Shown piece after piece: positions 1 through 64,000 of a stretch of 64,000 nt of DNA (its first letter is position 1; each line of letters starts with the position of its first letter). The stretch comes from Vibrio breoganii. GTDB taxonomy: Bacteria; Pseudomonadota; Gammaproteobacteria; Enterobacterales; Vibrionaceae. The translations under genes and the position numbers were made by a program. The stretch spans positions 310,001 through 374,000 of the forward strand of contig NZ_CP016178.1 of assembly GCF_001677275.1 (NCBI RefSeq), written 5' to 3'. The notes under the pieces were generated by a model, which was not told the origin of the DNA, did no database searches, and was given only the letters and a program-made list of their open reading frames with translations.

Positions 1-250
1 GATAGACATTATTGATGTTGATAGCCCACTGGGGAAGCTTGGTGGTAAGCCACCGCAACAAAACGGGCGCAATATGGATCACTTTTGCCTGCAAATAGCG
101 CCAATCAATCAACAACAGTTACTCGCATACCTGCGTAATCATGACGTCGATATCTTGCCTGATGCAATTCGTTACGGGGCGACGGGGTTAGGTTGGTCTT
201 TATATGTGCACGATCCAGAGAAGAATGTGGTTGAGCTTAAGCCTGTTTAA
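1..250 (+). CDS. VOC (glyoxalase/dioxygenase) family protein, C-terminal part
   Basis: The reading frame is open from base 2 to a TAA at 248-250; the start lies outside the window. The 82 visible residues contain MDHFCLQI near residue 25 and the ending GWSLYVHDPEKNVVELKP, which is the typical last beta-strand of a vicinal-oxygen-chelate domain (metal-binding His in the DHF segment and Glu in the VELKP strand). Members of this superfamily are small metal-dependent lyases, isomerases or dioxygenases, or resistance proteins. The substrate cannot be told from this fragment. Confidence 0.8.
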   Translation, partial: IDIIDVDSPLGKLGGKPPQQNGRNMDHFCLQIAPINQQQLLAYLRNHDVDILPDAIRYGATGLGWSLYVHDPEKNVVELKPV

Positions 251-345
251 ATGCCTTTTGATTTGTCATCATGCTCGAGTACTTTTCTGGGTCAGCACTT
301 TGGCTGGACATCATTGGTTGAGTATCAAAGTTAGCTATGTGCGCA

Positions 346-375
346 CTAAGATCCTGAATCAAGTTCAGGATGACG
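346..375 (+). repeat. REP-like hairpin repeat, copy 1
   Basis: CTAAGATCCTGAA, loop TCAAG, then TTCAGGATGACGG. The arms CCTGAA/TTCAGG (353-358 and 364-369) pair perfectly. The same frame (CTAAGATCCTGA-loop-TCAGGATGACRG) recurs at 5358-5391 and, inverted, at 5479-5507. A diverged copy lies at 502-541. Confidence 0.7.
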
Positions 376-501
376 GCTGTTTTAGTCTGCGCTTTTAACC
401 GGGATCTCATCAACATCAAACTCCAAAAGTGCGTCATACTGGAAAATACAGAGTATTTATCCAGTATCTTAGAGTGAACATAGTTGGCTAAGGCACTTCA
501 T

Positions 502-541
502 AAGATCCTAGATATTTGCTGTGCAAATTCTAGGATGATGG
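502..541 (+). repeat. REP-like hairpin repeat, diverged copy 2
   Basis: AAGATCCTAGA leads into a longer stem. CCTAGA (507-512) pairs with TCTAGG (529-534), and the inner arm ATTTGC (514-519) pairs with GCAAAT (523-528) around a TGT loop. The flanks AAGAT and ATGATGG match copy 1, but the stem sequence differs while pairing is kept. Confidence 0.6.
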
Positions 542-794
542 TTTAGGTTTTGATTCTAGCGTTTGAGGGCATCTACTTCATTACGGTGGCCCCTTAACTT
601 GCTTATTTGAATTTGAGCTCTCTTGACTCGCTATCAATAGCTCTAACCTATTCAGTAGGGCGATGAATGTGCGTTCAACAAATAACCGTGTGCAATCTGT
701 CACTGTGCAAACAGTAAGCTTACGCATTATTGACATAACAATAGGTGGCAAAAGGGACACTATCTCTATGTGAAACTTACCCCCGTTGAGCCCG

Positions 795-1142
795 ATGGAA
801 TTTACTGAACAAGACAGAGCTGCCCTATACGAAACATGGATGTCCCAAAAAGCCAAGATGCGTCTAACGCAAATGGAGATCTCCCGAAAACTAGGAGTAT
901 CTCAGGCTGAATTTGGACAATTGCTTCGTGGACGCGCGCCCCTAACATACCCGTTTATTACTCGCTTTTGTGAGTACCTCAAGGTTGATCCAGCCTATGC
1001 GATCCCATCACTGCGTGTGAATGTCACCGTTGAAAACAGCGTTGTTACTTTATGCTCGAGAATGTCAGTGGATGGCGATATCAGAAATGTATATGTGGAT
1101 GGTAATCAGGTAGTTGTAGAGTACGAGCATCGTATTTGCTGA
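795..1142 (+). CDS. Small helix-turn-helix DNA-binding protein
   Basis: 115 residues from the ATG at 795; a TTG at 786 in frame would add three residues, and neither has a strong Shine-Dalgarno. Residues about 20-65 read LTQMEISRKLGVSQAEFGQLLRG, an Xre/Cro-like helix-turn-helix with the usual 'ISRKLGVSQAEFGQLLRG' recognition pattern. The C-terminal half is a short beta-rich region without a recognised family. It is monocistronic, followed at once by a strong terminator. Probably a local transcription regulator; target unknown. Confidence 0.75.
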   Translation: MEFTEQDRAALYETWMSQKAKMRLTQMEISRKLGVSQAEFGQLLRGRAPLTYPFITRFCEYLKVDPAYAIPSLRVNVTVENSVVTLCSRMSVDGDIRNVYVDGNQVVVEYEHRIC

Positions 1143-1151
1143 TAAGAACTG

Positions 1152-1180
1152 AAAGGCAGGCCATTGTGGCCTGCCTTTGT
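1152..1180. terminator. Bidirectional rho-independent terminator
   Basis: An 11-bp perfect stem AAAGGCAGGCC (1152-1162) / GGCCTGCCTTT (1168-1178) with loop ATTGT. It lies between the HTH gene and the convergent 1204-2673 gene and can serve both. Confidence 0.85.
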
Positions 1181-1203
1181 AACGCTTCTAACTCATATCA
1201 AAC

Positions 1204-2673
1204 TTAAGGGGTAGGGTTACACGTGCCTTCTGAGAAATCACGATACTGACCATTCGATTCGAAGTACATAAATTCCATAGGATAATCATCTCTAGAATTA
1301 CAGAAAAAGCTCAGTACATCGTAGCTTGTTGAGTCAACTGCAGTTGGCGTGCGTAATGTAGAGTAAGCCCCTAAACTCCAAGCAAATTCCGCTACATTAG
1401 TTATATCAAAGTGATTCCAAACGTTCATATCACTTGAGTACAACCCCATAGTGTTAGTATAAACATCATCAGCGCTAAGGGTCGAGCGACCTTCGGCGTA
1501 GATATTACCACTGATAGTCAATACTTCAGCGTCAATCGATGAACCGGTTCGTAAAGTGAGATTTGTTGCTGTGATATTGTCAACCTCAGCGCTACTGTTT
1601 TGTTCTAGGTAGATCTCAGAGTCAACGGTTAATTCTTCAGCGTAGAGAGTACTACCTCCATGTAAGTCGAACTTAGGTGCAGTGATACTCTGAACATCAA
1701 TGTTGCTATTACCTACTGCTTCAATTGGACCGTCCGAATCAATGCTGGTTACTCGTACTTTTGCCCCTTGCGCTAGGCGGAACCCGTCAGTGCCGACAGA
1801 AACAGCCTCTGTTTTAATACCTGCTCCCATATCCATATATAGATTAGTGGAAGCGGTTATTGAGATATCTGCGAGGGCAATACCATTTTCCCGAAGAGCT
1901 AGAATAGGTGTAGTAATAACATCACTGCTAATAATAGAACCTCTCCGAACTACAATCTCATTGTACGCAGTGATCTCGGGCGCAGTGAGGTAACTATTGT
2001 TTTTCACTCCAATATAGTTGGCAGTCACTCGAGAGTTCGTGTTGAACACAGAATTATTCGCGATTATTAATTCGTTAAAGTCGGTGTCTTGGCTAAGCCA
2101 AACGCGAGAGCTGTTCGAAATATCTAGATTTGTGCCACTTTCCAGACTATTTATAGCCAAGGTAGCGTTGCCATCAACACTAATCCAGCTATCCGCATTG
2201 AACGTGACCCCTTCTACCCAACCTGAACCGCCACCATCGTAGTGAAAGCCGTAAGGAACATCTAAGTAGGTAAAGCCGATGTTTGGTCTATCAATATGGA
2301 TTGGAGAATTGTAGGCATTTGTTATAGAAGCACTAATAACATCTGGGTGCTTTGTAAACATCATTTGCCCACGGTTTGCTTCCCCACCAGTCCATTCACA
2401 ATCTCCCGTGATCTGTACAATGATAAAGTCTGCGGTATGGCTATGCTCCATAAATGTTGTTAACTGTGTTGGTTCGGTAGAACAGTCAACATCATAAGTG
2501 ATAGCGCCTGATTTAGAGCCTGCGTCCTCCATCTTATCGATCAAGTACTGGAAGTTTTCATTCATTTTCGACGCTTCGATGTAGTCGCCGCTTTGAAAGG
2601 TGGTAAGTTCAGCCCCAACAGCACTTGTTGCGAATGATACGAGAAGTAAAGTAGTAATAGTATTCAGTTTCAT
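1204..2673 (-). CDS. Predicted secreted beta-repeat protein, function unknown
   Basis: 489 residues. Residues 1-21 (MKLNTITTLLLVSFATSAVGA) form a Sec signal peptide. Residues 25-50 carry the 'FQSGDYIEASKMNENFQYL' segment seen at the N-terminus of many secreted or tail-fibre-like proteins of marine bacteria. From about residue 150 to 420 the sequence is a monotonous series of short strands separated by Asn/Ser/Gly turns, with recurring elements such as 'SVDGNATLAINSLESG' and 'NSYLTAPEITAYNEIVV', spaced like rungs of a right-handed beta-helix. The end holds two Cys. It starts 18 bases after the TSP3 lipoprotein gene, so the two are very likely one transcript. Likely a cell-surface or periplasmic structural or binding protein; no enzyme motif seen. 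Confidence 0.7.
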   Translation of the reverse strand: MKLNTITTLLLVSFATSAVGAELTTFQSGDYIEASKMNENFQYLIDKMEDAGSKSGAITYDVDCSTEPTQLTTFMEHSHTADFIIVQITGDCEWTGGEANRGQMMFTKHPDVISASITNAYNSPIHIDRPNIGFTYLDVPYGFHYDGGGSGWVEGVTFNADSWISVDGNATLAINSLESGTNLDISNSSRVWLSQDTDFNELIIANNSVFNTNSRVTANYIGVKNNSYLTAPEITAYNEIVVRRGSIISSDVITTPILALRENGIALADISITASTNLYMDMGAGIKTEAVSVGTDGFRLAQGAKVRVTSIDSDGPIEAVGNSNIDVQSITAPKFDLHGGSTLYAEELTVDSEIYLEQNSSAEVDNITATNLTLRTGSSIDAEVLTISGNIYAEGRSTLSADDVYTNTMGLYSSDMNVWNHFDITNVAEFAWSLGAYSTLRTPTAVDSTSYDVLSFFCNSRDDYPMEFMYFESNGQYRDFSEGTCNPTP

Positions 2674-2691
2674 AGTTAAATCTTCCTTAAT

Positions 2692-4059
2692 TTAAAGCCA
2701 TTTACTTGAACCAAAGGTCGCATCACCAAAGGTTGCTAACGTTTCTGTGTCACAAGCATCACCTATGCCATCATTATCAAAGTCTTTTTGTGCATCATTC
2801 GGCACATATGGGCAGTTGTCGTCTGAGTCTGCGACTGTGTCGTTGTCATCATCGGTATCAGCGTTGTCACCCGTACCATCGTTATCAAAGTCGTGAGTTT
2901 CATCTTCGTTTTCAGGGAAGGCATCTTCATTGTTGCCAACACCGTCACCGTCGGTATCTAGGGTCTCTTCAGGATCTAATGGGAAAGCATCGCCGTTATC
3001 GCCCACTCCGTCGCCATCACTATCGAGGGTTTCGTCGCCGTCTTTAGGGAAAGCGTCTTTGTTATCCCCAACACCATCGTCATCCGTATCTTTTGTTTCG
3101 CTCGGGTCTTCGGGGAAGGCGTCGCCGTTGTCACCAACACCATCTTTATCGCTATCTTGAGTTTCCGTTGGATCACTTGGGAATGCATCGCCGTTATCAC
3201 CAACGCCATCTTCGTCAGTATCTATGGTTTCGCTAGGGTCTAAAGGGAATACGTCGCTGTTATCGCCAACGCCGTCGTTATCTGAATCAAGCCATTCGCT
3301 GCTATCCATTGGGAAGGCATCGTTATCATCTAGATAACCATCGTTATCTCGGTCATTGTCTCCTTCGTCTTCAACAGCCTCATAGGTCTCGCCGTCAGTG
3401 ATGATGACTTGGTCAGCCTCGAGTTCTTTGACGACAGCGATTACCTCGGTAACCTCTTCTGTCTCAGTTAAGTAGTTTTCAGTTTCTGAAACCTCAACAG
3501 CTTCTTCTTCGGTCTCTGGCAAAACGCCGGTTTCCACTATGTTTGCCGCCTTGTTCGCTACCTCATCAACCTCTGTATAATCGGTCATCAGTTGCTCTTC
3601 TGGTACACCAACAAGTTCAGCCACTTCGGCAGTTGCTTCCTCTTTCGAGGCGCCGGTGGTGTCCATTGTTATCTTCACCAGGGTGGTGAATGGGGTAATG
3701 TTGGTTTCTCCTGCGGGGGCCGACATAACGAAATCGTAAGTTATGGCTTTTTCTGGTTCATCCTCGTCTATGGTCTCTCCCTTGATAGCCTTCACGACCA
3801 CTGGATAGTCTTGATAGTTATCAATTCCAGATACATCCAAACTCGTTAATCCGCTATCTCCACTTCTTGCTGAGGGTTCTCCTTCGTCAAGTTGATAATT
3901 GTCATTAATATCAAGCCAAACTAGGGCATTGCGTAAATACCCATCTATGGCTTTAACTTCCAATACGTCTTTGCTTGTCGAAACTTGCGGTGAGTCACTG
4001 TCACTACACGCTACGAGTAAACAAGACGCTATAGCTAACACCAAGGTCTTCTTTTTCAC
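2692..4059 (-). CDS. Acidic lipoprotein with thrombospondin type-3 calcium-binding repeats
   Basis: 455 residues. The signal peptide ends in the lipobox LLVAC (lipid-anchored Cys18). Residues about 33-75 are the 'VKAIDGYLRNALVWLDINDN' domain found at the front of many Vibrio/Shewanella surface lipoproteins. A Glu/Val-rich linker follows (about 150-225). Residues about 228-440 hold about nine TSP3-type repeats of the form DxDxDGVGDNxDAFPxDPxET, most with an exact 22-residue (66-bp) period, ending in a Cys pair (NCPY...DACD). TSP3 repeats bind Ca2+ through Asp side chains and rigidify extended stalks, so a calcium-stiffened outer-membrane anchor is the natural inference. It is the first gene of a two-gene unit with the beta-repeat protein. 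Confidence 0.85.
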   Translation of the reverse strand: MKKKTLVLAIASCLLVACSDSDSPQVSTSKDVLEVKAIDGYLRNALVWLDINDNYQLDEGEPSARSGDSGLTSLDVSGIDNYQDYPVVVKAIKGETIDEDEPEKAITYDFVMSAPAGETNITPFTTLVKITMDTTGASKEEATAEVAELVGVPEEQLMTDYTEVDEVANKAANIVETGVLPETEEEAVEVSETENYLTETEEVTEVIAVVKELEADQVIITDGETYEAVEDEGDNDRDNDGYLDDNDAFPMDSSEWLDSDNDGVGDNSDVFPLDPSETIDTDEDGVGDNGDAFPSDPTETQDSDKDGVGDNGDAFPEDPSETKDTDDDGVGDNKDAFPKDGDETLDSDGDGVGDNGDAFPLDPEETLDTDGDGVGNNEDAFPENEDETHDFDNDGTGDNADTDDDNDTVADSDDNCPYVPNDAQKDFDNDGIGDACDTETLATFGDATFGSSKWL

Positions 4060-4353
4060 TGTCAGACTCCTTCCTGAAACATATTGTTACTTTTGTTTGT
4101 CAATATCTTGGCAATTTAACCAATTTGAAACAAATAAGGTTTGAGCGTTATTTGCTATTTATCAAGTAGGAGCGAAATATAATTACAAATAGCAAGATCC
4201 TTCATAAGAAAATACTCCATATTTTCTTACATGGTCTACGGATATAGTTATTTGAATATTTTGGCACAATTTATAGGGTAATAATCACAGTAAAATGATG
4301 TATTATTACAGAATCAAGAATATTAATTTTAATTAGTTGAAGTTGAAGTCGCA

Positions 4354-5334
4354 GTGCAGATAATCAAAAAAATAAAAAAGGAATGGTTCCTTGTTGGCAT
4401 GGTCATGGCTATTGTGCTGGCAGTGCTTACTCCTGATTTGGGAAAGACAGGCGGTACGTTGCACCTCGATAGTGTGACAGTGCTGGGTATTGCGCTGGTG
4501 TTCTTTTTACATGGACTGGGTTTGTCACCAAAGGTTATTGTTGAGGGTCTTTCTAACTGGAAGTTGCACCTATATGTTCAGGGTGCCACCTTTGTCGTAT
4601 ACCCATTGTTGTGGGTAGTGTTTGGGCAGGGATTTCTTGCATATATGCCGGCAGCCTTGGCATTTGGTTTTTGCTATTTATTTGTACTGCCGAGCACTAT
4701 TTCTTCTTCTGTTGCAATGACCGCTATTGGTAAAGGAAACCTTCCAGGAGCGATATTTAACGCCTCTCTATCTAGTATTCTTGGTGTATTTATTACCCCT
4801 TTACTTATCCAAGTTTTTATGGGCATGGAAGGCGCTGAATTGAATCTAATGGATTCGGTAATATCCATTTCTAAGATGTTACTTTTGCCTATGATATTAG
4901 GGCAAATAATGCGTCCATGGTTACTTGAGTGGACTCAAAAGCATAAAGCAGTTGTGAATAAGTTAGACAAATACGTGATCCTTCTTATTGTTTATAGCGC
5001 ATTTTGTGACTCCATTGACCATGGTATTTGGAGTGACTTCTCACCGACTCTGCTACTCATCTCTGCGTTGATTTGTTTGATTGTACTCATGGTGATGGTG
5101 CACGGCATACAGTGGGGTGCACGCAAGGTTGGCTTTACACACCAAGATGAGGTGGCTGCGGTATTCTGTGGTACTAAAAAAACCTTGGCCGCCGGTATCC
5201 CAATGGCCAAGGTTATCTTTGCTCACGACCCTAATTTGGGGATGATACTGCTACCCATCATGCTGTATCACCCGATCCAGATTTTCTACTGTGCCGTGCT
5301 GGCGAATCGCTATGCGAAGGTCGCAACGGCTTAG
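4354..5334 (+). CDS. SBF-like (bile acid:Na+ symporter fold) transporter, YfeH family
   Basis: 326 residues, starting at a GTG (4354). About ten hydrophobic segments; 'GIALVFFLHGLGLSP' near residues 50-64 and the crossover-like 'SSTISSSVAMTAIGKGNLPGAIFNASLSS' region near 110-140 are characteristic of the SBF-like/YfeH branch of the BASS superfamily. Inner-membrane sodium-coupled uptake of an organic anion is the family theme; the substrate is not known. A paralog of eukaryotic SLC10A7. It is monocistronic and divergent from the lipoprotein unit across an AT-rich 294-bp region. Confidence 0.85.
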   Translation: MQIIKKIKKEWFLVGMVMAIVLAVLTPDLGKTGGTLHLDSVTVLGIALVFFLHGLGLSPKVIVEGLSNWKLHLYVQGATFVVYPLLWVVFGQGFLAYMPAALAFGFCYLFVLPSTISSSVAMTAIGKGNLPGAIFNASLSSILGVFITPLLIQVFMGMEGAELNLMDSVISISKMLLLPMILGQIMRPWLLEWTQKHKAVVNKLDKYVILLIVYSAFCDSIDHGIWSDFSPTLLLISALICLIVLMVMVHGIQWGARKVGFTHQDEVAAVFCGTKKTLAAGIPMAKVIFAHDPNLGMILLPIMLYHPIQIFYCAVLANRYAKVATA

Positions 5335-5357
5335 TGTTTTACTGACTATGGTTGTAT

Positions 5358-5391
5358 CTAAGATCCTGACTTTCGTCAGGATGACAGGGTC
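5358..5391 (+). repeat. REP-like hairpin repeat, copy 3
   Basis: CTAAGATCCTGAC-TTTC-GTCAGGATGACAGG: arms CCTGAC (5365-5370) and GTCAGG (5375-5380) pair perfectly. It lies just after the SBF-like gene and faces the inverted copy at 5479-5507. Confidence 0.75.
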
Positions 5392-5478
5392 GGGGTCAGT
5401 TCAGTTGCTAAGATATTGATGGGATTTTAAGTTTGCTGTTCGCGATAGTTTAATTTCAAATACACAATCCAAATTAAC

Positions 5479-5507
5479 CGTCATCCTGATGAAAATCAGG
5501 ACCTTAG
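5479..5507 (-). repeat. REP-like hairpin repeat, copy 4 (inverted)
   Basis: On the minus strand this reads CTAAGGTCCTGAT-TTTC-ATCAGGATGACGG, the same repeat as at 346 and 5358. With 5358-5391 it makes an inverted pair about 90 bp apart between two convergent genes (SBF-like and hutD), like a BIME, and may act in 3'-end formation. Confidence 0.75.
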
Positions 5508-5547
5508 AGACTGCCTAACTTAGGTTTACCCCCTATCGACAACACAA

Positions 5548-6327
5548 TCAAGCCGCCGACAATATCACCGGGTGACGGTGTGTTGGATGCGGAACTATCT
5601 GGGTTTTCCAGCGGTAGACTTCTTCAATGGTTTGCGAGTTCAGTACTTCCCAAGGCGTGCCATCGGCGACGATATTGCCTTGGTTGAGTACCACAATTCT
5701 ATCGGCGTATTGTGCCGCTAGGTTGAGGTCATGGAGCACAGCTACAACACATGCGCCTGAGTCGGCCTGAGCCTTGGCGAGCTTGAGTGTGTTGTGCTGG
5801 TGGCTCAGATCAAGGGCAGAGGTTGGCTCATCAAGGAACAGCACCTTATTGTGTTCAACTGAGTCTAATTGAGTAAGTACGCGCGCAAAATGAACGCGCT
5901 GTTTTTCCCCTCCTGATAGGCTAGGGTAAAGGCGCTGCGCAAGAGGAAGCACCCCGGTTAGGTTCATTTTTTCTCGGGCGATGCGGCTGATGGCTTTCTG
6001 CCCTCCAGACAGGGTTAACCCGCCTAATTCAACTACTTCTTGGGCCGTGAAATTGAAGGTCAGTGAGCTAGATTGTGGCAGTACGCCAAATTGTTTCGCA
6101 AGTGATTTCTTATCCCAATCTTGAGTGCGTTTGCCAAACAAAAAGTGCTGCCCTGTATAAGGCATTTCATTACTCAGCGTTTTGAGTAGGGTACTTTTAC
6201 CTGTGCCATTTGGACCAAGAAATACGGTGAACTCATTGGGGTAAAATTCAATGTTTATCTTATCTAGAATTGTTCTGTTGCCAATACTGACGGAAATATC
6301 GGAGCACTGAACGGCTGGTGTGTGCAT
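5548..6327 (-). CDS. hutD: Heme ABC importer ATP-binding protein (HutD/HmuV)
   Basis: 259 residues from the ATG at 6327, which overlaps the hutC stop as TAATG; a longer frame back to 6360 is open but starts inside hutC. It has Walker A GPNGTGKST, the Q-loop (GVLPQSS), the signature LSGGEKQRVHFARVL, Walker B VLFLDEPTSALD and the switch His in AVLHDLNLAAQYAD. It energises heme import through HutC from periplasmic HutB. Last gene of the tonB-exbB-exbD-hutBCD operon, so presumably Fur controlled from the promoter near 10.1 kb. Confidence 0.95.
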   Translation of the reverse strand: MHTPAVQCSDISVSIGNRTILDKINIEFYPNEFTVFLGPNGTGKSTLLKTLSNEMPYTGQHFLFGKRTQDWDKKSLAKQFGVLPQSSSLTFNFTAQEVVELGGLTLSGGQKAISRIAREKMNLTGVLPLAQRLYPSLSGGEKQRVHFARVLTQLDSVEHNKVLFLDEPTSALDLSHQHNTLKLAKAQADSGACVVAVLHDLNLAAQYADRIVVLNQGNIVADGTPWEVLNSQTIEEVYRWKTQIVPHPTHRHPVILSAA

Positions 6328-7391
6328 TAGATTCGTCCCTTTTGTGAGATAAGTAGCCATAGGAAGAATGGAGCACCTAATACTGCGGTAATAATACCTA
6401 CAGGGATTTCCAAAGGAGCGACTAGGATTCGCGATAGCATGTCCGAAATGAGCAGAAGCAACGCCCCTAGTACGGTTGCAAGTGGGATCAGCACCTTGTG
6501 GTTTGGCCCTGCAATCATTCGTCCTAGGTGAGGAACGATCAGGCCAATAAAGCCAATCATGCCAGCTAGAGAGACGGTCACGCCCACGCCAGCTGCGGTA
6601 AGAAGAATCAAGCGACGCTTTAGCCTTTGCACGTCGATTCCTAAGTGACCTGCTTCTGCTTCACCCAGCAGTAAAGCGTTAAGATTTGCAGATTCTCGGT
6701 AGAACAAAACACCAAGAACTAGCAATACGATGCCCCCAAATACAACCCCAGAGAAGTTGGCTCCTGCCAGTGATCCCATTGTCCATAAAGACAAATCACG
6801 TAAGGCTTGGTCGTCAGCATAATAGTTGAGCAGTCCAAGCATTGCTCCAGAGAGTGCGCCAATGGCGACACCGGCCAGTAGCATCATAGTAACTGACGTG
6901 CCGTTAGGGGATGTGCCCAACTGGTACACTACAAGTGTGGTAATCGCCCCGCCCAAAAAGGAAAAGACAGGAACTGTGCCAAACATTAAAAGGGTAGGGT
7001 AGGTTTGGGCAAGAGAGCCAAACACTACGATGGCCAAAGCCGCGCCTAATGCTGCACCTGCAGACACACCGATAATGCCAGGGTCAGCCAGTGGGTTACG
7101 AAACAAACCCTGCATAACAGTGCCACAGATCGCTAATATCCCACCAATAGCGATAGCAAGTAGCGTGCGCGGAAGCCTGACTTGCTGCACTATCATGTTG
7201 ACGTGCGCCGGCAGTTCAGAGCTTGGCATACCCGGCATGGTGAAGTCAGGAAGCAGTGCACTCATGCTTTGAGTAAAGCTGATATCCATAGGACCAACAC
7301 TGATCGAAAGGATGCTAGCAAGGTAAACCCCTAGCAAAGCAATCCCCAGCAGTGCTGGCGTTGGCAATTTCAATGGCGATGCAAAGTTCAT
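6327..7391 (-). CDS. hutC: Heme ABC importer permease (HutC/HmuU)
   Basis: 354 residues with about ten membrane segments, FecCD/BtuC type. Diagnostic stretches are LPRTLLAIAIGGILAICGTVMQG, GVSAGAALGAAL and the coupling-helix region GLIVPHLGRMIAGP. It forms the inner-membrane channel for heme with HutD. It starts two bases after the hutB stop and its stop overlaps the hutD start, so translation is coupled. Confidence 0.95.
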   Translation of the reverse strand: MNFASPLKLPTPALLGIALLGVYLASILSISVGPMDISFTQSMSALLPDFTMPGMPSSELPAHVNMIVQQVRLPRTLLAIAIGGILAICGTVMQGLFRNPLADPGIIGVSAGAALGAALAIVVFGSLAQTYPTLLMFGTVPVFSFLGGAITTLVVYQLGTSPNGTSVTMMLLAGVAIGALSGAMLGLLNYYADDQALRDLSLWTMGSLAGANFSGVVFGGIVLLVLGVLFYRESANLNALLLGEAEAGHLGIDVQRLKRRLILLTAAGVGVTVSLAGMIGFIGLIVPHLGRMIAGPNHKVLIPLATVLGALLLLISDMLSRILVAPLEIPVGIITAVLGAPFFLWLLISQKGRI

Positions 7392-7393
7392 GA

Positions 7394-8239
7394 TCAGTTG
7401 CGCTCAAATGTTTGATGTAGTGATTGGCTTAACTCAACACTCTCAATGCCAAAGCCGCCAATAATGGCACTGCCTGGAATTGGAATGATCTTATTCTTAG
7501 TTGCCGCTGGAGTCGCCGCTAGCAGAGGGAACTTTTCGATGATCCCCTCTTGTCCGCCTAGGGCATCCCAGGTACGTTGGGCTACCAATATATAATCTGG
7601 CTGAACGCCTACAATCGCCTCAAATGACATCGACTTGTATGAGCTGAAATTGTCATTAATTGGGTTGGTTGCACCTGCAAGCTGAATGATCTTATCGATA
7701 GTAGTTTCAGATCGTGCGACCGTTGCGGGCCTTCCTTCACTGAGCATGGCGAATATGGCTTTTGGATTATGTGTCGAATCAAGGTTCTCTAAGGTCTCAA
7801 TCTGTTGATGGAGCTGTGCTTTTAACGCTACAGCTTGCTCTTGCTTACCTGTGATCTTGGCAATGGTGTCGATACGATCTGCAAGATCGGCTTCGCTATC
7901 CCCTGATGGAACTGTGATGACCTCAATACCTGCCGATTCAAGGAGTTTTAAAGTAGAGTCTGGCCCCATCTCATGTGAACCAATCACATGGGTTGGGTTT
8001 TGCGCCATCAGGCCCTCGGCAGAAAGCTGACGATGGTACCCCACTTGAGGCATTGCGCCTGACTTATCAAAATGGCGACTGGTTACGTCAATGGCAACCA
8101 GCTGATCTTTGGAGTCTAAGGCGTACATCAACTCAGTGATGCTAGAGCCAACACTTATGATTCGATTTTGTTCACTCGTCGAGTTGGCAAAGGCCGGTAG
8201 CACGAAGAAAAGGCTAAGTAGTAACAGGAACGGTTTCAT
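7394..8239 (-). CDS. hutB: Periplasmic heme-binding protein of the ABC importer (HutB/HmuT)
   Basis: 281 residues. Residues 1-18 are a signal peptide (MKPFLLLLSLFFVLPAFA). The fold is the class III substrate-binding protein: N lobe 'RIISVGSSITELMYALDSKDQLVAID', then a helical backbone 'KLLESAGIEVITVPSG' and C lobe ending at residue 281. A His (SRHF, near residue 57) and Tyr (GYHRQ, near 68) lie where HmuT/ShuT-like proteins bind heme iron. It delivers heme to HutC/HutD. Its start codon overlaps the exbD stop. Confidence 0.93.
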   Translation of the reverse strand: MKPFLLLLSLFFVLPAFANSTSEQNRIISVGSSITELMYALDSKDQLVAIDVTSRHFDKSGAMPQVGYHRQLSAEGLMAQNPTHVIGSHEMGPDSTLKLLESAGIEVITVPSGDSEADLADRIDTIAKITGKQEQAVALKAQLHQQIETLENLDSTHNPKAIFAMLSEGRPATVARSETTIDKIIQLAGATNPINDNFSSYKSMSFEAIVGVQPDYILVAQRTWDALGGQEGIIEKFPLLAATPAATKNKIIPIPGSAIIGGFGIESVELSQSLHQTFERN

Positions 8240-8658
8240 TATTTACTCTCTTCCATGACGATATTGGTAGCGTCGATATTATTGTTTTGCAGCCACGCAA
8301 GAACCTTAAGCATGGATTCTACGTCGGCGGATTTGTCGGGTGAGATAATCAAATCTCGTTTTGGTGAGGACTGAACTTGCAGTAGCAACTCACTAGTGAA
8401 TGCCTCCCAGTCTGAGAAACTGACCCCATCAATGGCCCATTTAGGCTCGGAGGCAAGAATATTTATGGCAATCACTTCTTTGTCTTGATCGTTTAGCACC
8501 TGAGCGTCGTCCGTTTGAGGGATCGCTACATCCATGGTTTTTATGGTGATGTTGGCGGTCAATAGAAGAAACACCATTACGATGAAGATGATGTCCAGCA
8601 AAGGCGTAAGGTCTGGGGTAAATTCTTCATCAAACAAGCTGGATTGCGACTTGATCAT
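8239..8658 (-). CDS. exbD: TonB-system energy transducer ExbD
   Basis: 139 residues. A short cytoplasmic tail is followed by LTPLLDIIFIVMVFLLLTA (about 17-35), a single membrane helix with the proton-carrying Asp of the ExbD/TolR family (PLLDI). The periplasmic domain ends near ATNIVMEE. With ExbB it couples proton motive force to TonB. It overlaps exbB by 4 bases and hutB by 1, in a fully coupled operon. Confidence 0.95.
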   Translation of the reverse strand: MIKSQSSLFDEEFTPDLTPLLDIIFIVMVFLLLTANITIKTMDVAIPQTDDAQVLNDQDKEVIAINILASEPKWAIDGVSFSDWEAFTSELLLQVQSSPKRDLIISPDKSADVESMLKVLAWLQNNNIDATNIVMEESK

Positions 8659-9326
8659 GCGACGACCTCTTCACAGTTTTTAGCATTGTCTTGGCAGTCA
8701 ATGTAGATGCCTTCTATGTGCAGATTGCTGTGGTTTAGGGTGTACTCAATCTTGGCCAAGGTTTTCTCAACCCACATGCTAAGGAGTTGCGCTCCAGTAA
8801 TAGCGGGTAGGGCAATCAATAGACCTACCGCAGTTGTTGACATGGCTAAGCCAAGACCATCGGCAAGGACTGCCGGAGAGATTGCTCCTGAGGTGTGAGC
8901 TAATCCTTTGAACATATCAATCAAACCAAGCACTGTGCCTAACAAGCCAATCAAGGGGCTGATAACGCCAATAATCGATAGAATGCGGATCCCTGATTTA
9001 TACTGCTGGCGCTTTTTGAACAACCAAATGCTGACTGCTTCTTCTCGCAGTTCCTTGGTAAAGCTGCGGTGCCCAAGGAGCATACGCATTGCTTGATAAA
9101 TGATGGTTTTCCCTTGTAAGTCCTGCTCTATAAAGCGTTCAACTTGCGCTGAATTCGCGAAGTTGATGTGGTGCACCTTAGAAAGAATCTGCGTGGTATG
9201 AGTTCGTCCATTAACCAACATGAAAAGGGTGCGTTCAATAATGAGCATCAGAGTAAGGGCTGAGAGTACCGTCAGCGGTATGGTCATCATTCCGAGTTGG
9301 CCGTGAAGCGTTATCAAGATTTGCAT
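8655..9326 (-). CDS. exbB: TonB-system proton channel subunit ExbB
   Basis: 223 residues, MotA/TolQ/ExbB family. It has three membrane helices: about 13-35, the long helix with GVISPLIGLLGTVLGLIDMF (about 118-140), and ISPAVLADGLGLAMSTTAVGLLIALPA (about 148-175), the family signature. It assembles a pentamer around ExbD. It follows tonB by 24 bases, giving the tonB-exbB-exbD order of the Vibrio TonB1 system. Confidence 0.95.
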   Translation of the reverse strand: MQILITLHGQLGMMTIPLTVLSALTLMLIIERTLFMLVNGRTHTTQILSKVHHINFANSAQVERFIEQDLQGKTIIYQAMRMLLGHRSFTKELREEAVSIWLFKKRQQYKSGIRILSIIGVISPLIGLLGTVLGLIDMFKGLAHTSGAISPAVLADGLGLAMSTTAVGLLIALPAITGAQLLSMWVEKTLAKIEYTLNHSNLHIEGIYIDCQDNAKNCEEVVA

Positions 9327-9350
9327 AGTTTGCTCTAGTTAAGTTTGCTT

Positions 9351-10049
9351 TTAGTTAAGTTGAAAGTTAATGGGAACTTGCACTCGGTAAGCGATGCGTT
9401 GCCCTTGTTCGTTTCGGCGTTGAAATTGCCACTCTGAAACGGCATTAAGCGCTGCTTCGTCTAACAGTTTGTGCCCAGAAGAATTCACCACTGTTTGCTT
9501 GATCTGTTTCCCTTCTTCATTGACCCAAATCTCCACCAATGTGCTTCCTTGCCAGCCGCGTTTTTGCGCAAGCCTTGGGTAACTCACGGGTGTTGGCTTG
9601 GCTGAAAATGTCGGCTTTTCGACCATTTTCGGCTTGCTGGCAGTGGCGGCATTAGTCGATGCGGTTTGCGGTGTTTCCGTTTCTGTTTCTGCCTTATCCT
9701 CAACAGGAGCCTCTTTTGGCGTAGGTTCGATAGGCTTCTCAGGCTCACCCACCGCTGTTTTAGCCGGTCGTGGCTCTATGGATTTGGCAGGGGTGGGCTT
9801 TTTTTCAACAACCTTCTTCGGCTTGGCAACAGGCTTTGGTGTTTCCTTTTTTGGCTCTGGCTTTTTTGGAGCTTCTTTCTTCTCAGCCTTTTTTTCTGGT
9901 TGTGCTAAAGAGACAAACTGAATGCTAACCGCATGCCCCTCATTGCTACTGGCAAGACTTATCTCCTGCTTTGGCGCAGAGAATGATAAGGCAACCCCAT
10001 GAATTAAAAGGGAAACAGCGCCAGCAACTAGATATCTGTATTTCTTCAC
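9351..10049 (-). CDS. tonB: TonB protein of the heme-linked (TonB1-type) system
   Basis: 232 residues from a GTG at 10049. One N-terminal membrane anchor (about 5-25, with the SxxxH motif as SLLIHGVALS) is followed by a Lys/Pro/Glu-rich spacer (about 53-125). The C-terminal domain begins SYPRLAQKRGWQGSTLVEIWV and ends FQRRNEQ...PINF, the TonB C-domain. It spans the periplasm to contact TonB boxes of outer-membrane receptors such as the one at 12.9 kb. First gene of the leftward operon; the Fur-like sites upstream are shared with hutW. Confidence 0.95.
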   Translation of the reverse strand: MKKYRYLVAGAVSLLIHGVALSFSAPKQEISLASSNEGHAVSIQFVSLAQPEKKAEKKEAPKKPEPKKETPKPVAKPKKVVEKKPTPAKSIEPRPAKTAVGEPEKPIEPTPKEAPVEDKAETETETPQTASTNAATASKPKMVEKPTFSAKPTPVSYPRLAQKRGWQGSTLVEIWVNEEGKQIKQTVVNSSGHKLLDEAALNAVSEWQFQRRNEQGQRIAYRVQVPINFQLN

Positions 10050-10098
10050 AGTGGTTGGAAACCAATCGTATTCGAGTCTTAATGAAAAGCATTATGCA

Positions 10099-10131
10099 GA
10101 TAATGCGAATAATATCAATTATCATTTGCAT
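10099..10131. promoter_or_regulatory. Candidate Fur-binding region, tonB side
   Basis: The AT-rich segment GATAATGCGAATAATATC followed by AATTATCATTTGCATT holds hexamers (GATAAT, ATTATC) arranged as in Fur boxes, in the 202-bp gap between divergent iron genes. Overall matches to the 19-bp consensus are partial (about 11 of 19 by eye), so the exact site is uncertain. Fur repression of hut/tonB1 is established in Vibrio. Confidence 0.55.
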
Positions 10132-10170
10132 TATTTATCAAGATCAATATAGTGGTCACAAATTCGAGCG

Positions 10171-10189
10171 AATGAGATTTGTTCGCATT
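10171..10189. promoter_or_regulatory. Candidate Fur box, hutW side
   Basis: AATGAGATTTGTTCGCATT matches the inverted-repeat Fur consensus AATGATAATCATTATCATT at about 13 of 19 bases, with both ends intact (AATGA...CATT). It lies 63 bases before the hutW start. Confidence 0.5.
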
Positions 10190-10251
10190 TATATTTGTGG
10201 CACAAATAATAGCAATTCGCCACGTAGCACATTGAAAAGCTAGAAGAAACA

Positions 10252-11649
10252 ATGAATCTTGAATTGAACAACCAGGACCTGCTTGACCCAGAAATAGTGG
10301 GCAACCATTCACCAGACCCATTACGCTTTGCTTTTGCGAAAAAGAAAGGCCCACACGCAGGAGGAATGGCAAAGCCAGTTCCAACTGATCTCACCCAATC
10401 AGCACTTACTGAAGCTTTCTCTAAGCAAGGGGATAAGGGACCTCGTTGTCTTTATATCCATATTCCCTTTTGCCGTGTGCGCTGTACCTACTGCAACTTC
10501 TTCCAATATGCCTCTAGCACTAAGCTGATAGATGAATACTTCGAAGCGCTGAAGAAAGAGCTGCTATGGAAGGCTGCAATGCCTTGGACTCAGGCATTTC
10601 CGTTTCAAGCGGTGTACATCGGTGGAGGCACACCCACAGACCTAAGTGCGGCGCAGATCAAGCAGTTGGGGCAGATGATTCGCAGTCATTTTCCGCTAAC
10701 CCCAGATTGTGAAATTACGTTGGAAGGGCGTATTAATCGCTTTGACGACCAGAAATTTGAATCTGCACTTGAAGGTGGCATCAACCGATTCTCGTTTGGT
10801 GTGCAAAGTTTTGATACTAAGGTTCGTCGCAGTGCCAAAAGATTGAATGATGGTGAAGAAGTACTAGATCGCCTTCAGCACTTTGTGAGTTATGACAGCG
10901 CGCCTATCGTTATCGATCTTTTGTATGGACTACCCCATCAAACTCTAGATACGTGGGCTTCAGATCTTGAGCTGTATCTAGAAAGTGGTGCCCACGGCGT
11001 TGATTTATACCAGCTGATTGAAATGCAGAATCTGCCAATGGGACGCTTGGTTGAGCAAGGCAAACTGCCAGAGCCTGCTAGCACGCAAGTGAAGGCAAGC
11101 ATGTACCAGATGGGTGTGGAGTTTATGGCTAAACACCATCAAAGACGCCTTAGTGTCAATCACTGGAGTTCTGACAATCGCGAACGCTCTATATACAACA
11201 GCTTGGCGAAGACATCGGCTCAAGTAATGCCACTTGGCGCAGGTGCTGGTGGCAATGTGAATGGCATTAGCTCAATGCAATACCGTGATATGGAAAAGTA
11301 CATTGAAGCTGGTAAAGCGGATGAGTTTGCCGCAGGCATGGCGTTTTACAGTGCGCCAAATGCCAGCTTAGTGAATAGCATCAAGGCGGCCTTTGACCGA
11401 GGCGTTCTTAGCGACAGAGTGTTACCTCAAGGCATGTTCGCAGCACTTAAACCACTGTTTGAGGCGTGGCAAAAGAACGGATTGGTCAACCTAAGCGGTG
11501 GTTATCTTTCATTGACCCTAGCAGGGCAATTTTGGTCAGTAACGCTGGCGCAGAATCTAATACAGGTGGTTTCCGGTAGCCAAAAACCGAATCACCTGAT
11601 GAAAAAACATAACAACAAGTTCGATAAAAAAAGCATCAAAGCAGCTTAA
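10252..11649 (+). CDS. hutW: Heme anaerobic-utilization radical SAM protein HutW
   Basis: 465 residues. Radical SAM Cys ligands C74, C78, C81 (CRVRCTYC), then GGGTPT near residue 124 for SAM binding and a HemN-like core. The family (HutW/ChuW) are radical SAM methyltransferases that open heme to a tetrapyrrole and free iron without oxygen. RBS AGAAGAA precedes the ATG. First gene of hutWXZ, divergent from tonB with Fur-like boxes between. The anaerobic chemistry fits the respiration genes elsewhere in the window. Confidence 0.95.
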   Translation: MNLELNNQDLLDPEIVGNHSPDPLRFAFAKKKGPHAGGMAKPVPTDLTQSALTEAFSKQGDKGPRCLYIHIPFCRVRCTYCNFFQYASSTKLIDEYFEALKKELLWKAAMPWTQAFPFQAVYIGGGTPTDLSAAQIKQLGQMIRSHFPLTPDCEITLEGRINRFDDQKFESALEGGINRFSFGVQSFDTKVRRSAKRLNDGEEVLDRLQHFVSYDSAPIVIDLLYGLPHQTLDTWASDLELYLESGAHGVDLYQLIEMQNLPMGRLVEQGKLPEPASTQVKASMYQMGVEFMAKHHQRRLSVNHWSSDNRERSIYNSLAKTSAQVMPLGAGAGGNVNGISSMQYRDMEKYIEAGKADEFAAGMAFYSAPNASLVNSIKAAFDRGVLSDRVLPQGMFAALKPLFEAWQKNGLVNLSGGYLSLTLAGQFWSVTLAQNLIQVVSGSQKPNHLMKKHNNKFDKKSIKAA

Positions 11650-11664
11650 TTTTAGGGGGAGAAG

Positions 11665-12183
11665 ATGTACACATCATTAACTAAACAGCAGGTATTGGAA
11701 GCGGTCGCTACCATGATGGAAAGCGATGACGCAGTTCCAGTATCGCAGATGGCCAGCGAGCTGAATGTCACAGAAGGCGAGATTACCTTCGTATTGCCAT
11801 CTAACATGATGACAGCGGTACCAGGAGAGAAGGCTCAGGAGATTCTAGAGGCGCTTCCTGCATGGGGTAAGGTCACTACTATTGTGCACTCGTTCGGCTC
11901 TATCTTTGAGTACAAAGCCTCTTTCCCTAAGGGCAAGGTTGCGCATGGATACTACAACTTGATGGGGCGTGAAGGCGAACTCCATGGTCACTTAAGACTG
12001 GATCTTGTTGAACATATTGCCTTGGTTTCAAAACCATTTCGCAAGATGGCTAGCCATTACATCGGCTTCTATGACCAGGCAGGGGAGTGCGTATTCAAGG
12101 TTTATCTAGGCCGAGACAAAAAGCGTCAACTTTTCCCAGAACAAATTGAAAAACTAGAGCAGCTAAAAAAGGAATTTGCATAA
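11665..12183 (+). CDS. hutX: Intracellular heme utilization protein HutX
   Basis: 172 residues with GGGGGAG-type RBS (AGGGGGAGAAG) just upstream. A short HTH-like N-terminus (ASELNVTEGEITFVLPSNMM, about 30-50) is followed by the ChuX/HutX alpha-beta domain with VHSFGSIFEYKASFPKGK and GEGELHGHLRLDLVEHIALVSKPF-like strands. HutX binds heme and hands it to HutZ. Its TAA overlaps the hutZ ATG by one base. Confidence 0.94.
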   Translation: MYTSLTKQQVLEAVATMMESDDAVPVSQMASELNVTEGEITFVLPSNMMTAVPGEKAQEILEALPAWGKVTTIVHSFGSIFEYKASFPKGKVAHGYYNLMGREGELHGHLRLDLVEHIALVSKPFRKMASHYIGFYDQAGECVFKVYLGRDKKRQLFPEQIEKLEQLKKEFA

Positions 12184-12764
12184 TGAGCACTCAAAACGCA
12201 GAAGATCGCGCTGAGATCAGACAACAACGTCTACAAGGTCGCTTGGGTCCAGAGGTTCAAGAGTTTCGTAACGCTTGCCAAACTCTGCAGCTTGCGACGA
12301 TTACTAAAGATGGTCTGCCACACGTTAGCTATTCTCCCTTTGCGTTTGACCAAGCGGGTTATTACATCCTCGTGAGCGACTTAGCCGCTCATGGGCAGAA
12401 CCTTAAAGGCAATAAAAATGTCTCTATTATGATGGTTCAAGACGAAGCGTCAGCAAAGAGCGTTCATGCAAGAAAGCGTCTGACTTTCGATACTACAGCA
12501 GAGCATATCAATAAAGACTCTGAGCAAGGTAAGGCGGGCGTTCAAGCATTGATTGAACGTTTTGGCGAAATGGCTCAAAACCTAGCGCAGCTGGGTGATT
12601 TTAATCTCTACAAACTGACACCTAGCAGTGGTCGCTACGTTAAAGGCTTTGGCCAAGCATTTAATGTCTCAGGTAATGATCTTGTAGATTTCCTTCACCT
12701 CAATGAAGGGCACGTCGAAAAAGAGAAGCAAAAAATCGCAGAACTGACTGCCGAAAAAGCCTAA
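12183..12764 (+). CDS. hutZ: Heme-degrading/heme utilization protein HutZ
   Basis: 193 residues, split-barrel (pyridoxamine-phosphate-oxidase-like) fold: LQLATITKDGLPHVSYSPFAF (about 38-58) and the C-terminal FNLYKLTPSSGRYVKGFGQAF (about 140-160), characteristic of HugZ/HutZ. In V. cholerae HutZ degrades heme oxidatively to release iron. It is translationally coupled to hutX, and HutW and HutZ would provide oxygen-independent and oxygen-dependent routes. Confidence 0.94.
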   Translation: MSTQNAEDRAEIRQQRLQGRLGPEVQEFRNACQTLQLATITKDGLPHVSYSPFAFDQAGYYILVSDLAAHGQNLKGNKNVSIMMVQDEASAKSVHARKRLTFDTTAEHINKDSEQGKAGVQALIERFGEMAQNLAQLGDFNLYKLTPSSGRYVKGFGQAFNVSGNDLVDFLHLNEGHVEKEKQKIAELTAEKA

Positions 12765-12796
12765 CTCTTACTTTTCATAATCAACATTTTTTCTAG

Positions 12797-12817
12797 CCGA
12801 CTGATATTTTCAGTCGG
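12797..12817 (+). promoter_or_regulatory. Hairpin between hutZ and the receptor gene
   Basis: CCGACTGA-TATTT-TCAGTCGG forms a perfect 8-bp stem. It is followed by CCGGGCAC rather than a T-run (a T-run appears about 15 bases on), so it may be a weak terminator or an mRNA-stabilising hairpin that allows partial read-through. Confidence 0.55.
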
Positions 12818-12859
12818 CCGGGCACTTACATTTTTATAAAACGGATTTTGGGTCAAACC

Positions 12860-15016
12860 ATGTACAAAAAAACAAGTCTGGCATTAGCCATCAGTGCAGT
12901 GTGTGCATCATCAGCAGTGTTCGCAGAAGAAACCTTCACCTTTGATGAGGTTGTGGTTTCAGCAACGCGTACGGAACAAAATAAGAGCGATGTCTCCTCT
13001 TCTGTTGCGACAGTGAGCCGCGAGGATCTTGATGCGGAAATGAACAGCAATCTTAAAGACACTTTGAAATATACACCGGGCGTTCAGGCTCAAGGCAGTG
13101 GTCGCTTTGGCGTATCGGGCTTTAACATTCGCGGTATGGAAGACAGCCGCGTTAAGGTGATGGTCGATGGGGTTCAGCAGCCGGTACCTTATAACCCAGG
13201 TGCTAGCCAGCAGCGTAAATATCAAAACACCATAGAAACAGACACTCTGGCGGGAATCGAAGTAAACAAAGGTCCATCGTCAAGCCTATACGGCTCAGAT
13301 GCACTGGGTGGCGTGGTATTGATGCGCACCAAGAACCCTGACGATGTACTGGTTACAGATGGCTATGAGCACCGCTTTGGTATCAAGTCGGCTTACTCTT
13401 CGGTAAACAGCGAGTTTAAGAACACAGCGACCTGGGCAATGCGCCAAGGCAAATGGGAAACCATTGCTATGTTTACCTATGCTGATGGCAGTGAATATCA
13501 GACACACGGTGATGGCGCAGACATCCTAGGCCCAGACCGTGGTGCCGCTGACCCCGCAGACACTCAGCTATACAATGGATTGGCAAAGGTATTTTACCAA
13601 GCGAATGACGACCATCGCGTTGGTCTAACCTTTGAATACTTTGATTACCAGTATGATTCATACCTAGCCTCAGAAGAGGGCTATGAGATCATGCCTGGCT
13701 TTGTATATACCGACTCGTACGTTGAAGATAACAACAAGCGAATGCGTGTAGGCTTCGAGCATGAGTGGGCAATGAATAGCCTCATCGCTGATGATCTAGC
13801 TTGGAAGGTCTCGTATCAAACGACCGAGAGCGAATCAAACAACTACGATACAACCAACTGGGTTTCTGGCGGATTCCCTATTTACACTGACCGTATTCGT
13901 AACCGTCAGCGTGTTGCTAAAGACGACTCGTACCAATTTGATATGCAGTTTAACAAGCTGATTATGGCAGATAGCCACTACCATGAGCTGACGTATGGCG
14001 GAAGCTTCCTGTATAACGATTTCTCATTGGAAAACACCGATCACTTCATCCAAAGCGGCACAGGTGCGCCACCGAGTTCTGCTCCGGGAAGCACAGGCCT
14101 GCCTAATGCAACGGTGCAACAATGGGGCATCTTTGTCCAGGATCAGGCGTTCTTGATGGATGAGAAACTGGTGCTTTCTGCGGGTCTACGTTATGACTCA
14201 TTCTCGACAGACCCAGACACTTCAGATGGTTATGATGTTGAGCATGAGAGCAACGACAATGACGCTGTGACTGGCCGTATTGGTGCGGTTTATCATGTAG
14301 CAGATTGGTTCAGCCCATATGCACAAATTAGCCAAGGCTTTAAAGCGCCAACCGTTTATGACCTGTATTACTCATACAGTGAAGGTGCCATCTTCCAAGG
14401 TAACCCGAATCTAGACGCAGAGACGAGCATCTCGTACGAAGTGGGCTTCCGTGGTAAAGGCAAGATTTACCAGTATGAAGTAAGCAGCTTCTACAACGAG
14501 TACGATGACTTCATTACTAGCAAGAAGATTGGCGAGTCTGGCGGTAAAGATATCATCACCATGGTGAACATTGATGAAGCGCGAATCTATGGTGCTGAGG
14601 CCGCTGGTACCATCCTTGGTCCTAAGGGCATGTACACTAAGTTGAGCATCGCTTACGCCTATGGTGAGGATGTGAATACGGGTCGTGAGCTCGATTCAGT
14701 GGCGCCGCTAACGGGTGTCATTGGACTTGGTTATGACAACGAGAACAAGACTCTGGGCGCGCTAGCTAATTTCACCATGGTGGCAAGCAAAGACAGCTGG
14801 ACTGAAGAGGACAATGTAGAGGCTCCGTCATACAGCATCCTTGACGTGACAGCCTACTACCGTCCAATTCAAGACCTGACCTTACGTGCAGGCTTGTTTA
14901 ATGCCTTTGACGAGAAGTACTGGCTGTATGAAGACCTGAGCGGCAAAACAGAGCGCACAGACTTTGATACTCAAGCAGGTCGAAACTGGGGTGTGAACGC
15001 AGAATACTTCTTCTAA
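12860..15016 (+). CDS. TonB-dependent heme/hemoglobin receptor (HutA/HutR-like)
   Basis: 718 residues from the ATG at 12860; a TTG 12 bases upstream is in frame but would spoil the signal peptide MYKKTSLALAISAVCASSAVFA. A TonB box (FDEVVVSATR) comes just after cleavage. The plug domain (about 45-165) has NIRGMEDSRVKVMVDGVQQP. The 22-strand barrel ends in an aromatic residue (EYFF). The FRAP/NPNL signature is present as FKAP (about 494) and NPNL (about 516), but no His occurs between the two. It belongs to the hemoglobin/transferrin/lactoferrin receptor family. Co-directional with hutWXZ and probably fed by the tonB-exbBD complex next door. It could serve another porphyrin or siderophore. Confidence 0.9.
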   Translation: MYKKTSLALAISAVCASSAVFAEETFTFDEVVVSATRTEQNKSDVSSSVATVSREDLDAEMNSNLKDTLKYTPGVQAQGSGRFGVSGFNIRGMEDSRVKVMVDGVQQPVPYNPGASQQRKYQNTIETDTLAGIEVNKGPSSSLYGSDALGGVVLMRTKNPDDVLVTDGYEHRFGIKSAYSSVNSEFKNTATWAMRQGKWETIAMFTYADGSEYQTHGDGADILGPDRGAADPADTQLYNGLAKVFYQANDDHRVGLTFEYFDYQYDSYLASEEGYEIMPGFVYTDSYVEDNNKRMRVGFEHEWAMNSLIADDLAWKVSYQTTESESNNYDTTNWVSGGFPIYTDRIRNRQRVAKDDSYQFDMQFNKLIMADSHYHELTYGGSFLYNDFSLENTDHFIQSGTGAPPSSAPGSTGLPNATVQQWGIFVQDQAFLMDEKLVLSAGLRYDSFSTDPDTSDGYDVEHESNDNDAVTGRIGAVYHVADWFSPYAQISQGFKAPTVYDLYYSYSEGAIFQGNPNLDAETSISYEVGFRGKGKIYQYEVSSFYNEYDDFITSKKIGESGGKDIITMVNIDEARIYGAEAAGTILGPKGMYTKLSIAYAYGEDVNTGRELDSVAPLTGVIGLGYDNENKTLGALANFTMVASKDSWTEEDNVEAPSYSILDVTAYYRPIQDLTLRAGLFNAFDEKYWLYEDLSGKTERTDFDTQAGRNWGVNAEYFF

Positions 15017-15030
15017 ACACATTTCCATTG

Positions 15031-15070
15031 AAAGCCGAGCTCCTTATAGGGGCTCGGCTTGTTGTGTTTT
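15031..15070 (+). terminator. Rho-independent terminator after the receptor gene
   Basis: AAGCCGAGCTCC-TTATA-GGGGCTCGGCTT gives a long GC-rich stem with one mispair, followed by GTTGTGTTTT. Confidence 0.85.
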
Positions 15071-15163
15071 AGAGCATTTAAAACATGATAATCAATCAAT
15101 AATTAAACAAGATTTCAATTCAAAGCGTACAATTGATATTAGCAATCATAGAAAGGATTTTGA

Positions 15164-16969
15164 GTGACCGAACAACAAGCTGGCGAGATGCCAAAGCTCA
15201 ATAAACAGTGGTTATATCAGCAGGCGATGAAGCATAAACAAATGATTATCTACGCCAACTTTATCGCATTTGTTGCGACCCTGATGAGTGTACCCATTCC
15301 CTTACTTTTGCCTCTCATGGTAGACGAAGTCTTACTTGATAAACCTGCCAAGGGTTTGGCATTCCTCAACTCATTTTTGCCTCAGGGGCTGCAAACAGCC
15401 ACCGGTTATATCGTCACAGTTCTTCTTCTGATCATCGTAATGAGGATCGGAAGTCAGGCCCTTAATATCTTGCAAACCCGCCAGTTTACTTTGGTATCGA
15501 AGCAGCTTACCTGTCAACTGCGTCAGTGGATCCTCGACAAGCTAGGTCGTGTGTCCATGCAGCAATATGAGGAAAAGGGTAGCGGGGGGCTGACCTCTCA
15601 TCTAGTGACCGATATAGAGACCATTGACAAGTTCATTGGTAATACGCTGAGTCGCTTTGTGATTAGCGTACTTACCGTCATTGGTACTGGCGGGATCCTT
15701 CTGTGGCTTAATTGGCAACTGGGCTTATTTATTATCTTAATGAACCCTGTGGTTATCTATCTTTCTCGCATGCTTGGGCAAAGAGTTAAGCACCTTAAAA
15801 AGAAGGAAAATCAATCTTTTGAACGGTTCCAGCAGAGGCTAGTAGAAACCTTAGATGGCATCTATCAGCTTCGTGCCGCTAACAGAGAGCAAGAGTACTT
15901 AGGCAAGCTAAAGCAAGATGCCGAGTCTATACGAGTAGATGCTGACAAGTATGCGTGGCAATCGGATGCTGCAAACCGCTTGTCGTTTTTGATGTTCCTT
16001 ATAGGCTTCGAGATTTTTCGCGCTGCGGCTATGTTGATGGTGCTATTTAGTGACCTCACCATAGGGCAGATCTTCGCGGTGTTTGGTTATCTGTGGTTCA
16101 TGCTCTCGCCGGTTCAAGAGCTGCTGAGTATTCAGTATTCTTGGTACAGTGCGTCGGCTGCAATGAAGCGTTTGAATGGTATATTGGATATGCCGGAAGA
16201 GAACCGTCCTATTGCGACTGTTAACCCTTTTGAGAAGGGCGAACCTATTGAAGTTGAGTTCAAGAACGTCAGCTTTGCCTATGATGCGGAGCGAAACGTA
16301 CTGGATGACTTCTCGCTAAAGATCCCGAAAGGCAAGCGTGTGGCTTTGGTGGGTGCATCCGGTGGCGGAAAATCTACATTGATTCAGCTCCTACTCGGTA
16401 TTTATCAAAAAGACAGCGGTGACATTCTGGTTAACGGGCATACTATAGAAACAGTCAGCTATGAGGCATTGCGAAAAGAACTAGCGGTCGTGCTGCAACA
16501 ACCGATGATCTTCAATGACACGCTTCGTCAGAACCTTACCCTTGGACAAGACTATAGTGATAATGAGCTTTGGGGTGCCCTTGAGGTGGCTCAACTTATT
16601 AGCCTAAAAGACACTTTACCTAACGGGCTCGATTCTCATATCGGTCGTCAAGGTGTTCGTTTATCTGGAGGTCAACGACAAAGGCTAGCTATTGCTCGAA
16701 TGGTTCTGAGCAACCCTGAATTGGTTATTCTAGATGAGGCGACCTCAGCGCTTGATACCTCCACCGAGGCAGCGCTACATCTTGCGCTAAATCGTTTCTT
16801 GAAGAATCGTACAACACTCATTGTTGCCCATCGACTGTCTGCCGTTAAACAGGCAGACCTTATCTATGTTCTCGAAGACGGAAAGGTCATACAGTCGGGT
16901 ACACATATAGATTTGATTGAAACGGACGGACTTTATCAGACTTTGTATGGGTCGTTACAAGCAGGGTAA
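15164..16969 (+). CDS. ABC exporter, fused membrane and ATPase domains
   Basis: 601 residues from a GTG (15164) preceded by GAAAGGA. About six membrane helices in residues 25-310 (type-I exporter fold), then a nucleotide-binding domain with Walker A GASGGGKST (about 398), Q-loop VVLQQPMIF, signature LSGGQRQRLAIARM, Walker B LVILDEATSALD and switch His in VAHRLS. It resembles MsbA/multidrug half-transporters that act as homodimers. The place beside the heme receptor suggests export of a heme-related or iron-scavenging compound, but this is inference. It has its own terminator. Confidence 0.9.
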   Translation: MTEQQAGEMPKLNKQWLYQQAMKHKQMIIYANFIAFVATLMSVPIPLLLPLMVDEVLLDKPAKGLAFLNSFLPQGLQTATGYIVTVLLLIIVMRIGSQALNILQTRQFTLVSKQLTCQLRQWILDKLGRVSMQQYEEKGSGGLTSHLVTDIETIDKFIGNTLSRFVISVLTVIGTGGILLWLNWQLGLFIILMNPVVIYLSRMLGQRVKHLKKKENQSFERFQQRLVETLDGIYQLRAANREQEYLGKLKQDAESIRVDADKYAWQSDAANRLSFLMFLIGFEIFRAAAMLMVLFSDLTIGQIFAVFGYLWFMLSPVQELLSIQYSWYSASAAMKRLNGILDMPEENRPIATVNPFEKGEPIEVEFKNVSFAYDAERNVLDDFSLKIPKGKRVALVGASGGGKSTLIQLLLGIYQKDSGDILVNGHTIETVSYEALRKELAVVLQQPMIFNDTLRQNLTLGQDYSDNELWGALEVAQLISLKDTLPNGLDSHIGRQGVRLSGGQRQRLAIARMVLSNPELVILDEATSALDTSTEAALHLALNRFLKNRTTLIVAHRLSAVKQADLIYVLEDGKVIQSGTHIDLIETDGLYQTLYGSLQAG

Positions 16970-17031
16970 GTTTGGTAGTAAGGGAAGTGTCTTAGGCATC
17001 AAGCTATCAGGCCTTCTTGTGGGGAAATATA

Positions 17032-17060
17032 AAAGGAGCTCAAATGAGCTCCTTTATTTA
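17032..17060. terminator. Bidirectional terminator between ABC exporter and marC
   Basis: Perfect 10-bp stem AAAGGAGCTC-AAAT-GAGCTCCTTT with flanking A- and T-rich tracts, between convergent genes. Confidence 0.85.
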
Positions 17061-17114
17061 TTGGTTCTTTGACATAGAGTTAGAACCATTAGCAAAGTCA
17101 CATGTTACGTTTAA

Positions 17115-17792
17115 TTAGTTCGCATTGAGCGAAATAGCATTTAATAGTGGTTCCATAAAGCGTTCACTTGCGAAGTAGCCTCCTAAGCCATCAAACACAA
17201 ATTGGAAAGCGATACAAATTAGTATAAAGCCCATGATTCTTGTTAGTGCATCTAAGCCCGTGACTCCAAGCACTTTTGAAATAAACGGGGCTCCTCGCAT
17301 TGCTAGCCAGGCAACGAATACAACCACTAAAATACCGGTTGAAATGGCAAAGTAACCAGTTAGATTGTCTGAACCAGCAGCCATACTGATCACAACAGAA
17401 ATCGAGCCTGGGCCACTTAGCGATGGCATAGCTAACGGTGTAAAAGCGATATCATCCTTACGTTTTGATTCTGCTTTTGCCTCATCAGAAATTTCCTGAC
17501 TATTTCCCTTTGGCGACAACATACTAAAACCAACTTGCATAATGATTATGCCACCCGCTACCCTAATCGCTGGTATTGAAATGCCAAAAAACTCAATAAT
17601 GATTGCACCAGACCATAGGAAAACAAGCAATATACCCGCCATGAAAAAACAGGCTTTAAGTGCTTGCTGGTTAGACCATTCTTTCGTGTGCCCACGAGTC
17701 AATGACAAGTATAAGGGGATGGTACTAAAGGGGTTAGATATTGGCAGTAGTGCGAAAAAGGTTAGCACTATGACTTCAAAAAAGCTCAGCAT
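17115..17792 (-). CDS. MarC/UPF0056 family inner-membrane protein
   Basis: 225 residues with six hydrophobic helices. It carries the family start FALLPISNPFSTIPLYLSLT (about 14-33) and the repeated-half motif GPGSISVVISMA (about 127-138), with a hydrophilic insert (about 94-115, KGNSQEISDEAKAESKRK) between the halves. Family members were once linked to multiple antibiotic resistance, but the role remains unclear; some are called NAAT amino-acid permeases. Monocistronic. Confidence 0.9.
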   Translation of the reverse strand: MLSFFEVIVLTFFALLPISNPFSTIPLYLSLTRGHTKEWSNQQALKACFFMAGILLVFLWSGAIIIEFFGISIPAIRVAGGIIIMQVGFSMLSPKGNSQEISDEAKAESKRKDDIAFTPLAMPSLSGPGSISVVISMAAGSDNLTGYFAISTGILVVVFVAWLAMRGAPFISKVLGVTGLDALTRIMGFILICIAFQFVFDGLGGYFASERFMEPLLNAISLNAN

Positions 17793-18229
17793 TCGATGTG
17801 TCCACTCTGTTTATATCAATAAGAAATGACGGTTTAAACTTCATAATTCCTTCGGCACCAAAGTACGATGGCCTTATGTGGTAGTTTTGTTAGAAAGAAA
17901 GTATCTAGAAATGCCGGTATTTGACATGAATTTCAGCGATTCAATTCTGGTGTTGAAAAGCAGTTCTGTGGGTAAGCGGAGGGTTAGTTACTAGGTGTAT
18001 CCTAGGTGTTTTGCGTACTTCATCGTGTGAGTCTTTTGGCTATTGAGCTAATTCACTTTTGCCCCAAAGTGACACAGAGAGATTGGACTCAGTTTTAAAT
18101 GCTTTACGGCAGCTTACAGGTTGGTTAATCATTAAAACGAAGCCGGCTCATGAGCCGGCTTTTTATTCTGCGAGAGGTGGCTATACCAACCGTACTAAAT
18201 AACTGATCACTTACTTAGTGTGATTGGTA
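17793..18229. other. Gene-free stretch with a terminator and a Vibrio-type palindrome
   Basis: 437 bases without a convincing gene. It holds the marC promoter region on the left, a perfect terminator palindrome (18140-18161) and an inverted repeat (18183-18230) adjoining the DUF4136 gene. Confidence 0.6.
18140..18161. terminator. Terminator of the DUF4136 lipoprotein gene
   Basis: AAGCCGGCTCATGAGCCGGCTT is a perfect 22-bp palindrome. T-rich sequence follows on both strands, and on the minus strand it closes the lipoprotein transcript. Confidence 0.75.
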
Positions 18230-18230
18230 C
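18183..18230. repeat. Imperfect palindromic repeat centred on TGATCA
   Basis: Outer arms ATACCAA/TTGGTA enclose ACTAAATAACTGATCACTTACTTAGT, itself an imperfect palindrome around TGATCA. It reaches the 3' end of the lipoprotein gene. The layout looks like a small dispersed inverted repeat rather than a terminator (no GC stem). Confidence 0.5.
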
Positions 18231-18787
18231 TATTGTGCCACAGGCATCTCTTTTAGCATGGTATCAACGTAGCTTTTTATCCTATCTTGGCTGTTCTCTG
18301 GATCCATCTCTGGAGCTGAAGCACCTTGAGCTAGAGCCCTCCACTTTAGCTCCATAAGCGGATAGTTATACATTGCGATGAAGATAGTACCTTTCTGCTC
18401 ACTATCGCTAAAATCAGAGGCAGGAATGCCCGTAGCAAGCTGTGTTTTATCGAACAACTCATCGTCATTTAATGCAGACTCAACCGCTACTCCGTAACCA
18501 ACGATGAAGTTGGGTTGTTGTTGAAGTGATACTCTTTGATAGCCCTTTTCTGCTAGGCTTTTACCTATGGCTTCGTTAAATACGTGCTTGAGCGTTTTCT
18601 TGCTGACTCCTGAGTCAACATACGCGACGCCTGATTTAGGGTGCCAAGCATAGGTTTTCGCTCCTGGTCGAATGAATTGATAGTCACCGCTAGAAACGAT
18701 ACCGATGGCATAATTATTGGCAGGTTTAGTCGTTGTGGTACAGGCGGATAAAACTAGGGCAAAAGCTACAGCAAAAAGCCACTTCAT
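18230..18787 (-). CDS. DUF4136-family lipoprotein
   Basis: 185 residues from the ATG at 18787, which has GAGGTG seven bases upstream; an in-frame GTG at 18793 is less likely. The signal peptide MKWLFAVAFALVLSAC ends in a lipobox at Cys16. The body has FIRPGAKTYAWHP (about 37-49) and FNEAIGKSLAEKGYQRVS (about 70-87), the layout of DUF4136 proteins (a beta strand pair then the 'AIDRxLxxKGY' helix). Function of the family is unknown; likely membrane anchored in the periplasm. Confidence 0.85.
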   Translation of the reverse strand: MKWLFAVAFALVLSACTTTTKPANNYAIGIVSSGDYQFIRPGAKTYAWHPKSGVAYVDSGVSKKTLKHVFNEAIGKSLAEKGYQRVSLQQQPNFIVGYGVAVESALNDDELFDKTQLATGIPASDFSDSEQKGTIFIAMYNYPLMELKWRALAQGASAPEMDPENSQDRIKSYVDTMLKEMPVAQ

Positions 18788-18942
18788 GATCACCTCAAAA
18801 CAATAGAATAAGTAATGTTAAATATTTGTTTAGTTGAATGGTTCATGAGGTAGAATAGACGAGTAAACAATTAAAAGTCCAGTTAAAACCGTAACATAGG
18901 GTTGTTACATTCTTGCATACATTCATACGAAAAGGATTTCAT

Positions 18943-20118
18943 GTGGTAAAAGGAATTTATTACCCGTGGTTGGCAAGCACTTTAGCTCTATTGAGTTGTC
19001 CATCATTAGCGGTAGAACCACTCTTCCCAACACCTGCTGATGCAGAGCCCACCTTTGTTGATAAAGCATTTGATTTTGTGGGTGCCGATGGTGGGTTTGA
19101 CCCTGATAAAGGGGTGGATATGAGTTATATCCCGTCAGTGTTTTATAATCCAGAACAAGAGTTTGGTGGGGGAGCTTTGATTATAGGGCTTTACAAAACC
19201 GACTCCGCAATGGATTTTGAACAGCCTTCCTCTTTTGTCGTTAACGCCTATGTATCAACCAACCTATCCGTAGGGGTGACGTTTGATAACATTACCTTCC
19301 TCAATAACGGAAACAACCGCTTCGAGATTGATGCAGAAATTCATGACGAGCCCGTTGTGTATTATGGACGAGGCTATGACTCTACCAGCGTTGATGATAA
19401 CAAGGTGCTGTATACGGAAACCTTAGTGACACTAACCCCACGTTGGTATCACCGTATGGCAGACAACTGGTTTGTTGGTTTAGGGGGTAATATCACCTAC
19501 GTTGATACTCGAGACCCTGAAGTGGGTGATGAGGTGAATAACGGTGGTAACCCGATCCTATTCAATGATTTAGAATCGAACACGTCTGCCGGCGGCTTTG
19601 TTACCTTGCTATACGATAGCCGAAACTATGTCGAAAACACCGAAAGAGGAACGCTACTCCAGGCTGACTTTGGCGCCTATTACAGCGACCTCAATTCAGA
19701 TTCGTTTGGTAAGTATGATATTGAACTTGCTCACTTCATTGATCTAGAGCCGGTACCAGGCGTGTTGGCACTGCAAGGCCAAGGCAAGTTCACATCTGGC
19801 GATGTACCTTGGAATCGACTCCCTGATCTGGGGGGAGCGTATTCAATGCGTGGCTACATACTAGGACGACATCGTGATGAACAGATGGCCATGGTACAGG
19901 CGGAGTATCGACTGCCCATTTATCGCCGCTGGGGGAGCGTTTTCTGGGCCGGTGTAGGCTCCATAGGCGAAGATGTTGATCAACTAAGTGATGATGTACT
20001 AACCACCTATGGTTTGGGGCTACGTTATCGCTTGAAGGGACGGATTAACTTGAGGGCTGATCTAGGGTTTGGTGAGGACGAAACCTTATTCTATTTCAAT
20101 GTAAACGAAGTCTTCTAG
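18943..20118 (+). CDS. Omp85/BamA-type outer-membrane beta-barrel protein
   Basis: 391 residues from a GTG at 18943, chosen because AAAGGA lies at the right distance and the signal peptide (VVKGIYYPWLASTLALLSCPSLA) then starts cleanly; a TTG at 18913 is an alternative. No POTRA domains are seen. The C-terminal half is a D15/Omp85 barrel with the hallmark loop-6 motif as MRGYILGRHRD (about 304-314) and YRLPIYRRWGSVFWAGVG. Such short Omp85-like barrels are common in Vibrio; substrate or partner unknown. Confidence 0.85.
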   Translation: MVKGIYYPWLASTLALLSCPSLAVEPLFPTPADAEPTFVDKAFDFVGADGGFDPDKGVDMSYIPSVFYNPEQEFGGGALIIGLYKTDSAMDFEQPSSFVVNAYVSTNLSVGVTFDNITFLNNGNNRFEIDAEIHDEPVVYYGRGYDSTSVDDNKVLYTETLVTLTPRWYHRMADNWFVGLGGNITYVDTRDPEVGDEVNNGGNPILFNDLESNTSAGGFVTLLYDSRNYVENTERGTLLQADFGAYYSDLNSDSFGKYDIELAHFIDLEPVPGVLALQGQGKFTSGDVPWNRLPDLGGAYSMRGYILGRHRDEQMAMVQAEYRLPIYRRWGSVFWAGVGSIGEDVDQLSDDVLTTYGLGLRYRLKGRINLRADLGFGEDETLFYFNVNEVF

Positions 20119-20140
20119 CCGGTAGCTATCTATTACTATT

Positions 20141-20193
20141 AAAAAAGCGACAGTACCTCTCTTTATTACTGAGAGGGAGGCTGTCGCTTTTTA
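20141..20193. terminator. Terminator after the Omp85-type gene
   Basis: AAAAAGCGACAG...CTGTCGCTTTTT with an inner CCTCTC/GAGAGG pairing makes a long stem ending in a T-run. Symmetric A/T tracts let it also serve the minus-strand small ORF at 20217-20366. Confidence 0.85.
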
Positions 20194-20216
20194 TTTAGGT
20201 GTAAGCAAAATAGAAA

Positions 20217-20366
20217 TTAAAAGAAGTGGCCTAACCCGTGCAGTGAAGAAATAAGACTTGGCAGTGCAATTAAGCCAATTTTTACCGCAACAATAATGGC
20301 AATAAGACGTCCAATTTTGTGTGTAGTTGCTTTGTTTATCTCATCTGCATGCTGACTGTATATCAT
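20217..20366 (-). CDS. Small predicted membrane protein, 49 residues
   Basis: ATG at 20366 with ATGAGGTAC (GAGG core) eight bases upstream; TAA at 20217-20219. The protein begins MIYSQHADEINKATTHKIGR, continues with one hydrophobic helix (about 21-41, LIAIIVAVKIGLIALPSLI) and ends HGLGHFF. Codon use and RBS look genuine, and it ends right at the shared terminator. Family not recognised; possibly a small inner-membrane peptide. Confidence 0.6.
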   Translation of the reverse strand: MIYSQHADEINKATTHKIGRLIAIIVAVKIGLIALPSLISSLHGLGHFF

Positions 20367-20544
20367 GCGAGTACCTCATGAGTGAATGAATATAGGGCTA
20401 ACTTACTCTCAATCATGGTCAAAAAAAGTGCACATTGTGAAAAGTTTGAACTGCATCTAGGAGGTGGTTCGGTTCTATGATGTCGACCACATAATGGAAT
20501 ATGAGTGCAATTTCATGGGTTATGAGTGAGGTTTCAGGGATTTT

Positions 20545-20594
20545 AGCTGTCAGCTGTCAGCTGTCAGCGACAAGCGACAAGCGACAAGCCACAA
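20545..20594 (+). repeat. Two abutting 7-bp tandem repeats
   Basis: Three exact AGCTGTC heptamers (20545-20565) run into three GCGACAA heptamers (20567-20587) and one variant GCCACAA (20588-20594). They lie just left of the 115-bp array. Confidence 0.9.
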
Positions 20595-20810
20595 GTTACC
20601 AAGCCTGAGATGCCCCGCTAACGACATGCGGGAATGACGTGGAGTATTTGATGTGTATATCGTCACAGGTATACCGTCATTGCCGAAGTCTTTTATCGGC
20701 AATCTTTCTGTTTGTGTGTTCTAAAATTCCCACTCACGGGGTAATCCCCCCAAAAAGTAACAGCATGAAAAAGTAGAATTTTCTCGTATAGTTAATACAG
20801 GAGATTCAAC

Positions 20811-21077
20811 ATGAAAAAATCACGATACACGGACAGTCAGATCCTCTCGATCTTAAAACATGCAGAAGCGGGAACCCCGATCCCAGAGCTTTGCCGAGAG
20901 CATGGTATGAGCAGCGCAACCTTCTATAAGTGGCGCTCAAAATACGGAGGTATGGACGCTTCCCTTATGGCTCGAATGAAAGAGCTTGAAGATGAAAATC
21001 GTCGCCTTAAAAAGATGTACGCGGAAGAGCGCTTAAAAGCCGAAGTCATATCTGAAGCCATGGCAAAAAAGTGGTGA
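20811..21077 (+). CDS. IS3-family transposase subunit OrfA
   Basis: 88 residues, with GGAG upstream of the ATG. The N-terminus [20 protein letters not shown] starts a helix-turn-helix ('[24 protein letters not shown]') followed by a leucine-zipper-like helix ([19 protein letters not shown]), the OrfA layout of the IS407 group. It ends with A_AAA_AAG (21065-21071) just before its TGA, where a -1 frameshift would give the OrfAB transposase. Confidence 0.93.
21065..21071 (+). promoter_or_regulatory. Programmed -1 frameshift site of the IS
   Basis: A_AAA_AAG in the OrfA reading frame, two codons before the OrfA stop, with OrfB open in the -1 frame. This is the classic IS3-family slippery heptamer. 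Confidence 0.85.
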
Positions 21078-21889
21078 AGCCCTGTGAGCGTCGCAAGATG
21101 GCTCAGCACTCGGTGGCGAACAACACAATTAGCATACGACAGGCTTGCCGTTGGTTTAGTGTCAGTGAGACTTGCTATCGGTATCAATCAAAAGGGCAAC
21201 CTGAGAATGAACAGATAGCTCAGTTGCTTACTGAGTTGGCCGAAGACGAGTCTGACTGGGGTTTTGGATTGTGCTTTAACTATCTTCGCAATGTTAAGGG
21301 GCATACTTGGAATCACAAGCGGGTCTATCGCATATACTGCGAACTGGCTCTAAATCTGCGTATCCGTCCGCGAAGACGACTAAATCGTAATGTACCAGAG
21401 CCACTAAAAGACCCGATCAAGCCGAATCAAGTTTGGTCTATTGATTTTATGCACGATCAACTTTCCGATGGACGTAATTACCGCCTGTTTAATGTCATTG
21501 ATGACTTTAAGCGTGAAGGATTAGCTATCGAAGCTGATTTCTCTTTACCAGCAGAAAGAGTTGTTAGGGCTCTAGAGCAGATAATCGAGCAACGAGAACA
21601 GCCTATCGCCATTCGCTGTGATAATGGGCCGGAGTTTATCAGCGGTCATTTTATTGAATGGGCTAAAAATCGAGGTATTCGTATTGACTATATACAGCCA
21701 GGTAATCCTCAGCAAAATGCTTATGTTGAGCGTTTCAACCGAACCGTCCGATTTAGTTGGGTAAGCAAGTATCTATTTGATTCGATAGCGGAAGTACAAG
21801 ATAAAGCAACTCGTTGGCTTTGGTTCTACAACCATGAACGCCCACACAAAGCGAATGGAGGGCATCCACCACTGAAAATAGCCGCATAA
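21071..21889 (+). CDS. IS3-family transposase subunit OrfB (DDE integrase core)
   Basis: 272 residues in the -1 frame relative to OrfA. The rve/DDE catalytic domain has D in WSIDFMHDQ (about 119), D in IRCDNGPEF (about 180) and E in NAYVERFNR (about 217), with FNHERPH-like [11 protein letters not shown] near the end. All three acidic residues are present, so the enzyme may be active. It is normally made as an OrfAB fusion by frameshifting at 21065-21071. Confidence 0.93.
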
Positions 21890-22416
21890 ATTCTACGAAC
21901 AAGTGCCGTTATTAATGGGAGGATTACCACGGCATGTGAGAATGACGTGGCGTATTTCGTGTGTAGACTGTTAACGGTATTCCGTCATTGCCGAGGTCTC
22001 TTATCGGCAATCTTTAGGTTTGTGCGCACCAAGATTCCCGCTAACAACATGCGGGAATGACGTGGCGTATTTTGTGTGTAGATCGTCACCGGTATTTCGT
22101 CATTGCCGAAGTCTTTTATCGGCAATCTTTCTGTTTGTGTGTTCTAAAATTCCCACTCACGGCATGTGAGAATGACGTGGCGTATTTCGTGTGTAGACTG
22201 TTAACGGTATTCCGTCATTGCCGAGGTCTCTTATCGGCAATCTTTATGTTTGTGCGCTCTAAGATTCCCGCTAACAACATGCGGGAATGACGGGGCGTAT
22301 TTTGTGTGTAGATCGTCACCGGTATTTCGTCATTGCCGAGGTCTCTTATCGGCAATCTTCATGTTTGTGCGTTCTAAGATTCCCGCTAACGGCATGCGGG
22401 AATGACGATATTCTTT

Positions 22417-22454
22417 CCCAGAACCCAGAACCCAGAACCCAGAACCCAAAACCC
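22417..22454 (+). repeat. 7-bp tandem repeat right of the array
   Basis: CCCA followed by four exact GAACCCA heptamers and one AAACCCA variant, 11 bases after the last array junction. Confidence 0.9.
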
Positions 22455-22460
22455 ACGCAT

Positions 22461-22492
22461 AAAAAAAGCTCGATGCATTCAACATCGAGCTT
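22461..22492 (-). terminator. Terminator of the nap operon
   Basis: Minus-strand stem AAGCTCGATG-TTGAATG-CATCGAGCTT followed by seven T's (A-run 22461-22467 on the plus strand), 27 bases after the last small gene. Confidence 0.88.
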
Positions 22493-22518
22493 AATCAGTA
22501 ACCGAATACAACCTCGGT

Positions 22519-22659
22519 TTAGCTTGTTTCTTCTTTATCGGCTGTGATTGAAAGTAGCCAGATACAGATAGCGGCAACTGCTGCAAAACCACCTATGATA
22601 ATCACTGGCATAGCGCTATAACCCAATACGTGCCAGATGATGGATTCTAATTGACTCAT
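22519..22659 (-). CDS. Small nap-associated membrane protein (TIGR02808-type)
   Basis: 46 residues: ATG at 22659 with AAGGGAGAG upstream, TAA at 22519-22521. The protein starts MSQLESIIWHVLGYSAMPVI, followed by a hydrophobic helix (about 18-38) and the tail TADKEETS. This matches the short TIGR02808 family I know from Vibrio and Shewanella nap regions. It follows napC by 9 bases and precedes the operon terminator, so it belongs to the nap transcript. Function unknown; a small partner of NapC is possible. Confidence 0.8.
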   Translation of the reverse strand: MSQLESIIWHVLGYSAMPVIIIGGFAAVAAICIWLLSITADKEETS

Positions 22660-22668
22660 AACTCTCCC

Positions 22669-23241
22669 TTACCAACCTTCAATGCCGTGCATATCTGGCA
22701 ATTTGTGTGCAATACCTTTGTGACAATCTACACAGGTTTTGTCACCTGAAGCGAGTGCAGTTGAGTGTTGTTTAACACTGCGGTCACCCTGCTCAGAGAA
22801 GTCCATATAATCAAACTCGTGACAGTTACGACACTCTAGGGAGTCGTTAGCTTTTAGACGAGCCCACTCACGTTCTGCCAAGTGGCCACGACGAGCTTTG
22901 AATTTCTCTTCTGTATCGATAGTACCAATGATGTGCGCAAACACCTCTTTGGATGCCTGAACTTTACGAATTATCTTATCAGTCCACTCATGTGGTACGT
23001 GACAGTCTGAACAGATTGCTCGTACACCGGAGCGGTTTGAGTAGTGGATAGTCTCTTGTATCTCTTGCACGATAGGCTCATGACATCCAGCACAAAACTC
23101 TTCGGTGTTGGTGTATTCCATCCCGGTATTGAATGCGCCCCAGAATAGAAGACCACCAGCAAACCCCATGAAAAGAACGATGCCTGCGGCAGCCTTACTT
23201 GGAGTTTTTAGTCTCTTCCAAAACGCTAGTAAAAATTTCAT
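22669..23241 (-). CDS. napC: Tetraheme c-type cytochrome NapC
   Basis: 190 residues of the NapC/NirT family. One N-terminal membrane anchor (about 17-38) is followed by four CxxCH heme sites: CAGCH (about 50), CSDCH (about 78), CRNCH (about 137) and CVDCH (about 171). It takes electrons from membrane quinol and passes them to NapB-NapA in the periplasm. Fourth gene of napFDABC. Confidence 0.95.
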
Positions 23242-23273
23242 AAATAGCCTCTTATGTTAACGACTAGTAAAGG

Positions 23274-23828
23274 TTATTGAAGTGAATCAACAGGTTTAAA
23301 TTCGTTCTCTACCAGTGGTTTTGCATTTGCTTGCGGTACGTGACATTGCAAGCAGAAGTAACGGCGTGGAGATACGTCGGCCAATACAGCATCTTCACGG
23401 TTTACATAGTGAGTAACACTCACCTTGGTAGCGCCCATTTCACTAGCATTTTTCCAGCTGTGACATGCAAGACACTTGTTTGCATTTAATGAAACTTCAT
23501 ACCCTCGAATGTTATGAGGGATCAATGGTGGCTGGTAAACATAGTCACTTGTAATGACTTGCTCACGAGGGTACTTTTTGAAGGAATCCGCAGCGCGAGT
23601 TGCTTCTAATTCGCTAACACCACGCAATGATTCAACACCACCAATACCGCCAGGATTGTGCAGTTCAGCTTGCTCAACGCCCGCGTTCTCTGCCTTCTCC
23701 ATATCGGTTTGCTCTAGCATTGCATCATCCATATCCGGTTTTGCATTGCTAACACCTTCAACGTCCGCCTGAACAATACCTGCGGCAATAGCACTTATTG
23801 ATAACAGAGCAATCAACAGCTTTTTCAT
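23274..23828 (-). CDS. napB: Diheme cytochrome NapB, electron-transfer subunit of nitrate reductase
   Basis: 184 residues with a signal peptide (MKKLLIALLSISAIAAGIVQA). Two heme motifs, CLACH (about 118) and CLQCH (about 156), and the NapB segment PPLIPHNIRGYEVSLNANKC. It is longer than the usual roughly 150 residues because of an acidic stretch after the signal peptide (about 25-65, PDMDDAMLEQTDMEKAENAG). Periplasmic partner of NapA. Confidence 0.95.
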   Translation of the reverse strand: MKKLLIALLSISAIAAGIVQADVEGVSNAKPDMDDAMLEQTDMEKAENAGVEQAELHNPGGIGGVESLRGVSELEATRAADSFKKYPREQVITSDYVYQPPLIPHNIRGYEVSLNANKCLACHSWKNASEMGATKVSVTHYVNREDAVLADVSPRRYFCLQCHVPQANAKPLVENEFKPVDSLQ

Positions 23829-23859
23829 TATTATTTCTCCGCCTAATGGCTAAATTTTG

Positions 23860-23879
23860 GGGGCTAGAGTACTAGCCCC
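23860..23879 (-). promoter_or_regulatory. Intercistronic hairpin between napA and napB
   Basis: GGGGCTAG-4 nt-CTAGCCCC, a perfect 8-bp stem in the 68-base gap after the napA stop. On the transcribed (minus) strand it is followed by CAAAATTT, not a T-run, so it looks like an mRNA 3'-protecting element rather than a terminator. Confidence 0.6.
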
Positions 23880-23896
23880 GAATATTTGACAAAGGC

Positions 23897-26386
23897 CTAA
23901 GCCACTTTGGTGATCTTGACTGGACATTTCTTGTAGTCAGTCTGTTTAGATAGAGGATCGGTTGCATCTAAGATCAGCTTGTTGATCAGAATTCGTGCAT
24001 CAAAGAATGGCACGAAAACTAAGCCTTTAGGCGGGCGGTTACGGCCGCGAGTTTCGACGCGAACACGAATTTCACCACGTTTGTTAGACACCAATACCTC
24101 ATCACCACGACGTAGACCTTTCTCTTTAGCATCTGCAGGGTGGATGTAGCAGACCGCATCTGGAACAGCCTTATAAAGCTCTGGTACACGACGAGTCATA
24201 GTACCTGTGTGCCAGTGCTCTAGAACACGACCGGTACATAGCCACATGTCGAACTCTGCATCAGGCACCTCTGGTGGAGCCTCATAAGGTGCTGAGATAA
24301 TCCATGCTTTACCATCGGGTTTGCCATAGAAGTCCCAATCAGAGCCTGCTTTAGCGTATGGATCCGACCCTTCTTTAAAGCGCCACAGTGTTTCTTTTCC
24401 ATCCACTACAGGCCAGCGTAAGCCACGTACTTGGTGATAAACATCATAAGGTGCTAAATCGTGTCCGTGACCACGTCCAAAGGTAGCGTATTCTTCGAAT
24501 AGGCCTTTTTGAACATAGAAGCCTTGTGCTTTTGCATCGTCGTTTAGCTCTTGCGCCTCAGATAGCGGATATTTGTCGATATGACCGTTTTTAAACAGCA
24601 TGTCGTACATGGTTTTTCCGCGATATTCAGGTGCTTTAGCCAGCAAGTCTTCTGGCCAAACTTCTTCCATCTTGAAGCGTTTTGAGAACTCCATCAGCTG
24701 CCACAAGTCAGACTTCGCTTCGCCAACGGTTTCAACTTGTTGGTACCAAGCCTGAGTACGGCGTTCAGCATTACCATAAGCGCCTTCTTTCTCAATCCAC
24801 ATTGCGGTTGGTAGGATCAAGTCAGCAGCCTGCGCAGTTGCTGTTGGGTATGGGTCTGAACATACGATAAAGTTTTCAGGGTTACGATAACCCGGCAAAC
24901 GTTCAGTGTTGATGTTTGGACCGGCTTGCAGGTTGTTATTACACATCACCCAGTAAGCGTTTAGTTTGCCATCATTAAGCATGCGGTCTTGCAATACCGC
25001 GTGGTAACCTGGTTTAGGTGGAATAGTTCCTTCAGGAAGCTTCCAGATATCTTCTGCAATGGCACGGTGTTTAGGGTTTGCAACCACCATATCTGCTGGC
25101 AGACGGTGTGCAAACGTACCTACTTCACGAGCGGTACCACACGCTGACGGCTGGCCCGTTAGTGAGAATGGAGAGTTACCTGGAGTTGAAATCTTACCTG
25201 TTAACAAGTGAATGTTGTAAATCAGGTTGTTCATCCAAACGCCACGAGTGTGCTGGTTAACACCCATAGTCCAAAGTGACATTACTTTAGTGTTTGGATC
25301 GGCATATTGCTCAGCCAGTTGAACAAGATGTTCTTCTGACACGCCTGAAATTTCACTCGCTTTAGCTGCCGTGTATGGCGCTACTGATTTAGCATACTCA
25401 TCAAAGTTGATGCCAGTCATGTTGCCTGAGTTTGGATTTGCAGCCGCTTGTTGCAATGGGTCTTCATCACGCAAACCGTAACCGATATCGGTATCCGCTT
25501 GTTTAAAGTGAGTGTGCTTGTTAACAAAGTCTTGGTTTACTTTGTTGTTTTGAATAATGTAGTTGGCGATAAAGTTGGCAATCGCAAGGTCAGATTGAGG
25601 GTGGAAAATGTAGCCGTGATCTGCCAATTCAAAAGAACGATGATAGTAGGTCGACAGAACGTTCACTTTTACGTGAGGGTGGCTTAAACGGCGATCTGCA
25701 ATACGCGTCCATAGAACCGGGTGCATCTCGGCCATGTTTGAACCCCAAAGTACGAACGCATCCGCATTTTCGAAGTCATCGTAACAACCCATTGGCTCAT
25801 CGATGCCAAAGGCGCGCATGAAACCTACTACCGCAGAGGCCATACAGTGACGAGCGTTAGGGTCAATGTTGTTTGAACGGAAGCCTGCCTTCATCATTTT
25901 CGAAGCAGCGTAGCCTTCCATAACGGTCCACTGACCAGAACCAAACATACCAACGCTAGTCGGTCCGCTTTTCTTCAGTGCCTCTTTCCATTTGTCTGCC
26001 ATGGTATCCATAGCAACGTCCCAAGATACGGGAGTAAATTCACCGTTTTTATCGTACTTGCCATCCGTCATACGCAGTAGAGGCTGAGTCAAGCGATCTT
26101 GGCCGTACATGATCTTAGATAGGAAGTAACCCTTAATGCAGTTTAAGCCCTTGTTTACCGGTGCCTCAGGATCACCCTGAGTTGCAACAACCTTACCGTT
26201 TTGAGTCCCGACTAGTACTGAACAGCCAGTACCACAAAAACGGCAAGGAGCTTTATCCCATTTGATTTTGGTTTGGTCTGAGCTTGCGATGAGATTGGCC
26301 GCAGAAGCGGGAAGTGAAATTCCGGCTACCGCTGCAGCTGATGCAGCAGCGTTTGCTTTCACAAACTCGCGTCGTGTCATTTTCAT
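23897..26386 (-). CDS. napA: Periplasmic nitrate reductase catalytic subunit NapA
   Basis: 829 residues, the usual family length. A twin-arginine signal (TRREFVK) leads to periplasmic export after cofactor loading. One [4Fe-4S] cluster is bound by C48, C51, C55 and C83 (CRFCGTGC...C). The Mo-ligating Cys is C181 (RHCMAS). The C-terminal molybdopterin-binding domain starts near [17 protein letters not shown]. It reduces nitrate to nitrite with bis-MGD cofactor, whose synthesis needs MoeA/MoeB encoded nearby. The napD stop overlaps its start by four bases. Confidence 0.98.
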
Positions 26387-26712
26387 AATGTGTCCTCTTG
26401 CGGGGTCGTTGAACCGATGCTGGCATCGGTCGTAGCCGTTGCATGGATGTCGGTGTCAAGGGTGTCAATATCGGTTTCGATTTGGTGGTAAACCAAAGCC
26501 GTACTAATTACTTCTGGTAGGTCGTTAATTTCATCGATAGTGGTGGTGATATAGCCTTCGTTTTGAGTTTCCATGACCACAACAAACTTGCCTGAATCTT
26601 CGGCATATATTTCGGTGGCGGAAAAGCTATTCACCTTGCTTCGAACTGTCTCCATGGCTTCAGGAGAGCAGTAAACGACAAAACTTGAGATATGAACTTC
26701 ACTGGCTGGCAT
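26383..26712 (-). CDS. napD: NapD, Tat-signal chaperone for NapA
   Basis: 109 residues. It starts with [22 protein letters not shown], the NapD fold that binds the NapA twin-arginine signal and proofreads maturation. The tail (about 85-109) is Thr/Asp-rich and longer than in E. coli NapD (87 residues). It overlaps napF (14 bases) and napA (4 bases). Confidence 0.93.
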
Positions 26713-27217
26713 TGCTATCCTCGTTGCAGTCAGTCATAGATATAGCTGACACGGGACAAGCACTAATACAGGCTCCACATCCAGTGCACAACTGAGAGTC
26801 TAGTTTGGGTTGGGGTACATGCCCAACGCCAAAAGAAAATTGTATTGCTATTGGTTCGCATTCGTCGCCGCAGGTGCGACATTCGACATTTTTGTAGGCA
26901 AGGCACGTATCGTTAATTTTAGCCGTTATTTCCCAAGCTGCCTCTTTTGTTGACCTGAAGATAGGTTCAGGGCAGCTTGTCACACAACCTTCGCAGAAGG
27001 TGCATTCGCCTTTTTCAAAGTCAACGGTGGGAAATCCACCGCTACCTTTAATAATAATATTTGTTTCACACGCTTCTATACACTTGCCACATTGGGTGCA
27101 GCCATCGACAAATTCAGAGTCAGTTTTAGCCCATGGCAGGCGTTGACCCGTTTCGTAAACCAGTTGAGATTTCGAAGCTCGTCGAGTGAATAATTTTCGT
27201 TTTGATAGATCGACCAA
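26699..27217 (-). CDS. napF: NapF, iron-sulfur protein for NapA maturation
   Basis: 172 residues with ferredoxin Cys motifs CTQCGKCIEAC (about 41-51), CTFCEGCVTSC (about 72-82), a CRTCGDEC variant (about 108-115) and CTGCGACISAC (about 143-153). The basic N-terminus KRKLFTRRAS is typical of NapF. Cytoplasmic; interacts with NapA before export. First gene of the nap operon, downstream of the FNR-like site. Confidence 0.95.
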   Translation of the reverse strand: MVDLSKRKLFTRRASKSQLVYETGQRLPWAKTDSEFVDGCTQCGKCIEACETNIIIKGSGGFPTVDFEKGECTFCEGCVTSCPEPIFRSTKEAAWEITAKINDTCLAYKNVECRTCGDECEPIAIQFSFGVGHVPQPKLDSQLCTGCGACISACPVSAISMTDCNEDSNASQ

Positions 27218-27335
27218 TTTCGTCCCTGAGCAATTGAGCTTAAACTATGAATAGAGCGTTAACGTAAATACCCACTAATTTTAGGTGAATAAATTGTATT
27301 CGATATACCTCAAAAGGGTTAAACTTATGCTTAAA

Positions 27336-27349
27336 TTGTTTTAGATCAA
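27336..27349. promoter_or_regulatory. FNR box between napF and narQ
   Basis: TTGTT-TTAG-ATCAA matches the FNR consensus TTGAT-N4-ATCAA at nine of ten conserved bases. It lies 119 bases before napF and 46 before narQ. A -10-like TATATC on the minus strand (27307-27302) puts it near the -41 to -47 position for nap. Anaerobic activation of nap by FNR is established in related bacteria. Confidence 0.7.
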
Positions 27350-27394
27350 ATAGTTAATGTTGGCAAGATCACGAAACTACGAATGGGATTTTAA

Positions 27395-29113
27395 GTGAAA
27401 AAACGAACAACACAGTCTGTGTCTTTTACCATTGGTGGTGCAGTGTCCTTGATGGTGATTCTGTCTGCGTTAACTATCATCGTAGCAGTGGCAACGGTCT
27501 ATTCCAGTTTTGACGATGCGGAGGCTGTGAATGTCTCAGGCTCAATGAGGATGCAAAGCTATAGGCTTGCTTACGACATAGAGACAGACTCTCCAGAAAC
27601 AATTGGGCATATCGAGCAGTTTGAAACATCATTGTTCTCACCCTCAATGCAAAACCTGATTCGCTGGAATGTGCCCACTGATATTCAAGAGGACTACCAG
27701 TCCATTGTCGATCGCTGGCATGTGATGAAGGATCTGTTGCTTTCTGGAAGGTATCCTGAATACCAGCAACACGTCCCAGTATTTGTATCTCGCATCGATA
27801 AGTTTGTATTTAAATTGCAGCTAAATACTGAGCAAAAGCTTCTCAATATGGTGGTGTTCAGTGGGTTTGGTTTGACCTGCATTATCCTTATCTCTTTAGT
27901 CATCATGCGCTTTGTTAGGCTCAAGGTGTTGCAGCCATTGCAATCTTTGGTTAATGCCAGCAAAGAAGTAGAGTCGCAGAATTTCAATGTGGTGTTGAAT
28001 GAATCGGTCAATAATGAACTGGGCACGGTGGCTTCTACGTTTAATGGTATGACTCAAAACCTAAAGAATCACTATCAAAGGTTGGAAGCAACAGTAGAAA
28101 ATAAGACAGAGGAACTGCGCCATGCAAACCGCTCGCTGAAGGTGTTGTATAAAAGCACCCAGCAACTTTCTGCATCACGACTGGCACCGGCACATTTTCA
28201 ACAGATCATCAGCAATATGTCGACGGTAGAGAACGTCGATGCCGTCAAACTGATTATCGATGATAGCGCGGGTCAATCTACCGAGTTAATCGCGGGTGAA
28301 GTTGTTGGAGACGAATGGCAAGAGACACCTTTGATTCTTGATGAGGTGAGATTGGGGAGCCTATGTTTACAAACGACACCACAATTTGCTGAGCAAGAGC
28401 TCATCGACAATATGTCTTATATTCTGGCTAGGGGTATCTACTACAATCAGGCACAAAAGAAGTTTGAGCAGCTGCTTATCTATGCTGAGCGAAGTGCGAT
28501 AGCACGAGAACTGCATGACTCTCTGGCCCAATCCTTGTCGTTTTTGAAGATCCAAATGAGCCTGTTGAAACGCTCGATGAAAAAAGAAGGCTCAATAGCC
28601 GAGATGCCGAAGTCTTCCGCTATCGTTCAAGAAATCGATGATGGCTTGCGAGAGGCATACACCCAATTGAGGGAATTACTCGGTACCTTTAGGTTTAGTA
28701 TTGATGAAGCGAATTTTGGTGATGCGCTCAATGTGTTGACCGATAAGCTACAAACCACAACGGATGCAGAGATACATGTAGAGAATAACCTCTCCTCCAT
28801 CCAGCTTCAGGCTTCGCAGCAAGTGCATTTATTGCAGATCATTCGTGAAGCAACCAACAATGCCATCAAACATGCAGAGGCGAGCATATTGCATGTGCAA
28901 TGTCTGCAAGAAGGGGATCAGATTACCGTCGCTATCATAGATAACGGACAAGGATTTGACACCGAGATTGAGAAAGCAGACCATTACGGTCTATCTATTC
29001 TTAATGAGCGAAGCCAGTATCTCAATGGCAAGCTAACCATTACCAGTGAGCCCAGTGTTGGGAGCACAGTACAAATAACCTTTACCTGTAAGGATGAATC
29101 TGACAGTGAGTAG
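27395..29113 (+). CDS. narQ: Nitrate/nitrite sensor histidine kinase NarQ
   Basis: 572 residues from a GTG preceded by GGGA. Two membrane helices (about 13-37 and 146-168) flank a periplasmic domain with the P-box VNVSGSMRMQSYRLAYDI (about 45-62), where nitrate binds. HAMP (about 170-222), a central GAF-like region, then the HisKA_3 box ARELHDSLAQSLSFL with phospho-accepting H374, and the HATPase region EATNNAIKHA and IDNGQGFD. It phosphorylates NarP. Divergent from nap, overlapping narP by 20 bases. Confidence 0.95.
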   Translation: MKKRTTQSVSFTIGGAVSLMVILSALTIIVAVATVYSSFDDAEAVNVSGSMRMQSYRLAYDIETDSPETIGHIEQFETSLFSPSMQNLIRWNVPTDIQEDYQSIVDRWHVMKDLLLSGRYPEYQQHVPVFVSRIDKFVFKLQLNTEQKLLNMVVFSGFGLTCIILISLVIMRFVRLKVLQPLQSLVNASKEVESQNFNVVLNESVNNELGTVASTFNGMTQNLKNHYQRLEATVENKTEELRHANRSLKVLYKSTQQLSASRLAPAHFQQIISNMSTVENVDAVKLIIDDSAGQSTELIAGEVVGDEWQETPLILDEVRLGSLCLQTTPQFAEQELIDNMSYILARGIYYNQAQKKFEQLLIYAERSAIARELHDSLAQSLSFLKIQMSLLKRSMKKEGSIAEMPKSSAIVQEIDDGLREAYTQLRELLGTFRFSIDEANFGDALNVLTDKLQTTTDAEIHVENNLSSIQLQASQQVHLLQIIREATNNAIKHAEASILHVQCLQEGDQITVAIIDNGQGFDTEIEKADHYGLSILNERSQYLNGKLTITSEPSVGSTVQITFTCKDESDSE

Positions 29114-29732
29114 TACCTATCGCATTATGATTGTGGATGACCATCCATTGATTCGTCGTGGCATCAAGCAGTTGCTGTCGTTTGAAGATGAGTTCGACAT
29201 TGTGTGTGAGGCAACCAACGGTACCGAAGCATTGGCGTTGGCTCATCAACATGAACTAGATCTTATCTTGCTGGACTTAAACATGAAGGGGCTGTCAGGC
29301 CTAAATACCCTGCAAGCACTGAGATCTGAGGGCATTACAGCAAAGATCGTGATCCTCACAGTGTCGGATTCACCTGCAGACATTGATGCCATCGTCAAAG
29401 CGGGCGCAGACGGCTACCTATTGAAAGATAGCGAACCAGATGAATTGATTGAACACCTTCATTCAGCCCTAGATGGTGACAAGGTATACAGCGATATTGT
29501 GGCTCAACACATTCGTGACCGCGCTGAAAACCCAAGTTTGCTAGATAGCCTCACTGAACGTGAGTTAGAGATCCTATCTAAAGTGGCTCTAGGCCACCGC
29601 AACAAGCAGATAGCGGACGTGCTATTTATCTCTGAGTCCACCGTTAAGGTACACATGAAGAGCTTGCTGAAAAAGCTACAAGTGAAATCACGTACCGCCG
29701 CTACTATTTTGTATTTGGAGCATTACGGTTAA
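29094..29732 (+). CDS. narP: Nitrate/nitrite response regulator NarP
   Basis: 212 residues. Receiver domain with acidic pair DD (15-16), phospho-acceptor D61 (LLDLNMKG), T in ILTVSD and K in YLLKDSE. LuxR/GerE DNA-binding domain LTERELEILSKVALGHRNKQIADVL... from about residue 148. Likely regulates the nap and nrf operons in the window. Start overlaps the end of narQ, so the two are coupled. Confidence 0.95.
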   Translation: MNLTVSSTYRIMIVDDHPLIRRGIKQLLSFEDEFDIVCEATNGTEALALAHQHELDLILLDLNMKGLSGLNTLQALRSEGITAKIVILTVSDSPADIDAIVKAGADGYLLKDSEPDELIEHLHSALDGDKVYSDIVAQHIRDRAENPSLLDSLTERELEILSKVALGHRNKQIADVLFISESTVKVHMKSLLKKLQVKSRTAATILYLEHYG

Positions 29733-29748
29733 TCTTGCTACAAGCATT

Positions 29749-29775
29749 AAAAAAGAGGCTCTGTGCCTCTTTTTT
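29749..29775. terminator. Bidirectional terminator between narP and dodecin
   Basis: AAAAAAGAGGC-TCTGT-GCCTCTTTTTT, perfect 11-bp stem with A and T tracts, between convergent genes. Confidence 0.92.
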
Positions 29776-29780
29776 AATGT

Positions 29781-29987
29781 CTAATCCAACGTAAATCCAA
29801 TCTTTACTGTCACCTGCCAATGGGCGACTTTTCCTTCCTCGATATGACCACGAACTTCCTGCATCTCGAACCAGCGCATGTTGTGAACGCTTTGACTGGC
29901 TTTTTCTACGGCGTTATTGATTGCGTCGTCAATACCGACGCTTGATGATCCAACGATTTCCATTTTTTTGTAGGTATGGTGTGGCAT
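29781..29987 (-). CDS. Dodecin family flavin-binding protein
   Basis: 68 residues, the family's usual length. It starts TYKKMEIVGSSSVGIDDAINNA and carries the MRWFEMQEVRGHI stretch (about 37-49) whose Trp stacks on the flavin. Dodecins form hollow dodecamers that store or buffer flavins. AAGGAGA lies just upstream of the ATG. Monocistronic. Confidence 0.93.
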   Translation of the reverse strand: MPHHTYKKMEIVGSSSVGIDDAINNAVEKASQSVHNMRWFEMQEVRGHIEEGKVAHWQVTVKIGFTLD

Positions 29988-30060
29988 CTAGGTTCTCCTT
30001 GAAATAATAATTGGAACTTAGTAAACCTAGTTGTGCTCTGAGAGTGTGGCAAGGACTTAT

Positions 30061-30095
30061 AGCTGAAAGCTGTCAGCCATAAGCTTTCAGTTGAA
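30061..30095 (+). repeat. Degenerate AGCTxxx heptad repeat, copy A
   Basis: Reads in sevens as AGCTGAA, AGCTGTC, AGCCATA, AGCTTTC, AGTTGAA. It shares AGCTGTC with the exact tandem repeat at 20545 and is almost identical to 30234-30265. The ends also pair (CTGAAAGCT / AGCTTTCAG). Confidence 0.7.
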
Positions 30096-30233
30096 AATCA
30101 AAAGCTGGTGGCGTTTGAGCTTTTTTCCATTGCACGGTTGCAGCCAGATCTCCGATAGGAGCGCTCGGAGATGACAGGGTCAAATCTGGTTATTCCCGAA
30201 GTGTTTTCTGGGCCAGCCAAATCTCAATCTGAC

Positions 30234-30265
30234 GACTGAAAGCTGTCAGCTATAAGCTTTCAGTT
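30234..30265 (+). repeat. Degenerate AGCTxxx heptad repeat, copy B
   Basis: ACTGAA, AGCTGTC, AGCTATA, AGCTTTC, AGTTAAT: the same heptad string as 30061-30095 with two changes. Its inverted arms CTGAAAGCT/AGCTTTCAG may form a hairpin upstream of the terminator. Confidence 0.7.
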
Positions 30266-30270
30266 AATAT

Positions 30271-30298
30271 AAAAAAGGCCCCTACAGAGTAGGAGCCT
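30271..30298 (-). terminator. Terminator of the transaldolase gene
   Basis: Minus-strand stem AGGCTCCTAC-TCT-GTAGGGGCCT followed by TTTTT; one G-T pair in the stem. Confidence 0.88.
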
Positions 30299-30326
30299 AT
30301 CAATAGCGAATGAAGCGAGCTGTGTG

Positions 30327-31283
30327 TTACGCCGTTAGCTTCGCTGTCAGCATTTCTTCTAGCTTAACTTGGTCGACTGCGAACAAGCGGATGCCTTCAG
30401 CGAGTTTCTCTACTGCCATTGGGTCTTGGTTGTGACCCCAGAAGAATTCGGCTTCTGTTAGAGGAGTAGGGCGCTCTTTAGTTGCACCGTTATCAACAAG
30501 CTTCTCTTCAACAACACCTTCAGCATTCTCCAGGTCTTCAAGAAGAGCAGGGCTGATGGTTAGACGATCACAGCCAGCCAGCTCCAGGATTTCACCTGTA
30601 TTACGGAAGCTTGCTCCCATTACCACTGTCTTGTAACCGTGGTCTTTAAAGTAGTCGTAGATTGCTGATACTGATTGAACGCCTGGGTCTTCGCTAGCAG
30701 CAAAATCACGGCCTTCTTTGGCTTTGTACCAATCCATGATGCGACCAACGAATGGCGAGATTAGGAATACGCCTGCTTCAGCACACGCCTGCGCCTGAGC
30801 AAATGAGAACAGTAGAGTCAGGTTACAGTTGATGCCTTCCTTCTCAAGTTGCTCTGCAGCACGAATGCCTTGCCACGTAGATGCTAATTTAATAAGAACG
30901 CGGTCTTTTGAAATACCCGCTTCTTCGTACATCTTGATTAAGCCACGAGCGCGCGCGATGCTGCCTTCGGTATCGTAAGATAGACGAGCATCAACCTCAG
31001 TTGAGATGCGACCTGGAACAATACCTAGGATTTCTTTACCAATGTTTACTGCAAGCAAGTCACCGGCATAATTTAGTTGTTGGTCTAGGTCATCAAACTT
31101 CTGCTTGGTTTGGGCAATGACGCTATCAATTAGCGAAGCGTAGTGCTCAAGTTGAGAGGCTTTCAGAATTAGTGAAGGGTTTGTTGTAGCGTCTTGAGGT
31201 TTATATTTAGCAATTGCTTCAATATCACCTGTGTCAGCGACCACTACAGTCATAGAGCGAAGTTGTTCTAGTTTATTGCTCAT
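30327..31283 (-). CDS. tal: Transaldolase
   Basis: 318 residues, close to E. coli TalB (317). Schiff-base lysine K132 in [12 protein letters not shown], the N-terminal signature [12 protein letters not shown] (31-42) and [12 protein letters not shown] (about 176-187). It moves a dihydroxyacetone unit between sedoheptulose-7-phosphate and glyceraldehyde-3-phosphate in the pentose phosphate pathway. No transketolase neighbour is seen here. Monocistronic with its own terminator. Confidence 0.96.
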
Positions 31284-31418
31284 GTCTTGTTCATCCTATA
31301 CAAGAAAAACAGGGTGGAGGGGAGTGCCACCCTTAAAGATAGGATTAATCTAAGGTATTGAAGCGAGTTTGTGAATCATTTTCATTGGAAGAATGTGATA
31401 AAAATCTTACGCAAACGT

Positions 31419-32171
31419 TTACTGATTTTTACAAACAGGACATGACGACTGTTTTGGCAGAGTAAACTCTTGCCATTTCATGCTCAGAGCATCGAACATC
31501 ATTAATTTTCCGGGCTTGTGCGTGCCCAAATTTGACAGCAGACGGATAGCTTCCAAAGCCTGCATACTGCCGATAACGCCAACAACAGGCGCTAAGATCC
31601 CTGCCTCAACACAACTTAGTTCATTAGCACCAAACAGAGTGCTTAAACATTCGTAGCACGGCTCATCATTTTGATAGGTGAAGCTGATTACCTGTCCTTC
31701 AAGTCGAATTGCGGCGCCAGAAACCAAAGGCGTTTTGTGTTTGTGACACAGTCGATTTAATTGGTTTCTAGTGGTGAGGTTATCACTGGCATCAATGACC
31801 AACGAATGATTGGCAACGGCGGTACCAAGCTCATTGTCGTCTAAGCGACGCGCTATTGCGGTTATCTCACAATTTGAATTGAGCTGAGATAGGCTAGCTT
31901 TGGCGGAATCTACCTTTAGGGCCTTGATATCAGATTCTGTATGAAGGATCTGTCGCTGCAAATTGGAGAGCTCTACAACATCATCATCGACGATGGTTAG
32001 CTTGCCAACGCCACCAGAGACTAGATAAGGCGTTGCCGCACAACCTAGGCCTCCAGCACCAATAACAAGCACTGAGGCTTGTTTGAGGGCCTCTTGGCCC
32101 TCAAAATCAAAGGAGCGTAAGATGATCTGTCGATTGTAGCGAAGCATCTCTTTGTCGCTCAAGATTTCCAT
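31419..32171 (-). CDS. moeB: Molybdopterin-synthase adenylyltransferase MoeB
   Basis: 250 residues (E. coli 249). E1-like ThiF/MoeB fold: RYNRQI near the start, nucleotide loop VIGAGGLGCAATPYL (about 35-49), DASDNLTTRNQLN (about 127-139), and two Zn CxxC pairs (CYEC about 170, CPVC near the end). It adenylates the C-terminus of MoaD so that sulfur can be loaded. It follows moeA by 8 bases in a moeAB operon. Supplies cofactor for NapA. Confidence 0.96.
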   Translation of the reverse strand: MEILSDKEMLRYNRQIILRSFDFEGQEALKQASVLVIGAGGLGCAATPYLVSGGVGKLTIVDDDVVELSNLQRQILHTESDIKALKVDSAKASLSQLNSNCEITAIARRLDDNELGTAVANHSLVIDASDNLTTRNQLNRLCHKHKTPLVSGAAIRLEGQVISFTYQNDEPCYECLSTLFGANELSCVEAGILAPVVGVIGSMQALEAIRLLSNLGTHKPGKLMMFDALSMKWQEFTLPKQSSCPVCKNQ

Positions 32172-32179
32172 ATCAGCCT

Positions 32180-33421
32180 CTAATATAGGGTGGAGTTAAA
32201 CAATTGGATTTGAACGGTTTCTCCCGCTTCCACTCGGCCACGCTCGCGTTCAAGAATGACAAAGCAATTTGCTAGACTCATTGAGCGGAAGGCTCCAGAG
32301 CTTTGGTTCCCCGTTGTTTCCACTTCAAACTTGCCGTGCTCGTTTATGGCGTAGATACCACGTTGGTAATCTGTACGGCCAGGGCTTTTCTTGAATGACG
32401 ATAGCGTTTTAGCCGGTAAGGTTGGCGCTTCTTTCCATTCACTCTCGCCACCAAGTTTAGCTAGCAATGGCTGAACTAAGATGTAAGCGGTCATAAAGGC
32501 GGAGACAGGGTTTCCTGGCAGGCCGCAGAATAGGGCATCATCCAATTTTCCGAATGCAAAAGGCTTCCCTGGTTTTATTGCCAGTTTCCAAAAACCAATT
32601 TCGCCTTTTTGTTCCAGGATATCTTTGGTGAAATCGGCTTCACCGACACTCACACCACCGGAAGTCACCACAACGTCCGCTTCTGTCTTTGCTTTTTCAA
32701 ACGCTTGCGCGAGCAGTTCCATATCGTCAGGGATAACGCCTAGGTCAACAACATCACAGCCAAACTTCTCAAACAGAGGTATGGTTCCGTAGCGGTTGCT
32801 GTCGTATATCTCGCCTGCGCCAAGTGGCGTTCCTACCGGTTTTAGTTCATCACCGGTGGAAAAAGTGGCCACGATAGGCTTGCGGTACACCTCAAGGTGC
32901 GCGACGCCAAGTGAGGCTAGCATGGGTAGATCACGAGCAGTGAGTCGCTTCCCTTTGCTAAGCACAAGTTGCCCTACTTGGATATCGTCACCGAGTGGGC
33001 GGATATTCTGATTGGTTTTTACATTCGAAGGGTCAAACACGATCCCTTCGTCTGTTACAGTGACATTCTCTTGCATTACTACAGCGTCACACCCTTCAGG
33101 GATTTGCGCGCCAGTCATAATGCGAATACACGTCGTTTCTGGCCATTCTCCTTGTAAAGGAGCACCCGCAAAAGATTGCCCTGCTAATGGAAGCGTTGAT
33201 TGAGTATTTAGGTCTGCAATTCTTACCGCATACCCATCCATGGCTGAATTATCAAAAGGGGGAACATGAATAGGGGATAATATTTCACTAGCGAGTACTC
33301 GGCCAATAGCCTTGTCGAGGGCCAGTGATTCAGTCTCTTGGACGGTATGAGTGTTTTCGAGAATTTTGGCCATTGCCTCTTCAATCGGCATTAAGCCCGG
33401 AGCGTCACAGCAACCCATCAT
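32180..33421 (-). CDS. moeA: Molybdopterin molybdenumtransferase MoeA
   Basis: 413 residues from the ATG at 33421, chosen because AAGGA lies just upstream and the length matches E. coli MoeA (411); the open frame back to 33481 adds a non-homologous stretch. Motifs: PPFDNSAMDGYAVR (about 60-73), the MoCF domain IYDSNRYGTIPLFEKFG and TSGGVSVGEADFTKD, and FCGLPGNPVSAF. It inserts molybdate into adenylated molybdopterin. Divergent from folE with a 168-bp gap. Confidence 0.96.
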   Translation of the reverse strand: MMGCCDAPGLMPIEEAMAKILENTHTVQETESLALDKAIGRVLASEILSPIHVPPFDNSAMDGYAVRIADLNTQSTLPLAGQSFAGAPLQGEWPETTCIRIMTGAQIPEGCDAVVMQENVTVTDEGIVFDPSNVKTNQNIRPLGDDIQVGQLVLSKGKRLTARDLPMLASLGVAHLEVYRKPIVATFSTGDELKPVGTPLGAGEIYDSNRYGTIPLFEKFGCDVVDLGVIPDDMELLAQAFEKAKTEADVVVTSGGVSVGEADFTKDILEQKGEIGFWKLAIKPGKPFAFGKLDDALFCGLPGNPVSAFMTAYILVQPLLAKLGGESEWKEAPTLPAKTLSSFKKSPGRTDYQRGIYAINEHGKFEVETTGNQSSGAFRSMSLANCFVILERERGRVEAGETVQIQLFNSTLY

Positions 33422-33589
33422 AATTCCTTGTTTGTACAGCGATAAAAAACAAACTGTAACACGATGCCAAGAGTGAGACACTTAAGTGATTAAATTAGAT
33501 GATGTAATTTTGATGAAATCCAAGTATTCTCTTTCGCCATCGCGAAAATGTTGGTCGTGCGATGCAAAGATGTACAGATGGAGAGTTAA

Positions 33590-34243
33590 ATGTCAGGTTT
33601 AAGCGAATCAGCTCTGCTGGTAAAAGAAGCACTTGCTAATCGTGGTTTAGAAACCCCAATGGTAGCCAGTGACCTTACTGCGGAAGATAAAAAGCAGCAG
33701 ATTGAGCATCATATGCGTGAGATCTTAGGCTTATTGCAATTGGATCTAACGGATGACTCTTTGCAAGACACGCCAAAACGTATCGCTAAGATGTATGTGG
33801 ACGAGGTGTTCTCTGGCCTTGATTACGCGCGTTTCCCAAAGATCACGGTTATCGAAAACAAGATGGACGTGAGCGAAATGGTGCGTGTGAAAGACATTAC
33901 TTTGACTAGTACTTGTGAGCATCACTTGGTGACTATCGATGGTCGTGCAGCGGTGGCGTATATCCCTCGTACCAAGATCATTGGCTTGTCGAAGATTAAC
34001 CGCATTGTGCGCTTTTTTGCCCAGCGCCCTCAAGTACAAGAGCGCATGACTCAGCAGATCCTTATTGCACTGCAAACCTTGCTTGAGAGTGAAGATGTTG
34101 CGGTTACCATTGATGCTACGCATTACTGCGTTAAGTCACGCGGCGTAATGGACGCGACCAGTGAAACCACGACTACTGCACTAGGCGGTATCTTCAAATC
34201 TAACGCGGCCACTCGTCACGAGTTTCTTCACGGCCTGCGTTAA
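33590..34243 (+). CDS. folE: GTP cyclohydrolase I (FolE)
   Basis: 217 residues. Zn and catalytic residues in [21 protein letters not shown] (Cys about 108, HH about 110-111) and HYCVKSRG (Cys about 179). It turns GTP into dihydroneopterin triphosphate, the first step of folate synthesis. Here it is beside moeA, so two GTP-derived pterin pathways share a divergent promoter region. RBS GGAGAG. Confidence 0.96.
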
Positions 34244-34259
34244 TCTCCTAGCTTGCCAT

Positions 34260-35231
34260 CTATTGCGGTTTAATCTTCTTGTGTTGAGGCTTAAACCGCT
34301 CTGGCCAATACATGGCCACATATCCTGCCGATACCCACAACACCAATAGCGTTGCTATTGTCAGCTCGAACATCCCAAATTTATGTAGCCAATACCAATC
34401 TTCGTGCGCCAATTCAAACCATGTGGTCAGCCTCGACATGGCAATTGCACTGATCACTGATGGGAAGGTAACGGCGGCAATGGAAGGCTGGAACTTCAGT
34501 CTCAATAGGTTGATATAGCAAAGGTAGATAAGCAAGGTCATGGTAATGGCGATGCCGGCTAAAGCCCCTGTTAGAATGGGGTCCGGATCTGGGAAGTTGA
34601 CCAAATAAGCCGCAAGGGTAAGGTTGATCGGTGCGGCCATAATGGCAAGCGTTGGACGCGCTCGGCGAGGTAATTTTCCAAAGAACACCAATCGGTAGAG
34701 AACCAACGGAAGCATGAGGAAATAGATGCTAATACACAGCATGGCCATATTCTGCGAAAACACGTTATGCCCCAGCTCTGATCCCGCCAAGGTACTACTG
34801 ATCACGCCCACCGGGTAAAGAAACCAACTCGGCACAATATTGACCATCTTAAAGTTGGCGAATTGGAATCCAAAAAATAGCACCATCATGGTGATATGTA
34901 GGCCCAGCGAAGCAAACCATAACACGGATGCGATATCAGGGATCTCAGTGGCGAGATAGTCACAAAGCACTAGCAGCGCCATGCTCATCGGCGCCATTAA
35001 ACTGCCGCTGAGGGGGTGCTTAATGTCAGCGAAAAAAAGACGCGGATTAAGGGTGTACTTTAGCAGTACTGGAATCAGTATCAGAGTACCAATTAACGCT
35101 AAATACGGACGAATAACATTGCCAACATCTGGGATATACAATGCCCATGCCTGTCCTAAACCTATCAGTCCCAGTGCAAGCGCGGCTTGCGAAGGCGGAA
35201 TGTGATGGAACCGATGAAATTTGCGTAACAA
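34260..35231 (-). CDS. TDT-family (TehA/SLAC1 fold) transporter
   Basis: 323 residues, ten predicted helices. The start FHHIPPSQAALALGLIGLGQAW and the segment GFQFANFKMVNIVPSWFLYPVGVISSTLAG are typical of the tellurite-resistance/dicarboxylate transporter family. It may be an anion channel or C4-dicarboxylate/malate exporter; which cannot be told. It converges with folE with only 16 bases between stops, and no terminator is evident there. Confidence 0.88.
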   Translation of the reverse strand: MLRKFHRFHHIPPSQAALALGLIGLGQAWALYIPDVGNVIRPYLALIGTLILIPVLLKYTLNPRLFFADIKHPLSGSLMAPMSMALLVLCDYLATEIPDIASVLWFASLGLHITMMVLFFGFQFANFKMVNIVPSWFLYPVGVISSTLAGSELGHNVFSQNMAMLCISIYFLMLPLVLYRLVFFGKLPRRARPTLAIMAAPINLTLAAYLVNFPDPDPILTGALAGIAITMTLLIYLCYINLLRLKFQPSIAAVTFPSVISAIAMSRLTTWFELAHEDWYWLHKFGMFELTIATLLVLWVSAGYVAMYWPERFKPQHKKIKPQ

Positions 35232-35890
35232 GTCTCTTATTCTCCGAGGGTAAAGTGGCTAATCTGGAATGTTGCATATTAAACCGCAACCGAGCGCTTA
35301 TTGCCATGATCAAAAAAGTAATAAACAATTCATTATCTGGTAATACTTGCAGTTTTTAAAAAATGCGCCATAGTTAAATCGTGAGGTAAAAATCGAATCT
35401 GACAGGGAGGAAAGGGTTACCTCACTTTGATTAACATTAAGTGTAATACATTAAGTGTAATCGCTTCACAGCTGAAGAGCCGTAAATACTTTAACGCTCG
35501 TTAATAGTTCTCCGGTCAACAACCCGCGAGATTCGCAAACTCACGATTGAGTAACGAGACCATAAGGCGCATGCAAAGTGCGCCTTTGTGCTTTCTGGCG
35601 TTTGTGAAAATGGTAGTAAATAGCCCTTTTTAGGCATCATAGACCGTAAATCCCCACCTGAGTTACAATTTGTTTCATTTTCCTGTTTTTCCTAACGTGT
35701 CTAACTAACTGAAAATTATAGATAAATTTTTCTTCTAATTATGGAAACTTAGTTTACGTATTTCGAGAATAAGGCTGCTGTTTATTATTTGTACGACAAA
35801 TGTATAATCCTCCATCTTTCAAGTTGTCGCATATCAAGCATTCGAGAGTATTTCTTGCTGAGTTTGGTGTGTTTTCCAATGAGGTGGTTG
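35232..35890. other. Long gene-free region with possible structured RNA
   Basis: About 660 bases without a credible gene before the 39-residue ORF. Visible structure: GTGAGGTAA (35381-35389) pairs with TTACCTCAC (35417-35425) around a 27-base loop; ACATTAAGTGTAAT occurs twice in tandem near 35437-35462; and a stem AAGGCGCA-TGCAAAG-TGCGCCTT (35564-35586) with a weak T-tract. It could hold an sRNA or leader; no known RNA family was recognised. Confidence 0.45.
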
Positions 35891-36010
35891 ATGAAGGTTG
35901 TCGAATACGCATTGATGTCTGCGTTTGCTGTGGTCATTCTTTTTGCTCTTTTTAGTACTTTTATGGCGCACGCAGGTAGTATCTGGGATACGGTTTTAAC
36001 CATTAAATAG
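35891..36010 (+). CDS. Small hydrophobic protein resembling a Flp-type pilin core
   Basis: 39 residues from the ATG at 35891, with GAGGTGG upstream. The sequence starts MKVVEYALMSAFAVVILFAL, then FSTFMAHAGSIWDTVLTIK. The EYAL...hydrophobic...xxF layout matches the mature N-terminus of type IVb (Flp) pilins, in which Glu5 follows the processing site, but the basic leader with Gly is missing: upstream codons read FPMRWL. No tad genes lie nearby. It may simply be a single-helix membrane peptide. Confidence 0.5.
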   Translation: MKVVEYALMSAFAVVILFALFSTFMAHAGSIWDTVLTIK

Positions 36011-36052
36011 GTATCTCGTATCTCAGTTCAGGGGTCCTAGTTAAGGACAATC

Positions 36053-36151
36053 ATGCACCCCTTTGTTTCTCCTCTCTTGCTTATCTTATCCTTCTTTGTT
36101 GCATCCTTAGTTTTAACCTTTCTCCCTATTATTGAATCTTGTAGACTCTAA
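36053..36151 (+). CDS. Very small hydrophobic peptide, 32 residues
   Basis: ATG at 36053 with AAGGA five bases upstream; TAA at 36149-36151, 29 bases before the COG0523 gene. MHPFVSPLLLILSFFVASLV begins one membrane helix; the end is PIIESCRL. A good RBS supports translation; it could also be a leader peptide for the GTPase gene. Conservation is not known. Confidence 0.4.
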   Translation: MHPFVSPLLLILSFFVASLVLTFLPIIESCRL

Positions 36152-36180
36152 GCATAATTCATCTGCTCACAACGGCGTCT

Positions 36181-37161
36181 ATGTCTCGCAAAACACCCAC
36201 TAACATCATCACTGGATTCTTAGGTACAGGCAAAACCACTACCATTTTAGAGCTATTAAAGGCCAAACCCGCGAATGAAAATTGGGCAGTATTAGTCAAT
36301 GAGTTCGGTGAGATCGGTATTGATGGGGCTATGATGTCTGACAGTGGCGCCCTGATTAAAGAGGTACCGGGAGGATGTATTTGTTGCACTGCAGGCGTAC
36401 CCACGAGCGTTGCTATTACCGCTTTATTGCGTAGCAATCCAGACAGACTCATTATTGAGCCTACAGGTCTAGGCCATCCAAAGCAGATCATGGCTACGCT
36501 CTCCTCTTCTCAGTTCAGCCCTTATATCGAACTGCGTTCAACATTGACCCTCACCGATGCTAGATACTTTGATAATGACAAGTACACGACAAATGCCAAT
36601 TTCAAGCAACAGTTGGAAGTGGCGGATATCATCATTGCTAATAAGAGTGAGCTAGCGGCGAAAGCGCAGGTTGCGACAATGCATGACTGGCTGCAATCTC
36701 AAGATATCCATTCTACTGTTATCAACACGACAAGAGGGGATATAGAACCGTCTCTATTGGATATGTTTGTGAAACCAAGTGATGATATGGACATAGAAGA
36801 ACACCATCATCACCATGCAGCGCTAGAACCTCAGTTCCAATTGCCACCTAACCAAACCCATATTCGCAAAGAGAATAAAGGACAGGGCTATTTCTCCTGC
36901 GGTTGGCTGTTTGGCGCAGAGATGACCTTTGATTTTGATTCTTTGTTTTCGATGTTAAGCGATCTTACCGCTGACCGTGTTAAGGCAGTAATGAATACTG
37001 ATAAAGGCTGCTATGCGTTCAATAAGACAGATGGCGTATTATCGGTAAATGACCTGTCTCTAGAGGGATTTGAGTCACGCATTGAGGTTATCGATACCGA
37101 ACTAATGCCGTGGAATCAACTTGAAGATATTTTACTGAATCTGGCTGGTGGCAATAAATAA
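36181..37161 (+). CDS. COG0523/CobW-family GTPase, putative metal chaperone
   Basis: 326 residues. Walker A GFLGTGKTT (12-20), the metal site GGCICC (C66, C68, C69) that defines COG0523, NKSE for guanine binding (about 158) and a CobW_C domain near the end. A His tract EEHHHHH (about 208-214) separates the two domains, common in zinc-handling members (YeiR/YjiA/ZNG1 types). It probably moves zinc or another metal to a client enzyme. No clear Zur box was seen upstream, so the metal is uncertain. Confidence 0.88.
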   Translation: MSRKTPTNIITGFLGTGKTTTILELLKAKPANENWAVLVNEFGEIGIDGAMMSDSGALIKEVPGGCICCTAGVPTSVAITALLRSNPDRLIIEPTGLGHPKQIMATLSSSQFSPYIELRSTLTLTDARYFDNDKYTTNANFKQQLEVADIIIANKSELAAKAQVATMHDWLQSQDIHSTVINTTRGDIEPSLLDMFVKPSDDMDIEEHHHHHAALEPQFQLPPNQTHIRKENKGQGYFSCGWLFGAEMTFDFDSLFSMLSDLTADRVKAVMNTDKGCYAFNKTDGVLSVNDLSLEGFESRIEVIDTELMPWNQLEDILLNLAGGNK

Positions 37162-37386
37162 CGTCTGTAGATAGGCGCAGTCGACTAGGAGAATTAGACA
37201 TTACATTGAGCTGCAGTTATTAGATAGCTGTAGCCATTGCTCTTTGAGTACCTCCTATCAAGGCTGAATTTATGCTCTGCTTTTAGCATAACGAACGCTT
37301 CTTACATTTCGTGACCACATTCTTCAGATAAAACAGTTAGCTTGCTCTTGTTCTTTGTTACGATGTGACCTGCTCAATAACAAGGA

Positions 37387-38415
37387 ATGTTAAGTTTGAA
37401 GCGCTCTCTCAACTCAATAACAACTTTACTGGTTGCCTTCGCTTTTTCAGCGTTGTTTGTCGCTCTATCTATTCCTCTTGGAGAGATGTTTGGCAGTATT
37501 GTTATCATCATTGTATTGAGTAAATTAGGGGTTCAAACAAAGGTTCCCAAACATACTCTGGTACTTGTCCAACTGGCACTAGGTTTGAGTGTTGGTGGAC
37601 TTATTCCCCCTTCGTTCTTTGCAACCGGCTTTCCTCTCGTTATGTTTGCAGGGCTGGTAATTTGTATGGCACTTCAGGTGTCATGCGGTTACTGGTTGTT
37701 ACAGCGTTTCTCGTGGAGTAAAGGGGATAGCTTACTTGCTTCTATACCGGGCGCTATGGCAGCCGTCATGGTATTAAACGAAGCTCAAAAGGCGCCTTCA
37801 GCTAAGGTTATCTTTGTACATACTTTCCGGCTTATCTTTCTTCTTTTGCTATCAGGATTACTCGTTTCACAGCAATCAAACACCCATTTGCTCGAACAAC
37901 CTCTGGGCTTCAATGTTCTGACCTTTGCTTTGGCGTTTATGTTGGCTGGGGGAAGCGGAGTAGTATTGAATAAACTAGGAATCCCCGCTCCCTATATGGT
38001 TACAGGGATGTTAGTGGGTATTGGACTAAACGGCTTTGTGCCGGAGCTCAATCTTTCTATCTCGCCACTTATTATGATGGTAGCGATTTCTGCTCTTGGT
38101 GTGGTAATGGGGCTGAGGCTTTGTAATATATCGGCTCAAGAGTTTCGTCGATTCACGTTTGCGAGTTTATGCGTCACTGTTTTGAGCCTAAGTGTGACCT
38201 TTGTATGCGCGTTTGCTTTTTCTCTTTGGCTAGACAAGCCCTTTATTGTTCTTTCTCTTTCTTGGATGCCTGGGAGTATTGAAGCGATGACCGTCGCAGC
38301 TCTCTATTTGGGGCTTGAGCCTGCGCTTATTATGCTAAGTCATGTTATCCGTATGATGATATTGCATATAGTGCCTGTCGTGGTGCTGGCATTTAAGCCG
38401 AAACAGCATCAATAG
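37387..38415 (+). CDS. AbrB-family (PF05145) membrane protein
   Basis: 342 residues with about ten helices in two related halves. The GSIVIIIVLSKLG (about 35-47), PGAMAAVMVLNEA (about 124-136) and, in the second half, LSWMPGSIEAMTVAALYLG segments are the duplicated AbrB motif. The ATG at 37387 touches the AAGGA; the in-frame TTG at 37396 is better spaced and may be the true start. These proteins are called putative ammonia monooxygenase or regulators, but are likely transporters; function unknown. Confidence 0.82.
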   Translation: MLSLKRSLNSITTLLVAFAFSALFVALSIPLGEMFGSIVIIIVLSKLGVQTKVPKHTLVLVQLALGLSVGGLIPPSFFATGFPLVMFAGLVICMALQVSCGYWLLQRFSWSKGDSLLASIPGAMAAVMVLNEAQKAPSAKVIFVHTFRLIFLLLLSGLLVSQQSNTHLLEQPLGFNVLTFALAFMLAGGSGVVLNKLGIPAPYMVTGMLVGIGLNGFVPELNLSISPLIMMVAISALGVVMGLRLCNISAQEFRRFTFASLCVTVLSLSVTFVCAFAFSLWLDKPFIVLSLSWMPGSIEAMTVAALYLGLEPALIMLSHVIRMMILHIVPVVVLAFKPKQHQ

Positions 38416-38423
38416 CTATCAGG

Positions 38424-38585
38424 CTAGCCACTAATAAATTGATTGAATGCCCTCATGATACCTTGCGCCCAGTCTTGAACGTCGCGGATAGGATCACCAG
38501 TAAAGAACTTCCACATGTCTTCTCCAAAGAAAAGACAGGCAATAATGAATAGGCCAATCGCAGGGTAAAGTAGTCTGCGTAGCAT
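38424..38585 (-). CDS. Small predicted membrane protein, 53 residues
   Basis: ATG at 38585 preceded by GGAGGAAGAA, a near-perfect Shine-Dalgarno; TAG at 38424-38426. MLRRLLYPAIGLFIIACLFF provides a basic start and one membrane helix, followed by an amphipathic tail GEDMWKFFTGDPIRDVQDWA and IMRAFNQFISG. It converges with the AbrB-family gene, 8 bases apart. Family not recognised; the strong RBS makes it a likely real gene. Confidence 0.7.
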   Translation of the reverse strand: MLRRLLYPAIGLFIIACLFFGEDMWKFFTGDPIRDVQDWAQGIMRAFNQFISG

Positions 38586-38647
38586 ATTTCTTCCTCCATG
38601 AAGAAAGGGTGCTTGCGACTAAATATAGAACAATTATTCTAGAAATG

Positions 38648-38690
38648 AAAAACCTCAGTTCAAAAAGTGAGCTGAGGTTTTTGTTTTTTG
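38648..38690 (-). terminator. Terminator after ylqF
   Basis: AACCTCAGTTCA-AAAAG-TGAGCTGAGGTT, stem with one mispair and A/T tracts on both sides; in minus orientation it lies 20 bases after the ylqF stop. Confidence 0.85.
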
Positions 38691-38709
38691 CAGTATTTTA
38701 GCGACAAGT

Positions 38710-39654
38710 TTAACGCTTATTTCGAAGATATCGCTTACGACGCTCTTCTTTCTTCTTAATCTTTGCTTCTTCTTTGCGGACGGCTTCTTTCTCTACTTCG
38801 ATCAACTCTTCAGTGATCATTTCAGGAAGTTCGAGAGTGACCTGACCCAGTACACCTTGTCGAAGTTCGTGCAACAAGATTTCGGAAGCCTTGTGCAGAT
38901 CGACGCGTCCACCTGAGCGTAGCGCGCCACGTTTGCGACCAATCGCTTCCATCAACTCAATTTCAGTATCAGGCAGTTCGTCTAGCTGGTAGCGCTCCAT
39001 CAAACGTTCTGGATACTGCTGTGCCAAATACTCAACAGTGTAGAAAGCCACTTCGTCGTATTCCATTGCCGTATCTTTAATAGCGCCAGTAGCCGCAAGA
39101 CGGAAACCACTATGAGGGTTTTCTACCTTAGGCCATAGGATTCCTGGAGTATCCGAAAGCACAACACCGTTTTGTAAGTTGATACGTTGCTGACGACGCG
39201 TTACGGCAGGCTGGTTACCCGTCTGAGCTATGGTACGTCCAGCCAAGGTATTGATGATGGTGGACTTACCTACGTTTGGAATACCCATGATCATGGTGCG
39301 AATGTTCTTACCCATCGCTTCACGATGAGGAGCCAACTTGCGACACAATTCCATGATCTTATGGATCTCTTGAGGGTTCTCGGTGGTCACAGCCATCGCT
39401 TTAACGCCCTCTTGAAGCTCAAAATGCTCAATCCACATTTGTGTTAGCTCAGGATCAGACAGATCTCTTTTGTTGAGCACCTTGATACAAGGCTTATCAC
39501 CACGCAATTCAGAGATCATAGGGTTCTCTGACGAGTAGGGGATACGTGCATCTAGCACTTCGATAATGACATCAATCTGAGGCACGACCTCTTCGATCTC
39601 TTTACGAGCCTTGTGCATGTGACCCGGAAACCATTGGATTGTGTTGTTAACCAT
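38710..39654 (-). CDS. ylqF: Ribosome biogenesis GTPase YlqF/RbgA
   Basis: 314 residues. Circularly permuted G motifs: G4 NKRD (about 60), G1 GIPNVGKST (about 124-132), G3 DTPG (about 171). The start IQWFPGHMHKARKEIEE is the family signature. RbgA-type GTPases help assemble the 50S subunit. The C-terminus is a very basic Lys/Arg/Glu helix (about 285-314). Monocistronic. Confidence 0.95.
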   Translation of the reverse strand: MVNNTIQWFPGHMHKARKEIEEVVPQIDVIIEVLDARIPYSSENPMISELRGDKPCIKVLNKRDLSDPELTQMWIEHFELQEGVKAMAVTTENPQEIHKIMELCRKLAPHREAMGKNIRTMIMGIPNVGKSTIINTLAGRTIAQTGNQPAVTRRQQRINLQNGVVLSDTPGILWPKVENPHSGFRLAATGAIKDTAMEYDEVAFYTVEYLAQQYPERLMERYQLDELPDTEIELMEAIGRKRGALRSGGRVDLHKASEILLHELRQGVLGQVTLELPEMITEELIEVEKEAVRKEEAKIKKKEERRKRYLRNKR

Positions 39655-39934
39655 TTGAAAAATTTACCTTTATTTTCTTCTGTTTGCGTTTTAGGTATCA
39701 GTAGGGATACCTAAATTATTAATTATTGAAAAAGAACTTTTGTTCCTGAGTACGATAGTTTAGCAACAGAATGAGCAGATAAAGGGATTTTAACACTTTA
39801 CAGCGAAAGGGCGAGTTTTCTGCTGGTAACCACTCACTTTAACATCATATGACTGCTTTCGAGGCCATCGGTACAAAGCTCTTTCTGTGTCAAATAAGTA
39901 TATAAATGGCAAAAATTTCAAACCATAGAGAGAC

Positions 39935-41172
39935 CAGGGTGACCGCATGAGTGCCTAGTTTTTCACCACTCGAGTGAAACCAGCACTTAATACTGCCTCT
40001 AACATCGATGTATTCATCATGCAGCGCTTTTGCTTACCAACAATGCTTAGCTTGGTTGGCTCTTCTCGGAGCATGTTCAAGCTCATATGACGTAGGCATG
40101 ATAGGTTCTCTGCACCGTGATCTTTGTATATCAGGCATGCATCTTCATTCATGGTGACATCAAGTACCCAGTGCATTGACTCTATGCCCCAATGTTCTCT
40201 GACAGCCATAGCAGCTTGCTCTGCACTAAGCTCTTTGGAGCTGATGTAATAACGGTACTCTAGGCCGACAGATTTATCTTTCTCAAAGCGAAAGTTTTCA
40301 ACCATCACAATGCTCTTCAAGCCTTTCCAGCGAGAGAAATTACCTTCAAGTTTTGTACTGTCAAAAACATAGCATTGACGAGACTCTATACGACCATGTC
40401 CTTGCTCAAGAGAGATGTTATCAGCCACATTGGCTCGCTGAGAAGAGAATGCCTTTTCTATTGCTTGTCGGAGCTTTCCTTGGTTGCTCTTTACGGCAAG
40501 CAGGTAGTCTCCACCTTGATCTACAATGGCTTTAGCAATCTTGGTTTGACAGGCCATAGCATCAATTGTTACTAGGGCCCCCTTGATATCGAGCATCTTT
40601 ATCAGTTCAGGGATCGCTGTAATTTCATTGCTTTTTTGTTCGGTTTTTAGCTGTCCCAGTACGAGCTTGTTGGACGACGCATAAGCACTAATCATATGAA
40701 TGGTGCTCTTCCTGTCTTCACGATTATATGAGCCGCGAAGTGTTTTGCCATCAATCGCAATCACTTGACCTTCGGTGAGAGTATGAATTGATGACATCCA
40801 GTTAATGAAGCACTCATGGAACTGTTCGGGTTCAATGGTAGAGATGATACGAGCTATTGTGTCATCAGCAGGAATACCATTCAAAAACAAGTCATTACGC
40901 TTAAACCAATCATGATGACCGAGAATGTATTCACGAATATCGAACCAACCTTTCGCGCCTGCAATCACCGCACATAGCGAGCCAAAAAGGACTTCAAACA
41001 GGCAATATGTGACCTTTGCACCTTGGCGTTGGTCGATAATCGTTTGAAAATGTTCTTTGAAGTGGTCAATGTGCATGATGCTCTCCCTAAAAAGGGAGTA
41101 TATGATCACAGCTAAATGTGATCGTCAAATCGATTGTGATTTTGATTAAAAAACGTTCACGATCTCACCCTG
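39935..41172 (-). mobile_element. ISAs1-family insertion sequence
   Basis: 1238 bp bounded by inverted repeats: left CAGGGTGACCGCATGAGTG, right (inverted) CAGGGTGAGATCGTGAACG, sharing CAGGGTGA and scattered later bases. No direct target duplication is visible (left flank AGAGAGAC, right flank ACGTAGTG), so either the insertion is old, or a rearrangement or recombination took one flank. It carries one intact transposase. Confidence 0.82.
39955..41076 (-). CDS. ISAs1-family transposase
   Basis: 373 residues from the ATG at 41076 (GGGAGAG upstream), in preference to an open frame to 41109. DDE residues lie in VIAIDGKTLRGSY (about 104-116), ALVTIDAMACQ (about 171-181) and near the end in HWVLDVTMNEDAC. 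The N-terminal DUF4338-like part has GIPADDTIARI. Related to H-repeat associated proteins. It appears full length, so the element may still move. Confidence 0.92.
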   Translation of the reverse strand: MHIDHFKEHFQTIIDQRQGAKVTYCLFEVLFGSLCAVIAGAKGWFDIREYILGHHDWFKRNDLFLNGIPADDTIARIISTIEPEQFHECFINWMSSIHTLTEGQVIAIDGKTLRGSYNREDRKSTIHMISAYASSNKLVLGQLKTEQKSNEITAIPELIKMLDIKGALVTIDAMACQTKIAKAIVDQGGDYLLAVKSNQGKLRQAIEKAFSSQRANVADNISLEQGHGRIESRQCYVFDSTKLEGNFSRWKGLKSIVMVENFRFEKDKSVGLEYRYYISSKELSAEQAAMAVREHWGIESMHWVLDVTMNEDACLIYKDHGAENLSCLRHMSLNMLREEPTKLSIVGKQKRCMMNTSMLEAVLSAGFTRVVKN

Positions 41173-41386
41173 ACGTAGTGGTAAGGTCACGTAAATTAAC
41201 TCTTATGCGAGCGATCAGTTAAACTCCACAATGTAAATACCCTGAACAGGACCAGTATCTTAAATATTGAATCTTAATGAAACTACCGCCTAAAGAGCTA
41301 GATCCTTACTGCTTCAGTTTTTTCCTTACGCCTAAAATCTCAAATCAAGCTAATCTTTAATAGAGTTCCAAATTCAAGGAGGGAGT

Positions 41387-42118
41387 ATGGGATACGTTCT
41401 AGTAACGGGGGCCAGTGAGGGCATTGGCAAGGCTATTGCCTATAAATTTGCGAGGCAACATCATCCGCTTATTTTGGTTTCACGCCAAGTCGATAAACTG
41501 AATGTGATTAAAGAAGACATCGAAGAGCGCTATGGGGTTGAAGTGATCATTTGCCCTGCGGATCTCGCTGTGCCACAGGCAGTCGACGAAATGTACGACC
41601 GTGCCATGAAGCATGAGATTGAAGTTTTTGTGAATAATGCAGGCTTTGGTGATTACAACAGAGCCTGGGACGTGGATATAGACCAGATTAGCAAGATGAT
41701 TGATGTGAATGTTAAAGCGCTCACCAGACTCTCTTTACGTTTCATTCAAGATCATAAGAAGAAACCTGTTACTTTGATTAATGTGTCCTCTGCGATGGGA
41801 TACGCCATTTATTCTGATGCGGTGGCCTATTCTGCGACTAAATTCTATGTCTCGGCGTTTACCGAAGGGATTGCGCAAAACCTCAAGGAAGGGGCTTTCC
41901 CCCTTAGGGTTAAGCTGCTTGCTCCCGGCCCTGTCACTACAGAGTTTGAAAAAAACGCCATTACAAAATCCAGCATGAGTGAGAGTGAGTGGGAAGGCCC
42001 ACACACCGCGGAAGAAATGGCGAACTTTGCCTACCGTTTGTATGCCAGTGACCAGATCGTTTCTCTGCGAGAGGGCGAGACTATGCGTATTCAAGACCCT
42101 TTGTTTGGGTACGAATAG
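41387..42118 (+). CDS. Short-chain dehydrogenase/reductase
   Basis: 243 residues with AAGGAGGGAGT before the ATG. Cofactor loop TGASEGIG (7-14), NNAG (about 85-88), catalytic Ser in NVSSAMG (about 134) and YxxxK as YSATK (about 147-151), then GPV. Substrate unknown; the 'SRQ' after beta-2 hints at NADP preference. The next genes (AraC regulator, glycosidase) run the same way but after 156 bases, so linkage is unproven. Confidence 0.9.
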   Translation: MGYVLVTGASEGIGKAIAYKFARQHHPLILVSRQVDKLNVIKEDIEERYGVEVIICPADLAVPQAVDEMYDRAMKHEIEVFVNNAGFGDYNRAWDVDIDQISKMIDVNVKALTRLSLRFIQDHKKKPVTLINVSSAMGYAIYSDAVAYSATKFYVSAFTEGIAQNLKEGAFPLRVKLLAPGPVTTEFEKNAITKSSMSESEWEGPHTAEEMANFAYRLYASDQIVSLREGETMRIQDPLFGYE

Positions 42119-42274
42119 AGCAAATTTCGTGATGCGTGTTGTTATTTGTGATGCGCCACTAACAAAGGCGCATAGTAGGTACTTTTACCACTATCAGGTT
42201 TCGATATAATTCTAAGCCTATTCACAGTTCATGCACTGATGTGCCGATGAGTTGAACATGCTTGAGAATCTGAT

Positions 42275-43378
42275 GTGAAAAAACTGTTGTTGCTATTAGA
42301 TAGCATGATCTACTTTGACCGACAGGTACTAAAGGGTATCCAGGCTAAAGTCGAAGAACTCAGCCTCAAGGTCGAACTTCATCTAGAATCCTACACGGAT
42401 ACGGATTATCTGCATTCCCAGAAATGGGATTACGTTATTGCTGACCTCAATAAACCTAATGTCACTGATGCTCTGCAAGGACTGAGTGCCCATACTTTAG
42501 TGTTTAGAAACCATGATGGGGGGGACATACCTGCCGGTTTTTCTTCCGTTACTGTCGACAATTTTGGCCTCGCTGATACGGCGTTGCAAAGCTTTAAAAA
42601 CAGTGGCTATCAGGCCGTCGGTTACTACACCAGTCAGCAAGATAAAGATGAGCAGTGGTGTTTAGAGCGCCGTGCGGGTTTTACTCAGTCTGCCCAAACC
42701 GGCGGTTTTGCCATCGTAGAAGATATTGAGCAGGCTATTACCAACAAGGATTTCCCGATAGGGGTGTATTGCTCGTCAGATCGCTCAGCACGAAAGCTGG
42801 TTAATCTTTGTTATCGTAACTCTGTGAGCGTACCTGAGCAGGTGTCCATCATAGGCACAGACTACGATGATACCGAGCGGATGTTATCTTCAATTCCTTT
42901 GAGCTCCGTTGCCTTGAACCCTGTTGAGTTAGGTAAGCTTTGTATCGAAACGCTATTTAAATCAGTTAGATACAAAAAATCCTATCAAGAGATGTTCTCC
43001 TCATACGAGCTGCTCCACGGTGGCACAACGCAGTCTGCGCTTGAGCTAGATACCATACTGGTAAAGGCTGAAGGATTTATTCGCAATAACTTTCATAGAA
43101 ACATTAAGATCAAGCAAGTCACTGACCATTGCCGAGTATCGAGAAAAACCTTAGACAACCGTTTTTTACAGAGCTATGGCAAAACAGCCCATCAGTTCAT
43201 TACCAAACAAAGGCTAGACAAAGCGAAGCAATTACTGGTTTCTACCGAGGACAGTATCGATGCCATCGCCAAACAGTGTGGTTACCCTAATCAGAGCTAT
43301 CTTTCTCAAGTGTTTATGAAGGAGTTAAGCACCACACCAAACCGTTATCGTCAGCAAATAGACAAATCATCGCTCTAG
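42275..43378 (+). CDS. AraC-type regulator with a periplasmic-binding-protein sensor domain (XylR-like)
   Basis: 367 residues from a GTG. Residues about 1-255 form a LacI/PBP-like sugar-sensing domain (DSMIYFDRQVLKGIQAKVEEL; IIGTDYDDTERMLSSIPLSSV). Residues about 268-365 are two AraC helix-turn-helix units: VSRKTLDNRFLQSYGK and DAIAKQCGYPNQSYLSQVFMK. This arrangement is that of XylR, which senses xylose or a related sugar. It lies directly before a GH3 gene, so it likely activates that gene in response to the released sugar. Confidence 0.9.
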   Translation: MKKLLLLLDSMIYFDRQVLKGIQAKVEELSLKVELHLESYTDTDYLHSQKWDYVIADLNKPNVTDALQGLSAHTLVFRNHDGGDIPAGFSSVTVDNFGLADTALQSFKNSGYQAVGYYTSQQDKDEQWCLERRAGFTQSAQTGGFAIVEDIEQAITNKDFPIGVYCSSDRSARKLVNLCYRNSVSVPEQVSIIGTDYDDTERMLSSIPLSSVALNPVELGKLCIETLFKSVRYKKSYQEMFSSYELLHGGTTQSALELDTILVKAEGFIRNNFHRNIKIKQVTDHCRVSRKTLDNRFLQSYGKTAHQFITKQRLDKAKQLLVSTEDSIDAIAKQCGYPNQSYLSQVFMKELSTTPNRYRQQIDKSSL

Positions 43379-43479
43379 ATTTTGTTAGTTATTTGGCGCA
43401 GTAACCTTTCTTTTTTATATATTTGGTAAGTTGAATTATCAATTTTATAACTGCGCTCCATCAAGCAGAGTTTCTTATC

Positions 43480-43495
43480 GATTATCGCGATAATC
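43480..43495. promoter_or_regulatory. Perfect 16-bp palindrome in front of the GH3 gene
   Basis: GATTATCGCGATAATC reads the same on both strands and sits 28 bases before the GH3 ATG. Its position near the likely transcription start suggests an operator. AraC-family proteins usually bind direct repeats, so a LacI- or TetR-type protein encoded elsewhere is possible. Confidence 0.5.
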
Positions 43496-43523
43496 CGTTG
43501 CATTGTTTAAACGGAGTATCGTT

Positions 43524-45890
43524 ATGACCCTATACAAAGATGCATCATTCTCAACCCAAGAAAGGGTTGCCGATCTTATGGCAAGAATGACTATAGAAGA
43601 AAAAATTGCTCAGCTTGGAGCTCAATGGCTCATTCTCGATCCAGAAGGTGAGCACAAGGAGCGAGAGCTCGAAATGAGTGATAGCGAATCTGGACGCACG
43701 TTAAGTGACAAATTAAAGCTGGGTATCGGTCAGATCACTCGCCCACTAGGGACACATACAGTTTCTCCGGTTGATGGTGTTAAAGCCTTAAACGAGCTGC
43801 AAAAATTTCTTGTGGAAGAGACTCGCCTTGGCATTCCTGCCATCTCCCATGAAGAGTGTCTTGTGGGTTTGATGAGCTCAGAGGCGACCCTGTATCCGTC
43901 TTCCCTTAACTATGGGCATACTTGGAACCCTGAACTGATTTATAACGCAGCCAGTGATATCGGCCGTCAGGTTCGAGCGGTTGGTGCGAAGCAAGGGCTT
44001 GCGCCTGTGCTAGATGTATCTAGAGATGTTCGCTGGGGACGTACCGAAGAAACGCTAGGTGAAGACCCATACCTAGTTGGCGTTATGGCAACGCAATACG
44101 TTAAGGGCTTGCAGGGCGAAAATCGAGACCTATACGCTACTCTAAAACACTACGTTGGCCACTCCGCAAGCGAGGGCGCACGTAACCACGCTCCAGTTAA
44201 TCTAGGCTTTAAAGAGCTTAATGACACCTTTATGTTGCCGTTTGAAATGGCGGTTAAACTAGGCAATGCGGGCTCAGTGATGCCGGCATATCATGATATC
44301 GATGGTGAGCCATGCCATGCGTCTCATTACCTATTGACTGAGGTGCTGCGTGAGCAATGGGGCTTTGATGGATTGATCGTGGCTGATTATGGCGGTATCG
44401 ATCTACTTGCGGCTCACCACGCTGTTGCTGCAGACAGCACGGAAGCAGCAGCGCTTGCGTTTAACGCAGGTCTTGATGTTGAACTGCCAGACGATGCTTG
44501 CTCGAACCGCCTAACGAAGGCGCTAGAAGCCGGTCTTGTCAGCTTGGATACTATAGATACCATCGTAGAGCGCATCTTAAAGACCAAGTTTGAGTTTGGT
44601 TTATTTGAGAACCCTTACACTGAGATCCCAACAGAGCCACTGCACAACGACAAGAGCACAGAGCTTAGCTACAAAATTGCCAGTGAATCTGCAGTATTGC
44701 TAAAAAATGACGGTACCTTACCTCTGTCTAAGCAAACGCCTATTGCGGTTGTTGGTGCAACAGCGAACGATCCTCTGGCATTACTCGGTGGTTATAGCTT
44801 CCCTGTACATTTAATTTTAAGTGATACGGACAGTGGTGAGCTGAATTCAAATACATTATTGCAAAGTCTCAAAGCCTCTTTTGAAACAGTAGAATATGCC
44901 AAAGGTTGCGAGATCCTGACTGAGCGCAAAGCTAATGCCCCTGTGTTCCCGGGCGATGTGAATATGGCCATTGCGCAAGACCAAACGTCTCCAGTGAGCA
45001 AAGACACCTCATATATCCAGCAGGCTGTCGATGTAGCTCAGCAAAGCGAGGTAATTGTGGCATGCGTAGGTGATTTAGCAGGCTTGTTCCAAACGGGCAC
45101 CATTGGAGAAGGTTCAGATACCGATAGCCTTGAACTGCCAGGCGTACAACGTGAGATGCTCGATGCACTGTTGGATACGGGTAAACCTGTGGTAGTGCTA
45201 GTGACCGGCGGTCGCCCTTACCAATTGGGCAGAGCCGAAGATGAAGCTAGTGCTATTTTGTATGGTTGGGCACCGGGCCAAGAGGGTGCAAACGCCATTG
45301 CTGATATCCTCTCTGGTGAGGAAAACCCAAGTGGCAAGCTAACCCTATCGATCCCAAAAAATGTCGGTGCTGTACCCTATTTCTACAACCATAAACTCAA
45401 GAGTGCGGGCACACCAATTGCTTATCACTTTGGTTCTGCGTACAACTTTGGGTTTGGATTGAGCTATACCCAGTTCGATTACAAGGATGTCGAGCTAACC
45501 AGCAATAGTGTCGAGTTTGATGGCACTATCGAGGCGTCGGTGACCATCACTAACACAGGCGCACGAGCGGGCGCAGAAGTGGTGCAGCTCTATACCCGCG
45601 ATAAGCTGTGCTCTGTGGTGCGTCCGGTGAAAGAATTAAAAGGCTTCCACAAAGTCTGGCTAGAAGCGGGTGAGAGCAAGCGTATTACCTTTAGCCTACC
45701 TGTCGATATGCTCAACTTTACCAACGCCAAGCAACAGCGCGTTGTTGAAGGTGGCGAGTTTGAAATTATGATTGGCCGTTCATCAAGCGAGATTGAACAC
45801 AGCTCTATCGTTAACGTCAATGGTAAGGTGAATACCCTACCTAAAGAGTGGCGTATGATCTGTGAAACAAAAGAAGTTCAGTCGGCGTAA
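43524..45890 (+). CDS. Glycoside hydrolase family 3 (beta-glucosidase or beta-xylosidase)
   Basis: 788 residues from the ATG at 43524 (ACGGAG upstream); a TTG at 43503 is unlikely. N-terminal barrel starts VADLMARMTIEEKIAQLGAQW, with GRTEETLGEDPYLVG and KHYVGH (about 210). The nucleophile is D288 in IVADYGGID. The second domain starts near LLKNDGTLPL, and a fibronectin-III-like domain with ITNTGARAGAEVVQLY closes the protein. No signal peptide, so it acts in the cytoplasm on imported oligosaccharides. Likely regulated by the XylR-like protein upstream. Confidence 0.92.
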   Translation: MTLYKDASFSTQERVADLMARMTIEEKIAQLGAQWLILDPEGEHKERELEMSDSESGRTLSDKLKLGIGQITRPLGTHTVSPVDGVKALNELQKFLVEETRLGIPAISHEECLVGLMSSEATLYPSSLNYGHTWNPELIYNAASDIGRQVRAVGAKQGLAPVLDVSRDVRWGRTEETLGEDPYLVGVMATQYVKGLQGENRDLYATLKHYVGHSASEGARNHAPVNLGFKELNDTFMLPFEMAVKLGNAGSVMPAYHDIDGEPCHASHYLLTEVLREQWGFDGLIVADYGGIDLLAAHHAVAADSTEAAALAFNAGLDVELPDDACSNRLTKALEAGLVSLDTIDTIVERILKTKFEFGLFENPYTEIPTEPLHNDKSTELSYKIASESAVLLKNDGTLPLSKQTPIAVVGATANDPLALLGGYSFPVHLILSDTDSGELNSNTLLQSLKASFETVEYAKGCEILTERKANAPVFPGDVNMAIAQDQTSPVSKDTSYIQQAVDVAQQSEVIVACVGDLAGLFQTGTIGEGSDTDSLELPGVQREMLDALLDTGKPVVVLVTGGRPYQLGRAEDEASAILYGWAPGQEGANAIADILSGEENPSGKLTLSIPKNVGAVPYFYNHKLKSAGTPIAYHFGSAYNFGFGLSYTQFDYKDVELTSNSVEFDGTIEASVTITNTGARAGAEVVQLYTRDKLCSVVRPVKELKGFHKVWLEAGESKRITFSLPVDMLNFTNAKQQRVVEGGEFEIMIGRSSSEIEHSSIVNVNGKVNTLPKEWRMICETKEVQSA

Positions 45891-45917
45891 GCCTCTAAAC
45901 ACAACAGGCCTTAATTC

Positions 45918-45945
45918 AAGCCACTCTTGCGAGTGGCTTTTTTGT
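45918..45945 (+). terminator. Terminator after the GH3 gene
   Basis: AAGCCACTC-TTGC-GAGTGGCTT followed by TTTTTG; perfect 9-bp stem. Confidence 0.9.
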
Positions 45946-46023
45946 TTGTGCGTGATACCATTCCGCAAGTTTTCGAGCCATAGCCTATGCTATTGCTGTC
46001 CATCTGTTTTTAATGAGTAATCT

Positions 46024-47217
46024 ATGCCATTTACCAAGCTTGGTTTAAGCACACCTATCCTCAATGCCATCAATAAAGTTGGTTACGATAAGCCCACACC
46101 CATTCAAGAAAAAGCGATTCCGATCGTCCTAGAAGGGAAGAACTTGATTGCGGCAGCGCAGACAGGTACGGGTAAGACGGCGAGCTTTGTATTGCCTATT
46201 TTGGAGATGCTAAGCAAAGGCGAAACTCAGCGTAAGAAGCGTATTCGCGCCTTGATAGTGGTACCAACCCGTGAACTAGCGATTCAGGTGGATGAAAAGA
46301 TCAAGCAATACGCTGAAGAGACCAAACTCACCTCTATGGCCATGTATGGCGGGGTAGAGTATCAGCCGCAGAAGCAAGGCCTCATTGATGGTGTGGATGT
46401 ACTGGTTTCAACGCCGGGACGCTTGATTGATCTTTATGGTCAAAAAGCGGTGTACTTTGAAGAAGTCGAAGTGCTGGTACTTGATGAAGCGGACCGCATG
46501 TTGGACATGGGCTTTATTGAAGACATCAACAAGATCATTGCTCGCCTGCCACAAGATATTCAAAACCTGTTGTTCTCAGCAACCTTGTCGAACCCGGTTC
46601 GCGACCTTGCAAAGAGCGCAATTAATGACGCGGTAGAGATCTCTATTGCTAAGCACAGTGCTTCGAAGTCGAATATTGAGCAGTGGCTGGTGACGGTAGA
46701 TAAAGATAAGAAATCTTCTCTATTGGCTCACATGATCAATGAGAATCAATGGGATCAAGCCCTTATCTTTATTGAAACCAAACACGGCGCAGCCAAGCTA
46801 GCGGCTCAACTTGAGAAGCGTGGCATTGCTGCAGAACCTTTCCATAGTGGCCGCAACCAAAAGGTTCGAGCTCAACTGCTTGAAGACTTCAAGGCAGGCA
46901 AGATCCAGTACATGATTGCAACCGGCATTGGTGCGCGTGGTATCGATATTGACGGGCTTCCGCGAGTGATTAACTACGACCTGCCTTATCCTGCGGATGA
47001 GTATGTGCATCGTATTGGGCGTACAGGTCGAGCGGACAAGAACGGTGAAGCTATCTCGTTTGTGTCTAGAGATAACTTTAAGAACCTTTGCATGATTGAA
47101 AGTCGTCTTGGTCACTTAATTGAAAGGCGTGAAATCGAGGGCTTTGTTCCAAGCAAAGAAGTGCCGATCTCGATCTTAAACTACGTACCAAAACATAAGA
47201 GAGAGCCTAACGATTAG
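46024..47217 (+). CDS. DEAD-box RNA helicase with variant C-terminal motifs
   Basis: 397 residues, core helicase without a long tail. Q-motif (GYDKPTPIQEKAIP), motif I AAQTGTGKT (44-52), Ia PTRELA, Ib TPGRL, II DEAD (about 154-157), III SAT, VI HRIGRTGRAD. Motif V reads ATGIGARGIDID, in place of the usual ATDVAARGLDI, and the motif IVa region reads HSGRNQKVR rather than HGDxxQxxR. So the ATPase lobe is canonical but the RNA-contacting second lobe is divergent. RhlE-like; role probably in RNA remodelling or ribosome assembly. Confidence 0.9.
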   Translation: MPFTKLGLSTPILNAINKVGYDKPTPIQEKAIPIVLEGKNLIAAAQTGTGKTASFVLPILEMLSKGETQRKKRIRALIVVPTRELAIQVDEKIKQYAEETKLTSMAMYGGVEYQPQKQGLIDGVDVLVSTPGRLIDLYGQKAVYFEEVEVLVLDEADRMLDMGFIEDINKIIARLPQDIQNLLFSATLSNPVRDLAKSAINDAVEISIAKHSASKSNIEQWLVTVDKDKKSSLLAHMINENQWDQALIFIETKHGAAKLAAQLEKRGIAAEPFHSGRNQKVRAQLLEDFKAGKIQYMIATGIGARGIDIDGLPRVINYDLPYPADEYVHRIGRTGRADKNGEAISFVSRDNFKNLCMIESRLGHLIERREIEGFVPSKEVPISILNYVPKHKREPND

Positions 47218-47248
47218 GTTTCTTTAATCGAGTGAGAAAGGAGATACG

Positions 47249-47467
47249 ATGACAAATGCAAACAAACAGAAGGTTAAAGACCTATTGATAGCAACCCGTT
47301 ATGGTATCTCCGCATCTGAGATGAAAACCGTTATTGATGTTGAGCAAGAGGACGCATTAGTCATTATTGCTGAGCTAAAAAGTGAGGGCGAAGACATTCA
47401 AAGCTTGGGCGAAGGCATGAACCCTGAGCATCTAGTCCTATATTCTATTGGAGAGATTGAGCCTTAA
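47249..47467 (+). CDS. Small hypothetical protein, possible winged-helix
   Basis: 72 residues with AGAAAGGAGATACG upstream of the ATG, a strong RBS. ISASEMKTVIDVEQEDALVI resembles a helix-turn-helix, followed by a beta pair (LVLYSIGEIEP). Acidic overall. It follows the helicase by 31 bases and may be cotranscribed with it. No known family recognised. Confidence 0.7.
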   Translation: MTNANKQKVKDLLIATRYGISASEMKTVIDVEQEDALVIIAELKSEGEDIQSLGEGMNPEHLVLYSIGEIEP

Positions 47468-47526
47468 TTTGATCATGAGGCTAGCCAACGTCGTAGGTAT
47501 TAGCGAACCTTGGTTGGAGAGGCATC

Positions 47527-47940
47527 ATGAGGATTTTGATTTGGGTTATATCTATGACAACAATGAGTGTATTGGCATCGAGTAAGAGTGACGCTTCTTT
47601 CCTGCAACTTTCTGAGATGAAGTGGCAATATCGCATCTTGTTGATACAAGATCGTCCAGACTACCAACAAACGCTCACCAACGCCTCAGAAGAGATTGCA
47701 GATAGGCACCTAGTCTGGTTCCTAGTTTTGCCTAACCGAGTTGTTTCTAACTTGTCCGATTCTGTTCCTGAGCCATTGCAACAAGACATCAGACAGCGAA
47801 TCTCAGACAAACCTGTGGTGCTGATTGGTAAAGACGGCGGAATAAAAATGCGAGAAGAACGCCTAAGCTTACCCTCCATATTTTCCACCATAGACTCTAT
47901 GCCGATGCGACAAGCTGAAATGAACAGCAAATTACTTTAA
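47527..47940 (+). CDS. DUF4174-like secreted protein
   Basis: 137 residues. Residues 1-18 look like a signal peptide (MRILIWVISMTTMSVLAS). The body has MKWQYRILLIQD (about 31-42), VLIGKDGGIKMR (about 98-109) and ends FSTIDSMPMRQAEM, which are the hallmarks of DUF4174, a thioredoxin-like family of unknown function that lacks the CxxC. No Cys is present here, so no redox role. Ends at a shared terminator. Confidence 0.8.
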   Translation: MRILIWVISMTTMSVLASSKSDASFLQLSEMKWQYRILLIQDRPDYQQTLTNASEEIADRHLVWFLVLPNRVVSNLSDSVPEPLQQDIRQRISDKPVVLIGKDGGIKMREERLSLPSIFSTIDSMPMRQAEMNSKLL

Positions 47941-47941
47941 A

Positions 47942-48020
47942 CAGATACAAAAATGCCACCTATGAGAGAACTCTAGGTGGCATTTTTTATGGTGTTTTTA
48001 CTTACGCTGTTGCGGTTTTT
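47942..48020 (+). repeat. Direct repeat copy 1: satP 3' tail plus terminator
   Basis: Matches 48616-48694 at a constant offset of 674 bases with no gaps and about ten mismatches. It includes the terminator and, read on the minus strand, AAAACCGCAACAGCG-TAA, the counterpart of the last codons of satP (ETATA-stop becomes KTATA-stop). Confidence 0.85.
47952..47988. terminator. Terminator copy 1 (AATGCCACCTA stem)
   Basis: AATGCCACCTA (47952-47962) pairs with TAGGTGGCATT (47974-47984), loop TGAGAGAACTC, then TTTT. Shared by the DUF4174 gene and the convergent lipoprotein gene. Nearly identical to the one at 48626-48664. Confidence 0.9.
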
Positions 48021-48042
48021 AAGCGGTTATAAACAGCCTTGC

Positions 48043-48435
48043 TTACTTTTCTTCATCCACTGTCCAGTGAATAGTGACCTCTTTTTTACCCCACTCTCGC
48101 GCTTTCTCAACATCGTTACCCATGTAGATATCAATCTTTTTTGTCCAACGCTTATTCATTTTGTCGAGAACCAAATAAGTACCATCCAATCCTTCAATAG
48201 TGACTTCTTGATTGTGGGTCAGCCCCATGTCGATGAGATCACGTGAAACCGCAATAGACTTCATGCCTGGCTTTAGAGTATCTCCCCAAGCGGCTAGATT
48301 TGGCGTTGAGTCAGTTTCACCAACACTTGAGGTATAAGCGCTAGCCGTTACCTTTAAGGATTGCTCATTACTGTCACACCCTGAAAGTGCAAAAACCGCC
48401 AGTGTGATAGCGATATAAGAGTTAAATTTCTTCAT
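48043..48435 (-). CDS. Lipoprotein with a 3D (double-psi beta-barrel) domain
   Basis: 130 residues from the ATG at 48435; an in-frame ATG at 48447 is an alternative. Signal peptide MKKFNSYIAITLAVFALSGC with lipobox LSGC (Cys20). The rest is a 3D/RlpA-like domain: VTASAYTSS (about 29-37), AVSRDLIDMGL, TYLVLDKMNKRW, KIDIYMG, with the three Asp residues expected of '3D'. Such domains occur in lytic transglycosylases and cell-wall-binding proteins; here it stands alone. It sits between two copies of the satP tail. Confidence 0.85.
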   Translation of the reverse strand: MKKFNSYIAITLAVFALSGCDSNEQSLKVTASAYTSSVGETDSTPNLAAWGDTLKPGMKSIAVSRDLIDMGLTHNQEVTIEGLDGTYLVLDKMNKRWTKKIDIYMGNDVEKAREWGKKEVTIHWTVDEEK

Positions 48436-48570
48436 GATGTCGTCCATTACCTTTTAAAGATCCATATTGCGAATAACCATAGAGCCAATCGAGCGTTATT
48501 GGTTCATAGTAACGTATCGCGCGATGTCTCAGCCATAACAAAATGCACTCATTGTTATAGAGCTTCTATT

Positions 48571-48598
48571 CTTGTTCCCTTGTTCCCTTGTTCCCTTG
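48571..48598 (+). repeat. 8-bp tandem repeat TTGTTCCC
   Basis: CTTGTTCCCTTGTTCCCTTG then TTCCCTTG, three near-exact copies of an 8-mer just right of the lipoprotein leader and left of the second terminator copy. Confidence 0.75.
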
Positions 48599-48615
48599 CT
48601 CTATAAGCTATTAAG

Positions 48616-48694
48616 CAGATACAAAAATGCCACCTAAGAGACAACTCTAGGTGGCATTTTTTTTGTGTTTTTTGTTTACGCAGTCGCAGTTTCT
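48616..48694 (+). repeat. Direct repeat copy 2 (satP tail plus terminator)
   Basis: Counterpart of 47942-48020; covers the terminator and the last codons of the intact satP gene. Confidence 0.85.
48626..48664 (-). terminator. Terminator copy 2, after satP
   Basis: AATGCCACCTA (48626-48636) pairs with TAGGTGGCATT (48648-48658), loop AGAGACAACTC, flanked by A and T runs; 17 bases after the satP stop. Confidence 0.9.
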
Positions 48695-49272
48695 TGAGGT
48701 GCGCTTGCAGCTAGTGCTGGGCTACCTACAGGTAGGATGGTGCGACCATATTCTGCGTTTAGCACTTGCGCCATTGCAAAGTAGATTGCAGATGCGCCAC
48801 AGAAGATACCTTCGATACCAGCAATGAAGCCGATGGTGCTGTTACCAGTGAAGTCGTGAGCGGCCAGTAGGAAGAATAGAACGGTTAGCGAACCGAATAC
48901 TACTTGCTTAGCACGAGGGTAACGAAGCGAACCAATGAACATGAAGCCTGTGAAGATGCCCCATAACACAAGGAACCAAGCCATAAAGCCTGCTGGGCTC
49001 GCTGGTAGACCCATGTACGGCATCACGATGATACCCACAAGCGTTAGCCAGAATAGACCGTAAGATGTAAACGCGGTCGTACCGAAAGTATCGCCACGCT
49101 TAAAGCACATGATGCCCACAATAACTTGGCTCAAACCACCGTAGAAGATACCCATAGCAAGGATCATAGAATCCATTGGAAAGAATCCTGCGTTGTGGAT
49201 GTTCAGTAGGATGGTAGTCATACCAAAACCCATAAGTCCTAGTGGAGCTGGATTAGCCAGTTTGTTTGACAT
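48676..49272 (-). CDS. satP: Acetate/succinate-proton symporter SatP (YaaH/GPR1/FUN34 family)
   Basis: 198 residues with six helices. The family signature [21 protein letters not shown] (residues 7-27) starts helix 1; [24 protein letters not shown] and [11 protein letters not shown] follow. It moves acetate or succinate across the inner membrane as a channel-like hexamer. Monocistronic; the 3' end and terminator are duplicated 674 bases downstream. Confidence 0.93.
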
Positions 49273-49460
49273 TGAGTCACCTTATTCAAAAATGTGCGTA
49301 AAAATTCGATGGAGAGTTTAATGTAGACCCATTAAATTACAAAAGAATGAAAATGAGAACTAAGATTCTATTTTTGGAATCTGCAGTGCATGACAAGTCA
49401 TTAATGAAAGAATGTTGAGGTTTTGCCATGAAAGCGTTCGGACTCAGGCTAGTAAAATAA

Positions 49461-49495
49461 AAAGGGGAGCAGCAAGTGCTGATCCCCTTTAGTTC
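49461..49495 (-). terminator. Terminator after the APC permease gene
   Basis: AAAGGGGA...TCCCCTTT with inner AGCA/TGCT pairing; in minus orientation it is followed by TTTTTATTTTA. Confidence 0.85.
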
Positions 49496-49515
49496 TTATA
49501 TGTGCAACTTAGTGC

Positions 49516-50877
49516 TTAGTTAGCTCTAGGAGATGATTTCGCATATACGATGAATCCTAGACCTGCAATCGCACTAGATAGAACGAAAGAGGTGATATTG
49601 GATGGAATGAATCCGTACAGCGCATAGCCTGTACCCGCGATAGCGAGAACGACAAACAGTGGCAGAGCCGGAACGCGAATTAGGCGCTGTGCATCTGGCT
49701 GAGTTGAACGTAAACGCCAAACACCGATAAATAATAGTGCGTAGATGATCCACATAAGCGCGATAGGCAGGTCACCATACAAATCAAAGATACCGTTGTG
49801 AACACCTGTTCCAGCAAGGGCAAAGCCCACTAGCATGTAAAACGCCAGCAATACCAGCATGGTTAATCCAGAGCGAACCGGTAGGTTGGTTCTTGTAGAA
49901 ACTGATAGCAATGCTTGAGAGCCAATGAAGTTGCGGCGCATAGCAAGAGAGTAAGGCATACGCATACCCAATAGCATCAAGCCATTAAAGCCGCCGAGTG
50001 CTGAGATAACAATGAAGAAGGATAGAGTTCTACCTAGGCTTTCACCAAATAGTAGATTAGCCACCTCAGAAACGCCCATTTCACCATTGGCAAAAGCGGC
50101 ACCCTCAGACACTGACAGCAAGCCAAGGGTAAAGATCACGTACACCAAGCCGATGATTGCTAGACCGCCGACCATAGCTAAAGGCAGGTTACGTTGCGGG
50201 TTCTTGATTTCGTGTGCAATGGTGGTCACAAAGATCCAACCATCAAAGGCAAACAATACAGGGATCATGGCTCCCGCAATGGCTGCAGCAAAACTCACCT
50301 GAGTTACCGAAGCAATCGCATCAGCAGAAGCTGTAACGGCGTCACCTTGGTAGAAGAAACCAAATAATGCGATAGCAAGAAGCGGGATCAGCTTTATTAG
50401 CGTTGCGATGCGCTGAAGTAGTCCGCCCAAAGATTCAGCCAACAGGTTAGCTGCAGCAAAGGTGACGAAATACAGTGCTGAGAGACCTGCTAATACAGGC
50501 AGTGTCGGCTCAATTTGCAAGAACGCACAGGTAAATACCGCTGAGTAATAAAGGATAACAGCAAGAATGAGCGGTATATAAAGAACGGTTTGTACCCAAC
50601 CAACGAAGAACCCAAAGCGCTCACCCCATGCGGTTTCACTGAACGACATTAATCCGCCGGTTTTCGAGCCCATTGATGCAATCTCTGAGATCACTATGGC
50701 TGCGATGGTGGTGAGTAGCGCCGCTAAAACCCATGCGATCACAGCATAGGTGCCATTGCCACCTGTGGCTTGCAGGACAGGGCCTGCCTTAAAGAAAATG
50801 CCAATACCGACAACGATACCAACAACCAGTGACACTGCCGTACCTAAACCGTATTTAGGCTGTAACTTTTCGTGCAC
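49516..50877 (-). CDS. APC-superfamily amino acid permease
   Basis: 453 residues, twelve helices. TM1 has the unwound GIVVGIGIFFKAG (about 19-31), TM6 has FAFDGWIFVTTIAHEIKNPQRNLP (about 208-231), both marks of the LAT/SteT-like branch of the APC family. Likely amino acid uptake or exchange; substrate unknown. Divergent from nothing close, monocistronic. Confidence 0.9.
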   Translation of the reverse strand: MHEKLQPKYGLGTAVSLVVGIVVGIGIFFKAGPVLQATGGNGTYAVIAWVLAALLTTIAAIVISEIASMGSKTGGLMSFSETAWGERFGFFVGWVQTVLYIPLILAVILYYSAVFTCAFLQIEPTLPVLAGLSALYFVTFAAANLLAESLGGLLQRIATLIKLIPLLAIALFGFFYQGDAVTASADAIASVTQVSFAAAIAGAMIPVLFAFDGWIFVTTIAHEIKNPQRNLPLAMVGGLAIIGLVYVIFTLGLLSVSEGAAFANGEMGVSEVANLLFGESLGRTLSFFIVISALGGFNGLMLLGMRMPYSLAMRRNFIGSQALLSVSTRTNLPVRSGLTMLVLLAFYMLVGFALAGTGVHNGIFDLYGDLPIALMWIIYALLFIGVWRLRSTQPDAQRLIRVPALPLFVVLAIAGTGYALYGFIPSNITSFVLSSAIAGLGFIVYAKSSPRAN

Positions 50878-51065
50878 TTCTACTACCTCAATTAACTTCT
50901 AACAAAAATCTTGAGCGATAAAACCCAAGCAAAATATTCAAAGGCGTGCAGTTTAGACTAACTGAAAATAAATGCGACCATAGTCATATAAGATAACGAT
51001 GGATTGCGCTAGATAGTCATAGATGTCATCAAGGATAGGAGAGAAAGTAAGCGCTCTAAAGGTGA

Positions 51066-51701
51066 CTAACGAATAAAAGACAGAGCCTGATTGATGCTAC
51101 CAATGACCTTAGCTCTATCAACGCCTAAGCGATCAGAGTCCAATATCATTGTCCAATGAGCGATAGCTTGCTCATATCGTGCGCTCATAAAGTGGTCTGA
51201 GGCTATCAGTTGCAGCGCTGTTTCATTAAATGGATCCATCTCTAGGGTAATGTCTAATAAACGCTGAACATCTGCTGTGATGGTTTGTGAGTGTTGATAG
51301 TACTGGGCAGTGGCAAGGGCGGCAAATTGCCCTGCATAAGGGGCTTTTGAAAGCCTTATTGCATAGTCAAAACAGGTCGTTGCGGAGTCAAATTCGTATC
51401 GACCCATATACAGCTGGCCAAGTTCAAACCAGGCTTTAGCATCGTTAGGGTTGCCGGTAAGATGTTGTTGCTTTTCCTCCATGACTTGTTCAATGGTCAT
51501 CGGCTCCATAGCAAGGGGAGGGGGCGGTATTTCGTTTTTTAGTACAAACCAAACACCCGATGTCGAACTAAAAACAACCACAGTCACCAAACTTGAAAGA
51601 GCAAGGCTGGCATTATTTGACAGCTGTCTGCGCAGCGCGACATAGAGCATGCCCACTGTGATTAAGACCAAACTGAATACTATCGCCGCCGTGCTGTGCA
51701 T
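51066..51701 (-). CDS. nrfG: TPR protein of cytochrome c maturation, NrfG-like
   Basis: 211 residues. Two membrane helices (about 5-24 and 35-54) are followed by TPR repeats: NDAKAWFELGQLYMGRYEFDSA (about 84-105), APYAGQFAALATAQYYQHS and NETALQLIASDHFMSARYEQAI. NrfG-type proteins bind apo-NrfA and, with NrfE/NrfF, help the special heme lyase attach heme to the CxxCK site. It follows nrfA by 90 bases on the same strand, apart from nrfEF across the divergent promoter. Confidence 0.82.
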   Translation of the reverse strand: MHSTAAIVFSLVLITVGMLYVALRRQLSNNASLALSSLVTVVVFSSTSGVWFVLKNEIPPPPLAMEPMTIEQVMEEKQQHLTGNPNDAKAWFELGQLYMGRYEFDSATTCFDYAIRLSKAPYAGQFAALATAQYYQHSQTITADVQRLLDITLEMDPFNETALQLIASDHFMSARYEQAIAHWTMILDSDRLGVDRAKVIGSINQALSFIR

Positions 51702-51737
51702 TGACTCTCCTGTGACCCTTGATATTACTATGACAAG

Positions 51738-51762
51738 GAGGCTCCGAATTTATCGGAGCCTC
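51738..51762 (-). promoter_or_regulatory. Intercistronic hairpin between nrfA and nrfG
   Basis: GAGGCTCCGA-5 nt-TCGGAGCCTC, a perfect 10-bp stem. On the transcribed strand it is followed by CTTGTCATAG and lacks a T-run, so it looks like a partial terminator or mRNA-stabilising element that makes nrfA more abundant than nrfG. Confidence 0.65.
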
Positions 51763-51791
51763 GGTTAGGTCATTACGTCTTCAAGCAGCGT

Positions 51792-53213
51792 TTAGTATGT
51801 TGCTTCACGCGCTTTGGCTTCTTCTTCCCATTTTGGCACAACAGTCTTCAAGAAGTGTTCTTTCTCAGCATTCATCGCATCCATATCCATGCCAAGAGCC
51901 GCTTGAGCTTTCTCTTTGGTTGAGATGTCAGGGATTGGTACTGGGTCTGTAATCCCTTTCTTCGCAAGAAGGCGAATCGTCTTCGTTCTTGCATCTGCTG
52001 CTCTATCTACCGCAGTACCTAGGACTTCTAGCGCAATCTCAGGAGCGTGCATGTGCACACCGTGTGATGCGATAGCGTAATCCCAGCGCCATTGAGCATG
52101 ACGAATATCTTGTAGGATAGGCTCCATCTCTTGCTCTGTCGCGCCAGCATCCCAAGCCGCTTTTGCCTCAAAGTGAGCGGCAACAATTTGCTTCTCTGCA
52201 GTCAGCTTCATGTTCAGCACTTGTGCTTTACGCGTTGAAACTATGCCTTGAAGTTGATCTTTGCTTTGAGTGTGACAGTTCGCACAGGTATCTTCGAAGC
52301 GGTCGAATGGGTTACCAATCTTATGATCTGTGTATACAGTGCCGTCTTCTCTTTCAACTTTAGGCATATGGCAGTCAGCACACACGACGTTGTTCTTGCC
52401 GTGAATACCATCACGCCACGTTTCGTAGCCAGGATGCTGAGCTTTTAGCATTGGGGCTTTAGAGACGCCATGGGTCCAATCTGCAAAGCCTAAGGCGTCG
52501 TAGTAAAGTTCCATTTCGCCTACGCTCGTACCCATATCCCAAGGGAATTTAACGGCGTTTTTAGCATCTTTCACGAAGTAGTACTCAACGTGGCACTGCG
52601 CACAAACGCTCGCTTGTTGGTCTAGTCGAGATTGTTCTTCGAAAGGTTTGCCAATGGCTTGCATAGCACGGTCGACATAAGGACGGGTAATGGCTAGCTC
52701 AGGCTCGCCATTTTTGAATTTTTCACTGCCAGTATCGTGACAGTCAGAACAGCCAATAGGGTTAACGATTTCGCCACCAAGGCGCGCCCATTTACCTTCA
52801 AAATAGCCGTCTTCACCACGCTCATCAATTACACGAGCAACGTCAGGGCTTTTGCAGCTCCAACACGCCATAGGCATAGGTCCTGACTCTGCATCAGTAG
52901 GTCCGCCGGTACGCAAGGTCTGCCTTACATCGTCAACCGCATAAAAGTGGCCGCGTGCTTTGTTGTAATCTTTGGCAAAGCCGTAGCCCGCCCAAAGGAT
53001 GACCATATTGGGGTCACCGGCAAGCGCATCGTCTATTTCTTCACTTTCGCTGGTGGCTTTCCAGCTATGATATTGATCGGGATGTGCTTCTTCGAATGCT
53101 TGATTACGCGGATCAATGCGCACTCCATCCTCGGCAGACGCAAAAGCACTGCAGGTCAAAAGACCTAACAAAGCTATAGGCGCGAAAAACCCTAGTTTCC
53201 ACTGTTTGTTCAC
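51792..53213 (-). CDS. nrfA: Ammonia-forming cytochrome c nitrite reductase NrfA
   Basis: 473 residues (E. coli 478) with a signal peptide to about residue 27. Five heme sites: the catalytic CWSCK (C117-K121), then CSDCH (about 155), CAQCH (about 193), CADCH (about 271) and CANCH (about 303). It reduces nitrite to ammonium with six electrons in the periplasm, taking electrons from NrfB. Divergent from nrfB, with a perfect FNR box between. Confidence 0.97.
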
Positions 53214-53683
53214 AATGCTATCTCCATATTCTCATTTTATGAATTGCGTTGTGGGGCAGCTTCCTAAAAAGAATCGGAGGAGAAGTCTATACGGTGGCGC
53301 TATATAGACAACGGAGTAAGTGTAAGTGATAAATAAGATGCCACATTAGCCAATAACAGCTGAATTGATCTAGATCAATTTATGGTATAGAGGCAGGTCA
53401 CAAAAATTAACTTATATGTAAAAATTGATTAATGAGATCAATTATCAATTAAAAATCAATGGTTTACGACGCTTATGGCAGGTTTATTTAATGGATCTGT
53501 GTCACTAATATGCGTCAATAGACTCGTTATGTAGCACATAAGTAACTATTATTAACGGGTAAAGCGTTGTGGCTTATCCTAAATAAGAATTGATTGCACT
53601 TGGCTCAAATAATATTGAGCTGAGAGTTGTTAATTAGTGGTCGAAATAAATTAGATTCTATTTCGATTTAAGGAAAGGATACG
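53214..53683. promoter_or_regulatory. Divergent nrfA-nrfB control region with a perfect FNR box
   Basis: 470 AT-rich bases without a gene. TTGATCTAGATCAA at 53365-53378 matches the FNR consensus exactly. On the minus strand a -10-like CTTATT (53337-53332) lies at the spacing expected of an FNR-activated nrfA promoter (box near -44). Further half-sites (TTGATTAATG, GATCAATTATC) occur at about 53425-53445 toward nrfB. NarP sites are expected but no clear heptamer pair was assigned. Confidence 0.8.
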
Positions 53684-54268
53684 ATGGGCAATATTAAATT
53701 GACCATAGCCACAATGCTCCAATCTTTATTGGTGCTGTGCCTATTTGGTTATTCTATTAATGCTTTGGCCAATGATGGTGTCCCTAGTGATTCAGCAACA
53801 TCAGAACGCTTTAAAGTAGAGTTGATAAGAGACAAAGATTACAAATGTACTCAATGTCACAAAGACTCTAAACACACTTTAGCTGGATCTCATGGACAAA
53901 ATGTCATCGACGCAATGGGTAAAGAAGCCAATTGTACCGATTGTCATAGCAACATCGGGCCAGATCACCGCGACGGTGGATCAACCGTCATCAAATACTC
54001 TGATGCTCAGTCTCAAGCAGGGACAGATAAGCAACAGCTATCCCCTGAGATGATACTTAAGGCAAACAGTACTTGTATGGATTGTCATACGCCTGAAAGC
54101 CTACGTGAATCAAGCTGGACACATGATGTACACGCCAAGAACCTCACTTGTTCTAACTGCCACACGGTTCATGGAACCGATGCCAAGGTGCTGTCCTATG
54201 ACCATAAGGCTATCGTCGGTATGTGTGTAGATTGTCATTCAGACTTTAACCACAAGCGCGAAGAGTAG
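53684..54268 (+). CDS. nrfB: Pentaheme c-type cytochrome NrfB
   Basis: 194 residues with signal peptide (to about residue 29) and five CxxCH sites: CTQCH, CTDCH, CMDCH, CSNCH and CVDCH. It carries electrons from NrfC/NrfD to NrfA in the periplasm. AAGGAAAGG upstream of the ATG. First gene of nrfBCDEF. Confidence 0.95.
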   Translation: MGNIKLTIATMLQSLLVLCLFGYSINALANDGVPSDSATSERFKVELIRDKDYKCTQCHKDSKHTLAGSHGQNVIDAMGKEANCTDCHSNIGPDHRDGGSTVIKYSDAQSQAGTDKQQLSPEMILKANSTCMDCHTPESLRESSWTHDVHAKNLTCSNCHTVHGTDAKVLSYDHKAIVGMCVDCHSDFNHKREE

Positions 54269-54276
54269 GAGATGAT

Positions 54277-54963
54277 ATGAGTTGTTCTAGAAGAAACTTC
54301 ATAGCTGGCGCAGGCGCTGTCATCTTTACTACAGGTGTTGGCACGACGGCGGCAATATCGAGCCGAAACTCGTTTGCCAGTGGCGAAGAAGAGGCGAAGA
54401 TCAAATACGGCATGCTACATGATGAGAATGCCTGTATTGGATGTACTGCGTGTACTGAGGCATGCCGCGAGGTGAATAATGTTCCTGAGGGAGTCAGTCG
54501 CTTAGAGATTGAGCGATCTGAACCCATTGGCGAATTCCCTGACGTGGAGTATCGATTTACTCGAGACTCTTGCCAACATTGTGAGAATCCACCTTGTGTG
54601 TATGTGTGCCCAACAGGGGCCGCCTACAAGGATGAGAAGACTGGGATTGTTGATGTCCATAAAGAGAAGTGCGTGGGTTGTGGTTACTGCCTAGCGGCAT
54701 GTCCGTATCAAGTGCGCTTCTTCCATCCAGAAAACAAATCAGCGGATAAATGTAATTTCTGTCGTGATACCAATCTTACAGAAGGTAAGCAACCAGCGTG
54801 TGTGGAAAGTTGCCCAACCAGCGCATTGGTGTTCGGCGATCTGAATGATCCTAACAGCAATATCAACCAAGCAATTCAGGCCAAGCCAGTTTATCGTGAC
54901 AAGGTCACTTTAGGCACAAAGCCTCAACTGTATAAAGTGCCGTTTGATAAGGGGGAGGTGTAA
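54277..54963 (+). CDS. nrfC: NrfC, periplasmic four-cluster iron-sulfur protein
   Basis: 228 residues. Twin-arginine signal CSRRNFIAGAGA. Four 4Fe-4S motifs: CIGCTACTEAC (about 46), CQHCENPPCVYVC (about 91-103), CVGCGYCLAAC (about 125) and CNFC...CVESC (about 152-172). It transfers electrons from NrfD to NrfB. It starts 8 bases after nrfB. Confidence 0.95.
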   Translation: MSCSRRNFIAGAGAVIFTTGVGTTAAISSRNSFASGEEEAKIKYGMLHDENACIGCTACTEACREVNNVPEGVSRLEIERSEPIGEFPDVEYRFTRDSCQHCENPPCVYVCPTGAAYKDEKTGIVDVHKEKCVGCGYCLAACPYQVRFFHPENKSADKCNFCRDTNLTEGKQPACVESCPTSALVFGDLNDPNSNINQAIQAKPVYRDKVTLGTKPQLYKVPFDKGEV

Positions 54964-54964
54964 C

Positions 54965-55912
54965 ATGAATAGTGCATTTCATTTCGACTCTTTGGTGTGG
55001 GATTGGATCATTGCAATCTATCTTTTCCTCGCAGGGATGTCCGCAGGTGCGGTGATCGTTGGCTTATATCTTAAACGCAAGGTCATCACCGGCGATGCAT
55101 CGGACAATGGCATCATGAAAGCCATCGCATGGTTAGCGCCCTTTGGCATTATTGTGGGTCTGTTGATATTGGTATTCCACCTGACCAAGCCACTAGATTT
55201 TTGGAAGATCATGATTTACTACAACCCAACGTCGGTCATGTCGATGGGTGTGATCCTATTCCAGGTCTACATGGCGGTATTGTTTGTCTGGATTGGCATC
55301 ATCTTTAGAACCACCATCGTGAATTTCTTAGGCGGTAAGTTTCAGTTTGTGGATGGTCTGCTTCTCAAGTTCAAAAGCTTCGAGAATGGCATTGAGTTAT
55401 TCCTAGGATTCCTAGCCATTGCTCTAGCGGCCTACACTGGATTCTTGTTGTCAGCGCTACAAACCTATCCAATGCTCAACAATCCTGTGCTGCCGATCCT
55501 TTTCTTGTTCTCTAGTTTGTCATCAGGCGCGGCGGCGTGTTTGTTGTTTGGCATACTGGTGTTTAAAGAGGATGCGCATAGCTCAAGTGTGGCCTGGATT
55601 CATAGCTTCGAGCGTCCAGTAGTGATGTTTGAATTATTTGTTCTGGTTACGTTTTTCACCGGTCTTATCTTTACCGGTGGACAACATGAAGCGGCAGCTT
55701 GGAATGCCATCGGTGGCGGGTTCTGGTCCAATTGGTTCTGGTTTGGGGTAGTGGGAATCGGTATGTTGTTGCCGCTGGCGATGAACTACTTTAGTCCTTC
55801 TAGCACTAAACATAATCATGGTTTTATTCTCACCGTGACTAGTCTTAGCTTGATAGGCGTATTGATGCTACGTACCTTTGTATTGTATGCAGGGCAGATG
55901 ACGGTCATTTAG
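54965..55912 (+). CDS. nrfD: NrfD, membrane quinol-oxidising subunit
   Basis: 315 residues from the ATG at 54965 (GGGGAGG upstream); the open frame back to 54944 lies inside nrfC. Eight to nine helices of the NrfD/PsrC family; the start SLVWDWIIAIYLFLAGMSAGA is the family mark. It oxidises menaquinol and passes electrons to NrfC. Confidence 0.94.
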   Translation: MNSAFHFDSLVWDWIIAIYLFLAGMSAGAVIVGLYLKRKVITGDASDNGIMKAIAWLAPFGIIVGLLILVFHLTKPLDFWKIMIYYNPTSVMSMGVILFQVYMAVLFVWIGIIFRTTIVNFLGGKFQFVDGLLLKFKSFENGIELFLGFLAIALAAYTGFLLSALQTYPMLNNPVLPILFLFSSLSSGAAACLLFGILVFKEDAHSSSVAWIHSFERPVVMFELFVLVTFFTGLIFTGGQHEAAAWNAIGGGFWSNWFWFGVVGIGMLLPLAMNYFSPSSTKHNHGFILTVTSLSLIGVLMLRTFVLYAGQMTVI

Positions 55913-55984
55913 AATCCGTCTTTTCAGCACCCAGGTAACTTGGATTCGTTCGAGCTACTTGGGTTTATTTTTATAGGGAATGGG

Positions 55985-57964
55985 ATGCTAGCGAATCTAG
56001 GATTGTTTTGTTTGATCCTGACGGCAGTAGTCAGTAGTTGCGGCGCCGCAGTAGGGCTTTATAGCCTTTTGCTGCGCAAGCAAACTCTTGTACCTGCGAC
56101 TATTTCTCGTTCTTTGTCCGCTGTTGCCTTCCTTTTTGCTGGGTTATCGCTATTACTACTGAGCTATGCGTTTGCCAGTGATGACTTCTCACTTTCGTAT
56201 GTCTCGGATAACTCCAACAGTGCCTTAGCGTTGCCGTTTAAGATCGCGGCTACTTGGGGCGGCCATCAAGGCTCCATGTTGTTTTGGGTTGCCATCATTT
56301 CAGGCTGGTCTGTACTGGTTTCCCGACGAACTAATAGTGCCAGTGATTTTCATGCCAGTTGGCTGATGTTAGCGCTGGTGGCCATTTTTAGCTGGTTTAC
56401 TCTGCTGGCATCGAATCCATTTGCAATGAATGAAGTGATGCCTTTTGAGGGGCGAGACCTTAACCCTATGCTGCAAGACATAGGGCTAATCATTCATCCC
56501 CCGTTGTTGTACGTAGGCTATGTGGGGTTTGCCTCTGTTCTGGGGTTAACCTGTGGCTACTTGATCGAGGCAAAGGGCGAAGCCGATATCTTTGAGCGCT
56601 TAACTCGTCATACGCTATTGGCATGGGTCTTCTTAAGCGCAGGGATCATCGTTGGTGCGGGGTGGGCCTACTACGAGCTAGGTTGGGGCGGTTGGTGGTT
56701 CTGGGACCCTGTTGAAAATGCCTCTCTTCTTCCTTGGCTAACGGCGACGGCGTTAGTGCATTCTGTCATGGCAAGCCGAAAGCAAGGCCAGCTAAAGGTA
56801 TGGACGTTCTCGCTGGCGATAGTGACCTTCTGCCTTAGCATTCTGGGTACTTTTATTGTTCGTTCTGGGGTATTAACTTCGGTACATGCCTTTGCTGTGG
56901 ATCCAAGCAAGGGGCTGACATTGCTTGGGATTTTAAGCTTAGTGTTTGTGAGTGCCTATGTTTTGCTTATCCATCGCGCCGCTTCAATCAAGTCCAATGC
57001 TATCTCACGATTTTCCAGCAAAAATACCTTTATTTTATGGGCTCTCAACCTATTTGTATTGGCCATGGCGATAGTCCTTCTCGGCACGTTTTATCCCATG
57101 CTGTACCAATTGCTCGGCTTAGGTAATATCTCCGTGGGTGCACCTTATTTCAACCTATTATTTGCGCCATTAACCATTGTTGCTCTAGTAGCAATGGCAC
57201 TAAGTCCATTACTCAAATGGCAGGCGCAGTCGGGTGTTTTTCCGAGGAAACTGGCATTCATTAGCGCGTCGGTGAGTGCTTTCTTGGCCTTTGCCTTTAT
57301 TCGTTATTACACCCATCAAGACAGTGAGGTCGCAGCCACATGGTCCACCTACGCGTTCATTACCACTTGGGCGGCACTATGGCTCACGGTGACCCATGTT
57401 CTTCGCTGCTTGCGAGTGCGTAAACAGGAATACCGATACAAGGTTTACTTAGTCTCCATTGCTCATATTGGCGTCGCTATACTGGCCTTTGGAGCCAGCA
57501 TGAACAGCTATTACTCTTACGAGCTGACCGCTAAGCTGGGTCCAACCAAACTTGGCTCAAATAGTGAGGTACAGTTTGGTGATTATAAGATCCATTACCA
57601 ACACACTAAGCTTTACGTTGCGCCAAACTATACCGCAGAACAGGGCGTCATCGAGATTACCGAACCCTCCGGCAATAGTGTGATTGCAAGACCTGAGAAG
57701 CGTCACTATCCCGTTCGAGTAATGAATATGACAGAGCCTTCATTGACGCCGTATTGGAATGGAGATGTGTATATCACGCTAGGAGAAAAGATCGATTCCG
57801 AGCATTACGCGGTTCGAATTCAGTTTAAGGCCTTTATTCGATGGATTGGAATAGGCGGCTTGCTGGTGGTATTGGCAGGTACTGGTTTACTTATCCGTGG
57901 TGCGTGGATTAAACAATTTAATCCACGCAAGCGAAGAGCCATTACTCGGGAGTATCAAGCATGA
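55985..57964 (+). CDS. nrfE: NrfE, cytochrome c heme lyase subunit (CcmF-like)
   Basis: 659 residues from the ATG at 55985 with AGGGAATGGG just upstream; a TTG at 55940 is in frame but lacks an RBS. About 15 helices; the WWD heme-binding domain is GWGGWWFWDPVENASLLPWL (about 231-250). With NrfF and NrfG it attaches heme to the unusual CxxCK site of NrfA. It overlaps nrfF by 4 bases. Confidence 0.93.
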   Translation: MLANLGLFCLILTAVVSSCGAAVGLYSLLLRKQTLVPATISRSLSAVAFLFAGLSLLLLSYAFASDDFSLSYVSDNSNSALALPFKIAATWGGHQGSMLFWVAIISGWSVLVSRRTNSASDFHASWLMLALVAIFSWFTLLASNPFAMNEVMPFEGRDLNPMLQDIGLIIHPPLLYVGYVGFASVLGLTCGYLIEAKGEADIFERLTRHTLLAWVFLSAGIIVGAGWAYYELGWGGWWFWDPVENASLLPWLTATALVHSVMASRKQGQLKVWTFSLAIVTFCLSILGTFIVRSGVLTSVHAFAVDPSKGLTLLGILSLVFVSAYVLLIHRAASIKSNAISRFSSKNTFILWALNLFVLAMAIVLLGTFYPMLYQLLGLGNISVGAPYFNLLFAPLTIVALVAMALSPLLKWQAQSGVFPRKLAFISASVSAFLAFAFIRYYTHQDSEVAATWSTYAFITTWAALWLTVTHVLRCLRVRKQEYRYKVYLVSIAHIGVAILAFGASMNSYYSYELTAKLGPTKLGSNSEVQFGDYKIHYQHTKLYVAPNYTAEQGVIEITEPSGNSVIARPEKRHYPVRVMNMTEPSLTPYWNGDVYITLGEKIDSEHYAVRIQFKAFIRWIGIGGLLVVLAGTGLLIRGAWIKQFNPRKRRAITREYQA

Positions 57965-58395
57965 AACTAGTAAGGCGTGTGATAGTATTGTTGGCGTTAA
58001 GCCTCACCTTTGGGTCAAGTGTCCATGCAGCGGGTTATCAAAGCATCTCTCATCCTGTCGATTTGTTTGAGTTTGATTCTGTGGCTCAGCAAAAACAAGC
58101 GATTCATCTGGCTAAAACCTTGCGCTGCCCCATGTGTCAAAATCAAAATTTGATTGAATCTAACTCGGCGGTTGCCAAGGACATTCGACTTCGAGTGTTT
58201 GAGTTGGTTAAGGCAGGGAAGTCAGATAGTGAGGTGAAAGAGTATATGGTGGCGAGATACGGTGAGCACGTACTTTATCAACCTTCGTTTAGCATGAAGA
58301 ATGCCCTGTTGTGGGGGATCCCTATCGCATTAGGATTGTTTATGATTGGTTTTAGTATTGGGCATATCAAGCGTTCGATTCGAGGCATACATTGA
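57961..58395 (+). CDS. nrfF: NrfF, thiol-handling subunit of the NrfA heme lyase (CcmH-like)
   Basis: 144 residues. Signal peptide (to about 24), then the redox motif RCPMCQ (about 57-62) that keeps apo-NrfA Cys reduced, then one membrane helix (about 116-137). The ATGA junction with nrfE shows translational coupling; the stop overlaps a TTG start of the next gene. Confidence 0.93.
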   Translation: MKLVRRVIVLLALSLTFGSSVHAAGYQSISHPVDLFEFDSVAQQKQAIHLAKTLRCPMCQNQNLIESNSAVAKDIRLRVFELVKAGKSDSEVKEYMVARYGEHVLYQPSFSMKNALLWGIPIALGLFMIGFSIGHIKRSIRGIH

Positions 58396-58772
58396 GACAG
58401 CAATACCACTTCAGACGCTCTACAGAAGGTCAGCTTTTGATCTGGGACGTAATCAAACTCGTCGAGATGGCGCAAGCAATGCCAGTCATCACTGTGCCTC
58501 TTGATGCAATCCAGGAACTAGATGAGGCCTTTTGGTATGATCTTGGCGGTGCTAAACCAACCTGTCGCAACATTGTGGAGCATGCCAAATTGATTCAACA
58601 GACAGACCTTAACTATCCCATTATCTTGTGTCATGAAGGACGGGTGATGGACGGCATGCATCGGGTTTGTAAGGTATTGATGCAAGGCGAAACACATATC
58701 AAGGCTGTGCAGTTTACAACGCCTATTGCACCGCATTTCATCGACCTTGACCCAGAAACGCTCCCTTATTAA
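58392..58772 (+). CDS. ParB/sulfiredoxin-fold-like small protein coupled to nrfF
   Basis: 126 residues from a TTG (58392) that overlaps the nrfF TGA, with GAGG seven bases before. IITVPLDAIQELDEAFWYD (about 31-50) and then PIILCHEGRVMDGMHRVCKVLMQG (about 77-100). The VMDGMHRV stretch matches the G-x-HR nucleotide-binding motif of the ParB-N/sulfiredoxin superfamily. No DNA-binding domain follows, so a chromosome-partition role is unlikely. Position at the end of the nrf operon suggests a link to it, but this is inference. Confidence 0.75.
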   Translation: MRQQYHFRRSTEGQLLIWDVIKLVEMAQAMPVITVPLDAIQELDEAFWYDLGGAKPTCRNIVEHAKLIQQTDLNYPIILCHEGRVMDGMHRVCKVLMQGETHIKAVQFTTPIAPHFIDLDPETLPY

Positions 58773-59152
58773 CCCTCGTAAAGCTCCAGTGGCAAATCAT
58801 CAGGGTCTTTAAAGAAGGTAAAGCGCTTTCCTGTGAATTCATCAACGCGTACGGCTTCTACCTCGACCTCATTGCTTTGTAAGTGTTTTATACAGCTATC
58901 AAGGTCTTCGACTTTAAATGCTAAATGTCTCAGCCCCTGAGCTTCAGGAGTGCTTGGGCGTTGTGGTGGCGATGGGAAAGAGAATAGCTCTATTTGTGTT
59001 CCATCAGGCAAGGCGAGATCAAGCTTGTAGGAGTCTCTATGTGCTCGATAGTTCTCTGCAATAATGTCTAAGCCAAGAATATGTGTGTAGAAGTGCTTTG
59101 ATGTTTGGTAGTCGCTACAGATGATGGCGACATGATGCGTACCCTTTAGCAT
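58769..59152 (-). CDS. gloA2: VOC family protein GloA2 (YaeR-like)
   Basis: 127 residues. One VOC domain pair: GTHHVAIICSDYQTSKHFY (about 4-22), metal His in THHVAI, QIELFSFP (about 52-59), GLRHLAFKVEDLD (about 73-85) and FFKDPDDLPLELYEG at the end. Metal ligands His, Glu, His, Glu are all present. Family relatives such as E. coli YaeR/GloA2 are glyoxalase-I-like with unsettled substrate. Stops of this gene and the ParB-like gene overlap by 4 bases (convergent). Confidence 0.88.
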   Translation of the reverse strand: MLKGTHHVAIICSDYQTSKHFYTHILGLDIIAENYRAHRDSYKLDLALPDGTQIELFSFPSPPQRPSTPEAQGLRHLAFKVEDLDSCIKHLQSNEVEVEAVRVDEFTGKRFTFFKDPDDLPLELYEG

Positions 59153-59194
59153 GGCAAACCCTAAGTCATTGTTATTGCTTCATACTAACACGAA

Positions 59195-59224
59195 TAAAAA
59201 AGCTCAGCCGCAAGGGCTGAGCAA
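59195..59224 (-). terminator. Terminator after the arylsulfatase gene
   Basis: Minus-strand GCTCAGCC-loop-GGCTGAGC followed by TTTTTTATTCG; perfect 8-bp stem, about 38 bases after the stop. Confidence 0.88.
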
Positions 59225-59260
59225 AGTCTTAAAAGCTACATAATTGTAGTAATAGGAAGT

Positions 59261-60829
59261 CTATTTGTTCATCTCATCGATTTGCTTTTGTAGCTGGTCG
59301 ATTTGATTTAGTTTTGCTTTCACACCCAAAGAGGTTTGGCTGATCGCAGCAGGGTTCAAAACTTGACCTTCTTGACGAGGGTATTGACCTAGAGTTGCAA
59401 AGAACTTACCAAGCTCATCTTGAACCGGTACGAATAGCCACATGTTGTCCGCCATCCAGCGTAGGTACATGCCTGATTCGTGTGGTGCTTTCTCAAATGG
59501 GTCAGCACGCAAGTGGATGATCTTCGGCCAGTTAGACTCAAAGCGCACCGCGTCAGTGATGTTGCCTTCTAGCGTTGCAAAGTGCAGTTTCCAATCATTC
59601 CAGCGGATAGCATTTAGCTCGCCGTTTGCTGTGAAGTAAAGTAGTGATTCACGAGGACCTTTCTCTTGCTTGCCTTCAAAGTAAGGCATGAAGTTGTAGC
59701 CATCGATGTGTACGCGCCACTCTTTACCGTTAGAGGTGTAACCCTCAGCAAGCTTCTCTTTCACATCAGGAACACCGGCTGCAGCCATGATAGTTGGCAA
59801 CCAATCTTGGTGCGCCATCATGTCGTTGTAGCGAGAACCAGGATCAATCACGCCAGGCCAGCGAACAAGCTGAGGAACACGCATACCGCCTTCCCAAGTT
59901 GTGCCTTTCTCACCATGGAACGGTGTAGCACCGCCGTCCGGCCAAGATACTGTCTCTGCACCGTTGTCGGTAGAGTAGATAACGATAGTATTATCAGCAA
60001 TACCTAGGTCATCCAGTTTGTCTAACAAAATACCCACGTGGTCATCATGCTCTAACATGCCGTCGGCATAGATGCTGATGCCTGATTTGCCTTGGTATTT
60101 CTCTTGAAGGCGAGTCCACACGTGCATACGTGTTGTGTTGTGCCAGATGAAGAAAGGCTTGTCCGCTTTTACTGCTTTTTCCATGAAGGCTAGAGAAGAA
60201 TCTAGGAACTCTTCATCCGCCGTTTCCATGCGCTTACGCGTCATAGGGCCTGTATCTTCAATGCGGCCATCAGCGTAAGACTTGATGACACCACGAGGGC
60301 CGTAGTTCTTACGAAACTCAGGGTCTTTTGGATAGTAGTAAGTCTCTGGCTCTTCTTCGGCATTTAGGTGGTAAAGGTTACCGAAGAACTCATCAAAACC
60401 GTGTTTTGTTGGTAGATGCTGGTCTTGGTCACCAAGGTGGTTTTTACCAAACTGAGCCGTCATGTAGCCTTGATCTTTCAATAGATCAGCAATGGTTGGC
60501 GCCCAATCAGGAATGCCGTGAGTTGAACCAGGCATGCCGATAGTGAGAAGACCAGTACGAAACGGTTCTTGGCCAGTAACGAATGCGGCACGACCTGCAG
60601 TACAGGATTGCTGACCGTAGTGGTCAGTAAATAGTGCACCTTCGTTGGCAATACGGTCGATGTTAGGGGTTTCATAGCCCATCATGCCTTGGTTGTATGC
60701 GCCGATATTCCATAGGCCCACATCATCGCCGAAGATGGCAAGGATATTTGGCTTGTCTGCAGCTACAGCTGACGCTGATGCTGCTAACATTCCTGCTGAA
60801 ATAGCCAGTTTGCTGAGTTGATTAGTCAT
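59261..60829 (-). CDS. Arylsulfatase (sulfatase family, type I)
   Basis: 522 residues with signal peptide (MTNQLSKLAISAGMLAASASAVAA). FGDDVG (about 33-38) starts the metal site. The catalytic Cys76 sits in CTAGRAAFVTGQ, the C-x-A/P-x-R motif that is oxidised to formylglycine; TDNGAET (about 288-294) completes the metal ligands. It would cleave sulfate esters in the periplasm or outside. The maturation enzyme is not in the window. A C-terminal coiled helix (about 495-522) is unusual for the family. Monocistronic. Confidence 0.93.
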   Translation of the reverse strand: MTNQLSKLAISAGMLAASASAVAADKPNILAIFGDDVGLWNIGAYNQGMMGYETPNIDRIANEGALFTDHYGQQSCTAGRAAFVTGQEPFRTGLLTIGMPGSTHGIPDWAPTIADLLKDQGYMTAQFGKNHLGDQDQHLPTKHGFDEFFGNLYHLNAEEEPETYYYPKDPEFRKNYGPRGVIKSYADGRIEDTGPMTRKRMETADEEFLDSSLAFMEKAVKADKPFFIWHNTTRMHVWTRLQEKYQGKSGISIYADGMLEHDDHVGILLDKLDDLGIADNTIVIYSTDNGAETVSWPDGGATPFHGEKGTTWEGGMRVPQLVRWPGVIDPGSRYNDMMAHQDWLPTIMAAAGVPDVKEKLAEGYTSNGKEWRVHIDGYNFMPYFEGKQEKGPRESLLYFTANGELNAIRWNDWKLHFATLEGNITDAVRFESNWPKIIHLRADPFEKAPHESGMYLRWMADNMWLFVPVQDELGKFFATLGQYPRQEGQVLNPAAISQTSLGVKAKLNQIDQLQKQIDEMNK

Positions 60830-61250
60830 TGAGACTCCATCACGTTTAGTAGGGAAAAGGATTGCGACAGTTCAGCGAAGCAGAATTAGGCTGTTAACGT
60901 TACCCGGGACTAACACTAAGAGGCTGAAAAGATGACTTATCTGAACTGCTGTTGGCACATAATGTAATTTTCAAGATGGGTGTTGTCGCTTTATAGACTG
61001 TATAACCATTGGTAATAAACCAAGGGTTTGCTTTATCAATGGAATGGGAGACTAACGATAAATGCTTTGTATATGAGGGGTTCAAGAACCCTAATAACCT
61101 GAGGTGCCAGAATCAGTATCATTTTGTAGCAATATTTAACGTCGCGATTTTTGAGATAGGCGTCAAATTATGAGATCAATATTATCTAGTCTCATACACA
61201 ACAAGTAGAATAGCGCCACATTTCTACACCATTAAGCCTTTCCAAGCACA
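60830..61250. other. Divergent control region between sulfatase and RND genes
   Basis: 421 bases without a convincing gene; short frames on the minus strand lack an RBS. It must hold the promoters of both divergent units. No clear operator was recognised. Confidence 0.5.
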
Positions 61251-62327
61251 ATGAAAAAATACGCACTGATTGCAGTTATTCTCTCCATCGCGGGGTTCTC
61301 TGCATTTTCCCTTCATACGACCGAAAAAGAAGCGCCAACACTGTCGAGCGCTTTGACCGTGGATACGACTTTTGCAGGGCAGGATACCCTTGAGCGTAGC
61401 GTTCATATGTTGGGCAATACGTTTGCTCACCAATCCGTCGATATCAAGCCAGAAGAGAAAGGAAAGGTCTCAAAGGTTTTAGTGAAATCGGGAGAGGAAG
61501 TTAAGAAAGGACAATTACTATTTTTGCTTGATGATAGACATCAGCGCGCTGTGGTTCAGCGAGAAGCCGCGAGCTTGAAAGAGCTTCAACGCCAACACAG
61601 TAATTTGCTGCGACTCTTGCCTAATGGCGCCGTTCCGCAAGGAGATGTGGACGCAGCGCTGGCTAACGTTGAAATGCAAAAGGCTGAGCTAGATCTCGCT
61701 AAGGCAACGCTTCAAGATAAGCGAGTCACTGCTCCATTCTCAGGTACATTGGGCCTAGTCGATATTACTATTGGGCAAAATGTAGAAAGCGAGAGCGTAT
61801 TAACTACGCTTGATGACTCGAGCCATCTTAGATTGAATGTGGCTCTTCCCGCTAAGTATCTGCGTCAACTTAAGGTCGGACAAACCACTAAACTCTCCAG
61901 CATCGAAGGGGCGAAGTCTGTAAAGGCTACCCTGACAAGTTTAGATAGCCGAGTAAACAGTCAAACGCAAAACATCCAAGTGCAGTTTCGCATCGACAAT
62001 GATGAGGCAGACTTAACCCCAGGCAGTCTTGTGCTGGGTGAATTACCGCTGCCGGCGCAAGCCGAAGTCACCGTTCCTTTGCAGTCAGTGGTGTATCGAG
62101 GGCATGAGCGCTTTGTGTATGTGGTGCAAGACAGCAAAGTAGAAAAACGTCATGTAGAAAAGCGAATAGTGACACTGGGTGAGCGCACGGGTGAGAAAGT
62201 ACAAGTCCTTGAGGGGCTGGAGATCGGAGAGGAAATTGTTTATCGCGGAACGGTGAAGCTGCGTGAAAATGCAGAAGTGGAAGTCATTGAAACGGTAGAC
62301 ACTCATTTGCCAAGTGGTGACGTTTAA
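61251..62327 (+). CDS. RND efflux periplasmic adaptor (membrane fusion protein)
   Basis: 358 residues. One N-terminal signal/anchor (about 5-22). Lipoyl half KVSKVLVKSGEEVKKGQLLFLLD (about 72-94), a short coiled coil (about 100-150), second half ITIGQNVESESVL (about 174-186), then beta-barrel and TPGSLVLGELPL. It bridges the RND pump to an outer-membrane channel. It stops 2 bases before the pump gene. Confidence 0.93.
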   Translation: MKKYALIAVILSIAGFSAFSLHTTEKEAPTLSSALTVDTTFAGQDTLERSVHMLGNTFAHQSVDIKPEEKGKVSKVLVKSGEEVKKGQLLFLLDDRHQRAVVQREAASLKELQRQHSNLLRLLPNGAVPQGDVDAALANVEMQKAELDLAKATLQDKRVTAPFSGTLGLVDITIGQNVESESVLTTLDDSSHLRLNVALPAKYLRQLKVGQTTKLSSIEGAKSVKATLTSLDSRVNSQTQNIQVQFRIDNDEADLTPGSLVLGELPLPAQAEVTVPLQSVVYRGHERFVYVVQDSKVEKRHVEKRIVTLGERTGEKVQVLEGLEIGEEIVYRGTVKLRENAEVEVIETVDTHLPSGDV

Positions 62328-62329
62328 TC

Positions 62330-64000
62330 ATGAAACTGTCCGATTTCGCAATGTATCGCCCAACCTCGGCGATAGTGTTAAACATTCTGTTTATTGTGTT
62401 TGGCTTGGTTGGCGCAAGTATGCTGGCCGTTCGAGAAATGCCCGATGTTGAAACGAGTGTGGTTTCCGTGGGTACCTCCTATGGCGGTAGTGCTTCATCC
62501 ATTGTTGAGAGTCAAATAACTAAGCCTATCGAGGACCAACTTAGCGGTATCGATGGTATTGATTATATTTGGTCCTCTTCATGGGATGGTTGGTCAGGCA
62601 TCAACATCACCTTCAAGTCTGGCTACGACATGATCCAAGCAGTCAGTGATGTGCGCGATGCCGTAAGCCGAGCACGTGGCAGTCTGCCTGATGATGTTGA
62701 TGAACCTATTGTGCGCAAGAACAGCAGTGAGGGTGACCCGTTCATGTGGCTCAATCTCACCAGCACTAAGCACGATCGCATCGAATTGAGTGACTATGCA
62801 CAGCGCATATTAATTGAACGCCTAAGCTTGGTGCCGGGTGTCAGTTCCATCAATACCTCAGGTGTGATTGAGCGCGTGTTGTATGTGGAGATCAACCCAG
62901 AAGATCTTGCCGCACGCCAGTTAACCACCACTGACGTGGCGCAAGCACTGCGGGCAGAGAACCTGCAGCTCCCTGCTGGGTATGTAAGGAATGAATCACT
63001 GAATGTGGTGGTTCGTTTAGAGCGTCTGTATCAAAAAGCCGAAGACTTTGAGCAGCTACAAATTGCCGAGAAAGACGGTGAATCAGTGCTTTTGAAGGAC
63101 ATAGCCAATGTCTACATAGGTGCCAAAAAAGAGACCACCACCTTTAAAGCCAATAACGTCGATAGTATGGGTCTTGGCATTGTGGCTATGTCTCAAGCAA
63201 ACCCTTTGACGGTATCGGATTCTGTTCTGGATGAGCTCAAATCACTGCAGCACTTTTTACCCGAAGGGGTTGATCTACAGGTTGATTACGACAGTACTGT
63301 CTTTATCCGTGAGGCCATAAAAGAGGTCTACATTACGTTGGCCATTACTGCTGTACTGGTGACGTTAGTGCTGTATCTCTTTTTGGGACGACTCTCGACC
63401 ACGATTGTCCCTGCGATAACCGTCCCTGTTTCCCTTATTTCGGCATTTTCTGTGGCTTACTTATGTGGTTACTCCATCAATCTCGTCACACTGATGGCCT
63501 TGATTCTGGCCATAGGCTTAGTGGTGGATGATGCCATCGTTGTGGTGGAAAACATTGTGCGCCATAGGCGAAACGGTGCGCCTGCTATGGTGGCGGCGTT
63601 TAAGGGAACCAAAGAGCTTAACTTTGCGGTAATCGCCACCACACTGGTGTTGATCATGACCTTCCTGCCTTTGATCTTTCTAGAGGGAAAGCTAGGCAAT
63701 ATGTTCGCAGAATTTGCGGTTATCTTATCTGCCGCTGTGGGCTTTTCATCCATCGCCGCCCTTACTCTTGGTCCCGTGCTAAGCGAGCTATTGTTCCGTA
63801 AAGAACTTGAAGAGCCTAACCGCGTTTGTTTGGCTGTGGATAAGGGCGTGAGTCGTATCCAGGCTGTTTATCGCAAGAGCTTAGAATCGGTTCTGAAGTG
63901 GAAAACCTTCTCTCTATTTGTGCTTATCGTCTGCTCTGCGGGGCTTTACTTTGTCTATCAACAGCAGCAGCGAGCTTTTGCGCCAGTGGAAGACCGAGGT
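62330..64000 (+). CDS. RND efflux pump permease, N-terminal 557 residues
   Basis: Open from the ATG at 62330 to the window edge, 557 codons. First helix SAIVLNILFIVFGLVGASML (about 13-32), a large periplasmic loop (about 40-330), then helices 2-6; the proton-relay Asp pair is in GLVVDDAIVVVENIV (about 396-410). The start reads MKLSDFAMYRPTSAIV, as in the AcrB/MexF-like HAE1 family. Pair with the adaptor gene directly upstream. Substrate unknown; C-terminus lies outside. Confidence 0.95.
   Translation, partial: MKLSDFAMYRPTSAIVLNILFIVFGLVGASMLAVREMPDVETSVVSVGTSYGGSASSIVESQITKPIEDQLSGIDGIDYIWSSSWDGWSGINITFKSGYDMIQAVSDVRDAVSRARGSLPDDVDEPIVRKNSSEGDPFMWLNLTSTKHDRIELSDYAQRILIERLSLVPGVSSINTSGVIERVLYVEINPEDLAARQLTTTDVAQALRAENLQLPAGYVRNESLNVVVRLERLYQKAEDFEQLQIAEKDGESVLLKDIANVYIGAKKETTTFKANNVDSMGLGIVAMSQANPLTVSDSVLDELKSLQHFLPEGVDLQVDYDSTVFIREAIKEVYITLAITAVLVTLVLYLFLGRLSTTIVPAITVPVSLISAFSVAYLCGYSINLVTLMALILAIGLVVDDAIVVVENIVRHRRNGAPAMVAAFKGTKELNFAVIATTLVLIMTFLPLIFLEGKLGNMFAEFAVILSAAVGFSSIAALTLGPVLSELLFRKELEEPNRVCLAVDKGVSRIQAVYRKSLESVLKWKTFSLFVLIVCSAGLYFVYQQQQRAFAPVEDRG

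What the first reader, a model, noticed from the sequence alone, without database searches (positions are those of the whole stretch)
20613..22406. 115-bp tandem array of alternating hairpins with base-paired covariation
The sequence shows five units at an exact 115-bp period once the IS is removed. Two unit types alternate. In one the junction hairpin is TTCCCGC...GCGGGAA, in the other CTCAC...GTGAG replaces part of the stem with matching changes in both arms. A second hairpin (ATTGCCGA...TCGGCAAT) is kept in all units. Paired changes imply that the fold, at the RNA or single-strand DNA level, is what is kept. An exact period with a 230-bp supercycle suggests repeated duplication of a dimer. 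The junction motif ATTCCC...GGGAAT resembles the Neisseria dRS3 repeat in shape only.
Basis: partly seen in the sequence, partly recalled or inferred. Interest (0 to 1): 0.62.

Follow-up and report, generated by a model that had tools for sequence, protein, structure and literature searches.

The report
Tandem array of mobile hairpin repeats
A stretch between two genes of a marine Vibrio is a tandem cluster of paired DNA hairpins belonging to a repeat family scattered over its chromosomes; the hairpin shape seems to be what lets the family spread, and other mobile DNA uses such hairpins as landing sites.

Summary
Observation largely confirmed; interpretation enlarged. Five 115-bp units (20640-22407) hold two inverted hairpins each; unit 1 is split by an IS3-family element (20740-21928). 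The hairpins are CGTC-tagged REPs (CGTC, 8-bp stem, 9-nt loop, CT tail) in head-to-head dimers. Units are 87-89% identical within a species, 74% between. Pairing covaries strongly even when sites are picked without using it; 12 of 15 perfectly paired arm types occur at several loci, 1 of 22 imperfect ones. So spread probably needs the hairpin; local selection on this array is not shown. V. inusitatus and V. superstes have many copies but no detected Y1 (RAYT-type) gene. Unexpectedly, 20 of 23 IS110-family copies in six genomes sit inside CGTC hairpins; the 8 of V. superstes use the array's own 9-nt-loop type. The dRS3 likeness is kinship within a described superfamily. New variant of a known kind.

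The parts
20541..20596 (.). heptanucleotide runs (AGCTGTC, GACAAGC) just outside the left edge of the array
20609..20639 (-). leading half unit: one decayed CGTC hairpin (right-hand REP type)
   Evidence: sequence; covariance-model match 29.8 bits
20640..20739 (.). unit 1, left part: spacer, left-hand REP (20675-20705), inner spacer and first half of right-hand hairpin, cut by the IS
20675..20705 (+). left-hand CGTC REP: CGTC ATTGCCGA N9 TCGGCAAT CT
20740..21928 (+). IS3-family insertion sequence, 1189 bp, terminal inverted repeats GGTAATCCYCCC; target duplication ACGG at 20736-20739 and 21929-21932; sits in the hairpin loop; not shown to be specific for REPs (1 of 4 genome copies)
20811..21077 (+). 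IS3 orfA (HTH_Tnp_1)
21071..21889 (+). IS3 orfB (rve integrase core)
21933..21947 (.). unit 1, right part: second half of the CTCAC/GTGAG hairpin and its tag
21948..22062 (.). unit 2 (115 bp): REP + at 21983-22013, REP - at 22032-22062
22063..22177 (.). unit 3 (115 bp, CTCAC/GTGAG hairpin variant): REP + at 22098-22128, REP - at 22147-22177
22178..22292 (.). unit 4 (115 bp): REP + at 22213-22243, REP - at 22262-22292
22293..22407 (.). unit 5 (115 bp, hybrid of the two types): REP + at 22328-22358, REP - at 22377-22407
22415..22455 (.). heptanucleotide run (CCCAGAA) just outside the right edge
22466..22492 (-). terminator-like hairpin after the nap genes, so the array lies beyond it
   Evidence: consensus match only; 5 such sites found in the region, 2.0 expected from shuffles
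30146..30176 (-). second long-loop REP of the window (TGTC ATCTCCGA GCGCTCCTA TCGGAGAT CT), also flanked by AGCT heptamers
351..375 (-). short-loop (5-nt) CGTC REP: CGTC ATCCTGAA CTTGA TTCAGGAT
5363..5386 (-). short-loop (4-nt) CGTC-type REP: TGTC ATCCTGAC GAAA GTCAGGAT

Best explanation
The array is a tandem cluster of head-to-head dimers of a long-loop (9-nt) subfamily of CGTC-tagged REP elements. SHOWN: the same hairpins are dispersed over the two large contigs of this Vibrio and occur on the large contigs of two named relatives; dimers have a near-constant span (about 78-80 bp), here and elsewhere; an array at the same place exists in V. inusitatus; copies within a species are more alike than between species; arm pairing covaries. 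INFERRED: an old dimer landed between the nap genes and an outer-membrane-protein gene, was multiplied with its flanking spacer by unequal exchange or replication slippage (last by duplication of a 230-bp two-unit block), and is homogenised by the same process. New loci arise mainly from hairpin-competent copies, so a single-strand or cruciform hairpin is probably the form that the unknown copying machinery handles. The array probably has no dedicated function for the neighbouring genes, but is a place where insertion sequences can land and repeat number can change.
For: Array and register. Copies elsewhere: 27 BLAST matches, 4 of them the array itself; 150 model matches, 146 at E below 0.001, the number scored being capped at 150; 75 exact pattern matches against 0 for the reversed control. 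Dimers: 38 head-to-head neighbours, 27 of them with a span of 78 or 80 bp, against 36 tail-to-tail and 21 same-direction. Orthologous array. Concerted evolution: own-own 88.7%, V. inusitatus 87.2%, between 74.0%. Covariation on sites chosen by tag, loop end and tail only: 163 of 203 with all six inner pairs Watson-Crick against 42.9 expected when arms are re-dealt. Hairpin-dependent spread: 12 of 15 perfect arm types at more than one locus, 1 of 22 imperfect (Fisher p 2.8e-6). Family: Di Nocera 2013 passages.
Against: Imperfect arm types are mostly private point mutations, so part of the 12/15 versus 1/22 contrast is simply age. Covariation in a dispersed family does not show selection at this site. 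No strand preference of one-sided changes (G.T versus A.C on the tag strand 20:17 and 13:15), so which strand folds is not resolved. The enzyme that copies the elements is unknown. The heptamer runs at the edges are not explained. Unit U3 folds poorly on the + strand. The 9-nt loop and CT tail differ from the described CGTC families.
Confidence: 0.78

Rival explanations
1. A one-off local duplication with chance hairpins and no selection on structure.
For: The local 230-bp duplication looks recent (94% matches at period 230; best own-own unit identity 97.4%); unit 3 does not fold better than shuffles on the + strand.
Against: Dispersed copies, other arrays, orthologous array in another species, and covariation over 15 perfect arm types.
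Confidence: 0.04
2. The array works as RNA: a 3' stabiliser, attenuator or small RNA of the nap operon or of the 49-aa gene at 20217-20366.
For: Hairpins fold better than shuffles as RNA in three of four units tested on the + strand (z -1.2 to -2.3); REPs are thought to act as RNA elements in other bacteria (PMC3733652 abstract).
Against: A terminator-like hairpin lies between the nap genes and the array; no such hairpin passes the rule at this place in three relatives and only two do in V. superstes, while the flanking genes stay; no Rfam match above its family's gathering score.
Confidence: 0.1
3. The array is a protein-binding site cluster, like the E. coli BIMEs that bind DNA gyrase or IHF (recalled), and is kept for chromosome topology.
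For: Alternating inverted REPs in tandem, the arrangement of BIMEs (start of the abstract of PMC2817692 in the listing).
Against: No binding motif was tested; presence varies among relatives.
Confidence: 0.12
4. IS110-family (bridge-RNA/seekRNA) recombinases, which insert into such hairpins, also drive the recombination that spreads or multiplies them.
For: 20 of 23 IS110-family copies in six genomes lie inside CGTC hairpins.
Against: V. inusitatus has 134 pattern matches, but the only IS110 type found there with PF02371 (2 copies) does not sit in REPs; IS110 insertion splits the REP, and I see no way in which it would copy it.
Confidence: 0.07

Closest known systems
CGTC-tagged REP superfamily, families CGTC-1 to CGTC-4 (Di Nocera et al. 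2013, PMC3733652; includes Neisseria dRS3 as CGTC-1)
   Same: Unpaired CGTC/TGTC tag, 8-bp stem starting with AT, head-to-head dimers, here of unlike partners (heterodimers), no RAYT linked
   Different: Loop of 9 nt, not 4-5; tail CT, not CCA; tandem clusters at several loci, which that paper calls rare for CGTC except in Neisseria and Wolbachia. 'vibrio' as a word does not occur in its main text, but its figures, which list the species, and its supplements were not seen. IS110 insertions here, where that paper reports only a few fortuitous transposase associations
Neisseria dRS3 / NIME arrays (PMC3898611, passages)
   Same: ATTCCC...GGGAAT core, hundreds of copies, intergenic arrays of 200-2700 bp, landing site for mobile DNA (a filamentous phage)
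   Different: Loop length and dimer layout; here a constant 115-bp period and no RS-type repeats seen between the hairpins
REPINs/BIMEs with RAYT transposases (PMC3116915, PMC2817692; start of abstract in the listing only)
   Same: Inverted REP doublets, tandem BIME-like reiteration
   Different: GTAG-type tag absent; no Y1 transposase gene found beside these REPs, and no Y1_Tnp match at all in two genomes rich in them
REP-targeting IS110/IS1111 elements such as IS621, ISPa11, ISPpu9, ISPpu10, ISRm19 (PMC1525189, PMC11208160, PMC11187229; passages)
   Same: IS110-family elements at a fixed point in a REP hairpin
   Different: Targets here are CGTC hairpins of Vibrio; the IS types use two different points of the hairpin (stem/tag border, or inside the 3' arm)
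IS3-family REP-targeting elements (IS1397, ISKpn1, ISPsy8; PMC1525189 passages)
   Same: IS3-family element inside a REP
   Different: The IS3 element in the array is in a REP in only 1 of 4 copies, so no targeting is shown

Membership tests
CGTC-tagged REP superfamily | palindrome with an unpaired CGTC (or TGTC) tag at one end | tested here: met
   9 of 9 intact hairpins of the array carry CGTC; 57 CGTC and 11 TGTC among 68 monomers collected by a rule that required C or T there
CGTC-tagged REP superfamily | 8-9-bp stem with A-T pairs at the first two positions | tested here: met
   8-bp stem in all nine (one with a wobble pair); first pair A-T in 47 of 54 and second T-A in 53 of 54 distinct monomers (rows chosen for RT at the stem start and at least 7 of 8 pairs, so biased)
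CGTC-tagged REP families CGTC-1 to CGTC-4 | loop of 4-5 nt and tail mostly fitting CCA | tested here: not met
   9-nt loop (the collecting rule fixed it at 9), tail CT in 61 of 68 monomers; in the array itself 9 of 9 have 9-nt loops (which allowed 4-13). Short-loop members do occur elsewhere in the window. Hence treated as a separate, long-loop family
CGTC-tagged REP superfamily | predominantly head-to-head dimers | tested here: met
   38 HH, 36 TT, 21 HT neighbours within 250 bp; the TT count is that high because dimers lie in tandem
REPIN/RAYT system | a RAYT (Y1_Tnp) gene flanked by the REPs in the genome | tested here: not met
   8 Y1_Tnp loci of this genome, only one model match, 13.6 bits, E 0.07; no Y1_Tnp match in V. 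inusitatus, V. superstes or G107, 1 in G083, 4 in G102
REPIN/RAYT system | GTAG-type tag | tested here: not met
   tag is CGTC
BIME | inverted REPs in regular alternation in tandem | tested here: met
   likeness in layout only, since the E. coli REP sequence that defines BIMEs was not searched for
REP-targeting IS110 | IS110-family recombinase (PF01548 + PF02371) and insertion at one fixed point of a REP | tested here: met
   own 360/357-aa type 9 of 9, V. superstes 341-aa type 8 of 8, one G083 copy (read by eye), 348-aa type 2 of 2 with both ends readable; 366-aa type of V. inusitatus 0 of 2; both Pfam domains in one protein of each of the 360-, 341-, 348- and 366-aa types
REP-targeting IS110 | guide RNA loops matching the REP target | tested here: inconclusive
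   best matches in the longer non-coding region are 7-8 nt, p about 0.08-0.21 each

The most novel reading that the evidence does not exclude
A long-loop lineage of CGTC REPs spreads in Vibrio by a mechanism that requires the hairpin but no Y1/RAYT transposase, so a class of hairpin-dependent DNA copying without its known enzyme is at work; IS110-family RNA-guided elements have independently adopted CGTC hairpins as a common landing site.
Probability: 0.3. Interest if true: 0.72.

Novelty: new variant of a known kind. Interest (0 to 1): 0.5.

Why it matters
CGTC REPs are described as apparently lacking a dedicated transposase, and whether they are still being formed is left open in the paper that defined them (PMC3733652, abstract). 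This Vibrio group offers related genomes with many, few or almost no copies, an array with an orthologue of different length, and evidence that mainly hairpin-competent copies found new loci. That makes the question testable by comparing strains. The IS110 link adds a set of natural target sites for RNA-guided recombinases.

Tried and rejected
Rfam: three matches over 19500-23500, none above its family's gathering score. RAYT linkage: none found. IS3 element as a REP-specific IS: not supported, 1 of 4 copies in a REP. Strand test for a one-strand fold: no bias, and with inverted dimers the test has little power. First pattern for a genome census had a wrong spacer length and found nothing; replaced. 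Guide-RNA matches in the IS110 non-coding regions: not significant. Alignment A1 rows were chosen for at least 7 of 8 pairs, so its 98.6% paired cells are biased; two searches were made to avoid this (still drops sites with fewer than 4 of 6 inner Watson-Crick pairs). Dropped rows: from 68 monomers, one non-REP and those with a GAC tail were left out and duplicates merged, leaving 54; unit 1 was left out of the unit comparison because the IS cuts it. Some single pattern hits in other genomes do not look like REPs.

Full report
1. What is in the sequence. Window 20640-22407 holds five 115-bp units in exact register once the insertion sequence is set aside, preceded by half a unit at 20609-20639. 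Tandem Repeats Finder gives period 115 (4.1 copies right of the IS, 85% matches) and period 230 (2.1 copies, 94%). The step across the IS is 1423 bp, that is 1189 bp of IS, 4 bp of target duplication and 230 bp. The IS (20740-21928) has two ORFs with HTH_Tnp_1 and rve domains, ends GGTAATCC, and the duplication ACGG; it sits in the 9-nt loop of a hairpin of unit 1. Four copies (100% in the listing) exist in the genome; the loci of the other three show no match to the REP model.

2. Anatomy. Each unit is: spacer of about 35 bp, hairpin L on the + strand (CGTC ATTGCCGA, 9-nt loop, TCGGCAAT CT), spacer, hairpin R on the - strand (CGTC ATTCCCGC, 9-nt loop, GCGGGAAT CT). Tags point outward, so each unit is a head-to-head dimer. 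Hairpin L is perfect in 5 of 5 units. Hairpin R has two types. Units 1 and 3 differ in the stem from 2, 4 and 5 by one compensated pair and one one-sided change that pairs (G.U) only when the - strand is read. Alternation holds for units 1 to 4; unit 5 is a hybrid.

3. Copies elsewhere in the genome. BLAST with 230 bp finds 27 matches, 4 of them the array itself. A covariance model built from 54 distinct 32-nt monomers gives 150 matches, 146 of them at E below 0.001; only 150 of 2102 first-look candidates were scored, so the census is capped. None of the 150 is on contig 3. They include other arrays with periods of 108 bp (C2:40117-40796), 117-122 bp (C1:879031-879827), 122-129 bp (C2:397038-397564) and 117 bp (C2:1294051 onward). 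In 54 loci of this genome (51 with a monomer by the rule used), neighbours within 250 bp are 38 head-to-head (27 with a span of 78 or 80 bp), 36 tail-to-tail and 21 same-direction.

4. Other species. The pattern GTCATNNCCR N11 YGGNNATCT gives 75 matches here, 134 in G144, 186 in G220, 4 in G083, 2 in G102, 1 in G107; of the other 221 of 227 genus genomes 6 have one match and 215 none; the reversed control never exceeds 2 in a genome. An exact hairpin L pattern in the named genome collection hits only V. superstes JCM 21480 and V. inusitatus LMG 23434, 18 stretches (records very near the window's own genome may be left out there). The 230-bp query itself matches 3 of 148 sampled genus genomes. 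In 394 sampled genomes of the order, 57 have a GTCATTCCCG...CGGGAAT hairpin; most places in the (incomplete) listing have 4-nt loops, but those listed for G408 and G556, of another family, have 9-nt loops with one exception, and four of G408 are spaced 115-116 bp.

5. The same place in relatives. The outer-membrane-protein gene and napC flank this region in all six genomes compared. V. inusitatus has an array (TRF period 116, 10.2 copies, 88% matches) with homologous spacers and no IS; V. superstes has two hairpins that pass the rule, plus remnants by eye; G107, G083 and G102 have none of this type. A tree from 5.8 kb of nap and sensor-kinase genes, rooted on G083 and G102, pairs G107 with V. 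inusitatus and puts V. superstes first of the four, so loss in G107 is the simpler story, from one linked region only; the raw identities are not fully tree-like (own-V. superstes 91.5%, own-G107 91.2%, V. inusitatus-G107 89.8%). Units are 88.7% identical within this genome (6 comparisons), 87.2% within V. inusitatus (45), and 74.0% between them (40): concerted evolution.

6. Is the fold kept? Alignment A1 shows 7 of 8 pairs with double changes and 66 such cells against 18.8 in shuffles, but its rows were chosen for pairing. Choosing sites by tag, loop end and tail alone gives 203 sites (loci of this genome and relatives fetched by then), of which 163 have all six inner pairs Watson-Crick against 42.9 when 3' arms are re-dealt. 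In this genome alone (151 monomers, 51 of 54 loci) there are 15 perfect arm types, 12 of them at more than one locus, and 22 imperfect types, 1 at more than one locus. I read this as spread from hairpin-competent copies followed by decay of single arms. It does not show selection on this array. One-sided changes show no strand preference (20:17 and 13:15).

7. What moves them? Eight Y1_Tnp matches exist in this genome, with only one 13.6-bit match to the REP model in their loci. V. inusitatus and V. superstes (each given as 99% complete) have no Y1_Tnp match, yet many REPs; REP-poor G107 has none either, G083 has 1 and G102 has 4. A resident RAYT is therefore not needed for their persistence. 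This agrees with the statement of Di Nocera et al. [quoted passage not shown]

8. IS110 elements land in CGTC hairpins. Of 23 PF02371 matches in the six genomes, 20 have both junctions inside a CGTC-type hairpin: 9 of 9 of the 360/357-aa type of this genome, 8 of 8 of the 341-aa type of V. superstes, 1 in G083 and 2 of the 348-aa type (for the G083 copy L235 the hairpin was read by eye, because the script's window was too short for its 15-nt loop and scored only 4). One more (L243) was readable at one end only and looks the same; the two V. inusitatus copies are not in a hairpin. Apart from L235 the empty-site hairpins have 6 to 8 Watson-Crick pairs of 8. The type of this genome mostly uses another class of CGTC hairpin: 8 of 9 have 15-17-nt loops that are themselves largely self-complementary, 1 (L247) a 9-nt loop. 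The 8 V. superstes copies lie at the stem/tag border of the 9-nt-loop type; L250 and L254 have exactly the arms and the ATGTTGTTA loop of hairpin R of units 2 and 4, and L244 differs from it by one base. L250 and L254 have similar flanks, so not every copy need be an independent insertion. One protein of each type carries DEDD_Tnp_IS110 and Transposase_20. IS110-family elements in REPs are known (IS621, ISPa11, ISPpu9 and others; PMC1525189, PMC11208160, PMC11187229, passages). I found no paper on CGTC REPs of Vibrio in the listings, nor on IS110 in them, within the open-licence library searched. The guide-RNA match was not significant.

9. Setting. The array lies on the nap side beyond a terminator-like hairpin at 22466-22492, and upstream of a conserved 49-aa reading frame on the - strand at 20217-20366. 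Heptanucleotide runs lie just outside both edges. Around REPs of this genome, self-match at a shift of 7 bp is 0.28-0.31 within 150 bp and 0.247-0.250 beyond 250 bp; this is the largest change of the shifts 4 to 11, with a smaller rise at 11 and a fall at 6, as expected outside genes.

10. Verdict. The array is real and is a clustered form of a long-loop family of CGTC-tagged REPs, a new variant of a known kind. Its most interesting aspects are hairpin-dependent spread without a detected Y1 transposase and the use of such hairpins as IS110 landing sites.

Noticed in passing
L242, L245, L247, L249, L251, L253, L255, L256, L257, L239 (this genome); L236, L240, L244, L246, L248, L250, L252, L254 (V. 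superstes); L235 (G083), L238 (G102): IS110-family elements inserted inside CGTC hairpins, 20 of 23 copies in six genomes
   Followed up: yes
20541-20596, 22415-22455, 30241; L193-L234: AGCTnnn and other heptanucleotide runs beside REPs; 349 pattern matches in the genome against 6 for the reversed control; enriched near REPs but also found alone
   Followed up: partly
30060-30270: A long-loop REP flanked on both sides by near-identical CTGAAAGCTGTCAGC...AGCTTTCAG sequences, recalling the palindromes around H. neapolitanus CGTC dimers in PMC3733652
   Followed up: no
18913-20118: The outer-membrane-protein gene of G107 is only 82.8% identical although its napC is 98.9%, which hints at allele exchange with a breakpoint near the array site
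   Followed up: no
20217-20366 and 22519-22659, - strand: Small conserved reading frames of 49 and 46 aa flanking the array site; the 46-aa one found in 6 of 6 genomes with slightly varying length, the 49-aa one in 5 of 6 by my filter
   Followed up: no
G408 and G556 (another family of the order): CGTC-type hairpins, mostly with 9-nt loops; four of G408 lie 115-116 bp apart
   Followed up: no
L047, L048: Y1 transposase genes next to a TnpB-like reading frame (IS200/IS605 type, by eye) with no CGTC REP beside them
   Followed up: partly
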